DNA of 33,830 nt, from positions 1 to 33,830 of IMG/VR virus record IMGVR_UViG_3300046656_000307. The stretch is one strand, 5' to 3'. The notes beneath the pieces are model-generated. The model did no database searches and had not been told where the DNA came from. It saw only the letters and a list, made by a program, of their open reading frames with translations. Both the position numbers and the translations under genes were made by a program. Each line of letters begins with the position of its first letter. Positions within the stretch are counted from its first letter, which is position 1. The stretch comes from a virus. Below, piece after piece: positions 1 to 33,830 of this stretch.

Positions 1-63
1 CGCCGAGAGGCAACTCGGACCACGCGATACTGGCCACGCGCCTATTGTCGCTGTTGACGCGCA

Positions 64-396
64 CTAGTCCCGACCCTTCCAACTATTCCAATACCCGCTT
101 TCAGCAGAGCACTCGTTGCGTGCATCAGACTCCACGCACGCCGCGGTCACTGGTACGCGCAACGGCTGAATCAGGAAGGCGCGGTAAGGCGCTGAGTCAC
201 CCTCGACAGCGTATCCGGCCTCCATGGCAGCCGCGGCTTCGAATGCGCCGAGGTGCTCGAATTCTAGCGGCCGGTCGCGTTCGTCCCATTCCATGTTGTA
301 CAAGCCATGTTCGTTTGACGAGCGCGTAGGCACGTGCTTCGCCAGGCGCACGAACTCATCGTAATAGAGACCGGTGAAGCGGAGCGTGGTGGTCAT
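64..396 (-). CDS. hypothetical protein, 110 aa
   Basis: I do not recognise this protein. It is the last complete gene of the leftward early operon. I chose the ATG at 396 because it overlaps the stop of the upstream gene in an ATGA arrangement; a TTG four codons further up (408) is also open but less likely. The product is mixed acidic and aromatic, with no membrane segment and no clear motif. Its middle (GLYNMEWDERDRPLEFEHLG) looks soluble and globular. Bases 1 to 63 beyond its stop hold nothing I can support. Confidence 0.6.
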   Translation of the reverse strand: MTTTLRFTGLYYDEFVRLAKHVPTRSSNEHGLYNMEWDERDRPLEFEHLGAFEAAAAMEAGYAVEGDSAPYRAFLIQPLRVPVTAACVESDARNECSAESGYWNSWKGRD

Positions 397-644
397 CGCG
401 CTGACCAATGCGTCACGGGCCGATGTTTTCTCGCGCGGTTCGTTGGCTTCTTGACCGCTATCAAGCGGTCTGATTCAGCAAGTCTGCAGCGTAGTTGCTC
501 GTTTACTGACCAGTCATCAGCGCGTTGTCTGCGAAGATCGTCCACTTCCTTGGCGAGTATTTTGCTGACTTTCCAGAAGTCGTAAGCGAACGCGGCTACG
601 CTCAGTAGCGCCAACAGCGTCACTACAAATAGCACTTCGAACAT
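393..644 (-). CDS. small membrane protein with coiled-coil tail, 83 aa
   Basis: The product starts MFEVLFVVTLLALLSVAAFAYDFW, a single strong N-terminal transmembrane helix (about residues 3 to 22). A charged, helix-forming stretch and a basic C-terminus follow. The start at 644 overlaps the upstream stop by one base (TGATG), and the stop overlaps the next start (ATGA). The topology resembles small phage inner-membrane proteins such as i-spanin-like or superinfection proteins, but its place in the replication operon argues against lysis. Function unknown. Confidence 0.6.
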   Translation of the reverse strand: MFEVLFVVTLLALLSVAAFAYDFWKVSKILAKEVDDLRRQRADDWSVNEQLRCRLAESDRLIAVKKPTNRARKHRPVTHWSAR

Positions 645-868
645 CAGTTCACATCCTTGCGCGCGCGGTCGCACGCGTCATCCAATGCCAACTCTGCTTC
701 GTGGCGTTCTGCGGCCATCGCAAACACCTTACTGACAGCCTCGAAAGAGTTCGATCCGACAGCTACAAGGCCGTCGTATTCGCACTGCCAAACGCCCGGC
801 GTTATCTCGGTGACGTCGCACATGCATGCGTTGGTGAGATCGGGAGGCGTGAAGTCGTCATCGGTCAT
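644..868 (-). CDS. hypothetical protein, 74 aa
   Basis: The gene begins at the ATG at 868, giving MTDDDFTPPDL, which overlaps the stop of the RusA-like gene (ATGA). A longer open frame upstream is only an extension into that gene. The product has a CMCD motif near residue 16, a segment with the pattern TPGVWQCEYDGLVAVGS, and a C-terminal acidic helix. I recognise no family. It is co-transcribed with the resolvase and probably translationally coupled to it. Confidence 0.55.
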   Translation of the reverse strand: MTDDDFTPPDLTNACMCDVTEITPGVWQCEYDGLVAVGSNSFEAVSKVFAMAAERHEAELALDDACDRARKDVN

Positions 869-1221
869 GGCGTTCCTTTGAACGAAGCTGACACTTCTAC
901 GCCGACTATTTTGCCAATGGACTGGGCGTACTCCCATGTCACCAAATCGTCGCGACCGTCGTCGACGCCGAGCCAATCAGCGATGCCATCTCGCACGTGC
1001 TTGCAGCTACCAGACAGATTATCGGAGTCGAGCTTGCGAGCGCATACGCGCGTCATGCGCACAGTGATCGGATATTCCTTAGGTGCTATCGATGCGTGTT
1101 CTGCTGCGAATCTAGCAGACCATCGATGATGCTTCGCGCGTTTTTGTCGCACGCGCCAGTGCTCATGCGCGTTCGCTTCTGACACGGTTTTCACCGGAAC
1201 GAAAAAATGGATAACCTTCAC
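865..1221 (-). CDS. rusA: RusA-like Holliday junction resolvase
   Basis: RusA-family enzymes are dimeric, metal-dependent endonucleases that cut four-way junctions formed during phage recombination and replication. The 118-residue length fits the family (about 120). The diagnostic region is LDSDNLSGSCKHVRDGIADWLG followed by DDGRDD. It supplies the conserved Asp residues of the D-x-DN motif, a Lys in the following helix (family catalytic Lys) and the second acidic DD pair. The start is GTG at 1221, with AGGAG about six bases upstream; that site lies inside the end of the preceding gene, whose stop overlaps the start as GTGA. Its partners in the window are RecT and YqaJ exonuclease. Assignment is by motif only. 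Confidence 0.85.
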   Translation of the reverse strand: MKVIHFFVPVKTVSEANAHEHWRVRQKRAKHHRWSARFAAEHASIAPKEYPITVRMTRVCARKLDSDNLSGSCKHVRDGIADWLGVDDGRDDLVTWEYAQSIGKIVGVEVSASFKGTP

Positions 1222-1544
1222 CGCGTCTCCTGTTCAGCGCGCCAACTTCGCCCGCTCATGTGCGCCTCACTCTGACACTTTGACCCGCTACTGAGCAATA
1301 ACTTTCGTGCGATTTCGCGAGGCGTACATTGGGCACAATCGCTGCAATGGGCCACGCATCCCGGAAAGGAACTCAGCCAATGCGACAAGAAATCCAGGCT
1401 CACAACTTGCCAGACCCGCTTATCTCGCCTCTCTGCGTAAGGGCTCAGAACAGGCGCGCTCTTCGCGCTTCGCTTGGTCTCAAGCAAGTCTGTCAGCGCT
1501 GGCTGGAGTGGCATCCGCTCGCTCCACTCGACAGCTGAATTCAT
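1218..1544 (-). CDS. hypothetical Cys-rich small protein, 108 aa
   Basis: I do not recognise this product. It is supported mainly by context: its ATG overlaps the stop of the gene above (ATGA at 1541-1544), its stop overlaps the RusA start (GTGA at 1218-1221), and its last codons carry the RusA ribosome binding site. Near residue 62 it has the pattern C-x4-C-x2-C-x2-C (CVAHCSDCAQC), a possible metal site. A shorter opposite-strand frame (1380-1538) has a fair ribosome site, so the strand choice is not fully certain. Confidence 0.5.
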   Translation of the reverse strand: MNSAVEWSERMPLQPALTDLLETKRSAKSAPVLSPYAERRDKRVWQVVSLDFLSHWLSSFPGCVAHCSDCAQCTPREIARKLLLSSGSKCQSEAHMSGRSWRAEQETR

Positions 1545-2137
1545 CGTGATTTATCGGCTATACGACAAAGAGCGTGAGCGAATTCAGGCGTGGTAGCCGA
1601 GGATTCTCGTTTTGACAGGACAGGTTTGACTCGATCGAACCATCCAATTTGATGCGTGCCCGCAGCGCGCTGCCACCGCAGCTCCGGCGGAGCGGACCAG
1701 CTTACGCAGTAGAGCCAGGTTCGCTTACGGGCGCGATGGCCGTACGCTGACTGCCAGACTTCGCAAACGTATTCGTTGCGCGCTAGGCCGAGCCCGTCGA
1801 CTGCAACTGCCCACCCTACGCCGGAAGGCTTGGCAAGCCCAAACGCGTCCCACGCATGCGAAAACGCCGGGTGCTCGAGCACGCCGCCAAAGTCCCGAAT
1901 CTTGGCCAGCGCTGCTGCAAAGCACCCGCCGTCGTTGCCCGGCCGGTTGTGCTCGCCTCCGTAGCGCTTGAAGTTCAGCGCGGCGTAGTTCACCCACCTC
2001 GCGCACGGCGGGTGCGCGACTACTGGCAAAGGGCCCGCATACAGCCGGGCATCTTTTTCTTCGCACCACCAATCATCAGCGATTCGCGGATAGATGCCTT
2101 TAGCGTCCACAAAAAGCGCGGCGATTTGATATTTCAC
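1541..2137 (-). CDS. C5-cytosine-methyltransferase-like phage protein
   Basis: The start is GTG at 2137, overlapping the stop of the 47-residue gene upstream, which gives 198 residues; the longer open frame above it is a shadow. The protein has PPC at residues 43-45 (AHPPCARW), the catalytic-Cys motif of C5-cytosine methyltransferases. It also has LEHP at 87-90, where these enzymes have an ENV-like motif, an Arg-rich RARKRTWLYC segment near 136, and a C-terminal RESSATTPEFAHAL stretch like motif X. I do not see the classical FxGxGG SAM-binding motif I at the N-terminus (it reads ALFVDAKGIY). It may be a divergent methyltransferase or a phage relative with another role. Confidence 0.65.
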   Translation of the reverse strand: MKYQIAALFVDAKGIYPRIADDWWCEEKDARLYAGPLPVVAHPPCARWVNYAALNFKRYGGEHNRPGNDGGCFAAALAKIRDFGGVLEHPAFSHAWDAFGLAKPSGVGWAVAVDGLGLARNEYVCEVWQSAYGHRARKRTWLYCVSWSAPPELRWQRAAGTHQIGWFDRVKPVLSKRESSATTPEFAHALCRIADKSR

Positions 2138-2277
2138 ACGCCCAGCTCCGCGTCGTCTTCGAGCATCTCGAGCCACTTGTCGAAGTCGCGCATGTCGGAA
2201 TGGACGCGGATTTGGTGCACTGCGCATCGCGCGAGCCACGCGATCCAGTCGAGAATGAAGTCGATGATGGCCATCAT
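2134..2277 (-). CDS. small amphipathic or membrane protein, 47 aa
   Basis: This short gene is inferred from the sequence itself. It opens with ATG ATG at 2277, overlapping the stop of the sigma-like gene (ATGA), and ends where the next gene starts at GTG 2137. The product begins MMAIIDFILDWIAWLARC, a hydrophobic helix interrupted by two Asp residues, so it is either a marginal membrane helix or an amphipathic one. An acidic tail with KWLEMLEDDAELG follows. Overlaps at both ends support it as a real gene. Function unknown. Confidence 0.6.
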   Translation of the reverse strand: MMAIIDFILDWIAWLARCAVHQIRVHSDMRDFDKWLEMLEDDAELGV

Positions 2278-2720
2278 GACGCCTCCGATAACAAGCTGCG
2301 CAGGTGGCTCTCAAGACCCAACTCACGCGCTGTTCTAAGCGCTTTCTTGAGCGCCGACTTCTCGATTTGCTCCACACGCATGCGGCTTATGCCCATGGCT
2401 TTGGCGATTTCTTCGCGCGACATTCTGCCGTTTTTTGCGATGTAACGCTGCGCAGTCACGTCGTAATCGTACGGCTCAGAATTGAGTGCCGGCCATGCGC
2501 TTTTGAGCGTTGCGCCGAGCTCCCTGCGTAGGACTTTGTCCAGCGGCCACTTCATAAAAATGCGCTGCGCAATCGTCTGCGCCGCAACACCGAGCTCGGT
2601 CGACCAGTCGACGATCGTGCCTTCGCGGCCTTCGAAAGTCAGATAGCAGCGCGTGACGGTTGTCGAACCGCTCTTCTCTTTGCGGCGCTCGATGCCGTTT
2701 GGCTTGTCTGACGGCTTCAT
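2274..2720 (-). CDS. sigma-70 region 4-like DNA-binding protein, 148 aa
   Basis: The C-terminal part (residues about 99 to 128) reads GRMSREEIAKAMGISRMRVEQIE, which matches the helix-turn-helix of sigma-70 region 4. An earlier segment (27 to 63), YLTFEGREGTIVDWSTELGV and onward, resembles the helix-turn-helix modules that accompany phage HNH endonucleases, but no HNH residues are present. The whole is therefore a likely two-HTH DNA-binding protein. By analogy with other phage sigma-like factors it could redirect host RNA polymerase to later promoters; that role is inference. It lies between a coiled-coil gene and the methyltransferase-like gene, overlapping both by four bases. Confidence 0.65.
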   Translation of the reverse strand: MKPSDKPNGIERRKEKSGSTTVTRCYLTFEGREGTIVDWSTELGVAAQTIAQRIFMKWPLDKVLRRELGATLKSAWPALNSEPYDYDVTAQRYIAKNGRMSREEIAKAMGISRMRVEQIEKSALKKALRTARELGLESHLRSLLSEAS

Positions 2721-2986
2721 TTGACCACCCGCAGTTTCGGCGCTGACTTGACCTTGCAGACCAGATCGTGGAGTTCGCGGAGCGCCTCGAAGGCCTTTGC
2801 GTCTTCCTTGTCGCAGCGCTCGCGCAACGCGAAAGCTTTTACGTCTTGCTTGCGGGCCTTCTCAAGCTTCGTTCGCAGAACTCTCAGCTCTCGCGTATGC
2901 GCGTTGTGTTTTTCGAGCAGATCGTCGAGTTGCGCTTCGATATCGCACAACGCGTACTCTTCTTCTTGGCTCTGACTTGGTTCCAC
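2717..2986 (-). CDS. coiled-coil protein, 89 aa
   Basis: I placed the start at GTG 2986 because AGGAGG, the best Shine-Dalgarno sequence nearby, sits six bases upstream. The longer open frame to 3217 runs into the helicase gene. The product is almost entirely charged helix: EAQLDDLLEKHNAHTRELRV, then KLEKARKQDVKAFALRERCD, and ends with a basic PKLRVVK tail. This pattern suggests a coiled-coil dimer, perhaps an accessory replication or DNA-binding factor. No family recognised. Confidence 0.65.
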   Translation of the reverse strand: MEPSQSQEEEYALCDIEAQLDDLLEKHNAHTRELRVLRTKLEKARKQDVKAFALRERCDKEDAKAFEALRELHDLVCKVKSAPKLRVVK

Positions 2987-3047
2987 GGTGTACCTCCTAC
3001 TCGGTTGTATCTCTGGAGAAGGGAGAAGAGCAAGCGCGAACCATGTT

Positions 3048-4424
3048 TTACGTGTCCCATCTTCCTTGACCAGTCGGATCGGCGGCGACCTGTCTGTGAT
3101 TACCGGATAGTTTGGATGCGACTTCGTACGTGAACACTTCCAGCAAGCGACCGGAGCCTTGCCCTTTCGGGCCATCAAGTGCTTCCACTTCTCGCTGCAT
3201 GAGCCAGCCGAGGCCAACGCCGCCTGTTTTGGACTTTGCCAGCTCGCAATACACAGGAGCGAAATCGTCTTCGACTTTGCGCCACATCACGATTGCGTAC
3301 TCGGCCATCGCCTCCAAGTCTCCTGACTCGCGGAACGAATGCTTAGTCGGCTTGCGCGATGAATCGCCTTCTTTGGGGCGCTGGAATTGCGACACGACGA
3401 CGATGGCCACTTTCAAAAAAGCAGCGCGCGCTTTGAAGCGAGTGGCGATCCAACGAATCTCGTTTCGCCTATCCTGCTGCTTCTGCGAACAACCGACTAC
3501 GCCGATGTAATCGAGAACAATGAGACGCGCGCCTCTTCGCGCCATCTGAGTCATCTGCTCAAGCGCTTCCCGTTCGTTCATGCCGATGCAATTTGAGACC
3601 ATGAACTTATCGCCCAACGCGGTCATTACCTCCATCGCTTTGTGTATCTTCTTCTCTCCAGGATCGCCTTGTTTGTACTTACGGACTGCGCCAGGGCTGA
3701 TCTCGCCAAGCATCGATATGATGCGCTGTGTGACTATTTTTTCGGGGTCCTCGAAGCTGAGGTAACCGACGCTATCGCCGTCTTTGATTGCACCGAAAAG
3801 CATCTCAAGCGCTACGCTGCTTTTACCGGCGTTCACGTCGGCGCCAATCAGAGTCATCGATCCTTCATCCAAACGCCCGACGATGCGTTTGAGCGCGTCA
3901 AGACCAGGAGACACAGTTCCTTCGTCGGGATTGCGTCCGAGAGACGCAAACCATTCATTAGCGAGTTCACGCGTTGACTTGGGGGCGCGGTCTGCTGGCC
4001 AATCAGCGTTCATCGACTGCGTCGCGTCAAGCGCAGCCGCTGCCAAGTCAGCATCGTTTCCGGCTGCTGCAATCGCTACAGCCTCGGCCTGCGCACGCAG
4101 TTTTCTCAAACGCGTCATCTTGTGCAGACGGTCTATTGGTAGCTTCTTCGAAGGCGCTACGCTGCGCAAGGTTGCGAGGAACGCTTCTCCTCCAACAGCG
4201 GCCAGTGAATCAGTGTCAATTAATCGCGACCGAATGCGTACCAAGTCAACCGGCTCGCCGATCTCAGAAAGCACAAGCATGTGCCGCCACACAAGACGGT
4301 TAGCTTCGAGCGCGAAGTCTTCCTCGGACACGCCTACTGTTTGAATCGATTCTGTGCGCACCAGACATGTCGCGATGAGATCCTTTTCAAGCGCCAAGTC
4401 GTGAGGTTTCCGTGGCTCGTTCAT
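3048..4424 (-). CDS. dnaB: DnaB-like replicative helicase
   Basis: This 458-residue protein has the DnaB length and order. An N-terminal all-helical domain begins ALEKDLIATCL and contains the VGGEAFLATL pattern. A RecA-like domain follows with Walker A GADVNAGKSS (about 194-203), a Glu after the second strand (SFEDPE, about 223), Walker B LIVLDYIG (about 301-308), and VVVSQFQRP (about 343). The late region has RESGDLEAMAEYAIVMWR, where the family has RESG..E. Such hexamers move on the lagging strand and recruit primase. The ATG at 4424 follows the primase stop by one base. It should act with the primase and initiator encoded just upstream. Confidence 0.93.
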   Translation of the reverse strand: MNEPRKPHDLALEKDLIATCLVRTESIQTVGVSEEDFALEANRLVWRHMLVLSEIGEPVDLVRIRSRLIDTDSLAAVGGEAFLATLRSVAPSKKLPIDRLHKMTRLRKLRAQAEAVAIAAAGNDADLAAAALDATQSMNADWPADRAPKSTRELANEWFASLGRNPDEGTVSPGLDALKRIVGRLDEGSMTLIGADVNAGKSSVALEMLFGAIKDGDSVGYLSFEDPEKIVTQRIISMLGEISPGAVRKYKQGDPGEKKIHKAMEVMTALGDKFMVSNCIGMNEREALEQMTQMARRGARLIVLDYIGVVGCSQKQQDRRNEIRWIATRFKARAAFLKVAIVVVSQFQRPKEGDSSRKPTKHSFRESGDLEAMAEYAIVMWRKVEDDFAPVYCELAKSKTGGVGLGWLMQREVEALDGPKGQGSGRLLEVFTYEVASKLSGNHRQVAADPTGQGRWDT

Positions 4425-4425
4425 T

Positions 4426-5505
4426 TCAGTCTTTCTCTGGTCGCACGCGTTCGTAGTTTGCTTTGGTTCCGACGAGAGCAGTGATATCCGATGCGTACTT
4501 ATCTCCTTGAGCATCATCGTCTGTCGCAAGCACGATCGTTGTGTGCCTCGGAACGCGCGCGGCGATGTCGCGCGTGAACGAACCGCTCACGATACCGACG
4601 GCTCCGCGAAATCCGCAGGCCGATACGGCGTCGCTCAACTCGCAGTCAGCGCCACTCGCAGCGCCTCGTAAGAAATCAACTTCCCCCTCAAACACAGTAA
4701 GTCGAAAGTTTTCTGTTCTGTGCAGACCGCGCACTGGACCAGAAACTAACAGCTGACGCCCGAATGTCGCAGCCATAATCAGACCGCGACGATGGTAGCC
4801 GCCACTCGCACCCACTGACTTCTTTTCAGGGTTAGGCGCCACCGATCGTGCCAGTAGACTGCGCATCGTGCCGAGATGATCGAATAGCGGAACAAGCAAC
4901 CTGTGCCCCGTTTCGTTCCATGGTCGCGACGAATAGGTGGCCCACGCCGGTACAACCAACCCAACCGGCAACGCGCGCGCGCAGTCCTGCTCAACTACAC
5001 CAGAGACAGCGATGTCTCTTTTTTCAAGGTAGCCAGTGACTTCCCGGTCCGCGTCAACGGCCACGCAGGACTCCCAAAGCGACTCGACTTGAGAAATCGG
5101 CGGGTAAGCAGCGTCGCAGTTTTCCATCTCGGCCGGGAGTTGGTCCTTGCGGAGCCTAGAAGGTACCTTGGAGCCATCGAAACGCGGCGAGGCTACTCCA
5201 CCATCGAACCACGCCCTAACCTCGCTCCTGCGTTCTTCAGGCAAATCCCGAAACCTTGAACCGCCGACGTGCCAGGACACGAAATCAATCGCGTCGCCGC
5301 TGGCTAAGCACGTGAAGCAGTGCCAGCCGCCTTCGTGGGGCATCCCCACGCTGCCACGTCGGTCGCGAGTCTTGCGATGGCGCCGCTCTTCGCCGCACGC
5401 TGGACACTTCGTGTGGCTGGCCGTTGGCCCGCGTTTGACTTCGTAGCCAAGCCGCTCTGCTGTCTCTGTCGTGAGCGATTCTCTCGCTGCGTCAATCCAG
5501 CTCAC
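4426..5505 (-). CDS. dnaG: DnaG-like phage primase (Zn ribbon plus Toprim)
   Basis: The N-terminus carries a four-Cys zinc ribbon: C34 and C37 (CPACGEE), then C63 and C66 (WHCFTCLASGD), as in CHC2-type primases. The C-terminal half is a Toprim domain with the Glu in VFEGEVDFL (E273) and an acidic strand LATDDDAQGDKYASD (about 327-340), which bind the catalytic metals. At 359 residues it is shorter than bacterial DnaG and lacks an obvious C-terminal helicase-binding domain, as is usual in phages. The start is GTG at 5505, overlapping the initiator stop (GTGA). It makes RNA primers for the adjacent helicase-driven fork. Confidence 0.9.
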   Translation of the reverse strand: MSWIDAARESLTTETAERLGYEVKRGPTASHTKCPACGEERRHRKTRDRRGSVGMPHEGGWHCFTCLASGDAIDFVSWHVGGSRFRDLPEERRSEVRAWFDGGVASPRFDGSKVPSRLRKDQLPAEMENCDAAYPPISQVESLWESCVAVDADREVTGYLEKRDIAVSGVVEQDCARALPVGLVVPAWATYSSRPWNETGHRLLVPLFDHLGTMRSLLARSVAPNPEKKSVGASGGYHRRGLIMAATFGRQLLVSGPVRGLHRTENFRLTVFEGEVDFLRGAASGADCELSDAVSACGFRGAVGIVSGSFTRDIAARVPRHTTIVLATDDDAQGDKYASDITALVGTKANYERVRPEKD

Positions 5506-6386
5506 GGCAAGTTACTCCGGTCGTAATTGTTGAAAGTTGGGTGCGCTCCTGGACGTTCAGCGGGCGATGCCAGGGAAGTTTGCTGCAGCGCGAATGCGAG
5601 GATTACCGGTTTGCTCTCACGTGTACACGCTTGGGCTACGGCTTTTGCGAAACTTGAAATCGCCTCGGGCGCAGTCTTGTACCAGCCCTGGTCGAGCGCC
5701 TGCTGCACCGTCTGGCAGCCGGCAGCCCATTGGGCAGGAGACGCGTGCTGGCTCGTCTTGCCGCGAGCGGTGAACTCGGTCGAGATCGCATCCATGAGGT
5801 GCGGCTTGTGTCGCGCTGGCTCTCGCGATGCCGGAGTGATGGGTGGTGTCACGTTTTGTGACGGCCCGGTCTCCGACGCAGTACAAGCTTCGCTAAGCAA
5901 TGAGAGAGAGCTAAGCATAGAGTGACGGTCCGTGACGATTTCGGTCGCGTCGTGACGTTTCTCGTTTTCACGTGACGGATGCGTCACGTTATGTGTTTTT
6001 TCGTCACTTTTCGTGACGGTGCCATCACGATGCGTTTTGTCTGAACCAGAAGACCTTCTCTCGCGATATTCACGAGACCTTTGCTTGTCGCTCTTCACGC
6101 ACTCCTGCGCATCCATGAATCCAGGTAGCGTGACGCGACCGTCACAAAACGTGACGGTTTTCGATTTCTCTAATATTTCCATAGCTTTGCGTGCTATTTC
6201 CTCTGTACATCCTACATGCAGCATTACACCCTGCCATGCCGGTAAATCGCCAACGTCTAAGACGCCTGACCGGTCGACCTTGCGAAGCAGCGCCATTAAA
6301 ACACACTGGCCATCCCACCCGAGAAGTCTCCAGTTGGTAGTGTCTCTTGTGTACAGACGGACGTAGTTTTCATTGGTCCAATCCAA
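5502..6386 (-). CDS. phage replication initiator / helicase loader (lambda O or DnaD-like)
   Basis: The N-terminal 90 residues (MDWTNENYVRLYTRDTTNWR, then a helical segment and CDGRVTLPGF) look like the winged-helix domain of phage replisome organisers. A low-complexity, charged linker follows (about 95-190), then a C-terminal domain with QALDQGWYKTAPEAISSFAKA. The start is TTG at 6386 with GAGGAG about ten bases upstream; later ATGs would cut the DNA-binding domain. Eleven GTGACG repeats lie inside the linker-coding region, as iterons do inside lambda gene O. Primase and helicase follow directly, so this is probably the origin-binding protein that loads DnaB. Family name is by analogy. Confidence 0.75.
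   Translation of the reverse strand: MDWTNENYVRLYTRDTTNWRLLGWDGQCVLMALLRKVDRSGVLDVGDLPAWQGVMLHVGCTEEIARKAMEILEKSKTVTFCDGRVTLPGFMDAQECVKSDKQRSREYRERRSSGSDKTHRDGTVTKSDEKTHNVTHPSRENEKRHDATEIVTDRHSMLSSLSLLSEACTASETGPSQNVTPPITPASREPARHKPHLMDAISTEFTARGKTSQHASPAQWAAGCQTVQQALDQGWYKTAPEAISSFAKAVAQACTRESKPVILAFALQQTSLASPAERPGAHPTFNNYDRSNLP
5858..6156. repeat. helically phased GTGACG iteron cluster, candidate replication origin
   Basis: Eleven exact copies of GTGACG or its complement occur here. Starts are 5858, 5922, 5932, 5952, 5972, 6013, 6130 and 6151 on the plus strand, and 5982, 6002 and 6140 on the minus strand. From 5922 to 6013 the steps are 10, 20, 20, 10, 20 and 11 bases, i.e. one face of the helix; 6130, 6140 and 6151 repeat the 10 and 11 spacing. 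The copies fall in all three codon positions of the overlapping gene, so they are not a protein repeat. A short T-rich stretch (about 5988-6012) could help unwinding. The arrangement parallels lambda ori within gene O. Confidence 0.75.
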
Positions 6387-6390
6387 TGTC

Positions 6391-6654
6391 CTACCGCTCC
6401 TCTTGTACTGCCACCTTAGACGCCATGTGTTGTCGCACTAGGGCCACTGTGCCAGCTAGAACCGGTAGCCCGGCCACGATTGAAAGTAGCGTGTTTCTGT
6501 TGATTCCGATGGCTGCGCTGGCGGTTACCAGACCGTCGCGCTTGGTCATCGTTTGGACGTATGAAATCACATCGGAAGGCGCGCAATTCGCCTTCCTTCT
6601 TGGGGAGGTGGTCATTGGTGATTCAATACAGCAAGCTAAGTAGTAATGCAACAC
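6391..6654 (-). CDS. helix-turn-helix DNA-binding protein, 87 aa
   Basis: The core LVTASAAIGINRNTLLSIVAGLPV fits a helix-turn-helix: a helix, a tight GIN turn and a recognition helix, followed by AGTVALVRQ. The N-terminus is basic. I chose the GTG at 6654 because GAGGTG lies six bases upstream; an internal ATG at 6615 (MTTSPRRK) has no ribosome site but cannot be excluded. The gene sits immediately before the initiator gene with a four-base gap. It could be a Cro/CI-like switch protein or an accessory origin binder. Confidence 0.6.
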   Translation of the reverse strand: MLHYYLACCIESPMTTSPRRKANCAPSDVISYVQTMTKRDGLVTASAAIGINRNTLLSIVAGLPVLAGTVALVRQHMASKVAVQEER

Positions 6655-6657
6655 TAA

Positions 6658-6858
6658 TCACACCTCGGCCGTGAACCACTCCGGCGAATCGTCGGGCGCC
6701 AGTTCAAACGCCCTGCACGAGCAGACGAAGTCGAGCACGGCCACGCGGACCACGAGTTGCTGCGCATACGTCAGGTCTGCCAGCGAGGCGCCGGTTAGCC
6801 CGTACGAGTAGGGCGCCCACTTGGTCGCCGACCCTTTGACGATGACAGTGATGGTCAT
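6658..6858 (-). CDS. hypothetical protein, 66 aa
   Basis: Unrecognised. The product begins MTITVIVKGSATKWAPYSYG, a beta-like start, and has a central segment TYAQQLVVRVAVLDFVC with a Cys pair (CSC) after it. Its ATG overlaps the stop of the upstream gene by four bases, and its last codons carry the GAGGTG ribosome site of the HTH gene below it, so it belongs to the same operon. Confidence 0.6.
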   Translation of the reverse strand: MTITVIVKGSATKWAPYSYGLTGASLADLTYAQQLVVRVAVLDFVCSCRAFELAPDDSPEWFTAEV

Positions 6859-7058
6859 GGCTCATCGTCGGGCGACATCAGGCCGCGCTCAACAAGCTCA
6901 GCGTAGATCGCTTCGGAGATGGCGTCGCGATCGTACAAATCTGCCAGATCCAGAGCGCGCGCAATGAGCACGAATCTGGTCACCGGACCGTCGTGATCGT
7001 GCGAGATTTCGTCGCGCACTTCACGGACAGTTTTATCAAAAATTTCTGCGATTTCCAT
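6855..7058 (-). CDS. hypothetical protein, 67 aa, first gene of the replication sub-operon
   Basis: The start at ATG 7058 is set by GGAGG eight bases upstream; the open frame continues further but has no better site. The product is acidic and helical: MEIAEIFDKTVREVRDEISH, then VTRFVLIARALDLADLYDRD, ending in SPDDEP. No family recognised. It is the first gene after a 195-base gap with a putative operator, so its transcript probably starts there. Confidence 0.65.
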   Translation of the reverse strand: MEIAEIFDKTVREVRDEISHDHDGPVTRFVLIARALDLADLYDRDAISEAIYAELVERGLMSPDDEP

Positions 7059-7253
7059 GCAGCCAACCTCCAGCGCCGCTTGATTGCGACTTGGAGAATG
7101 TCCCACACAGCGAGCCGTGGCTGCAATGTTTATCGTGCGTACGTTTTACAGAACACCAAACCGAACGATTGCGTCGATTCTCGTATATACGCGGCCCGCG
7201 CTCGGGCGGCCAGCGAGTACGTGCGCCGAATTGCGTAGGATCCTGAGCGGCTA
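7059..7253 (-). promoter_or_regulatory. 195-base intergenic region, probable leftward promoter and operator
   Basis: This is the longest gap in the window. It holds a near-palindromic site at 7132-7145 (ATCGTGCGTACGTT), shared with two other gaps. Read leftward, GATAAAC at that site could serve as a -10 element, so a repressor bound there would block transcription of the replication genes; that is inference. A second feature is a perfect palindrome CGTATATACG at 7182-7191. No small gene with a ribosome site is convincing here. Confidence 0.5.
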
Positions 7254-7457
7254 TCACACCGTTAGCAGATCGATCAACCGGTCGAGTGCGAACCGTTCGT
7301 GAGGCTCGCAAGTGATCCGGCGCGCGAGTAGAACGCCGCGCAAAAACGCGCAGTCGTCGGAGTCGAATTCGCCGGGCTCGTGTTTGCTGAAGCTGGCCGG
7401 CGTCACGCCGGGCACGGTTGCCACCGTCTTCTTGAGGCACACGACGCGTAGAGTCAC
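7254..7457 (-). CDS. hypothetical protein, 67 aa
   Basis: Unrecognised. It follows dnaN directly, with a GTG start at 7457 overlapping the clamp's stop (GTGA). The product has a basic beginning (VTLRVVCLKKTVATVPGVTP), an acidic middle (GEFDSDDC) and an Arg-rich helical end (HERFALDRLIDLL). It is the last gene before the 195-base gap and thus probably ends the upper transcript segment, although no terminator is evident. Confidence 0.55.
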   Translation of the reverse strand: MTLRVVCLKKTVATVPGVTPASFSKHEPGEFDSDDCAFLRGVLLARRITCEPHERFALDRLIDLLTV

Positions 7458-8578
7458 TTCGCCACCTCCGATCTCATCGGCATCACAACAGCGAACGCTG
7501 AAGCGTCGGTCGCTCCCGAGATCGTGGCCGGCGTGAGGTTGTCACCGCACGACCACTTCACATCGTCATCGGTGATGACTGCCAGCGCATCGATCAGGAA
7601 TTGCGCGTTGAATTTGGTGACGTAGTCAGCGGTCGAATCGCACTCTACTTCCTCGCGCGCGCTGCCTTTTCCGGTCGACTCGTTGGTGAGCACGATGAGC
7701 CCGGCCGTGAATGTCATCACTACATTCTGTGTCTTGTCGTCGCTCACAACCATCGTGCGGGAGATAGCGTCACTCAACGCAGCGCGCGAGATGGTACATG
7801 CGATTGCGTCTTTCAGCGCCCCTTCCGAGACCTTGCGCCACGGCACGAATGGCTCTCCCGTAGTTTTCGCTGACAGCATCACAGTGGGCCATTCGAAGTG
7901 CACGTAACCGCCGCTGGCCGTGAGCGTGACTGGCTCGGTCATGTCCGATGCGACGCGCGCGATATCAGCGAGGCAGCGCCCTCCGATCGAAACGTCTTGC
8001 CAAGCGTTCTCATTTTCGATGAACGCGTTCGATGCTGCCGCAAGACGGTTGCCATCGGTCGCAGCCGCCGTAACACCAGAGCGATTCGCCTCAAGGTGCA
8101 CGCACGCGATGTTTGGCCGATCGTCGCCGAACAAGCGCGCGTACGCAGTCTGCTGGATGAGCTGCGCCAGCACGTTGCTTTGGAGCACGAGGCGTGACGT
8201 TGACCCGCTCGACGATGGAAGTTTCGGGAAGTCATCGCCGGCCACGAATGGCAACTTGAACGAGCTCTTGCCGGCCTTCACCTCGAGCCGAGATGCGTCC
8301 TTGGTGAGCACCAGTCGCACGTCGCCAGCTGGCAGTTTCTTGGCCGTGTCTTGCAGCGTGCGAGCGACCAAAGCGAGCGAGCCCGGCGTGGTCACCTCAC
8401 ACTGCGCCGACGACGTTGCGGCGAGCACGAGATCGGTTCCGCGCGCCGTAATCGTGCCGTCTGCTTTCGCTTCGATCAACACGTGCGAAAGCATCGCCAT
8501 CGGCGATTTAGGCGCGGTTGCTGGTACGGCGTGGCTGAGTAGTTTCACGAGGGCTTGCTTTGAAATCTTGAGGTCCAT
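7454..8578 (-). CDS. dnaN: DNA polymerase III beta sliding clamp
   Basis: This is a phage-encoded beta clamp, the ring that tethers the replicative polymerase and other proteins to DNA. At 374 residues it has the full bacterial length (about 366). The signature SFKLPFVAGDDFPKLP lies at 106-121, a second domain has IACVHLEANRSGVTAAATDGNRLA, and the C-terminus AFAVVMPMRSEVAK matches the VMPMR tail of the family, which forms part of the partner-binding pocket. The ATG at 8578 overlaps the methyltransferase stop (TAATG). No phage polymerase is visible here, so it probably serves the host enzyme or recruits phage proteins. Clamp genes are uncommon in phages. Confidence 0.93.
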   Translation of the reverse strand: MDLKISKQALVKLLSHAVPATAPKSPMAMLSHVLIEAKADGTITARGTDLVLAATSSAQCEVTTPGSLALVARTLQDTAKKLPAGDVRLVLTKDASRLEVKAGKSSFKLPFVAGDDFPKLPSSSGSTSRLVLQSNVLAQLIQQTAYARLFGDDRPNIACVHLEANRSGVTAAATDGNRLAAASNAFIENENAWQDVSIGGRCLADIARVASDMTEPVTLTASGGYVHFEWPTVMLSAKTTGEPFVPWRKVSEGALKDAIACTISRAALSDAISRTMVVSDDKTQNVVMTFTAGLIVLTNESTGKGSAREEVECDSTADYVTKFNAQFLIDALAVITDDDVKWSCGDNLTPATISGATDASAFAVVMPMRSEVAK

Positions 8579-9501
8579 TATGCGAACTCCGCGAACATGT
8601 CAGTTTGAGAAGACGTCACGACCGCCTGCAAATTGCGCACTGCCTGCTGGTAATAGGAAGTCTTGAGCTCGATGCCGACGTATTTGCGACCAGCGCCAAG
8701 CGCGCAATGGCCTGTAGACCCAATGCCATTGAACGGGTCAAGTACAACGTCACCCGGGTTGCTCCACAGCTCCAGCGCGCGATCGATGATGTCGAGCGAC
8801 ATCGGACAGATGTGGCGCTCGTCATCGCCATCGCGCGCAGCCTTCGCGTTCAGCGTGCGCGTGAAACTGATGTCAGACCAGATAGGCGATGCGTATCTGC
8901 GCCAGTTCTCATGCGAGAGATTTCCGTGCGTAGGCTGGTCTTCGCCATACCACTTCAGCGGACTATCATGCGTGATTGGCTCAGCGTTTTGCCCAGGTTT
9001 GCGAAACGCCTCAAGGTACTGAGGGATGCCAGCTCGACTCATGGCTGAGTCTTTGACGAGTTGACCATGCATCAATCCGAGACTCTTCGTTCTGGTCGCT
9101 TCGATCAGTGGACACTTGAAAATACAGTGCTCAGAATGCCAAACGAAACCAGCTTCCGTGTACGCGCGAATCACATCGCCGCGAAAATCTTTGAGCCCGA
9201 TGACGCCATCACGCGAAAGCATACTCGGCACATTCATCAGATCGACACACGCAATTCGGCCTGGCTTCATGACACGAAACAACTCCGCGATCACGAAGCG
9301 GTAGTGCTCCCAAAACGCACCATCATCGCGACTGTTGGAGATGTCGCGTGGCGTTGCGGAATATTGGAATAATCCGAGGTAGGGAGGCGAATGAATGGAC
9401 AGATGGATGCTTGAGTCAGGCAGTCCGCGCATGGTCTCGCACGAGTCGCCGTGAAAAAGCGTCCAGTCTTTTCCAGTCGTCTGCTCGATGGCTTCTATCA
9501 C
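8578..9501 (-). CDS. DNA methyltransferase, SPPY type
   Basis: The catalytic motif IV is HSPPY (residues 37-41), and the SAM-binding motif I comes late, DPFNGIGSTGHCAL from residue 255, followed by GRKYVGIEL. This permuted order is that of beta-class N4-cytosine or N6-adenine methyltransferases; SPPY is commonest in the N4-cytosine group, but target and base cannot be read from sequence. No restriction partner is nearby, so it is likely a solitary enzyme protecting or marking phage DNA. The start is GTG 9501 (GTGA overlap). Unusually, the C-terminus is QTDMFAEFA, which matches the clamp-binding consensus QxxLF/QxxMF, and the next gene is the clamp. Confidence 0.9.
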   Translation of the reverse strand: MIEAIEQTTGKDWTLFHGDSCETMRGLPDSSIHLSIHSPPYLGLFQYSATPRDISNSRDDGAFWEHYRFVIAELFRVMKPGRIACVDLMNVPSMLSRDGVIGLKDFRGDVIRAYTEAGFVWHSEHCIFKCPLIEATRTKSLGLMHGQLVKDSAMSRAGIPQYLEAFRKPGQNAEPITHDSPLKWYGEDQPTHGNLSHENWRRYASPIWSDISFTRTLNAKAARDGDDERHICPMSLDIIDRALELWSNPGDVVLDPFNGIGSTGHCALGAGRKYVGIELKTSYYQQAVRNLQAVVTSSQTDMFAEFA

Positions 9502-9713
9502 TTCTTTTTCTCCATGTTCTGAATCTCTCGGTCGAGATACCAGCGCGCCTTCTTCAAATCTTCGATCGTTGCTCCTTTGAACGGCGCGCGCAGAATGTAC
9601 TTGATTGCGTTGCCGAGGCAGAAACCAAGACCGAAGTGCTCGATTACTTTGATGGGCTCGTGCGGATTTTCTGCGCCGCCGTAATGGGCAGGGTGATTTA
9701 TCGTCTCACCCAT
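9498..9713 (-). CDS. DUF3310-like protein, 71 aa
   Basis: The sequence NHPAHYGG, then EPIKVIEHFGL, GNAIKYILRA and DLKKARWYLDREI is the typical pattern of DUF3310 (SaV-like) proteins, small phage proteins with a conserved His/Tyr opening and a KYxxRA helix. They are common in phage nucleotide-metabolism and replication clusters, but their role is not settled. The ATG at 9713 gives the canonical N-terminus MGETINHPAHY and lies eight bases inside the end of the MazG-like gene. Confidence 0.85.
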   Translation of the reverse strand: MGETINHPAHYGGAENPHEPIKVIEHFGLGFCLGNAIKYILRAPFKGATIEDLKKARWYLDREIQNMEKKK

Positions 9714-10098
9714 TCCAGCCCGCCTCTCGCAACACACCCTCGACATCCGGCGGCGTCCAGCCGTCTGGCTTCTCGACCTTACCCGCCGCGTTCTTGATGA
9801 CGCTGCCGTCGGGCAATGCCTTGCTCATATTCGAGCGCTGCACTTCCGCCCAAACCTTGTCGAGCGGGATGCCGTACTCGAGCGCCGTCCCGCACGCGAT
9901 GTAAACGATGTCTGCGAGCGCGTCGGCGATCTCGACGATGTCATCATCCTGCTCGGCATCAGCGAGCTCGTCGACTTCCTCGGCCATCAACCGTATACGC
10001 AGTGCCCGACGTTCTTCAGATGGCAAATGCGGCGTGGTCAACACCGGTTGGCCAACGAGTTCATGAAAAGCCTTCACGTCTTCTAGTGCTTGTTTCAC
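9706..10098 (-). CDS. MazG-like nucleotide pyrophosphohydrolase
   Basis: All-alpha NTP pyrophosphohydrolases of the MazG/dUTPase-2 clan use two acidic motifs to hold magnesium. Here they are MAEEVDELADA (E40, E41, E44) and VEIADALADIVYIACG (about 55-70). Length (130) fits the phage single-domain type. After the fold, an extension reads KALPDGSVIKNAAGKVEKPDG, common in phage members that act on nucleotide pools or alarmones. The start is GTG 10098 with AGGAG nine bases upstream, four bases after the helicase gene. Substrate cannot be assigned. Confidence 0.85.
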   Translation of the reverse strand: MKQALEDVKAFHELVGQPVLTTPHLPSEERRALRIRLMAEEVDELADAEQDDDIVEIADALADIVYIACGTALEYGIPLDKVWAEVQRSNMSKALPDGSVIKNAAGKVEKPDGWTPPDVEGVLREAGWNG

Positions 10099-10102
10099 GC
10101 GT

Positions 10103-11497
10103 TCAATCTCCTGATGTGATCCACGAAGGAAGCGCTACTGTGCGCGTTTTGTGCTCGTTTACAACCTTTTTTTGGCCGATAACGTTCGCTCGAACATGCG
10201 CCACGCATTCAGCGGCGAGCTCGTCGGACATAGCCGCAGCGTCGCGCGCTTTGCGCTCGATATTGTCCAACACGTTCAGCTCCAACTCGCTGAGAAACGA
10301 ATGCACGTTGCACTCGTTTTTCTGGCCGAATCTATGAATGCGGCCGATGGCCTGATGGCGCTGCTCCCAACTGTCAGACACGCTCGCAAACGCCATGTTG
10401 TGGCAGTGCTGCATGTTGACCCCGTGCCCGCACAACGAAGGCTTGGAAACGATAACGCGCGCGCCGCCGCTAAGGAACGCGTCCATCGCTTCTTCCTTCT
10501 CGTCGAGGTCCATCGATCCGGTCAACTCGACCGCTCCGTTGATGCCGCGCGCGAGAGCCTTCGACTCATCGTTCAGCTCGCAGAACACGACCCACGCCTC
10601 GTCGCTGGCGTTGACCAGATCGATGCATCCGCCAATGCGGCCCTCAATCGAGGCACGCTTGGCCGATCGCCTATCACTCAGCGTTCGCGCGCGCTCAGCG
10701 AAGAGATGGCCGGACGCGCGCACCGTTTCGGCATCCGCTTGGATGATGTGGTTTTGGTAGTTCACTGGCGGAAGATTGTACAGAGTCGCGTCGAACCCGA
10801 GGTCTGCCGGCGATCGCACAAGCGCGCCCCATGACGCCACGAACTCCCAAAACTTCGCGCGCCCGTGGTGCTTCAATCGCCATTTCGCCGTGTCGCCGCC
10901 ATCGTGCGTGAAATATTCTGCGAGCATCTCGCTGCTGGAGCAGACACTCAGCAGCCGGCAATGCTGACCGAGTTCTTCGTACGAGTTTGGCGCCGGAGTC
11001 GCTGTCATCGCGAGCCGAAATTGCGTCTGTCCAAACGCCGCATCGAGCTGCGAAAGCGTCTTGCTCCCAAGGCCCTTCACGCACGACGATTCGTCGTAAC
11101 CAACGGCCCCGAACGCAGATGCATCGAACCTGTGGAGCCGCTCGTAGTTCGCGATGTTGACGCATGATCCTTTGACTTCAGACTGATCACGCACCACTCG
11201 CGCCTCGATGCCAATCGCCTCAGCCTCGCGCTGCATTTGCTTCGCGACAGACAGCGGAGTGAGCAGGAGCGCCGGCTTGTTGGTGTGACGCACGAGCGTG
11301 TCTGACCACGTCAACCCGATGCGCGACTTGCCTAGTCCAAGGTTCGCAAACACCGCGCATCTGCCACGTCGCAGCGCCCATTCAGTCAGCACGCGCTGGA
11401 ATTCGAACAGGTGAGGCGACTCGACCTTCGCGCCCTCGATGCCCGTAGGAGGCACGTGAATGAGTTTGGATGCGACGAAATCTTCGTATGACGTCAT
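10103..11497 (-). CDS. SNF2-type DNA helicase/translocase (superfamily 2)
   Basis: The 464-residue protein has Walker A NLGLGKS (52-58), LLLTPLSV (motif Ia), a Walker B position reading YDESS (134-138) instead of the usual DEAH or DEAQ, LAMTATPAPN (162-171, motif III), and C-terminal helicase motifs GHGVN (motif V) and QAIGRIHRFGQ (382-392, motif VI). This order identifies an SNF2-like translocase, as found in many phage replication modules. It probably remodels DNA or removes bound proteins at forks; its exact role is unknown. The ATG at 11497 overlaps the upstream stop (ATGA). The DESS variant keeps the essential Asp-Glu. Confidence 0.9.
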   Translation of the reverse strand: MTSYEDFVASKLIHVPPTGIEGAKVESPHLFEFQRVLTEWALRRGRCAVFANLGLGKSRIGLTWSDTLVRHTNKPALLLTPLSVAKQMQREAEAIGIEARVVRDQSEVKGSCVNIANYERLHRFDASAFGAVGYDESSCVKGLGSKTLSQLDAAFGQTQFRLAMTATPAPNSYEELGQHCRLLSVCSSSEMLAEYFTHDGGDTAKWRLKHHGRAKFWEFVASWGALVRSPADLGFDATLYNLPPVNYQNHIIQADAETVRASGHLFAERARTLSDRRSAKRASIEGRIGGCIDLVNASDEAWVVFCELNDESKALARGINGAVELTGSMDLDEKEEAMDAFLSGGARVIVSKPSLCGHGVNMQHCHNMAFASVSDSWEQRHQAIGRIHRFGQKNECNVHSFLSELELNVLDNIERKARDAAAMSDELAAECVAHVRANVIGQKKVVNEHKTRTVALPSWITSGD

Positions 11498-11712
11498 GAG
11501 TTTACAACCTCTTGATCCTCAGCAAACACCAACTCAACTTCTCCGGATTCTTGGTAGCGACCGAAAAAACGAATCAACGCGTCGATCGGCTCGAGACGAT
11601 AGAACTCGTTCAAGTCCTCGACGCATTCGTCGCACCAGTCGAACACGCAGACGGATCTGAATTGCCCGAAGCCGTGGCATCGATAGCTCAAGACGCACCA
11701 GACCGCCATCAC
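11494..11712 (-). CDS. hypothetical Cys-rich protein, 72 aa
   Basis: Unrecognised. The product has Cys at residues 6, 12, 22, 27 and 30, with CDEC in the middle, compatible with a small metal-binding fold, then an acidic C-terminal half (YQESGEVELVFAEDQEV). It starts with tandem ATGs at 11712 and 11709, overlaps the upstream stop (ATGA) and precedes the SNF2 helicase. Confidence 0.6.
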   Translation of the reverse strand: MMAVWCVLSYRCHGFGQFRSVCVFDWCDECVEDLNEFYRLEPIDALIRFFGRYQESGEVELVFAEDQEVVNS

Positions 11713-11999
11713 TCGCCCCTCAGCATGCCGTGCAACCGCTCCGCAGCGTCACTCACGCCGTTCGAGACACGCGTCACGAGCACGTGTTTGCCGAGCTCAT
11801 CGCGATACACCGCGGTGCCTACCACGCCGCGGCAATCGTCGAGAATCCGAAACGACACGCTGTAAGAGCTACTTCGGCTGAGGCGCTTAGCGAGCTCGCC
11901 GCACTTCACCTCGGCGAAATTGGCCGCGTAAAACAGGCCCGCACCCGGCGAGGTCTCTTCGTCGCCGTAGTCAACCTTGCGTGCAAACACCGTCATCAC
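11709..11999 (-). CDS. hypothetical protein, 96 aa
   Basis: Unrecognised. It starts at GTG 11999 or ATG 11996, both overlapping the stop of the XRE regulator. The predicted fold is mixed: an acidic start (VDYGDEETSPG), AKRLSRSSSYSVSFRILDDC, then a beta stretch GTAVYRDELGKHVLVTRV and a final helix. It is the first gene after the regulator in the leftward early operon. Confidence 0.6.
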   Translation of the reverse strand: MMTVFARKVDYGDEETSPGAGLFYAANFAEVKCGELAKRLSRSSSYSVSFRILDDCRGVVGTAVYRDELGKHVLVTRVSNGVSDAAERLHGMLRGE

Positions 12000-12202
12000 T
12001 TGCTCCTTTCGTACGTCAGCTTCTCTAAACGCACGCCGAGGGCTTTTGCAATAGCCTTCAGCACGCGCGACTCAGGAACGCGAACGCCGCGCTCGTACCG
12101 TGATATTGCTGACAGACTGCACCGAGCTCGCTGCGCCAGTCGTTCTTGTGACCAGCCTTTCGCTTCGCGGCATGCCAGCATCCGTAATCCAACGTTGCTC
12201 AT
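11996..12202 (-). CDS. XRE-family (Cro/CI-type) transcriptional regulator, 68 aa
   Basis: The product is a single helix-turn-helix domain: LRMLACREAKGWSQERLAQRARCSLSAISRYERGVRVPES..LKAIAKALGV, the textbook XRE pattern with WSQ..LA...S...ISRYERG at residues 17-40. It has no C-terminal dimerisation or cleavage domain, so it is more like Cro or a short control protein than lambda CI. It is transcribed away from the rightward operon, and the gap between the two holds striking palindromes that are its likely operators. The ATG at 12202 has GGAGAG about thirteen bases upstream, a long spacing. Confidence 0.9.
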   Translation of the reverse strand: MSNVGLRMLACREAKGWSQERLAQRARCSLSAISRYERGVRVPESRVLKAIAKALGVRLEKLTYERSK

Positions 12203-12244
12203 GCCATATTCGTAATCTCTCCGGGCGATTCACGCAAGTCCTAT

Positions 12245-12268
12245 CGGACTAGTCCGCGGACGCGTCCG
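12245..12268. promoter_or_regulatory. two tandem perfect 12-bp palindromes, likely operators
   Basis: CGGACTAGTCCG (12245-12256) is followed without a gap by CGGACGCGTCCG (12257-12268). Both are perfect palindromes and differ only in the two central bases, giving a consensus CGGACNNGTCCG. Abutting symmetric sites of this length next to an XRE gene are a typical arrangement for paired repressor dimers. Confidence 0.75.
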
Positions 12269-12300
12269 GCTATGTCGTTTTGTGATTGCGATTTGTTTAT

Positions 12301-12314
12301 ATCGAGCGCACGAT
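12301..12314. promoter_or_regulatory. shared operator-like site, copy 2
   Basis: ATCGAGCGCACGAT is an imperfect palindrome that matches the complement of the sites at 7132-7145 and 18132-18145 at most positions. It ends seven bases before the first rightward start codon, so a bound protein could block transcription or initiation of the operon. Confidence 0.5.
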
Positions 12315-12320
12315 AGCTAG

Positions 12321-12446
12321 ATGAACACGAAGCAAACGACCGCCGAGAAGCTTGCCGCCGCCCGCAAGCTCGCGAAGCAGGCCGCGTTCATTGCCACACG
12401 CACGGCAATGGCCGCTGGTACGCTTGCGGTGTTGGTGTCGAAGTGA
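12321..12446 (+). CDS. small Ala-rich basic peptide, 41 aa
   Basis: The ATG at 12321 opens MNTKQTTAEKLAAARKLAKQ, continuing through AAFIATRTAMAAGTLAVLVSK to the stop at 12446. The first half is an amphipathic basic helix and the second half is hydrophobic enough for a weak membrane helix. The next gene starts at a GTG overlapping its stop (GTGA). It is the first gene of the rightward operon. No ribosome site is obvious (CACGATAGCTAG precedes it), so it may be leader-like. Function unknown. Confidence 0.5.
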   Translation: MNTKQTTAEKLAAARKLAKQAAFIATRTAMAAGTLAVLVSK

Positions 12447-12691
12447 AATACGCCATCGTCGAGTTCGGAACGCCAGTCGTCGGCCAAATCCACAAACAGC
12501 GCATGCGCGTGCCTGATGACTGGTACGCTTCCGATCGCAACCAGTGCGCGCTGATCAACGAAGCCTCGCGCAAAGCGCTTGCACGCGGCGTAAAGGTCGG
12601 ATGCGCGCTGTCAATCCGCGTGCCAAGAATGGGCGCCGCAAGGTCTCTCGTGTTCGATTACATGTCAGCAACCACTCACCGATTTAGGTAG
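12443..12691 (+). CDS. hypothetical protein, 82 aa
   Basis: Unrecognised. It starts at GTG 12443, overlapping the previous stop. The product begins with a beta-like segment KYAIVEFGTPVVGQIHKQRM and ends LVFDYMSATTHRF. It has a moderately basic middle and no membrane helix. The following gene starts three bases after its stop. Confidence 0.6.
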   Translation: MKYAIVEFGTPVVGQIHKQRMRVPDDWYASDRNQCALINEASRKALARGVKVGCALSIRVPRMGAARSLVFDYMSATTHRFR

Positions 12692-12694
12692 GAA

Positions 12695-13111
12695 ATGAGA
12701 ACGCAGCAAGAATTAGTCGACCACGTCATCACGTGCCTAGTGGCGCAGGGCGAACCGAGCGTGGTCGGCGAAGGGAGCGCAACGCGTTGCATGTACCTCG
12801 CGCCCGATGGCAAGCGCTGCGCCGCTGGCTGGTGTGTGGACGAAATGCCGCCTGAACTCTCTTCGTACGAGAGTAGTTGGCGAGCGGTTCCAATCGCCAT
12901 CCGAGAGGCGGTCGGCCACGAGGCTCTCGTTCGGCAATTGCAGCGCGATCATGACAATCCTGCAATTGGCGGTCGCGGATTACGCGTAAGCGAGTGGCGC
13001 AATGCCTGGCGCTCAAACATGAGCCGCACCCTGGCAAACCTCAACCTCGACGCCACCGTTCTCACCACTCTCGCGACCGACGCATGGGTCGCTAACGGGC
13101 CGTCAAAATGA
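12695..13111 (+). CDS. phage hypothetical protein with CMYLAPDGKRCAAGWCV motif, 138 aa
   Basis: The central motif C-x-Y-x-x-x-x-G-x-x-C-A-x-G-x-C (residues about 32-47) recurs in many phage proteins of unknown function and looks like a small Cys cluster. It is followed by an acidic loop (DEMPPELSSYESS) and helices. The ATG at 12695 is preceded by TAGGAA. No enzymatic motif is visible, so I leave the function open. Confidence 0.7.
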   Translation: MRTQQELVDHVITCLVAQGEPSVVGEGSATRCMYLAPDGKRCAAGWCVDEMPPELSSYESSWRAVPIAIREAVGHEALVRQLQRDHDNPAIGGRGLRVSEWRNAWRSNMSRTLANLNLDATVLTTLATDAWVANGPSK

Positions 13112-13278
13112 GAGACCACTTCGAAGATTCGTACCGCGTTTTTCTCGCATCGCAGCGAGCCCGGCGCATCCAAGCGCTCGCCGATCGCGTCGACGTGGAG
13201 ATGCGCGCTCAGGAGTTGGACCGCGTTGCTGCCAGCATTCTGCCAACGTGGCGCCAGCAGGAAAGCGAGGGCACGTGA
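13108..13278 (+). CDS. hypothetical helical protein, 56 aa
   Basis: This short gene begins at ATG 13108, overlapping the preceding stop (ATGA), and ends at 13278. The product, MRDHFEDSYRVFLASQRARR and onward, is one long charged helix to residue about 45, then a PTWRQQESEGT tail. The stop overlaps the next GTG start. Perhaps a small partner of the exonuclease module; this is only inferred from position. Confidence 0.6.
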   Translation: MRDHFEDSYRVFLASQRARRIQALADRVDVEMRAQELDRVAASILPTWRQQESEGT

Positions 13279-13412
13279 AAAACTTCGAACACCTCTCGCC
13301 TCTCCAACGCGCAATCGTAGACGGCTGGCTGCAAGGCCATGCCTACGGCTACGCGTACGGGTTTACCGGTCTGCTGTGGTGGCTGTTGGCAGTAGCAATG
13401 GAGTCACCGTGA
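13275..13412 (+). CDS. small membrane-like protein, 45 aa
   Basis: GTG at 13275 opens a product that starts KNFEHLSPLQRAIVDGWLQG, then has an aromatic Gly/Tyr stretch (HAYGYAYGFTG) and a hydrophobic end LLWWLLAVAM. The last part could be a short membrane anchor. It overlaps both neighbours by four bases (GTGA), which supports it being translated before the exonuclease. Confidence 0.55.
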   Translation: MKNFEHLSPLQRAIVDGWLQGHAYGYAYGFTGLLWWLLAVAMESP

Positions 13413-14413
13413 GCGCTTTCACAATCATCGGCGACTCCAAGGATCGCGAAAAGTGGCTAGCGGCACGCAAACTTCCGACCACGGTCGGAGCGAGTGACGT
13501 AGCGTCGGTGCTCGGGCTGAGTCGCTTCAAGTCAGCCTATCGTCTCGCGTGCGAGAAAACGGGCGAGTTGGATCAGGAAGATTTCGACGATAACGAGTGC
13601 GTTTTTTGGGGCAACCAGCTCGAAGACGCCATCGCTGACGGCTTCGGAAAGCGCACCGCTCATCGCGTTGTGCCGTTCGGATTGACGCTTCAATCTGTCG
13701 AGTTCCCGTGGTTGACGGCGACGCCCGACGCGTTCTGTCGGCCGTCGTCTTCGGCCACGCATGAAGACGAGTATTACTTGACCGGAGCGATCAAGATAAT
13801 ACGCGGGCGAATGTCCGAAGGTCTCCCGATGGATATGAGCGACCTGTTGCCAGCGCTCCAAGGCTGGCGCCCGCTGCAAATCAAGAACATTGGCACATGG
13901 ATGGCAGACCACTGGCGCGATGGCGTGCCGGACTATTACGAGGCGCAGTGCCGCACGGAGGCGATCGTGTGCGGAGTCGACACGTGCATCGCCGCTGGCC
14001 TAGTCGCTGGTAACAAGCTCGTGTGGGACGAAATCAAGCGCTCTGAAATATCAGACCGTCAGATCGTGAACATGTCGCGCCGGTTCACGGAGGAATGCGT
14101 GGCCGGCCGCCTACCAGCGATCGACGGGAGCGAATCCACACGCAAAGCAATCGGCGACAGGTGGCCTTCGAACAATCCCAAACAAACGCTCTACCTCGAC
14201 CACGAATGGCTCGCGCGCGCCGCCGAAATCGAGCGTCTAAAACGCTTGAACAAGGACACGAAATCGAGTATCGACGAGATAGAGAATCGCCTGCGCGCCG
14301 AGTTCAAGGACGCGTCAGAAGCCATCCTTCCGGATGGAAGTAGTTGGACATACAAGCAAACAAAAACAGGCTCGCGCACGCTGCGCCGGGTCGCGCTGAA
14401 AGGTGGCGAGTGA
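13409..14413 (+). CDS. YqaJ-family exonuclease (phage recombination)
   Basis: YqaJ/lambda-exo nucleases chew 5' ends to expose 3' single strands for the RecT annealase encoded next. The start is GTG 13409, four bases inside the previous gene; a longer open frame is artefactual. The 334-residue protein has KWLAARKLPTTVGASDVASVLG (16-36), the acidic WGNQLED (E72), TATPDAF with the metal-binding D107, and PLQIKN at 155-160, where the family normally has E-x-K. Here the Glu is Gln157. About 40 extra residues lie between D107 and this motif. VPDYYEAQ (173-180) matches the helical motif of the family. Activity with Q157 is uncertain. Confidence 0.88.
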   Translation: MSAFTIIGDSKDREKWLAARKLPTTVGASDVASVLGLSRFKSAYRLACEKTGELDQEDFDDNECVFWGNQLEDAIADGFGKRTAHRVVPFGLTLQSVEFPWLTATPDAFCRPSSSATHEDEYYLTGAIKIIRGRMSEGLPMDMSDLLPALQGWRPLQIKNIGTWMADHWRDGVPDYYEAQCRTEAIVCGVDTCIAAGLVAGNKLVWDEIKRSEISDRQIVNMSRRFTEECVAGRLPAIDGSESTRKAIGDRWPSNNPKQTLYLDHEWLARAAEIERLKRLNKDTKSSIDEIENRLRAEFKDASEAILPDGSSWTYKQTKTGSRTLRRVALKGGE

Positions 14414-15258
14414 TGGCCGTTGGACCGGTGACTGAGGCGAATGGGCGCATCGTGAAGCGCGAGGAAGGCAAACGATTGCCGACCGAAATGCACCAGCTTC
14501 TGGACAAGTTGGCGCCTGAGATTCGCACGGCGCTTCCGAAGCACCTCGACCCTGACCGCATGCTCCGCATCGGGCTTACGGCGCTCTCGGTGAACAACAA
14601 GCTGACGATGTGCACGCCGCAGTCATTCCTCGGCGCCATCGTGCAAGCGTCGCAGCTCGGTCTCGAGGTCAACACGCCACTCGGCCACGCGTACTTGATT
14701 CCGTATGGCACAGAATGCCAGCTGATCATCGGCTACTACGGCATGATGGACCTGGCGCGCCGCAGTGGATTGGTGCGCAGCATCTACGCGCACGCCGTCT
14801 ACGAGGGCGACACGTTCGACTGGACGCTCGGGCTCAACCCAACGTTGAATCACAAGCCAAGCAGCGACGCGAACCGATCAAACAAACCGCTCACGCACGT
14901 GTACGCCGTTGCTAGTTTGGAGAACGGCGAGAAGATTTTCGTGGTCCTGACGTACGCGGAGGTTGAGCGTTTCCGCGCGCGCTCGGCGGGTGGCGGCAAA
15001 TCAGGACCATGGAAAGCTGACTACGAGCCGATGGCTCTCAAGACTGCAGTGCGCCGCTTGTTCCGATGGCTGCCACGATCTGCCGACGTGGCTCGCGCCG
15101 TTGCGTTTGACGAGGCCCCGGAGAGCGGCGCGCTTCAGTTCAGCGCCGCCGATCCTGAAGTTGTGAAAGCGCTATCTGCCCACGGCATAGACGTTGATTG
15201 GGACCAGAAGACCGGCGAGGTTCTCAACGCCGAGCCAGGCGCCGGAGACGCGCCGTAA
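14413..15258 (+). CDS. recT: RecT-family single-strand annealing protein
   Basis: RecT promotes annealing of complementary single strands and acts with the adjacent exonuclease, replacing RecA in phage recombination. The start ATG 14413 shares one base with the exonuclease stop (TGATG). Residues 68-120 carry the family core: TPQSFLGAIVQASQLGLEVN, then PLGHAYLIPYG, QLIIGYYGMMDLARRSG. The later segment GPWKADYEPMALKTAVRRLFRWLP (about 196-219) is the conserved MxxKTxxRxLxxWLP pattern. The tail is acidic (NAEPGAGDAP), as in single-strand binding proteins. Length 281 fits the family. Confidence 0.95.
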   Translation: MAVGPVTEANGRIVKREEGKRLPTEMHQLLDKLAPEIRTALPKHLDPDRMLRIGLTALSVNNKLTMCTPQSFLGAIVQASQLGLEVNTPLGHAYLIPYGTECQLIIGYYGMMDLARRSGLVRSIYAHAVYEGDTFDWTLGLNPTLNHKPSSDANRSNKPLTHVYAVASLENGEKIFVVLTYAEVERFRARSAGGGKSGPWKADYEPMALKTAVRRLFRWLPRSADVARAVAFDEAPESGALQFSAADPEVVKALSAHGIDVDWDQKTGEVLNAEPGAGDAP

Positions 15259-15331
15259 GCCTCTCGAGCGTTCACGATACGAAGGCTGATTTTCGCGCCT
15301 TGTTGGCGCATTGCAAATGGAGTTTCACAAC
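15259..15331 (+). other. leader of the cold-shock gene with a hairpin
   Basis: This 73-base gap contains GCGCC-TTGTT-GGCGC (15295-15309), a five-pair hairpin 22 bases before the cold-shock ATG, and GGAG close to the start. There is no U-run after the stem, so it is not a Rho-independent terminator. TCGAGCG..CACGATA at 15264-15279 is a weak, two-base-expanded relative of the operator at 12301-12314. Confidence 0.35.
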
Positions 15332-15535
15332 ATGTCTCATGGCACCGTGAAGTGGTTCAACGATGACAAGGGCTTCGGTTTCATCGCACGCGATGACGGC
15401 AAGGACGTGTTCGTCCATCACACATCGATCGAGGCTGACGGTTACCGCAGCCTGCCCGAGGGCGCGCATGTCGAATTCGATTCGGTCGACGGCCCGAAGG
15501 GCGAGTTTGCTGCCAACGTGCGGGTGAAGACGTGA
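15332..15535 (+). CDS. cold-shock domain protein
   Basis: The product is a complete single cold-shock domain of 67 residues: [20 protein letters not shown] with RNP1 at KGFGFI (13-18) and RNP2 at VFVHH (26-30), then [14 protein letters not shown]. These proteins bind single-stranded RNA or DNA and melt structures. The ATG at 15332 follows GGAG and gives the standard N-terminus, while the open frame upstream is not conserved. It may help translation or single-strand handling next to RecT. The phage copy is close to bacterial Csp length. Confidence 0.93.
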
Positions 15536-15762
15536 TGCCGAACGACGAGTGGAAATACAAAAGCGGTAAAACAGAGATCGTTATTCGCGCGATTGGAGGT
15601 TTATTTTTCTGGCACGTCACAGACGATCACCCGCTTGCAGATGAGTATGGAGATTGCAGTGGAAAAGCGCACTACGGGATTGACCTTGATGACGCTGTGA
15701 CATGCGCGACAGAAGAACTGTTGCCTGTCGGCGACCCTGAATTCGAGGCCGTTCCATGCTGA
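15535..15762 (+). CDS. hypothetical protein, 75 aa
   Basis: Unrecognised. It starts at ATG 15535, sharing a base with the cold-shock stop (TGATG); a GTG at 15532 is also in frame. The product begins [20 protein letters not shown], a beta-rich start, with GGLFFWHVTDDHP, and ends in an acidic helix (LDDAVTCATEELLPVGDPE). No membrane helix or motif. Confidence 0.6.
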   Translation: MPNDEWKYKSGKTEIVIRAIGGLFFWHVTDDHPLADEYGDCSGKAHYGIDLDDAVTCATEELLPVGDPEFEAVPC

Positions 15763-15983
15763 CCGACGAGCAAATCGAACTGCTTCGCAAACACGTGAAG
15801 CTACCGGTGCGATGCGACAAGAACGGCCTCACGATCCTCGACGCCAACAACGATCGCATCATGGATGTTCGCGGTTGGGGAAGGCTGTCGAAGTTTGGAT
15901 CTCCATGGGCAAAACGCATGCAGAAAATCATCGGCGATGTATTCGCTGAAGCGCTCAACGAGAAGTTTGGAGAAGCGAAGTGA
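15756..15983 (+). CDS. conserved-looking phage protein, 75 aa
   Basis: The product contains DKNGLTILDANNDRIMDVRG, then WGRLSKFGSPWAKRMQKIIG and a final helix. The ILDANxxxIxDVRGWGRL pattern is familiar from small phage proteins near recombination genes, whose function is unknown. It overlaps the preceding gene by seven bases and its stop overlaps a GTG start (GTGA). Confidence 0.65.
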   Translation: MLTDEQIELLRKHVKLPVRCDKNGLTILDANNDRIMDVRGWGRLSKFGSPWAKRMQKIIGDVFAEALNEKFGEAK

Positions 15984-16795
15984 CACTGAACCAACAAGAA
16001 CACGAGCGCCTCGCTACGCTATCAGCCGAGCACCGTGGCTACATCGAGCGCATCCGCGTGCTCGAGGCAGAGCTGAAGGCCGCTAAGACGGTCGTTGCGC
16101 CGATCATCGAGACGCTTATCTCGAAGCAACGTGAGCTGGATGAGCTACTTGAAGAGCCAAGCAGCAAACTTGCGCTGGCAGCTGCGATTGACGCGCGCTG
16201 CAAAGAACTAGAGCGCGTACACGAGCAAGCGCTCAACTCTGCACTAGAGTCTGCCGACTCACTGCGTTTGCAGGTGGCCGACTTCAAGCTGCAAGTAAAA
16301 AGCATGTCCGAGGAAATCAACCGCCTCGACCTGGCCGCGCTCGACGCCAAGCAAGAAGCGTCCGACCTGCGCAAGGAAGTGCACCGCCTGAACGGCGAGC
16401 TTCACGCGCTGCAACTGACAGGCGGCGCTTACGCAGGAGTGAACGCGTCGGAATCCTACTTCGACATCACACGAAAGAACGCAGCGCGAGTAATCCAACA
16501 AGAGTCAGGACTCCTCGTCGAGCCCACTGGCCCGGTAGCCAAACGGACAACCTGGTTGGAGACCAGAGAAGGGTCACCCGAGATCGTGCGAGTGTATGGT
16601 GGCCTTACAGTGGGCGAGGCGCGGGCTCACAAAGTCTATGGAGCCGTGATCAGTAATCATGTCGCTGAAGGTTGGGATTTGAACTCGTCTACGGTTGATT
16701 ACACGGAACAAGAACCGTTCACCGCGACCTACCCTGACGAACGCGTGTACTTGGAACGCGCGATTATGGAAAAAAAGAGAGCGGAGAAACTGTGA
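15980..16795 (+). CDS. long coiled-coil protein, 271 aa
   Basis: Residues about 5 to 145 are nearly continuous charged helix with heptad-like leucines (RIRVLEAELKAAKTVV, KQRELDELLEE, LDLAALDAKQEASDLRKEVH). A C-terminal globular part follows with YGGLTVGEARAHKVYGAVIS and DYTEQEPFTATYPDERVY. The start GTG 15980 overlaps the upstream stop. It is the largest unrecognised protein of the accessory block. A structural or scaffold-like role, or a SMC-like interaction role, would fit but is not shown. Confidence 0.7.
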   Translation: MTLNQQEHERLATLSAEHRGYIERIRVLEAELKAAKTVVAPIIETLISKQRELDELLEEPSSKLALAAAIDARCKELERVHEQALNSALESADSLRLQVADFKLQVKSMSEEINRLDLAALDAKQEASDLRKEVHRLNGELHALQLTGGAYAGVNASESYFDITRKNAARVIQQESGLLVEPTGPVAKRTTWLETREGSPEIVRVYGGLTVGEARAHKVYGAVISNHVAEGWDLNSSTVDYTEQEPFTATYPDERVYLERAIMEKKRAEKL

Positions 16796-17103
16796 TGGAG
16801 CGCGACCACTTCGACCACAAGAATGATGTGATTGCGATGCTTGAGCAGGGCGCGGATTGGTTTCACGAATCTCGCGTGCGCGGGCTAATCGAGCACGTTG
16901 CTTACCTAGAGTCGCGAAGTATTGACATGCTTCTTTGGTGCCCGTCGTGCGGATCTAGACATATCGACGAAGACAAATTTGCGACGACAAGCCATCACAC
17001 GCATGCGTGCCAGAAATGCGGAATGGTCTGGCGTCCTGCAGTTGACCCGACCAGAGGTGTGAGGTTTTTGCCTGGATTCAAGAACGGACTGGAGAAACTG
17101 TGA
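16792..17103 (+). CDS. zinc-ribbon phage protein, 103 aa
   Basis: A clear four-Cys ribbon is present: CPSCGSRHIDEDKF (C50, C53) and CQKCGMVWRPA (C73, C76), with HHTH between. This is the Lar-like phage zinc-ribbon arrangement, often assigned to DNA-modification or restriction alleviation, but here the rest is too short to assign function. The N-terminus is a helix (NDVIAMLEQGADWFHESR). Start GTG 16792 or ATG 16795, both overlapping the coiled-coil gene's stop. Confidence 0.7.
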   Translation: MMERDHFDHKNDVIAMLEQGADWFHESRVRGLIEHVAYLESRSIDMLLWCPSCGSRHIDEDKFATTSHHTHACQKCGMVWRPAVDPTRGVRFLPGFKNGLEKL

Positions 17104-17471
17104 TGACCGACATCCCGACAATCGGTTACCGCCGCGCAGTCACGCTCAGTGCAGACAAGCTAACTCCTGAAGAGCGCGATGTTGTTGATGCGTTACGCGC
17201 GTCGGTTCAGGCGTACTTGAGTGGCAGCATATTGTTCAATCATATAACCGCAAACCAAGCAGAGTTGGCGCTACTCGATCGCCTCGCGCCCGAGCCTGCT
17301 ACCGTGGTTCTCGAAACCGTGTCACCGGGCACATGGCTAGACGCGCACTTGGCAGGCAAGAAGGTTCGCGTTAACGGTGCGTCTTACGATCAACTAACTG
17401 CCCCGACTAGCTTCCCAGGGTCCAGATTCGACAGACATATTCTGTGGCTTGAAGTGGAGGTGTCAGAATGA
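17100..17471 (+). CDS. hypothetical protein, 123 aa
   Basis: Unrecognised. The start is GTG 17100 or ATG 17103 (TGATG overlap). The product has a helical segment KLTPEERDVVDALRASVQAY, then a beta-rich end with TWLDAHLAGKKVRVNGASYD and ILWLEVEVSE. It overlaps the following gene by four bases. No zinc or membrane motif. Confidence 0.6.
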   Translation: MMTDIPTIGYRRAVTLSADKLTPEERDVVDALRASVQAYLSGSILFNHITANQAELALLDRLAPEPATVVLETVSPGTWLDAHLAGKKVRVNGASYDQLTAPTSFPGSRFDRHILWLEVEVSE

Positions 17472-17872
17472 ACAACGCGCCGGTTTTGCGATTCTCCAAA
17501 GACCAGCTTTTGGTCGCACTGCGTGCTCTCCTGCCCATCGCCAAGAAGCAGGACACGGAGGCTATCAAGCAGCACGCGATCGATGAGAAGGCGCATTTGA
17601 AGGCCTTCAAAGAAGCGTGTCGAGATGCGCTCAAATGGGACTATCAGACAGCGTCAAATCGAGGTTTTACCGCTCACGTGCGCGACGGATCGACGCTTTT
17701 CCGCAAGAGTCGCCCGTCATGCCCAATGAAGCGCGAGGACCATCTCAACCGTCTAATCGCGATGGTCGAGCGGTCTGAGCGGAAGCGATACAGCATCTCG
17801 CAAGGTGGCCAAAACCAAGGGCTGTTCTACGAACTCACGCGCGACATGCCCAAAGAGAAAGACGTCTGCTGA
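17468..17872 (+). CDS. hypothetical basic helical protein, 134 aa
   Basis: Unrecognised. It has an N-terminal helical half (FSKDQLLVALRALLPIAKKQ, then HLKAFKEACRDALKWDYQ) and a basic middle (RDGSTLFRKSRPSCPMKRED) that could bind nucleic acid. The C-terminus is KEKDVC. The ATG at 17468 overlaps the previous stop (ATGA). The next gene begins after three bases. Confidence 0.6.
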   Translation: MNNAPVLRFSKDQLLVALRALLPIAKKQDTEAIKQHAIDEKAHLKAFKEACRDALKWDYQTASNRGFTAHVRDGSTLFRKSRPSCPMKREDHLNRLIAMVERSERKRYSISQGGQNQGLFYELTRDMPKEKDVC

Positions 17873-17875
17873 CCA

Positions 17876-18112
17876 ATGGGTTTTTTCTTCCGCCCCCATC
17901 GCCCTCGTCTGGAGCCACTGATAATGGTCCCAGCCCACACGCGCGATGGAAGATCGTGCATCCTTGAGCTCACGCCCACGGAGATAATGGCGCAAGAGTT
18001 GATGGAGGCCACGATACCTCGGGCGCGCGGCAGCGATTGGGAGCGGCTCCTATTCCAACGGCGCTGGTGCGATAGGCTTGAGATTCACTTTTACGTGGAG
18101 GTGGTGAGGTGA
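17876..18112 (+). CDS. hypothetical protein, 78 aa
   Basis: Unrecognised. The product starts MGFFFRPHRPRLEPLIMVPA, then has RDGRSCILELTPTEIMAQEL and a basic C-terminal part (WERLLFQRRWCDRLEIHFYVEVV). Because there is no good ribosome site before ATG 17876, the start could be the internal ATG giving MVPAHTRDG. It is the last gene before an 88-base gap with an operator-like site. Confidence 0.5.
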   Translation: MGFFFRPHRPRLEPLIMVPAHTRDGRSCILELTPTEIMAQELMEATIPRARGSDWERLLFQRRWCDRLEIHFYVEVVR

Positions 18113-18200
18113 ATCACCGTCAAGCCGATTTATCGTGCGTACGATTCGGGACCACGATAACCTGTCTTTAGGTCGTAGCTAGTGACCGAGGGAGACGACG
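18113..18200 (+). promoter_or_regulatory. 88-base gap with shared operator-like site
   Basis: The gap carries ATCGTGCGTACGAT at 18132-18145, the best-matching copy of the site found at 7132 and 12301, plus a half-site CCACGATAACC at 18152-18162. The 15 bases TTTATCGTGCGTACG (18129-18143) are identical to 7129-7143. A promoter for the second half of the rightward operon probably lies here, but no clear -10 box can be fixed. GGGAG precedes the next ATG. Confidence 0.5.
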
Positions 18201-18494
18201 ATGATTGAAGTCATTTGCATGGATGCCAAGGAAACGACTACTGGCGTGAAGTGTGGCATGGATGTTGATGTGCAAGTGATTCTTGCCGATGGCTCCGAGT
18301 TGTACGGTGAGGTCACGCTCGTGCGCGATGAATACGATGGCCAGTGGACCAGCTACGGGCCGTCGGCGGATTACTGGGTGTCCAGCGAGTTATTGAAATC
18401 GCTCAGCGTCGCCGGTCCCGAGACGCTTCGCGTCAGGCTCGATGCCATCCTGACGGCAGCTGCGCAGTCTTGCTACGATACGGTCGGCTCGTGA
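18201..18494 (+). CDS. hypothetical protein, 97 aa
   Basis: Unrecognised. It has a good ribosome site (GAGGGAGACGACG) before ATG 18201, and is the first gene after the operator-bearing gap. The first half is acidic and beta-like (KCGMDVDVQVILADGSELYG, then EVTLVRDEYDGQW), the second helical (PETLRVRLDAILTAAAQSCY). No motif. Its stop overlaps the next GTG. Confidence 0.65.
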   Translation: MIEVICMDAKETTTGVKCGMDVDVQVILADGSELYGEVTLVRDEYDGQWTSYGPSADYWVSSELLKSLSVAGPETLRVRLDAILTAAAQSCYDTVGS

Positions 18495-18628
18495 CCATCG
18501 AAGCCATCAACGCAAACATCACGGTTTTGTCGCGCCGCATCCGATTCGCCGCTCGGGAAGGCCGGTGCACGAAAGACCTGGAACGTCGACGCGACCTCTG
18601 GATCGCGATGCGGGAGAGTGCGAAGTGA
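18491..18628 (+). CDS. small basic helical protein, 45 aa
   Basis: The gene starts at GTG 18491 overlapping the previous stop (GTGA) and ends at 18628, again overlapping the next GTG. The product, starting TIEAINANITVLSRRIRFAA and continuing with EGRCTKDLERRRDLWIAMRE, is helical and Arg-rich. It may bind nucleic acid, but its function is unknown. Confidence 0.55.
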   Translation: MTIEAINANITVLSRRIRFAAREGRCTKDLERRRDLWIAMRESAK

Positions 18629-18750
18629 AGCAGAAAAGCGCGAGAGATAGTTGGACGTATCCACAATGGCTAGAGCTTTGCGCGAAGGCCAAAGAAGCTG
18701 GCATGACGCCTAGCGACTACGTACGCTGTGAGCGGGAGAATGCAAAATGA
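18625..18750 (+). CDS. small protein, 41 aa
   Basis: GTG 18625 opens KQKSARDSWTYPQWLELCAK, then AKEAGMTPSDYVRCERENAK. The WTYPQWLELCAKAKEAGMTPSDYVR pattern resembles the short helical modules often found in phage proteins that bind DNA, but I recognise no family. It overlaps both neighbours by four bases. Confidence 0.55.
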   Translation: MKQKSARDSWTYPQWLELCAKAKEAGMTPSDYVRCERENAK

Positions 18751-19175
18751 TCGGTCCCAAAGAATGCCCGCTGCACCGCGCGGCCCATGCGGCCATCGCG
18801 CACGACAATGACCGTGCAGCGCGCGCTGTGTTCGTCATGATCTTGGACGACGCATCAACGCGCGATTACGACTGGCACGACTGCGACGAGGATGGCCCGT
18901 ACAGCACGATCGCCGGAGAGATTCGCAACGCGGTTGAGCAGCTCATCGAGCTGACAGCTGACGCGGTTGGCGACACTGCGTATCTGCTTCTCGAGCCGCT
19001 CATCGGCGAGGACTTCGCTGTGTCCACCTCGGTCGTGATCGGCAAGCATTTGATCGAAGAGCTCACGACGCACCTGGAGTTTCTGTGCGACGAGACTCGC
19101 GAGCAGGTTGGCGACGCCGAAGCGTATCGCCGCAGCCCGAGCGCGTACCATGGAGTGTCCAATGCCGACTTTTGA
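18747..19175 (+). CDS. hypothetical acidic protein, 142 aa
   Basis: Unrecognised. The product is acidic with His/Asp-rich patches: CPLHRAAHAAIAHDND near the start and RDYDWHDCDEDGPYS in the middle. Long helices follow (AVEQLIELTADAVGD, HLIEELTTHLEFLCD). ATG 18747 overlaps the previous stop (ATGA). Its last codons include the ribosome site of the next gene. A highly acidic, DNA-mimic-like composition is possible but not established. Confidence 0.6.
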   Translation: MIGPKECPLHRAAHAAIAHDNDRAARAVFVMILDDASTRDYDWHDCDEDGPYSTIAGEIRNAVEQLIELTADAVGDTAYLLLEPLIGEDFAVSTSVVIGKHLIEELTTHLEFLCDETREQVGDAEAYRRSPSAYHGVSNADF

Positions 19176-19497
19176 AGTGGGTGACGGCGTCGTATTCGAG
19201 CGAAATGGCATTCTAACTTCTGCGATCGTGAACGAAGTGCATGGCTCGCAGAAGCATCAAGAGAAACCAGGCGTGATGCGCACACTGCTGTCAGTGACAT
19301 GGGGTAATATATTGAGCGTCGTGTGGGACGATCAGGTCATCCGGCATGTGAAGAATGACAGCCGCCAAACGCGCCTCCTGCAAGGCCAGCTCATCTGGCA
19401 GGCGATTGTCGGCGTGATGATGCTCGCGTACTACGCCGAGGAAATGGCCCACCGCGCGCAGTGCAATCGCATGCACGAGCGAGGGTGGAATCTATGA
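19162..19497 (+). CDS. hypothetical protein, 111 aa
   Basis: I chose ATG 19162 because GGAGTG lies five bases upstream, giving MPTFEVGDGVVFERNGILTS, a small beta-barrel-like start. The middle has RTLLSVTWGNILSVVWDDQV, and the C-terminal segment LIWQAIVGVMMLAYYAEEMA is a hydrophobic helix. It overlaps the upstream gene by 14 bases and the following ribbon-helix-helix gene by four. Confidence 0.6.
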   Translation: MPTFEVGDGVVFERNGILTSAIVNEVHGSQKHQEKPGVMRTLLSVTWGNILSVVWDDQVIRHVKNDSRQTRLLQGQLIWQAIVGVMMLAYYAEEMAHRAQCNRMHERGWNL

Positions 19498-19661
19498 CCC
19501 GCAAACTACGAGACGGCGAAGAAGCGATGGTCGAGCGCATCTACGTGCGCGTCACCGATCGCGAGAAGAAGGCGATTCGCAAGTGCGCGCGCCAACTCGG
19601 GATGAGCGTATCAGATTTGACTCGCGAAGCGTTGTTCACGAAACACGGGAAGCTGCCATGA
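19494..19661 (+). CDS. ribbon-helix-helix-like protein, 55 aa
   Basis: The segment VERIYVRVTDREKKAIRKCA followed by RQLGMSVSDLTREALF has the order of ribbon-helix-helix repressors: a short beta strand, a first helix, a turn at G-M-S and a second helix. Such proteins dimerise and bind operators through the strand. The ATG 19494 overlaps the previous stop (ATGA), and its own stop overlaps the TPR gene start. It could regulate this operon or act as an antitoxin-like protein; no toxin is recognised next to it. Confidence 0.7.
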   Translation: MTRKLRDGEEAMVERIYVRVTDREKKAIRKCARQLGMSVSDLTREALFTKHGKLP

Positions 19662-20233
19662 AAGAAGTCGAAACAAACGTCATCAGAGTCGACTTTGTGT
19701 CAGGCCTGCGCGTTAGTGGTGGACCGACCAAAAACAGCGCTTCGCGTGCGTCGAGTGAAGCGCAACGTTGCTACATCGAAGGCTGTAGACTAGACGAGTC
19801 ACCAGCCACATGGGACCGCGCGGCATCCTTGTACGAGCGTGCCATAGATCTCGACAACAATCACGTCAACGCAATCGTCAATCTAGCCAATGTCCACTTT
19901 CGCAGGGACAACAAACGACTCGCGGAACGGTTGTACCTGCAAGCGTTGGACGTCGACAGCGACATACCCGAGGCCAACTACAACCTCGGTTTTCTCGAGT
20001 ACGAACGCGGCAACATGGACGCAGCGGTCGGTCGCTTCGAAGCGACCATCGCCAGCGACCCCGACTTCGCTGACGCCCACTACAATCTGGCCATGGCGCT
20101 TACTGAATCTGGCGAATCGCTAAAATCGGCCCGCCACTGGCGTAGATACATAAAACTAGATCCGCATGGCGCGTGGGCGGATGATGCCCGTAGACGCCTG
20201 AGACTCTCGATACAGGATGGAAGCCATGACTGA
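19658..20233 (+). CDS. tetratricopeptide-repeat protein, 191 aa
   Basis: After a short N-terminal region (VIRVDFVSGLR) come four TPR units at about 35-68, 69-102, 103-136 and 137-170. Each has the W/L-G-Y-A-F-A-P type spacing, seen in ATWDRAASLYERAIDLDNNH, NLANVHFRRDNKRLAERLY, NYNLGFLEYERGNMDAAVG and HYNLAMALTESGESLKSAR. TPRs bind partner proteins. There is no signal peptide or catalytic domain, so a cytoplasmic interaction role is likely. TPR proteins are unusual in phage accessory blocks. It overlaps the ribbon-helix-helix gene (ATGA) and the next gene by eight bases. Confidence 0.88.
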   Translation: MKEVETNVIRVDFVSGLRVSGGPTKNSASRASSEAQRCYIEGCRLDESPATWDRAASLYERAIDLDNNHVNAIVNLANVHFRRDNKRLAERLYLQALDVDSDIPEANYNLGFLEYERGNMDAAVGRFEATIASDPDFADAHYNLAMALTESGESLKSARHWRRYIKLDPHGAWADDARRRLRLSIQDGSHD

Positions 20234-20588
20234 CGAAAAAATCACAACCTCGGGAGACACCGAAGGCACTGCGTATCCATGGTGGGCAATCGTCGACCCG
20301 CGACTAGGAATCATCCGAAAGGATGGATGCGTTCACGCGGTTGCTGACATGATCACGGGCCCGTTCTTCTCACGCGCATCAGCCGATGAAGCCCTCTCAC
20401 GCTGCCGCTACAACTACGGTACGCACGCGGCGGTCTACTGCTTCAGCGGACACAAGTCGTGGGACTACCGCGATCGCATTGAAGCGGCACGATCGGCGGT
20501 CCCGCCTCAATGGCAAGAGGCCAACGAGCTTCGCGATAGTCAGATCATCAGCGGCGCGCGCCAAACGCATGAGCCCGAGGCATTCTGA
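20226..20588 (+). CDS. hypothetical protein, 120 aa
   Basis: Unrecognised. The ATG at 20226 lies inside the TPR gene's end, after GGATGGAAG; an upstream ATG at 20217 is also possible. The product has PWWAIVDPRLGIIRKDGCVH, a patch GPFFSRASADEALSRCRYN and YCFSGHKSWDYRDR, aromatic-rich and probably globular. The stop shares a base with the next ATG (TGATG). Confidence 0.6.
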   Translation: MTDEKITTSGDTEGTAYPWWAIVDPRLGIIRKDGCVHAVADMITGPFFSRASADEALSRCRYNYGTHAAVYCFSGHKSWDYRDRIEAARSAVPPQWQEANELRDSQIISGARQTHEPEAF

Positions 20589-20647
20589 TGAGTGATCGTG
20601 ATTTCTGCGAAGGCAATAACCGGTGGCTCAACGGAGGCAAAAAATGA
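20588..20647 (+). CDS. tiny ORF, 19 aa
   Basis: ATG 20588 overlaps the previous stop and reads MSDRDFCEGNNRWLNGGKK before a stop that overlaps the next ATG (20644). The last codons encode GGAGG, the ribosome site for the next gene. It could be a real micro-peptide or just coupled leader sequence that delivers ribosomes to the next gene. Support is only positional. Confidence 0.3.
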   Translation: MSDRDFCEGNNRWLNGGKK

Positions 20648-21123
20648 CCGATTCGGTATTTCACGACTGCGATCTATTCGTGATTGGCGAACAAGAATCG
20701 TTTCGCCACACAAGCCCGATCGACGCATTGGTCGAGTGGATAGGCGACGTCTACGGTCCCGACGTGGTCATCGATGACATCAACTACGCATGCGTAGTCG
20801 TCGGATATAAACGACGCGTCGTCTCATATGAAGAGATGCGATCGTGGGCCAAAGACTTGGCGTTCAATCTCATAGAGAAGTTCGATGAAGAGTATGGGCC
20901 GAGCGACGAGTGCGGCCAGCCAAGCACTAACGCGCACGCGATCGAAGAGTTGATGCTGCCAGCCGTCAAGTCGTTCGTGGCCGGTCAGAAGGTCTGGCAA
21001 TGCGAGCGCTTTGCCGAGAAGGTTTACACATCCGAGATGATTCGCGCGGCGATGACTGACAGCGTGATGCGTCGCGATGCGGCGAGCATCCACGCTGCAT
21101 ACGGCGCGAAGGGAGATTTCTGA
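20644..21123 (+). CDS. hypothetical protein, 159 aa
   Basis: Unrecognised. The ATG 20644 follows GGAGG by six bases. The product has an acidic N-terminal half (DALVEWIGDVYGPDVVIDDI), a helix SYEEMRSWAKDLAFNLIEKF, and a second helix-rich half (AEKVYTSEMIRAAMTDSVMR). A Cys and His appear but no zinc pattern. The stop overlaps the next ATG (TGATG). Confidence 0.65.
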   Translation: MTDSVFHDCDLFVIGEQESFRHTSPIDALVEWIGDVYGPDVVIDDINYACVVVGYKRRVVSYEEMRSWAKDLAFNLIEKFDEEYGPSDECGQPSTNAHAIEELMLPAVKSFVAGQKVWQCERFAEKVYTSEMIRAAMTDSVMRRDAASIHAAYGAKGDF

Positions 21124-21434
21124 TGACCACGCGATCGCGCACAAAAACAGAGCACGCTGGCGCCAAGAATGGTGGCGGCTATTGGGGCAAACGCGAAGAT
21201 GCCAAGCGTGTGAGCAACAAGAAGCGCCGCGAAGATGGGAAGAGCGAAGTCGGAGAGCAGGTGCAGATCGAAGGCATCCCGTTCGATTCGTTCTTCGTTG
21301 TCTCGGAAAAAATCGCGAACGACTACAGCGCCATCATCACCGCGTTAGGTCACGAGCTGAAGCGACAAGAAGACAAGCGCTCGAAGGCCATCGCGAAGAA
21401 AACGAAGCGCGACGCAAGGAAGGTTGTAAAATGA
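21123..21434 (+). CDS. basic Lys/Arg-rich protein, 103 aa
   Basis: The ends are strongly basic (TTRSRTKTEHAGAKNGGGYW, KRSKAIAKKTKRDARKVVK) around a globular middle, VQIEGIPFDSFFVVSEKIAN. This suggests RNA or DNA binding. No family recognised. ATG 21123 shares a base with the previous stop, and the stop overlaps the next start. Confidence 0.6.
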   Translation: MTTRSRTKTEHAGAKNGGGYWGKREDAKRVSNKKRREDGKSEVGEQVQIEGIPFDSFFVVSEKIANDYSAIITALGHELKRQEDKRSKAIAKKTKRDARKVVK

Positions 21435-21604
21435 AGCGGTTCATTTACGAGCACGATATCTTGACAGATCGTGAACGCGAAGTGTTCGAACGCGTGCGTG
21501 CTAGTTTTCTCGTCAAGATGACGAACGCAGACGCGCAGGAGCTGTTCTTCATCGTGGATCGGCTTCGAAAAGAAGCGTTTCTGAAGAGCGAAGGTAAGAT
21601 GTGA
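21431..21604 (+). CDS. hypothetical protein, 57 aa
   Basis: Unrecognised. Product MKRFIYEHDILTDREREVFE, then RVRASFLVKMTNADAQELFF and a helix to the end. The first half has the LTDREREV pattern common at the start of helix-turn-helix domains (for example LuxR-type), but the rest does not continue that fold. ATG 21431 overlaps the previous stop (ATGA). Confidence 0.6.
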   Translation: MKRFIYEHDILTDREREVFERVRASFLVKMTNADAQELFFIVDRLRKEAFLKSEGKM

Positions 21605-21828
21605 TGCATTGCTGGTATTGCCACAGAGGATGCGTAGGAGACGACCAATGCATGTCTTGCGGTGCGGTTGTTTGCGACAGCCACTATTGCAAGTGCGGCG
21701 CTGTAGAACCGGTGCGCATGGTGAAGATGGAGCATGGATCAGTAGATGATGGCACTGATTTAGCAGTGCGTTTTTTTGTCGCGCTTGAAGTCGCGGCGAT
21801 CGTTGCGTTCGCGTGGTTTGTTTACTGA
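21601..21828 (+). CDS. Cys-rich zinc-binding protein with C-terminal membrane helix, 75 aa
   Basis: Residues 4 to 33 contain eight Cys and two or more His, in the order C-x2-C-x3-C-x5-C-x2-C-x4-C-x4-C-x-C, a small zinc-finger-like module. A linker follows, then a hydrophobic helix LAVRFFVALEVAAIVAFAWF (54-73) that should sit in the membrane with the Cys module cytoplasmic or exposed. Start GTG 21601 or ATG 21604. It ends seven bases inside the convergent lipoprotein gene. Confidence 0.65.
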   Translation: MMHCWYCHRGCVGDDQCMSCGAVVCDSHYCKCGAVEPVRMVKMEHGSVDDGTDLAVRFFVALEVAAIVAFAWFVY

Positions 21829-22313
21829 CTGCTCAACGCCTGCGCGCTCGCCGCCCCACCGGCCGCTTGCCACACGGAGGGCAAGGAATGGGCAGAGTCG
21901 AACGGGTCTCCTTCCGGCCCCATCTCGGTGCATTTTACGAGGGCATGCGCGGCCTCGTGCCCAATGAGCGACAAGTCGTGCTCGTAGCCAGGCGCGACCA
22001 TCACGAGGATGCCATCACGTCGCCCTCCAATGCCCCGCGCGTATGAGGCAAGGCAACCGGCGTACGTCGCGTGGAACTCGTAGCAACGCGCGTGCATTTC
22101 GTCGAGGTCGTCGGCTACCTTGACGCGAGCGCCCTTGAGGCAGTCGCCGGCCGGCGGATTGCCCGCAAGGTACCACCCGCGCTCAATCGCTTCGAAGGCG
22201 CCACGTCGCTCAGCGGTGATAGGAGGACGCGCGCATGCTGACAGGATGCCAGTCACAAGCGCGAGAATGAAGGCGAGGACGATAGCTTGCAGCGCGTCTG
22301 ATAGGCGGATCAT
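21822..22313 (-). CDS. lipoprotein with HExxH metallopeptidase-like motif, 163 aa
   Basis: A signal peptide (IVLAFILALVTGILSAC) ends at a lipobox LSAC with the lipidated Cys at 27. The body contains HEAAH at 119-123 (SLIGHEAAHALVK), the zinc-binding motif of gluzincin-type peptidases, and His142 19 residues after it, a possible third ligand. Several Cys (58, 77, 87, 128) fit an exported protein. ATG 22313 overlaps the upstream stop. The position near the tail-end and lysis-like genes suggests an envelope or lysis role, but it might also be a superinfection protein. Catalytic activity is inferred from the motif only. Confidence 0.65.
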   Translation of the reverse strand: MIRLSDALQAIVLAFILALVTGILSACARPPITAERRGAFEAIERGWYLAGNPPAGDCLKGARVKVADDLDEMHARCYEFHATYAGCLASYARGIGGRRDGILVMVAPGYEHDLSLIGHEAAHALVKCTEMGPEGDPFDSAHSLPSVWQAAGGAASAQALSSQ

Positions 22314-22702
22314 GGCCACTCGGGAGGTACTGGCCAATCGCTCGGCTTTCCGACAGTGCCCGACGACGGCAACGTAACAGTACGTGTCACCTCGCCGATG
22401 GTGACTTCGATCTCGCGGTCGAAGCACAGTTCGGCCTGCCAATCTTCGCATCCGACGATGGCGCGGTGATAGTTTGGTGACTGGTCGTCATCGTAGTCAG
22501 GGTGGCGCTCTGGTTCTGTAGTCCAGCGCGTGTAGAAGGCCGCGTTGGGATAGACGCCGCGAACGTACGGCCCGGGAGGAGCCCACCCGAGTGCGTAAAA
22601 AATCGGGTGGATGTACCCCGGCGGGTCAACGGATTCGTCGCCGACGAGCATAATGCCCTCGGTGACGTGCGGGTCATTGGAGTCGATCCAGATGGTGCTC
22701 AT
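22310..22702 (-). CDS. hypothetical protein, 130 aa
   Basis: Unrecognised. The product is rich in Pro, Tyr and acidic residues, with IHPIFYALGWAPPGPYVRGV and a beta-like segment REIEVTIGEVTRTVTLPSSG before a Pro-rich end. It looks soluble and could be a tail-fibre accessory or chaperone, given that the genes above it encode tail proteins. ATG 22702 overlaps the previous stop (ATGA). Confidence 0.6.
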   Translation of the reverse strand: MSTIWIDSNDPHVTEGIMLVGDESVDPPGYIHPIFYALGWAPPGPYVRGVYPNAAFYTRWTTEPERHPDYDDDQSPNYHRAIVGCEDWQAELCFDREIEVTIGEVTRTVTLPSSGTVGKPSDWPVPPEWP

Positions 22703-23103
22703 TTAGCGGCTTTCTCTTTGAGAGGTTTCTCGGCTTCAGCTTGCTTCGCCTTGCGCGCAGTGTCGTATTCAGGCGGCTCGACTGCCGCGAGCGCGCGAAC
22801 TTTGACCTTACGCGCTGTGTTAGGAACATCGAGATTCTTGCCGTCGACCTTCGCAGCAATACGATCTTCCACGCGCACAAGAATCGTCTTGTTCGCAACG
22901 CCATCGAACTCAGGGTGCGGTTGTTCATCGTACTCGACCGTCCAACCGATGTTCTCGATGTCAGTGCCATCCAGTGCAAACGTCTCGCGAACGAGATGCG
23001 CCGCAGCTGGGTGAATACCGAGTGGCTTGATCGCCTGCTTTCGGCACTCACGAACTACCGCAAGGTGCTCGTCAGACCCTTGCTCGACTTCAATGTATTT
23101 CAC
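22699..23103 (-). CDS. hypothetical protein, 134 aa
   Basis: Unrecognised. The start is GTG 23103, overlapping the preceding stop (GTGA); an ORF extension upstream lies inside that gene. The product has VRECRKQAIKPLGIHPAAAH, a beta segment ENIGWTVEYDEQPH, and a Lys/Ala-rich helical C-terminus (KAKQAEAEKPLKEKAAK). The last part resembles flexible linker tails of tail accessory proteins. Confidence 0.6.
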   Translation of the reverse strand: MKYIEVEQGSDEHLAVVRECRKQAIKPLGIHPAAAHLVRETFALDGTDIENIGWTVEYDEQPHPEFDGVANKTILVRVEDRIAAKVDGKNLDVPNTARKVKVRALAAVEPPEYDTARKAKQAEAEKPLKEKAAK

Positions 23104-23894
23104 GCCAACCCCACATAAAGTGTCTGCAGATAGGCCCAAACACGCGCGCGTGCCGCGGCGTCGTGGGCAGATGTGTAGATCAAAATGTCGCCGATCCAGC
23201 CGCTGAAGTACTGGAGAAAGCTGCCAGTGTATCTGTTAGTGCCAACGAAGAAACGATCGCATACAGGAGCCTGGATATTCGCAGCGGCGTTTATGCTCAG
23301 TGCGCTGCCAATCCATCCGCTCACTGTCGTGCCAGTGAACATCGCGGTGATGCGCACGGGCGAAGCCCCCACGGTTTGCGTCCCTGTACTCGTGGTGACT
23401 GATCCGGCTTGCGCGCGCGCTATATAATCGTTCGAAGCGAGCGCGCGATGCGCCACGTTGTGATTTCCCGAGGCAGCAACGCCGAGCGACCAAATCGGAT
23501 CATCTAGAGCTGCTGAATCACGGTCAATGACCGCATAGGTCGTGTACGCCTGCGTGCCGTCCAGAATCCCAGCCAGCACGCCGTCAAGCGTACTCATGTA
23601 GTCGTCTGTCACGTAGTACGCAGCGGCGCGCCCAAGTATGCCAGTGTTGCTCCACAACGGCTGATTACCGGTCGTCAACTGGGCAATCGAGTACGTCCCG
23701 GAACGGTCCGCTAGCAGCGACAATCTGCCGTCCAACAGAACGCCAGTAGACTTCGTGTATCCGGACGTGGGATCGAACCACGCCGTGTAGCCGGCCTCAG
23801 ATGCCGGAGTGTAAGCCGGCGCCGACGTAACGCGTCCCTGGCTTCGCGAGCCGCGCCGCATGCCAGCGCCACCCATGCGCCGCCGCATGCTCAC
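23100..23894 (-). CDS. lectin-like (LamG/concanavalin A-type) tail protein, 264 aa
   Basis: After an Arg/Gly-rich N-terminus (MSMRRRMGGAGMRRGSRSQG) a single beta-sandwich domain follows. Its features are AWFDPTSGYTKS, LLADRSG, QPLW and SGWIGDILIYT near the end, the usual signature of LamG-type phage proteins (DxSG...xPLW, then ...GxIGDxIIY). Such domains bind sugars and are common at tail tips. It lies downstream of the fibre genes in the same transcript, so it probably contributes to host recognition. The basic N-terminus is odd for a tail protein. Confidence 0.75.
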   Translation of the reverse strand: MSMRRRMGGAGMRRGSRSQGRVTSAPAYTPASEAGYTAWFDPTSGYTKSTGVLLDGRLSLLADRSGTYSIAQLTTGNQPLWSNTGILGRAAAYYVTDDYMSTLDGVLAGILDGTQAYTTYAVIDRDSAALDDPIWSLGVAASGNHNVAHRALASNDYIARAQAGSVTTSTGTQTVGASPVRITAMFTGTTVSGWIGSALSINAAANIQAPVCDRFFVGTNRYTGSFLQYFSGWIGDILIYTSAHDAAARARVWAYLQTLYVGLA

Positions 23895-24598
23895 GTTGCC
23901 TCCAGCTTGGTTTGAATCTGCTCAGTCGACATGAACGGGAAATCGAACCTGAACGTATTTTCTTCGTTCACGAAGTTCTTTCCTCCGCGCTTCTCGACAA
24001 ACTGCAGAGCCGCGCGCCACTTCGACCAATGCTTCGATCCGGGCGCCACGATCCAATTGCCGCCCTTCTGCGCGCCCGGAGTGAAGATGCGAACGCGCGG
24101 GTTAGCCGACGTGTGCCCCTTGGTAGAGTGCGCGTAGACCGTCGCAGTGACGCCAGCCGCAAACAGCTCGTCACGAAGGCGGTCAGCGAATCCGTTATCG
24201 CCGCCAGGCCCAGGGTCCAACAGCTCATCTGTATCCGCGCGCTTGTCTGCTCCAGTCGAGCAGCAGTAGAGCATCACGGTCAACTTGCTGGAGCTCACCG
24301 TGGCCACCTCACGCGCGAGCAGACGAGCATGCGCGCTCGAGAAGCCAGCCTGAATACCGTCTGGCCAGCCATGACAAAAAAACGCTAGCACATCGAGCGG
24401 CTTCGAAGTGAGCAGGTGCGGAATCACCACCTCGCGCCGGTCGTGCAGCTCGCCACGATTATCGAACAGAACCACCTGCGACTGGGCCGCGTAGGTTTCC
24501 TGCATGTGGCGCGAGAAGCGGGATGCTTCGTTTTGAAACTCGGCCGCGTCACGCAAGCCATCGCTGTTACGCAGTGGCGCGAAGGATAGTATTTTCAC
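23891..24598 (-). CDS. putative caspase/CHAT-like (clan CD) cysteine-protease fold protein, 235 aa
   Basis: The pattern DVLAFFCHGW (His76-Gly77) followed by a helix and KLTVMLYCCSTGA (Cys112/Cys113) matches the His-Gly and Cys positions of caspase- or CHAT-type peptidases, with 36 residues between them. A later segment FADRLRDELFAAGVTATVYA, then KGHTSANPRVRIF, is also reminiscent of that fold. The start GTG 24598 overlaps the previous stop (GTGA). It sits between small membrane-helix proteins and the lectin-like gene. Substrate, role and even protease activity are unproven; a carbohydrate-active or simply enzymatic alternative cannot be excluded. Confidence 0.5.
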   Translation of the reverse strand: MKILSFAPLRNSDGLRDAAEFQNEASRFSRHMQETYAAQSQVVLFDNRGELHDRREVVIPHLLTSKPLDVLAFFCHGWPDGIQAGFSSAHARLLAREVATVSSSKLTVMLYCCSTGADKRADTDELLDPGPGGDNGFADRLRDELFAAGVTATVYAHSTKGHTSANPRVRIFTPGAQKGGNWIVAPGSKHWSKWRAALQFVEKRGGKNFVNEENTFRFDFPFMSTEQIQTKLEAT

Positions 24599-24858
24599 CG
24601 CAGCCCCTTACCACTTTTCTTGACCTTACGCACTGCGTTCGTGACTTCGTCGGCGAGATCCATACCTTCGTTGGCCAACTCCCGCGCAACAGCCGCGTCG
24701 AACGCCTTGTTCTTGCCAGCTCGCCTGGCGGCACGGCGCGCTTTGATGCGCTGCACGATCTTGCGAATCCAACCAACCGCCTTCGTCGCAACCGGCACGA
24801 CCGAGGCCACTACGCCGATCGCTTGTGCAGCCTTTTCAATCTTGTCCGACCTACTCAC
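24595..24858 (-). CDS. small basic protein with hydrophobic segment, 87 aa
   Basis: The product begins MSRSDKIEKAAQAIGVVASV with a hydrophobic stretch (AIGVVASVVPVATKAVGWI), then a basic region IVQRIKARRAARRAGKN and a charged helix. A single membrane-associated helix followed by a basic tail is typical of holin-like or spanin-like small proteins in lysis cassettes, but I cannot assign it. It overlaps the upstream gene (ATGA). Confidence 0.55.
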   Translation of the reverse strand: MSRSDKIEKAAQAIGVVASVVPVATKAVGWIRKIVQRIKARRAARRAGKNKAFDAAVARELANEGMDLADEVTNAVRKVKKSGKGLR

Positions 24859-25142
24859 TTGCTACCCCGTGGTTTCAGGAATCGCTCGAAGATAGCTTTG
24901 ACTGGCATCCACGCAAACACCTTATCCATGCCGCGCGCCGCATCGCCGAAGTAAGCCACCCATTTCCAATTGCTCTCACCATCCAGCCGAATGTCGAGTT
25001 CGTAGAAGAAGCGCTCGGCACCCGCGAGGCCCGTTCGAATCGCGATCACAATCAACAGGAACGCGGCAATCCACTGCGCTTGCTGCGGCGGAATCAAGTC
25101 AACGCCGCGCATCAAAAGGTCGACGATAACCTGGTCATCCAT
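24855..25142 (-). CDS. membrane protein, 95 aa, possible holin-type protein
   Basis: The sequence has an N-terminal amphipathic helix, then QWIAAFLLIVIAIRTGLAGA (residues about 23-42), a clear transmembrane helix, and a mostly soluble C-terminal half ending KPRGSK. ATG 25142 has GAGG six bases upstream. With one clear TM it does not fit class I holins; class III or an accessory membrane role is possible. It follows the coiled-coil gene by six bases. Confidence 0.6.
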   Translation of the reverse strand: MDDQVIVDLLMRGVDLIPPQQAQWIAAFLLIVIAIRTGLAGAERFFYELDIRLDGESNWKWVAYFGDAARGMDKVFAWMPVKAIFERFLKPRGSK

Positions 25143-25148
25143 GAGGCC

Positions 25149-25580
25149 TCACTTCTTGTGGCTGATGTTTTCGAATAGGGTGTAGAGCCCGCCAGCAACC
25201 GCAGATAGCACAGTGAATACCGCCGCCATCAGCCCCGGCTTGCGCGAGTTCAGGATGGGCAACACGTCGATGTTTTGCGACGTTGAGCCGACCGAGTTGG
25301 ATGGCATCATCACGTGCGCGTTGTGTGCTTGCTGCGCCTTCTCCACGTTGATTGCGAGCGTTCGCGTTGACTCGATTCTTTCGCGCAATCCACGTTCGGA
25401 ATTCTCGAGATCGCGCCGCAGCGTCTTACTCTCGACCTCCATGACAGCCGTTTTCAGCGCCATCAAATCGAGCTTCGAATCGAGGTCTTTGACTGACGAG
25501 TTGGTGTCTCGCAGGTCGGCGGATAGGCCCGTTAGCTGAGTGGAGATGCGGTCAAGAAGTCGCTCGATAGGCAGGCTCAT
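25149..25580 (-). CDS. coiled-coil protein with C-terminal membrane helix, 143 aa
   Basis: The N-terminal half is a long helix with heptad-like repeats (LLDRISTQLTGLSADLRDTN, DLDSKLDLMALKTAVMEVES, KTLRRDLENSERGLRERIES). The C-terminus has LMAAVFTVLSAVAGGLYTLF, one transmembrane helix, then a short basic tail. Start ATG 25580 overlaps the previous stop (ATGA). A coiled coil anchored by a C-terminal helix resembles tail-associated or lysis-regulator proteins, but no family is certain. Confidence 0.65.
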   Translation of the reverse strand: MSLPIERLLDRISTQLTGLSADLRDTNSSVKDLDSKLDLMALKTAVMEVESKTLRRDLENSERGLRERIESTRTLAINVEKAQQAHNAHVMMPSNSVGSTSQNIDVLPILNSRKPGLMAAVFTVLSAVAGGLYTLFENISHKK

Positions 25581-26008
25581 TGCGGCCGATGGCTGTGAGC
25601 GGGATTGGTGTTGATGAGGTCGCTTGGCAGAATGGTGACCAATGCCGTAGCGCTGCATTCAACCGAGAAATGCGTGAACGGCACGCCATCGAGAAGCATG
25701 GGAATGAAGAAATCCCTCGTCTCGCCGTCTGAAATCTGATTGCCAATCTTCTGATTGTCAGTCCAACCAGCCGACGTAGCGCCAGTCACGACCGCGTTTA
25801 CATCAGCCTCGACAGTGTTTGCTGTCCCGATAACGAACGCGCATCGGCCACCTGATGTGGACACAGATACTCGCCGCCCAACCCAAGCGGAACTTAGCGG
25901 CCTGACAACGTGGGTAGTTCCAACAGATTCAGCGTATTTGGTGCCAGCAACTCCACCATAAATAGCTGGTGGCACTACGGTTGCAGCTTCGGTTACGGCG
26001 TTTGACAT
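25577..26008 (-). CDS. hypothetical structural-like protein, 143 aa
   Basis: Unrecognised, but its composition (Ala/Val/Thr/Gly-rich, alternating beta-like strands such as AWVGRRVSVSTSGGRCAFVI and ATSAGWTDNQKIGNQISDGE) is typical of phage decoration or tail-fibre-associated domains. It is 14 bases from the preceding lectin-like gene and is followed by the coiled-coil gene. Start ATG 26008 has GGAG-like AAGGAG upstream. Confidence 0.6.
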   Translation of the reverse strand: MSNAVTEAATVVPPAIYGGVAGTKYAESVGTTHVVRPLSSAWVGRRVSVSTSGGRCAFVIGTANTVEADVNAVVTGATSAGWTDNQKIGNQISDGETRDFFIPMLLDGVPFTHFSVECSATALVTILPSDLINTNPAHSHRPQ

Positions 26009-26021
26009 TCAGACTCCTTCG

Positions 26022-26762
26022 CTACGGGTAAGTAGCTGATAGGTAGTTGTGAATTACTAAATGGTCTGGTCCGGTCAGCAACGTGCTCCAATTGCCGCCG
26101 CCAACATACGCGCCACGCGGTGATATACCGGCGATGATTGATCCGATCAATTCGCTAGATCCGGTGAAGTCGATATCCAGTGTGGTCTGCGACTGCGACC
26201 CGACGAGCGCGCCGTTTAGGTAGAAGTACGAAGTCGTGGTTGTGCCGTTGACGCGATCAACGCTGACGCCGACTGTGTACAATGTCCCGACGGTGAACGA
26301 CTGCCCTCCGACAAGCCAGTACGTGGATCCACCGCCGTTATCGCGTTGCAAGCGGATCGTTGACGCATCGAAGAATATGTTCGTCAAGCGACTGTTGACT
26401 GAGTTGTGGATGCCCCACATCGGCTGATTCGCAGCAGCGCGTTGGCCGCGAAATGCGAATGAGTAATCACCGTTGTTCGCAGCCGTCAGCATCGTTGCGT
26501 TGCCGCTGCGTGAGATGCTGTGGACGGTTGTCAGATTTCCCATCGGGTAGAGAGCTGGCGGGGCAGTCCGCACGAAGGATACAGGAACATTTAGCGCCGC
26601 CCCTCCTGCCCTATCAGTAATCGACGTGACGCTGTAGGTAGGGTTCCCTGTGTCCGACGACAGTCCCGCTTCAGCCCAAAGTCTGCATCCGGCTATAGTG
26701 GTCCACGGCTGAGGTAATGCCGACCTTCCAGCGCATACACCAGCCACGCTTGCGGCACTCAT
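26022..26762 (-). CDS. lectin-like (LamG-type) tail protein, 246 aa
   Basis: The protein shares the LamG-like pattern of the 23100 gene: LWAEAGLSSDTGNPTYSV, DRAGGAALNVPV, then AANQPMWGI and a strand-rich end with GNWSTLLTGPDHLVIHNYLS. Thus it is another probable carbohydrate-binding beta-sandwich near the fibre. It overlaps the upstream gene by four bases. The presence of two such proteins suggests a multi-part receptor-binding tip. Confidence 0.7.
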   Translation of the reverse strand: MSAASVAGVCAGRSALPQPWTTIAGCRLWAEAGLSSDTGNPTYSVTSITDRAGGAALNVPVSFVRTAPPALYPMGNLTTVHSISRSGNATMLTAANNGDYSFAFRGQRAAANQPMWGIHNSVNSRLTNIFFDASTIRLQRDNGGGSTYWLVGGQSFTVGTLYTVGVSVDRVNGTTTTSYFYLNGALVGSQSQTTLDIDFTGSSELIGSIIAGISPRGAYVGGGNWSTLLTGPDHLVIHNYLSATYP

Positions 26763-27286
26763 GCGAGGTCACCGTAAACGTTCCACGTGTCCAGTGCGCC
26801 AGTGCGCGGAGTGGCTTGCACGATGGCGCCAACACCCTTGCTGACAAGCGTCTTGCCACTTGGCGGGATCAACGTAACGGAGCCAGAGACGGGCGTCACA
26901 GTGAATGAGCCAGCGCCTTGCTGAATCCAAGTAATCACGTCCAAGCCCGTATACGTAACCGTCGCGTTCAGCGGAATGGTGACAGCGTGTCCAGAGGCAA
27001 CGTTGCTGTAAATCTTCCCGCCAGCATCTTCGAGAACAATCGTGTCAGCGCCAGTGATGACGCGCGAGCCTACCCATCCTCTCGACACGAGCGGGAACCA
27101 CGTCATAGGCGAGTGATTCGTGAGCAGCCACAAGCCAGCTGGCGCGGTCTGCAGAGCGCACTTGCCAACGTCCGCAGCGACCACTGACAAGGCCAATCGA
27201 GCGGCTGTGCTCGCAACACTCCACCGAGGCAGAATATGCGCATCAGCGAGTGTCATCTCGCTATGGAGTTTTGTCGGAAGCGCCAT
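26759..27286 (-). CDS. tail-fibre-associated protein, 175 aa
   Basis: The product is beta-rich: ALQTAPAGLWLLTNHSPMTW, then VTIPLNATVTYTGLDVITWI and a Gly/Ser-rich end. The pattern matches phage proteins that follow the fibre gene, commonly fibre tips or accessory proteins, but no exact family was recognised. ATG 27286 follows the fibre stop by nine bases and the stop overlaps the next gene. Confidence 0.55.
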   Translation of the reverse strand: MALPTKLHSEMTLADAHILPRWSVASTAARLALSVVAADVGKCALQTAPAGLWLLTNHSPMTWFPLVSRGWVGSRVITGADTIVLEDAGGKIYSNVASGHAVTIPLNATVTYTGLDVITWIQQGAGSFTVTPVSGSVTLIPPSGKTLVSKGVGAIVQATPRTGALDTWNVYGDLA

Positions 27287-27295
27287 TGCGTTGCC

Positions 27296-28504
27296 TCAGC
27301 GTTGGTTTGTTGGTCCGGGGTCTTGCAGAGCGATGGCAGAGTAGTAGACGGCGTTCGTTATGCCAGCGGCGTCAGATGCCGTGATGCGCACGAAATACAT
27401 GCCGTTTACGTTGTCGACTGTGTGAGTCACGGCGGTTGTCTTGTACTGGCTGGCGCCAAACGAAGTCGGCGAGCACGTGGCGATCACGGTAACCGCGCCC
27501 CATGTGCCACCAGACACTGACTTGCGAATCAATTCAACCTTCAGATCTGCAGCCGTGTCAGTGTCTTGCGACAGTAAGGTAGCGAAGTAGTTCGTGATCG
27601 CTCCGTGCGGAAGAAATACACGCTTCGTGTAAATGTTCGCCACAGTCGGCGACACGTTGACAAGGTAAGCCGGGTCAGTGGCATCAGTGGTCCACCCAGT
27701 GCCGCTGCCGCCGTTCAAATCGATCAAAGTAACGTACGTTGGCTTCGTGCCAGAGAACTGGATAGCCGATGAGCTCGATGCGTTTGGCACCTGATATCCA
27801 CCAGCAAACGAAGCGGCGCCAGCAGACACCATCGCTCCAGTATCTGTGATGATCGCGCCGCTGCCAGTGCCAATCTGGACACCAGCCTCAAACGTAGCCG
27901 CACCCTTCGACACGAGCGTGCCGCTGAATGCTACGTTGTGGCGGTCTGCAACGATTCGCCAATACAGACTCGTGACATCACGGAACACCAGAACAGCGCA
28001 TCCAGGGTGGAGCACGAAATCAACGCCACTCGGCGAAAACAGCTTGTTGCCAGCCGATTGCGTTGCGTCGTTATGCACGAGCGTGATGTACGACGTTGCG
28101 TCTGTATTGATCAGAAGCTTGGCGTTGATCGACATGCTAGTCGTCGACAGCCCGAGGATGCGCGCGTCTGTATCTTCGACCGTGAACCGAACGACCCCGC
28201 CGCTCGGCCAGCTCGCAGTTTCGCCGAAGTCGAAATTGGAGTGGTCGCTCCCGAGCACCTGAGCGGCGTTGATAATCGCCGTTCCAGACAGCGCGCGGAT
28301 AGCAGCGAGAAGCTGTGTGTTTGACGCTGGATTGAGCGTGATCCCAGCGCCTTCGATCGAAAGCGCGATCTCTTCTTGTACCGCGTTCAGCCAGTCATAC
28401 TGCACGACCGTTGCGCCAGTGACACCAGGCACGCCGTTGGTAAATCCAGGCTTACCGACTCCGTTTGCAGTCGGGTCTACGTAGGCACCAGTTATGCGCT
28501 TCAT
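27296..28504 (-). CDS. tail fibre protein, 402 aa
   Basis: The N-terminus MKRITGAYVDPTANGVGKPG, then YDWLNAVQEEIALSIEGAG and NTQLLAAIRAL is the classical start of phage tail fibre/collar proteins, attaching the fibre to the baseplate. The remaining 330 residues are beta-rich with repeated SAGAASFAGG/GTLVSKGAATFEAGV-like units, fitting a shaft and binding tip. It lies right after the YmfQ-type baseplate gene, as in Mu-like phages. No chaperone motif or enzymatic site seen. Confidence 0.85.
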   Translation of the reverse strand: MKRITGAYVDPTANGVGKPGFTNGVPGVTGATVVQYDWLNAVQEEIALSIEGAGITLNPASNTQLLAAIRALSGTAIINAAQVLGSDHSNFDFGETASWPSGGVVRFTVEDTDARILGLSTTSMSINAKLLINTDATSYITLVHNDATQSAGNKLFSPSGVDFVLHPGCAVLVFRDVTSLYWRIVADRHNVAFSGTLVSKGAATFEAGVQIGTGSGAIITDTGAMVSAGAASFAGGYQVPNASSSSAIQFSGTKPTYVTLIDLNGGSGTGWTTDATDPAYLVNVSPTVANIYTKRVFLPHGAITNYFATLLSQDTDTAADLKVELIRKSVSGGTWGAVTVIATCSPTSFGASQYKTTAVTHTVDNVNGMYFVRITASDAAGITNAVYYSAIALQDPGPTNQR

Positions 28505-28511
28505 TGAGCCC

Positions 28512-29537
28512 TCATCCTGGAATCAGGAAGTAACCGCCAGAGTCGACTACGAGGTTGCCGAGATAGTCGGCTAGTAGCACGTCTGCAGTCGGATGGTATT
28601 CGTTTTTGCGCTCAAACTCAGGCCGCGAGTGCGCTTGTTTGATCGCCGTCAGTCTGCACTCGAGAATCGGATCAACGTATCCAATCGACGCCCCCCATGC
28701 GAGCACGGCGAATGGTGACGCGCCGTTGATGCCGACGATCGCTTTGTACGTCGCTGAGTCGCTCTGATAACGAATCGTGTATTTTTGCCAAACGTTGTCG
28801 ACCAGCACAGTCGTGGCCTGCGACGTAACTGAACCCTTGAGCGTAAGCACGACGCTTACGATTCCAGATTCAGACTTGAGCCAAACGCTGAATTGCGATT
28901 GGACGGTCGGCACGCCGCCTGCTGTGATCGAGTAAGAACGTGAGGCCACGGCCGCGGCGTATGTAATGCGGTCCGCATCGAGCACTCCGCTGGGTCCCGT
29001 TGCTACGTCCGCAGCGATGGCAGCCGTACTAACTTCGTTCGCCCATCCACTAGAGAAATTGTTAGGCAGAGTGACCAGATTTGTTTGATAGTCGACTGTG
29101 TAAACGAAGGCCCATTGCTCGTTATAAGCAGGGTCTCCAGCGGCGCCAACACCAGCGACGAACGGCTCATACGGACGCGTAATCACCTGCGTACCAGCGT
29201 GGCCTAGGGCTACCGCAATCGCCTCGTAATCAGCGTTGTTGTGGCCTCCGAACGAAAGTAGGCGAGCTGCGATTGCGGCTTGTCTGCCAGCAGTAGTTGT
29301 TGGAATGGCCGTGCACGAGTCGGGAAGCCCGAGGATGAATTCCCATTCATCCAGCATCTCATCAGCGGTCGTCGGATTGGCCTCAAGCAGTGCCTGTTCA
29401 GCGCGCGCTTGCACGCGCGCGTATTCAGGCGCGAGTCCGCTGATAAACTTCGTGAGAACCGACGCTCGGTCTTTCGACCATGCTTTGCCAGGTGGCAAAA
29501 ACGCCGACATTTGAGCAGCGAAATCATCAGCAGTCAT
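28512..29537 (-). CDS. Mu gp48/YmfQ-like baseplate protein with inserted beta domain, 341 aa
   Basis: N-terminal residues 1-130 are gp48/YmfQ-like (FLPPGKAWSKDRASVLTKFI, RVQARAEQALLEANPTTADE, LDEWEFILGLPDS, QAAIAARLLSFGG, then DYEAIAVALGH). The C-terminal ECRLTAIKQAHSRPEFE is the family's usual ending. Between them (about 150-300) lies an extra beta-rich stretch, TNLVTLPNNFSSGWANEVS and VASRSYSITAGGVPTVQSQF onwards, with no counterpart in the usual ~190-residue family members. It looks like a carbohydrate-binding module. It overlaps the gp47 gene by four bases. Confidence 0.82.
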   Translation of the reverse strand: MTADDFAAQMSAFLPPGKAWSKDRASVLTKFISGLAPEYARVQARAEQALLEANPTTADEMLDEWEFILGLPDSCTAIPTTTAGRQAAIAARLLSFGGHNNADYEAIAVALGHAGTQVITRPYEPFVAGVGAAGDPAYNEQWAFVYTVDYQTNLVTLPNNFSSGWANEVSTAAIAADVATGPSGVLDADRITYAAAVASRSYSITAGGVPTVQSQFSVWLKSESGIVSVVLTLKGSVTSQATTVLVDNVWQKYTIRYQSDSATYKAIVGINGASPFAVLAWGASIGYVDPILECRLTAIKQAHSRPEFERKNEYHPTADVLLADYLGNLVVDSGGYFLIPG

Positions 29538-30604
29538 GTCATCGCGCTATACACTGGAGTGCCAAGTACGATCAAGCTGCCGTAGGGAATCACCACGTCA
29601 TCGCCAGGAGATGTCAGGTTATGGTCAATCTCGCCGGCCGCGCTGCTGATAGCCTCGTTCAGTTGAGACCACAGTAATGTCATCCCAGCAGGCGTAGCCA
29701 CTGTCAGGATGTGCGCCTCCAGTGCAGCGGTGACAGCGGCTTGAACGGTAGGTGTATTGGGCGACAGCTGAATCGCTGGGTCGATCTCATACAACGTTGG
29801 CAGCGGCAGCAACAGCGTTGACGTTGCAGGTTTGCGACCAGGTTGATCGACGTACGTAAGTACTTCCGTGATTTTCGCGGCCGTCAACGTAATCGGAGTG
29901 CCAGCGTCGTTCACCGCGAACACAGTCACCAGACCAGGTCCTGGAGTGGTATCGAATTCCCACGCGCGAGTGATGCCACCTGTCTCCATGACCCAGTCGC
30001 GAAAGTCGCCCTTCGCGCCGCCTTCGACCGGGTCTTGCCGGCGCGACAAAACGCGATCGAGATACGCGTCGATCGTTTCCTGATCTGAGCCTGTAACCGT
30101 TGTCGAAGCGACCACGCCATCGTTGTCCAAGCCGGCGATAGGCGCATCGATGAGCAACTCGGTTCCATCGTCGCAGTTGCTATCGCCGTCTGCCACTTCA
30201 GCGGTGATGGCCAGCGTTGCCACTCCGGCCGCGATCGTGCCATCTACGTCGACGGTGTATCGAGCGCCATCAGCGCGAACCCAAACCGTCGTGTCCGGAA
30301 TGATGGTGCCGTTTGTGCCAGTCACATCGAGCGTAAGCTGAGCGTTGACGGCCGCGTTTCGAAACACGCCGTAAGGTTCACCGTGGATTTTTTCCACGTT
30401 CACATCGTCGGCCGTGCGCGGGTCGAGCTGCAACGTCACCCAGTCAAGATGGCCGTGCAGATGGTGCGACGTGCCTGTGACAGCTTCGCCAGCGGCGCGT
30501 TCTGTAGACCTGCGAAAGAACGCAGCAGTGCCTTCGAGCGCGCCTTGGATGTCTGTTTTTACGCGCGCTCGAATCTGAGCGAACGTGGGCCTAGTGAACG
30601 GCAA
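29534..30604 (-). CDS. Mu gp47-like baseplate J protein, 356 aa
   Basis: This is a baseplate wedge-type (P2 gpJ/Mu gp47) protein. It opens FTRPTFAQIRARVKTDIQGA and contains GVFRNAAVNAQLTLDVTGTN, SDQETIDAYLDRVLSRRQDP, then GGAKGDFRDWVMETGGITRAW, the G-D-Y-x-x-W-x-L region of the family. AAVTAALEAHILTVATPAGM ends the second domain. Length and order (after gp46, before gp48) match Mu. The start at 30604 overlaps the gp46 gene by 14 bases. Confidence 0.92.
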   Translation of the reverse strand: MPFTRPTFAQIRARVKTDIQGALEGTAAFFRRSTERAAGEAVTGTSHHLHGHLDWVTLQLDPRTADDVNVEKIHGEPYGVFRNAAVNAQLTLDVTGTNGTIIPDTTVWVRADGARYTVDVDGTIAAGVATLAITAEVADGDSNCDDGTELLIDAPIAGLDNDGVVASTTVTGSDQETIDAYLDRVLSRRQDPVEGGAKGDFRDWVMETGGITRAWEFDTTPGPGLVTVFAVNDAGTPITLTAAKITEVLTYVDQPGRKPATSTLLLPLPTLYEIDPAIQLSPNTPTVQAAVTAALEAHILTVATPAGMTLLWSQLNEAISSAAGEIDHNLTSPGDDVVIPYGSLIVLGTPVYSAMT

Positions 30605-31046
30605 AGTATAGCTCCCACGTTTGCGTGTAGGGTGAGTTCGGTTGGTTTGTTTTGTAGACTTGCGCGGTCAAGTTGGCGCCATCGTCGCCATTGCGTTCGC
30701 ACGTGATAACCACGCGATCGGCGACCGCGTCGGTGACCAGCCAAGCTGTAGCGTCTTCTGCGTAGCCTTTGATCTTGGCAAGAGACGCATCGGAAAGCGT
30801 CTCGTATTCAGTGACCGTCCAAATCAGAGAGCCAATCGAAAGCGTAGGCTCGTCTTCGTCGAACTTGTCTGCCCAGAATCCGCGCCTATCTTCGCCAAGT
30901 GGAACCAAGTCAGTAGGCGCTTGAGCGTCCGTGAACAGCGAGATGGTCAGCACAGTTTCGAGCCCGTCGTCATCAACAAGACTGCCGTCGTCTTCCTGTG
31001 AAAGGTCGCCTTCGAACGTTGGTCCAGTCAGCACGAGTCGCAGCAT
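30591..31046 (-). CDS. Mu gp46-like baseplate protein, 151 aa
   Basis: The segment DGLETVLTISLFTDAQAPTD, followed by GEDRRGFWADKFDEDEPTLS and IGSLIWTV is the recognisable core of phage GP46 (Mu) proteins. The C-terminal half has AKIKGYAEDATAWLVTDAVA, also typical. They form part of the baseplate with gp45, gp47 and gp48. ATG 31046 shares bases with the upstream stop (TAATG). Confidence 0.88.
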   Translation of the reverse strand: MLRLVLTGPTFEGDLSQEDDGSLVDDDGLETVLTISLFTDAQAPTDLVPLGEDRRGFWADKFDEDEPTLSIGSLIWTVTEYETLSDASLAKIKGYAEDATAWLVTDAVADRVVITCERNGDDGANLTAQVYKTNQPNSPYTQTWELYFAVH

Positions 31047-31660
31047 TATGACCCCTTGATGACGGTTGATTGCACAGTGCCAAGCGCTGTCGAGAACGCT
31101 GTAGCTGCGGCCGAAAGCGTCGCCCCGGCCGGCGCCAACAATGGCAATGCAGTGCCAGCCGCAGCTGCGTAAGCGCTCACAGCAGCAACGAACGTGTTGA
31201 GCGCAGCAACGAACGTTAGCCCGCGTAGAACCGGCTCGGCGCCAGTCCCAACCTTCAGTGCAGCACCAGGCGCGAGAGCAATCGCGACATCGCCATTGGC
31301 CGCAATCTTGAGCACGGTCTGAGTGGTCGCGCTGTCATTGAATATGGCAGTTTCACCACCCGCGAGGCCCTTCGGTCTATGCCGTCGATCGCTTACGCAT
31401 ATAACGACGCCGTCACCGCGATTGCCGCCGACTGACAGGAAGATGCCCTCTGCACCTGGCAGCGGCACGTGGGTCATTCCGCCCGGCTGCATGTGCGCGT
31501 AGTCGTCGACCTCATCGAGCATCATGGTGCTCTTGAGAGACTGGATGCCTACCGTATCCTTGATCGCGTTCACAATGGCGCGGCTGACAGCAAGCTTCGC
31601 GCGCGCCTCGATTGGAGCGATCATGCGGCGAATCTCTCGATACAGCTCACGGTCGATCAT
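31046..31660 (-). CDS. Mu gp45-like baseplate spike / assembly protein, 204 aa
   Basis: The family (Mu gp45, P2 gpV relatives) makes the central spike. Here the core PGAEGIFLSVGGNRGDGVVI followed by DRRHRPKGLAGGETAIF matches its OB-fold and conserved G-E-x-x-x-F/Y segment. A beta-helical stretch KIAANGDVAIALAPGAALKV follows, then an Ala-rich C-terminus with repeated ALNTFVAAVSAYAAAAGTAL segments. ATG 31660 overlaps the gp44 stop (ATGA). Confidence 0.88.
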   Translation of the reverse strand: MIDRELYREIRRMIAPIEARAKLAVSRAIVNAIKDTVGIQSLKSTMMLDEVDDYAHMQPGGMTHVPLPGAEGIFLSVGGNRGDGVVICVSDRRHRPKGLAGGETAIFNDSATTQTVLKIAANGDVAIALAPGAALKVGTGAEPVLRGLTFVAALNTFVAAVSAYAAAAGTALPLLAPAGATLSAAATAFSTALGTVQSTVIKGS

Positions 31661-32799
31661 TCGTCGTCATCCTGGCGCGGAAGTTTCACAACCTTGCTCG
31701 GCGAAAACGCGCTCGCATCAACTAGCTCAAGCTGCGCCGTGTAGCTGCTGTTATCGATCGACAGCTCGATCGAGCAAAGTAACTTCTCACTGTCTACGCC
31801 GCACCAGTGGTCTGTGATTTTCACGAGCGTGTTTGTTTCCCATGGAACGCCAGCGCTGTTGAGCCAGCCTTCCAAGGTATAACGGTGACGCACTGCGCGC
31901 CCAGCACGCACGTTGCGCTCCCATATTGCGCGCGCTCCCAAGTCCTCGTTGTTGCCTTGGTGCTGGCCGATGATCATGCATGGCCGGTAACGTGGGACCG
32001 CGTCGTCTTGCACGGATCCATCGAGCTCACTGGCCTTCACACCGTTGACCGTGTCGTCGGCGAATGTCTGACCGCGAAACAGATAGTCGCTGAAACGCCC
32101 GCGAAGACTCGATTGCTTCGATCCCTCGATCACGTTCGCGCCAAGTTCAATTACGGCTCCGCTCGAGATGCCGCTCGATCGAACGAAGGCGATGTCTCCA
32201 TCTGGCGTGGAGATTGGAATGGCGCCACGAAGCTCTGCCGCGCGAGAGAGCGCGTCGAACACAGTCTCCCCTGGCTCAATACGGAAGCGTTTGAACGGTT
32301 GGCTGGTTACGTCGACACCGGACACTAGGCACTGGATGCCGAACGGCGAGCAAAGGTCGCCAGCGATTTGCGCAAGCGTCGCATTTTCCCACAAGAACCG
32401 GTTCTTGTTGACCTTCTTTTTCTTGTCGGCTCGCTGATGCGTGGTGGTGCCGCGAAAGGCCATGCAGTCGCAAAGGTCACCAGCCTTGCTGCGACCTGAC
32501 ACAGACAGACGAGCAGATGTTGCCGTGTAGTTGAATCCATAATCGTCTAGGTAGCCAGTGATGACAACCTGGCCGTCGACAACGATTTCGCAAAGGTCAG
32601 CCGTCGTCAGAGTCGAGGCGGCACGCTTTACGAAGTCGGCAGTCACGCCGTCTAGCTGCGAAGAGCCACGATCGTCAAGCCACTGACTGCTGAGCTCCAT
32701 AGAGAACTCGTCTGCCAGCTGGTCAAGGCTCTTGCGAATCGTTACCGAAGTCCATCCTTCGATCTCGGTATCGCCAACGCGAAGCAATACCTCATGCAT
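31657..32799 (-). CDS. Mu gp44-like baseplate hub protein (P2 gpD family), 380 aa
   Basis: The start HEVLLRVGDTEIEGWTSVTI, then RKSLDQLADEFSMELSSQWL is the first domain of Mu gp44/P2 gpD-like hubs. It continues with DGQVVITGYLDDYGFNYTAT and the SGRSKAGDLCDCMAF segment. Middle and end have GRFSDYLFRGQTF and RAGRAVRHRYTLEGWLNSAG, again family features. Hub proteins carry the spike (gp45) and join the tube to the baseplate. ATG 32799 overlaps gp43 by eight bases. Confidence 0.92.
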   Translation of the reverse strand: MHEVLLRVGDTEIEGWTSVTIRKSLDQLADEFSMELSSQWLDDRGSSQLDGVTADFVKRAASTLTTADLCEIVVDGQVVITGYLDDYGFNYTATSARLSVSGRSKAGDLCDCMAFRGTTTHQRADKKKKVNKNRFLWENATLAQIAGDLCSPFGIQCLVSGVDVTSQPFKRFRIEPGETVFDALSRAAELRGAIPISTPDGDIAFVRSSGISSGAVIELGANVIEGSKQSSLRGRFSDYLFRGQTFADDTVNGVKASELDGSVQDDAVPRYRPCMIIGQHQGNNEDLGARAIWERNVRAGRAVRHRYTLEGWLNSAGVPWETNTLVKITDHWCGVDSEKLLCSIELSIDNSSYTAQLELVDASAFSPSKVVKLPRQDDDE

Positions 32800-33830
32800 C
32801 GGCGAGCACCTTCAGCACGACACCGCCGGCCACAAAACCCGGGTTCTTGATGTTGTTTCGAGCGATGATTTCTTCGCATCGGCGCGCGTCGCCGTGAACG
32901 CGATGCGCGATCAGCAAAGCTGGCAACGTGCGAACCGGCGTGTAGTCAACAACACCCGGCAGGTCGCCAGCAACTCGCGACAGAAACTTGCCTAGCTCCA
33001 CGCGCGTGTCGGTGAGTGCTGCGTATAAATCATCATCGTCTGCCACTTCAGCAAGGCTTGCTAGTTGCGCTGACAGGTCAGAGCTCGCGGCCTGCGCAGA
33101 GTCGCGCGAGTCATACGGCATATCCACCGCTGCGCGCGCCGCTTCGATCGCCGCTGCCTGCCCGATCAGCGCCCCGATGACCAGCTCGTTTTGATTCGCT
33201 CCAGCGTTGAGCGCGCCTACTTGGTTACGTGTTTGGCGGTTGAGACCAATCACTTTGCGCGCTGCAATCTGCGCAGCGGCAGCCTTTTCGAACGGCTGCC
33301 TCAGGTCATCGCGTAGCGCGATCCCTGCTTGCGAGATGACGCCAAAAATGGCCTCGACGATCGAATATAAACCATCGGCCAATTCGTCAACACGCTGAGG
33401 CGTAGCGATGAGAATCGCGAGGTTGTTGCCGAACGATTGTATTTGCCCAGCGATAACCGTAGGCGTAGCGAGTGCTCCGGACACGCGCCCATTCACTTCG
33501 ACCAATGCACTGTTGGCGTATTGGATGGTCTCGAGAATGTTCGCGCGCACGTCCTCGAATCCGCTCGTGTCCAACTTGGCAACGAACGAAGCGAGTGAGA
33601 ACTTCTTCGCACGCGCCGCCGCAGCCTTCGTGGTAGCCAGACCGTTGCTGACTGCGCGCGGATTCTTCTGAGCTCCGCTTCGAACGAACGGGATCGTGAA
33701 CGTGGCCTTGCCGCCATCGTCTTGCGACTGGACAACGCTCCAAGTTTTCCCCGGCTCAACCTCGACCTGCATCGCTCCGTAGAACCGATGGATGAGTTGG
33801 CCAGGTCCTTTGATTTTGAGCACGCGGATG
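32792..33830 (-). CDS. DNA circularisation protein N / Mu gp43-like, partial
   Basis: The gene is cut by the window edge: the frame stays open to 33830, and a GTG at 33823 is most likely an internal codon. The visible part starts with IKGPGQLIHRFYGAMQVEVE and GGKATFTIPFVRSGAQKNPR, corresponding to about residue 70-110 of the family. Helical segments then contain DDLRQPFEKAAAAQIAARKV and RTLPALLIAHRVHGDARRCE, the latter with the LAxRxYGDAxRxxEIxxRN pattern of gp43. Function in Mu-like phages is tail/DNA-injection related; older annotations call it DNA circularisation. Confidence 0.85.
   Translation of the reverse strand, partial: IRVLKIKGPGQLIHRFYGAMQVEVEPGKTWSVVQSQDDGGKATFTIPFVRSGAQKNPRAVSNGLATTKAAAARAKKFSLASFVAKLDTSGFEDVRANILETIQYANSALVEVNGRVSGALATPTVIAGQIQSFGNNLAILIATPQRVDELADGLYSIVEAIFGVISQAGIALRDDLRQPFEKAAAAQIAARKVIGLNRQTRNQVGALNAGANQNELVIGALIGQAAAIEAARAAVDMPYDSRDSAQAASSDLSAQLASLAEVADDDDLYAALTDTRVELGKFLSRVAGDLPGVVDYTPVRTLPALLIAHRVHGDARRCEEIIARNNIKNPGFVAGGVVLKVLADA

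Follow-up and report, generated by a model that had tools for sequence, protein, structure and literature searches.

The window, by which we mean the whole stretch of DNA analysed here, is a 33,830-bp contig of an uncultured virus deposited as an IMG/VR virus record. It carries contractile-tail baseplate genes together with genes for RecE/RecT, a beta clamp, MazG and a DNA methyltransferase. A probable replication initiator gene is followed on the same strand by the genes of a primase and then of a DnaB-type replicative helicase (Table 1). The window also encodes a protein of PHROG_12600, which is 45–53% identical in nine homologue loci and whose position relative to the initiator varies among them. 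No tRNA and no Rfam family was found in the window.

Table 1. Features of the window discussed in the text (rc, reverse complement)
Feature	Position	Strand	Basis or remark
Probable replication initiator gene	5502–6386	-	ORF, 294 aa, TTG start; AF2 model; profile match
Coding region of the winged-helix DNA-binding domain (residues 9–95)	6102–6362	-	AF2 pLDDT, H-H-H-E-E order
Main iteron array	5922–6018	.	GTSAC at 5922, 5932, 5952, 5972, 5982 (rc), 6002 (rc), 6013; 10-bp lattice
Second iteron cluster	6130–6156	.	6130, 6140 (rc), 6151; 10 and 11 bp apart
Distal inverted pair GTCAC-AAAAC-GTGAC	5848–5863	.	10 bp apart
Micro-repeat position	5882–5921	-	Degenerate: TATGC TTAGC ... TTAGC GAAGC
Candidate unwinding element, least stable 50 bp of the 33.8-kb window	6158–6207	.	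Ranked first in nearest-neighbour stability scan
Primase (zinc ribbon + Toprim), next gene downstream of initiator	4426–5505	-	PHROG_47 2e-10; Toprim_2 above cut-off
DnaB-type replicative helicase	3048–4529	-	PHROG_19 3.2e-42; DnaB_C 3.4e-26
N4/N6 DNA methyltransferase	8578–9501		Near initiator
Beta clamp, phage-encoded	7454–8578	-	Upstream of initiator
PHROG_12600 protein	1541–2377	-	Function not assigned

The AF2 model of the probable initiator, computed with 70 homologues, comprises a confidently predicted winged helix at about residues 9–95 (pLDDT mostly above 95 for residues 21–90), followed by a disordered linker and, at the C-terminal end, a small helical part. In a search of PDB structures, the staphylococcal RepA_N initiators 4pql, 4pt7 and 5kbj, the latter a Rep–DNA complex, were found at ranks 1, 2 and 4, with Z scores of 7.0–7.5 that lie below 8 and are not clearly above those of other winged helices. 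CRP-type winged helices come close to these scores, so the fold by itself is no proof of function. Some matches in a viral library carry the names replication initiator and replisome organiser. Alignment of the family profile with that of Firmicutes phage replisome organisers (hhalign, A1 vs A5) yielded a probability of 95.4% and an E value of 1.9e-8, and the N-terminal domain probably belongs, as a profile-level homologue, to the phage replisome organiser/DnaD-like superfamily. The matches to PHROG_186 and PHROG_10469 were weak (E 0.004–0.008). Searched as a single sequence, the window protein matched no Pfam family at E 0.1, including Phage_rep_org_N and RepA_N (PF06970), and it matched no O-like family in PHROG or Pfam, giving only weak DnaD-like loader matches.

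Pentamers on a 10-bp lattice in the probable initiator gene

The hexamer GTGACG or its complement CGTCAC is present in 11 exact copies within positions 5858–6156, all of them where the preliminary description of this DNA had placed them. It outranks every other hexamer of the window for clustering within 300 bp, the runner-up reaching 7 copies. Dinucleotide shuffling predicts 34.3 occurrences per 33,830 bp, or about 0.30 per 299 bp, so that the random expectation of 0.15 given earlier was two-fold too low, without consequence for the result. The core of the iteron is the near-palindromic pentamer GTSAC, and the strand orientation of the sites therefore carries little meaning. Terminator-like palindromic pairs of sites on the plus strand were taken as a by-product of inverted sites and discarded, and the GC skew of the window shows no clear switch at the array.

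The spacings first reported (10, 20, 20, 10, 20 and 11 bp in the main array, 10 and 11 bp in the second cluster) were right, as was the presence of sites in all three codon phases of the gene. The statement that the sites share one face of the helix holds roughly: because the step is 10.0 bp, they precess slowly relative to a 10.5-bp helix. Their assignment to linker-coding DNA is correct for the main array, which encodes linker residues of about 124–155, and for the distal inverted pair; the second cluster lies instead within the winged-helix coding part, at the wing (residues 78–86). Early clusters similar to the latter are found in 7 other homologues, and distal inverted pairs like that of the window are also found in L032, L077 and L088.

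The gene contains 12 GTSAC sites that form 10 pairs at 10, 11, 20 or 21 bp. Permutation of synonymous codons yielded means of 6.5 sites and 1.7 such pairs, and none of 2000 permutations reached the observed 10 pairs (maximum 7), whereas codon shuffling yielded means of 2.5 sites and 0.03 pairs. These results indicate that the protein sequence accounts for some of the sites and not for their phasing.

To collect relatives of the gene, we used a degenerate DNA pattern for YTRDTxxWxxLxW followed by a profile scan, and added three MAG contigs, the only ones with relatives among the genome contigs; one of the 23 pattern matches (L004) encodes a different protein and was rejected. A direct protein search of phage and plasmid records and an exact octapeptide search of viral contigs returned no match. 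Once redundant copies had been removed, 78 distinct genes were counted (the window gene and 77 others), most of them 30–50% identical to the window protein in the N-terminal domain. Among 78 ORFs downstream of homologues, 30 match DnaB and 18 match DnaC-like loader families. The array is conserved in the homologues: four or more GTNAC sites in a row, separated by gaps no larger than 33 bp, occur in 70 of the 78 genes, window included, normally at gene positions of about 340–460, right after the DNA-binding domain. Loss of the repeats from relatives with an intact gene, which the preliminary description had named as evidence against its proposal, is therefore not what we find.

The permutation tests were extended to all 78 homologues. 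They contain 663 GTSAC sites, compared with 387 after synonym permutation and 164 after codon shuffling, and 298 pairs of sites at exactly 10 bp, compared with 30.3 and 0.4, respectively. A further 193 pairs are spaced by 20 bp (18.9 expected) and only 19 by 11 bp. The sites are distributed over the codon phases as 301/216/146 (271/78/38 expected), and the last site of the array falls in frame 0, 1 or 2 in 37, 30 and 3 homologues, respectively, with different peptides as a result. Strict chains of at least three sites number 75 in 73 kb of homologue genes and 0 in 769 kb of flanks. As judged by permutation, the sites are conserved as DNA, beyond what protein coding demands.

Other pentamers are found at the same place and step in some homologues that have no GTSAC array (GTAAC in L031 and L069, GTGTC/GACAC in L068 and L058), and a few homologues are without an obvious GTNAC array (L044, L065, L078, L081). 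Other regular steps, of 8, 9 and 12 or of 7 and 10 bp, occur in L010/L032, L012/L048 and L011/L064, where they often sum to about two turns and where the step pattern repeats inside one array. In L011/L064 and L023/L078, the winged-helix part is followed by a fused domain that, on visual inspection, resembles T5orf172/GIY-YIG; L064 retains a GTSAC array behind this domain, whereas L078 has none.

Neighbouring elements and other initiator families

In many relatives, a 5-bp repeat directly follows the last site on the 3' side of the array (coding strand), in register with the lattice, as in GTCAC TCCTA GCCTA GCCGT GCCTA GCC; the L028 type is an example in which this repeat is strong. The 45 nt after the last site have a lag-5 identity of 0.50, compared with 0.37 under synonym permutation and 0.25–0.30 in control stretches; taken singly, 41 of 70 genes reach 50% lag-5 identity, a value attained by 0.08% of 45-mers drawn at random from these loci. 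No lag-5 signal was detected in the 45 nt on the 5' side of the array in the relatives, and the reading frame of the micro-repeat varies between homologues. As the window copy is degenerate and not significant by itself (lag-5 identity 0.38, a value that 5.4% of window 45-mers attain), we regard the micro-repeat as a property of the family and not as a firm feature of the window phage. Firmicutes replisome organiser genes have AGAGAT-type 6-bp repeats at the same place, after their own pentamers, and the TP-J34 record annotates '7 direct 6 bp-repeats' there; these genes (n=14), retrieved with a consensus probe that served only for this purpose, were assessed by inspection. By analogy with other origins, the micro-repeat is possibly a strand-opening element.

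The weakest duplex of the window directly abuts the second cluster. Across the family, the array region ranks near the 20th percentile of stability (0 being least stable). Low stability in the winged-helix coding part is partly common to all homologues, and some of it may therefore be driven by coding.

We also scanned IMG/VR blindly, without protein information, for five GTSAC at 10-bp steps. The scan returned 99 stretches, of which 80 were examined as loci, and in 23 of these 80 the array lies inside a gene of the window's initiator family. Of the remaining arrays, most of those inside long ORFs belong to other phage genes with a VTxxHxxSxxVT linker. For 19 representative ORFs among these, replication initiation, primosomal, replisome organizer and O-like proteins head the PHROG matches. 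The lattice was thus recovered in several unrelated-looking families of initiator-type genes; simple tandem repeats and non-coding arrays found by the scan were not counted as support.

A candidate replication origin and its alternatives

We interpret the array as a phage origin of theta-type replication located inside the gene of its own initiator, a reading to which we assign a probability of about 0.87. The candidate origin put forward in the preliminary description is thereby supported as the best reading of the locus, in light of the conservation in homologues and of the sequence-level tests. We propose that the winged-helix domain of the initiator would bind GTSAC pentamers in double-stranded DNA, each 10-bp step taking up a single protomer or half-dimer; neighbouring protomers would thereby touch and oligomerise into a continuous complex analogous to the O-some. 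We read a step of 10.0 rather than 10.5 bp as suggestive of direct contact between protomers and not merely of their facing the same way. The complex would strain and open the weak duplex beside the array (6158–6207), and possibly also the micro-repeat tract, and the helicase and the primase would be loaded at the opened DNA. The linker would tolerate this constraint on its coding DNA because its amino-acid sequence would be unimportant.

The array might instead be an operator, through which the winged-helix protein or another phage regulator would control transcription of the replication operon, the origin lying elsewhere. Initiators often autoregulate, and the winged helix resembles CRP-type regulators in structure almost as closely as it does initiators. 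However, the main array is remote from the start of the gene, at about 370–460 bp, a search for promoter-like sites near it gave none, and the same array is present in several initiator families and at the very place of the lambda origin, all of which makes an operator improbable. We deem it very unlikely that the array is the target of another process, be it methylation by the phage methyltransferase, partition, packaging or recombination: although an N4/N6 methyltransferase gene is near in the window and in 13 loci, and ParR centromeres also have regularly spaced 10–11-bp repeats, most homologue loci have the array and no such methyltransferase in the DNA examined, and the array tracks the initiator gene rather than packaging or partition genes.

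We give next to no credence to the possibility that VT-, SH- and RD-rich linker peptides serve a protein function from which the DNA repeats follow. The linkers of the relatives do resemble VTxxHxxSxxVT repeats and about 58% of the sites (387/663) are expected from the protein alone, but a 10-bp step shifts the frame every time, ten-bp pairs are ten times commoner than under synonym permutation, and the last site is translated in all three frames into different peptides. Moreover, the pSK41 Rep is functional with its ori-encoded linker deleted (PMC5703833).

Relation to known origins

An origin inside the initiator gene is of an already known kind. The candidate origin is of the lambda O type by architecture, with repeated sites in an initiator-type gene, an adjacent helicase or loader gene and easily melted DNA nearby. 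In lambda O, our positive control, half-sites CCCTC/GAGGG were recovered at gene positions 350, 360, 380, 394 and 417; the iterons occupy the middle of the initiator gene (positions 349–433), the same place as the array of the window family, and the half-sites within an iteron are 10 bp apart, the same step. The lambda gene likewise adjoins helicase-loading genes and has an AT-rich tract beside its iterons, the single-stranded DNA of which is bound by O (PMC7466680). The two differ in that lambda has four iterons (CCCTC...GAGGG) at 20–24-bp steps and the window many single GTSAC on a 10-bp lattice, and in that the 5-bp micro-repeat belongs to the window's relatives; no sequence similarity of the window protein to lambda O was detected. 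A bare pentamer every 10 bp counts as unusual against the origin reading, lambda iterons being 18-bp units.

The RepA_N plasmid replicons, such as pSK41, whose family of initiators supplies the nearest PDB structures, share the plan of a winged helix followed by an ori-encoded linker: they have a winged-helix N-terminal domain, an ori-encoded central linker and Rep boxes inside rep (PMC5703833). They differ in having four Rep boxes with inverted repeats of 8–9 bp that converge on an A-tract (PMC7145576), in being plasmids, mostly of Firmicutes, and in that no 10-bp pentamer lattice is described for them in the text consulted. In SPP1, the origin-binding protein gp38 recognizes direct repeats that lie within its own gene next to an AT-rich unwinding element, and a helicase loader and a DnaB-type helicase take part at oriL (PMC6316719); this is the same plan as we propose for the window, likened by published description and not by repeat sequence. 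The Firmicutes replisome organisers (Phage_rep_org_N), with an N-terminal domain homologous at profile level to that of the window family, have the linker pentamers GTTAC/GTAAC, GTCAC, TTGGA or GTCCA at 8–11-bp steps, but they differ in having fewer sites, other pentamers and a 6-bp rather than a 5-bp micro-repeat, and in being AT-rich.

We put forward a tentative generalization, which we consider rather more likely to fail than to hold, that many tailed phages across several initiator families use a two-part origin code inside the initiator gene. Double-strand sites, GTSAC or another pentamer, at exactly one per 10 bp would be joined on their 3' side (coding strand) by an in-register micro-repeat of 5 or 6 bp, which either the same winged-helix protein, itself not AAA+, or its helicase-loading partner would read in single-stranded form. 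Precedent for the proposed single-strand role is provided by plasmid winged-helix Reps, which bind iteron dsDNA and the repeated ssDNA of the DUE together (PMC4081077). Our working analogy is the placement of a double-strand array beside single-strand repeats, as in DnaA boxes with DnaA-trios and plasmid iterons with DUE 13-mers, from which the window family differs in that its protein is not AAA+ and its repeats recur with a period of 5 or 6 instead of 3 or 13. Such a code, if true, would correspond in function to DnaA boxes and DnaA-trios, with another repeat length.

A 10-bp pentamer lattice across initiator families combined with a 5-/6-bp micro-repeat was not found in the open-access literature covered by our search, and its priority is uncertain. 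The lattice is a case of coding sequence carrying a strict DNA-level pattern across shifting reading frames. Where the linker-coding part of a winged-helix gene holds pentamers lined up in 10-bp steps, these point to a likely origin, and the origins of uncultured phages may therefore be locatable from sequence alone. Our data also raise the question of how phage initiators that have no ATPase open DNA, and whether the micro-repeat serves as a register for single-strand binding.

Some viral contigs have five GTCAC at 10-bp steps with no spanning ORF (L119, L126, L154, L166, L170, L173, L174, L176 and L187; for example, about 5001–5261 in L209). DNA similar to this ORF-less array is present on the chromosome in 279 of 5426 E. 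coli genomes. In the one copy examined, the array falls within or next to a short hypothetical gene; the surrounding element carries a major capsid gene, an SSB and a RepA-type helicase, and the array is possibly a phage satellite origin. In L175 (7507–7651), about twenty GTCAC form a nearly unbroken 10-bp series within an initiator-type gene that belongs to another family, and GATACA repeats come after them.
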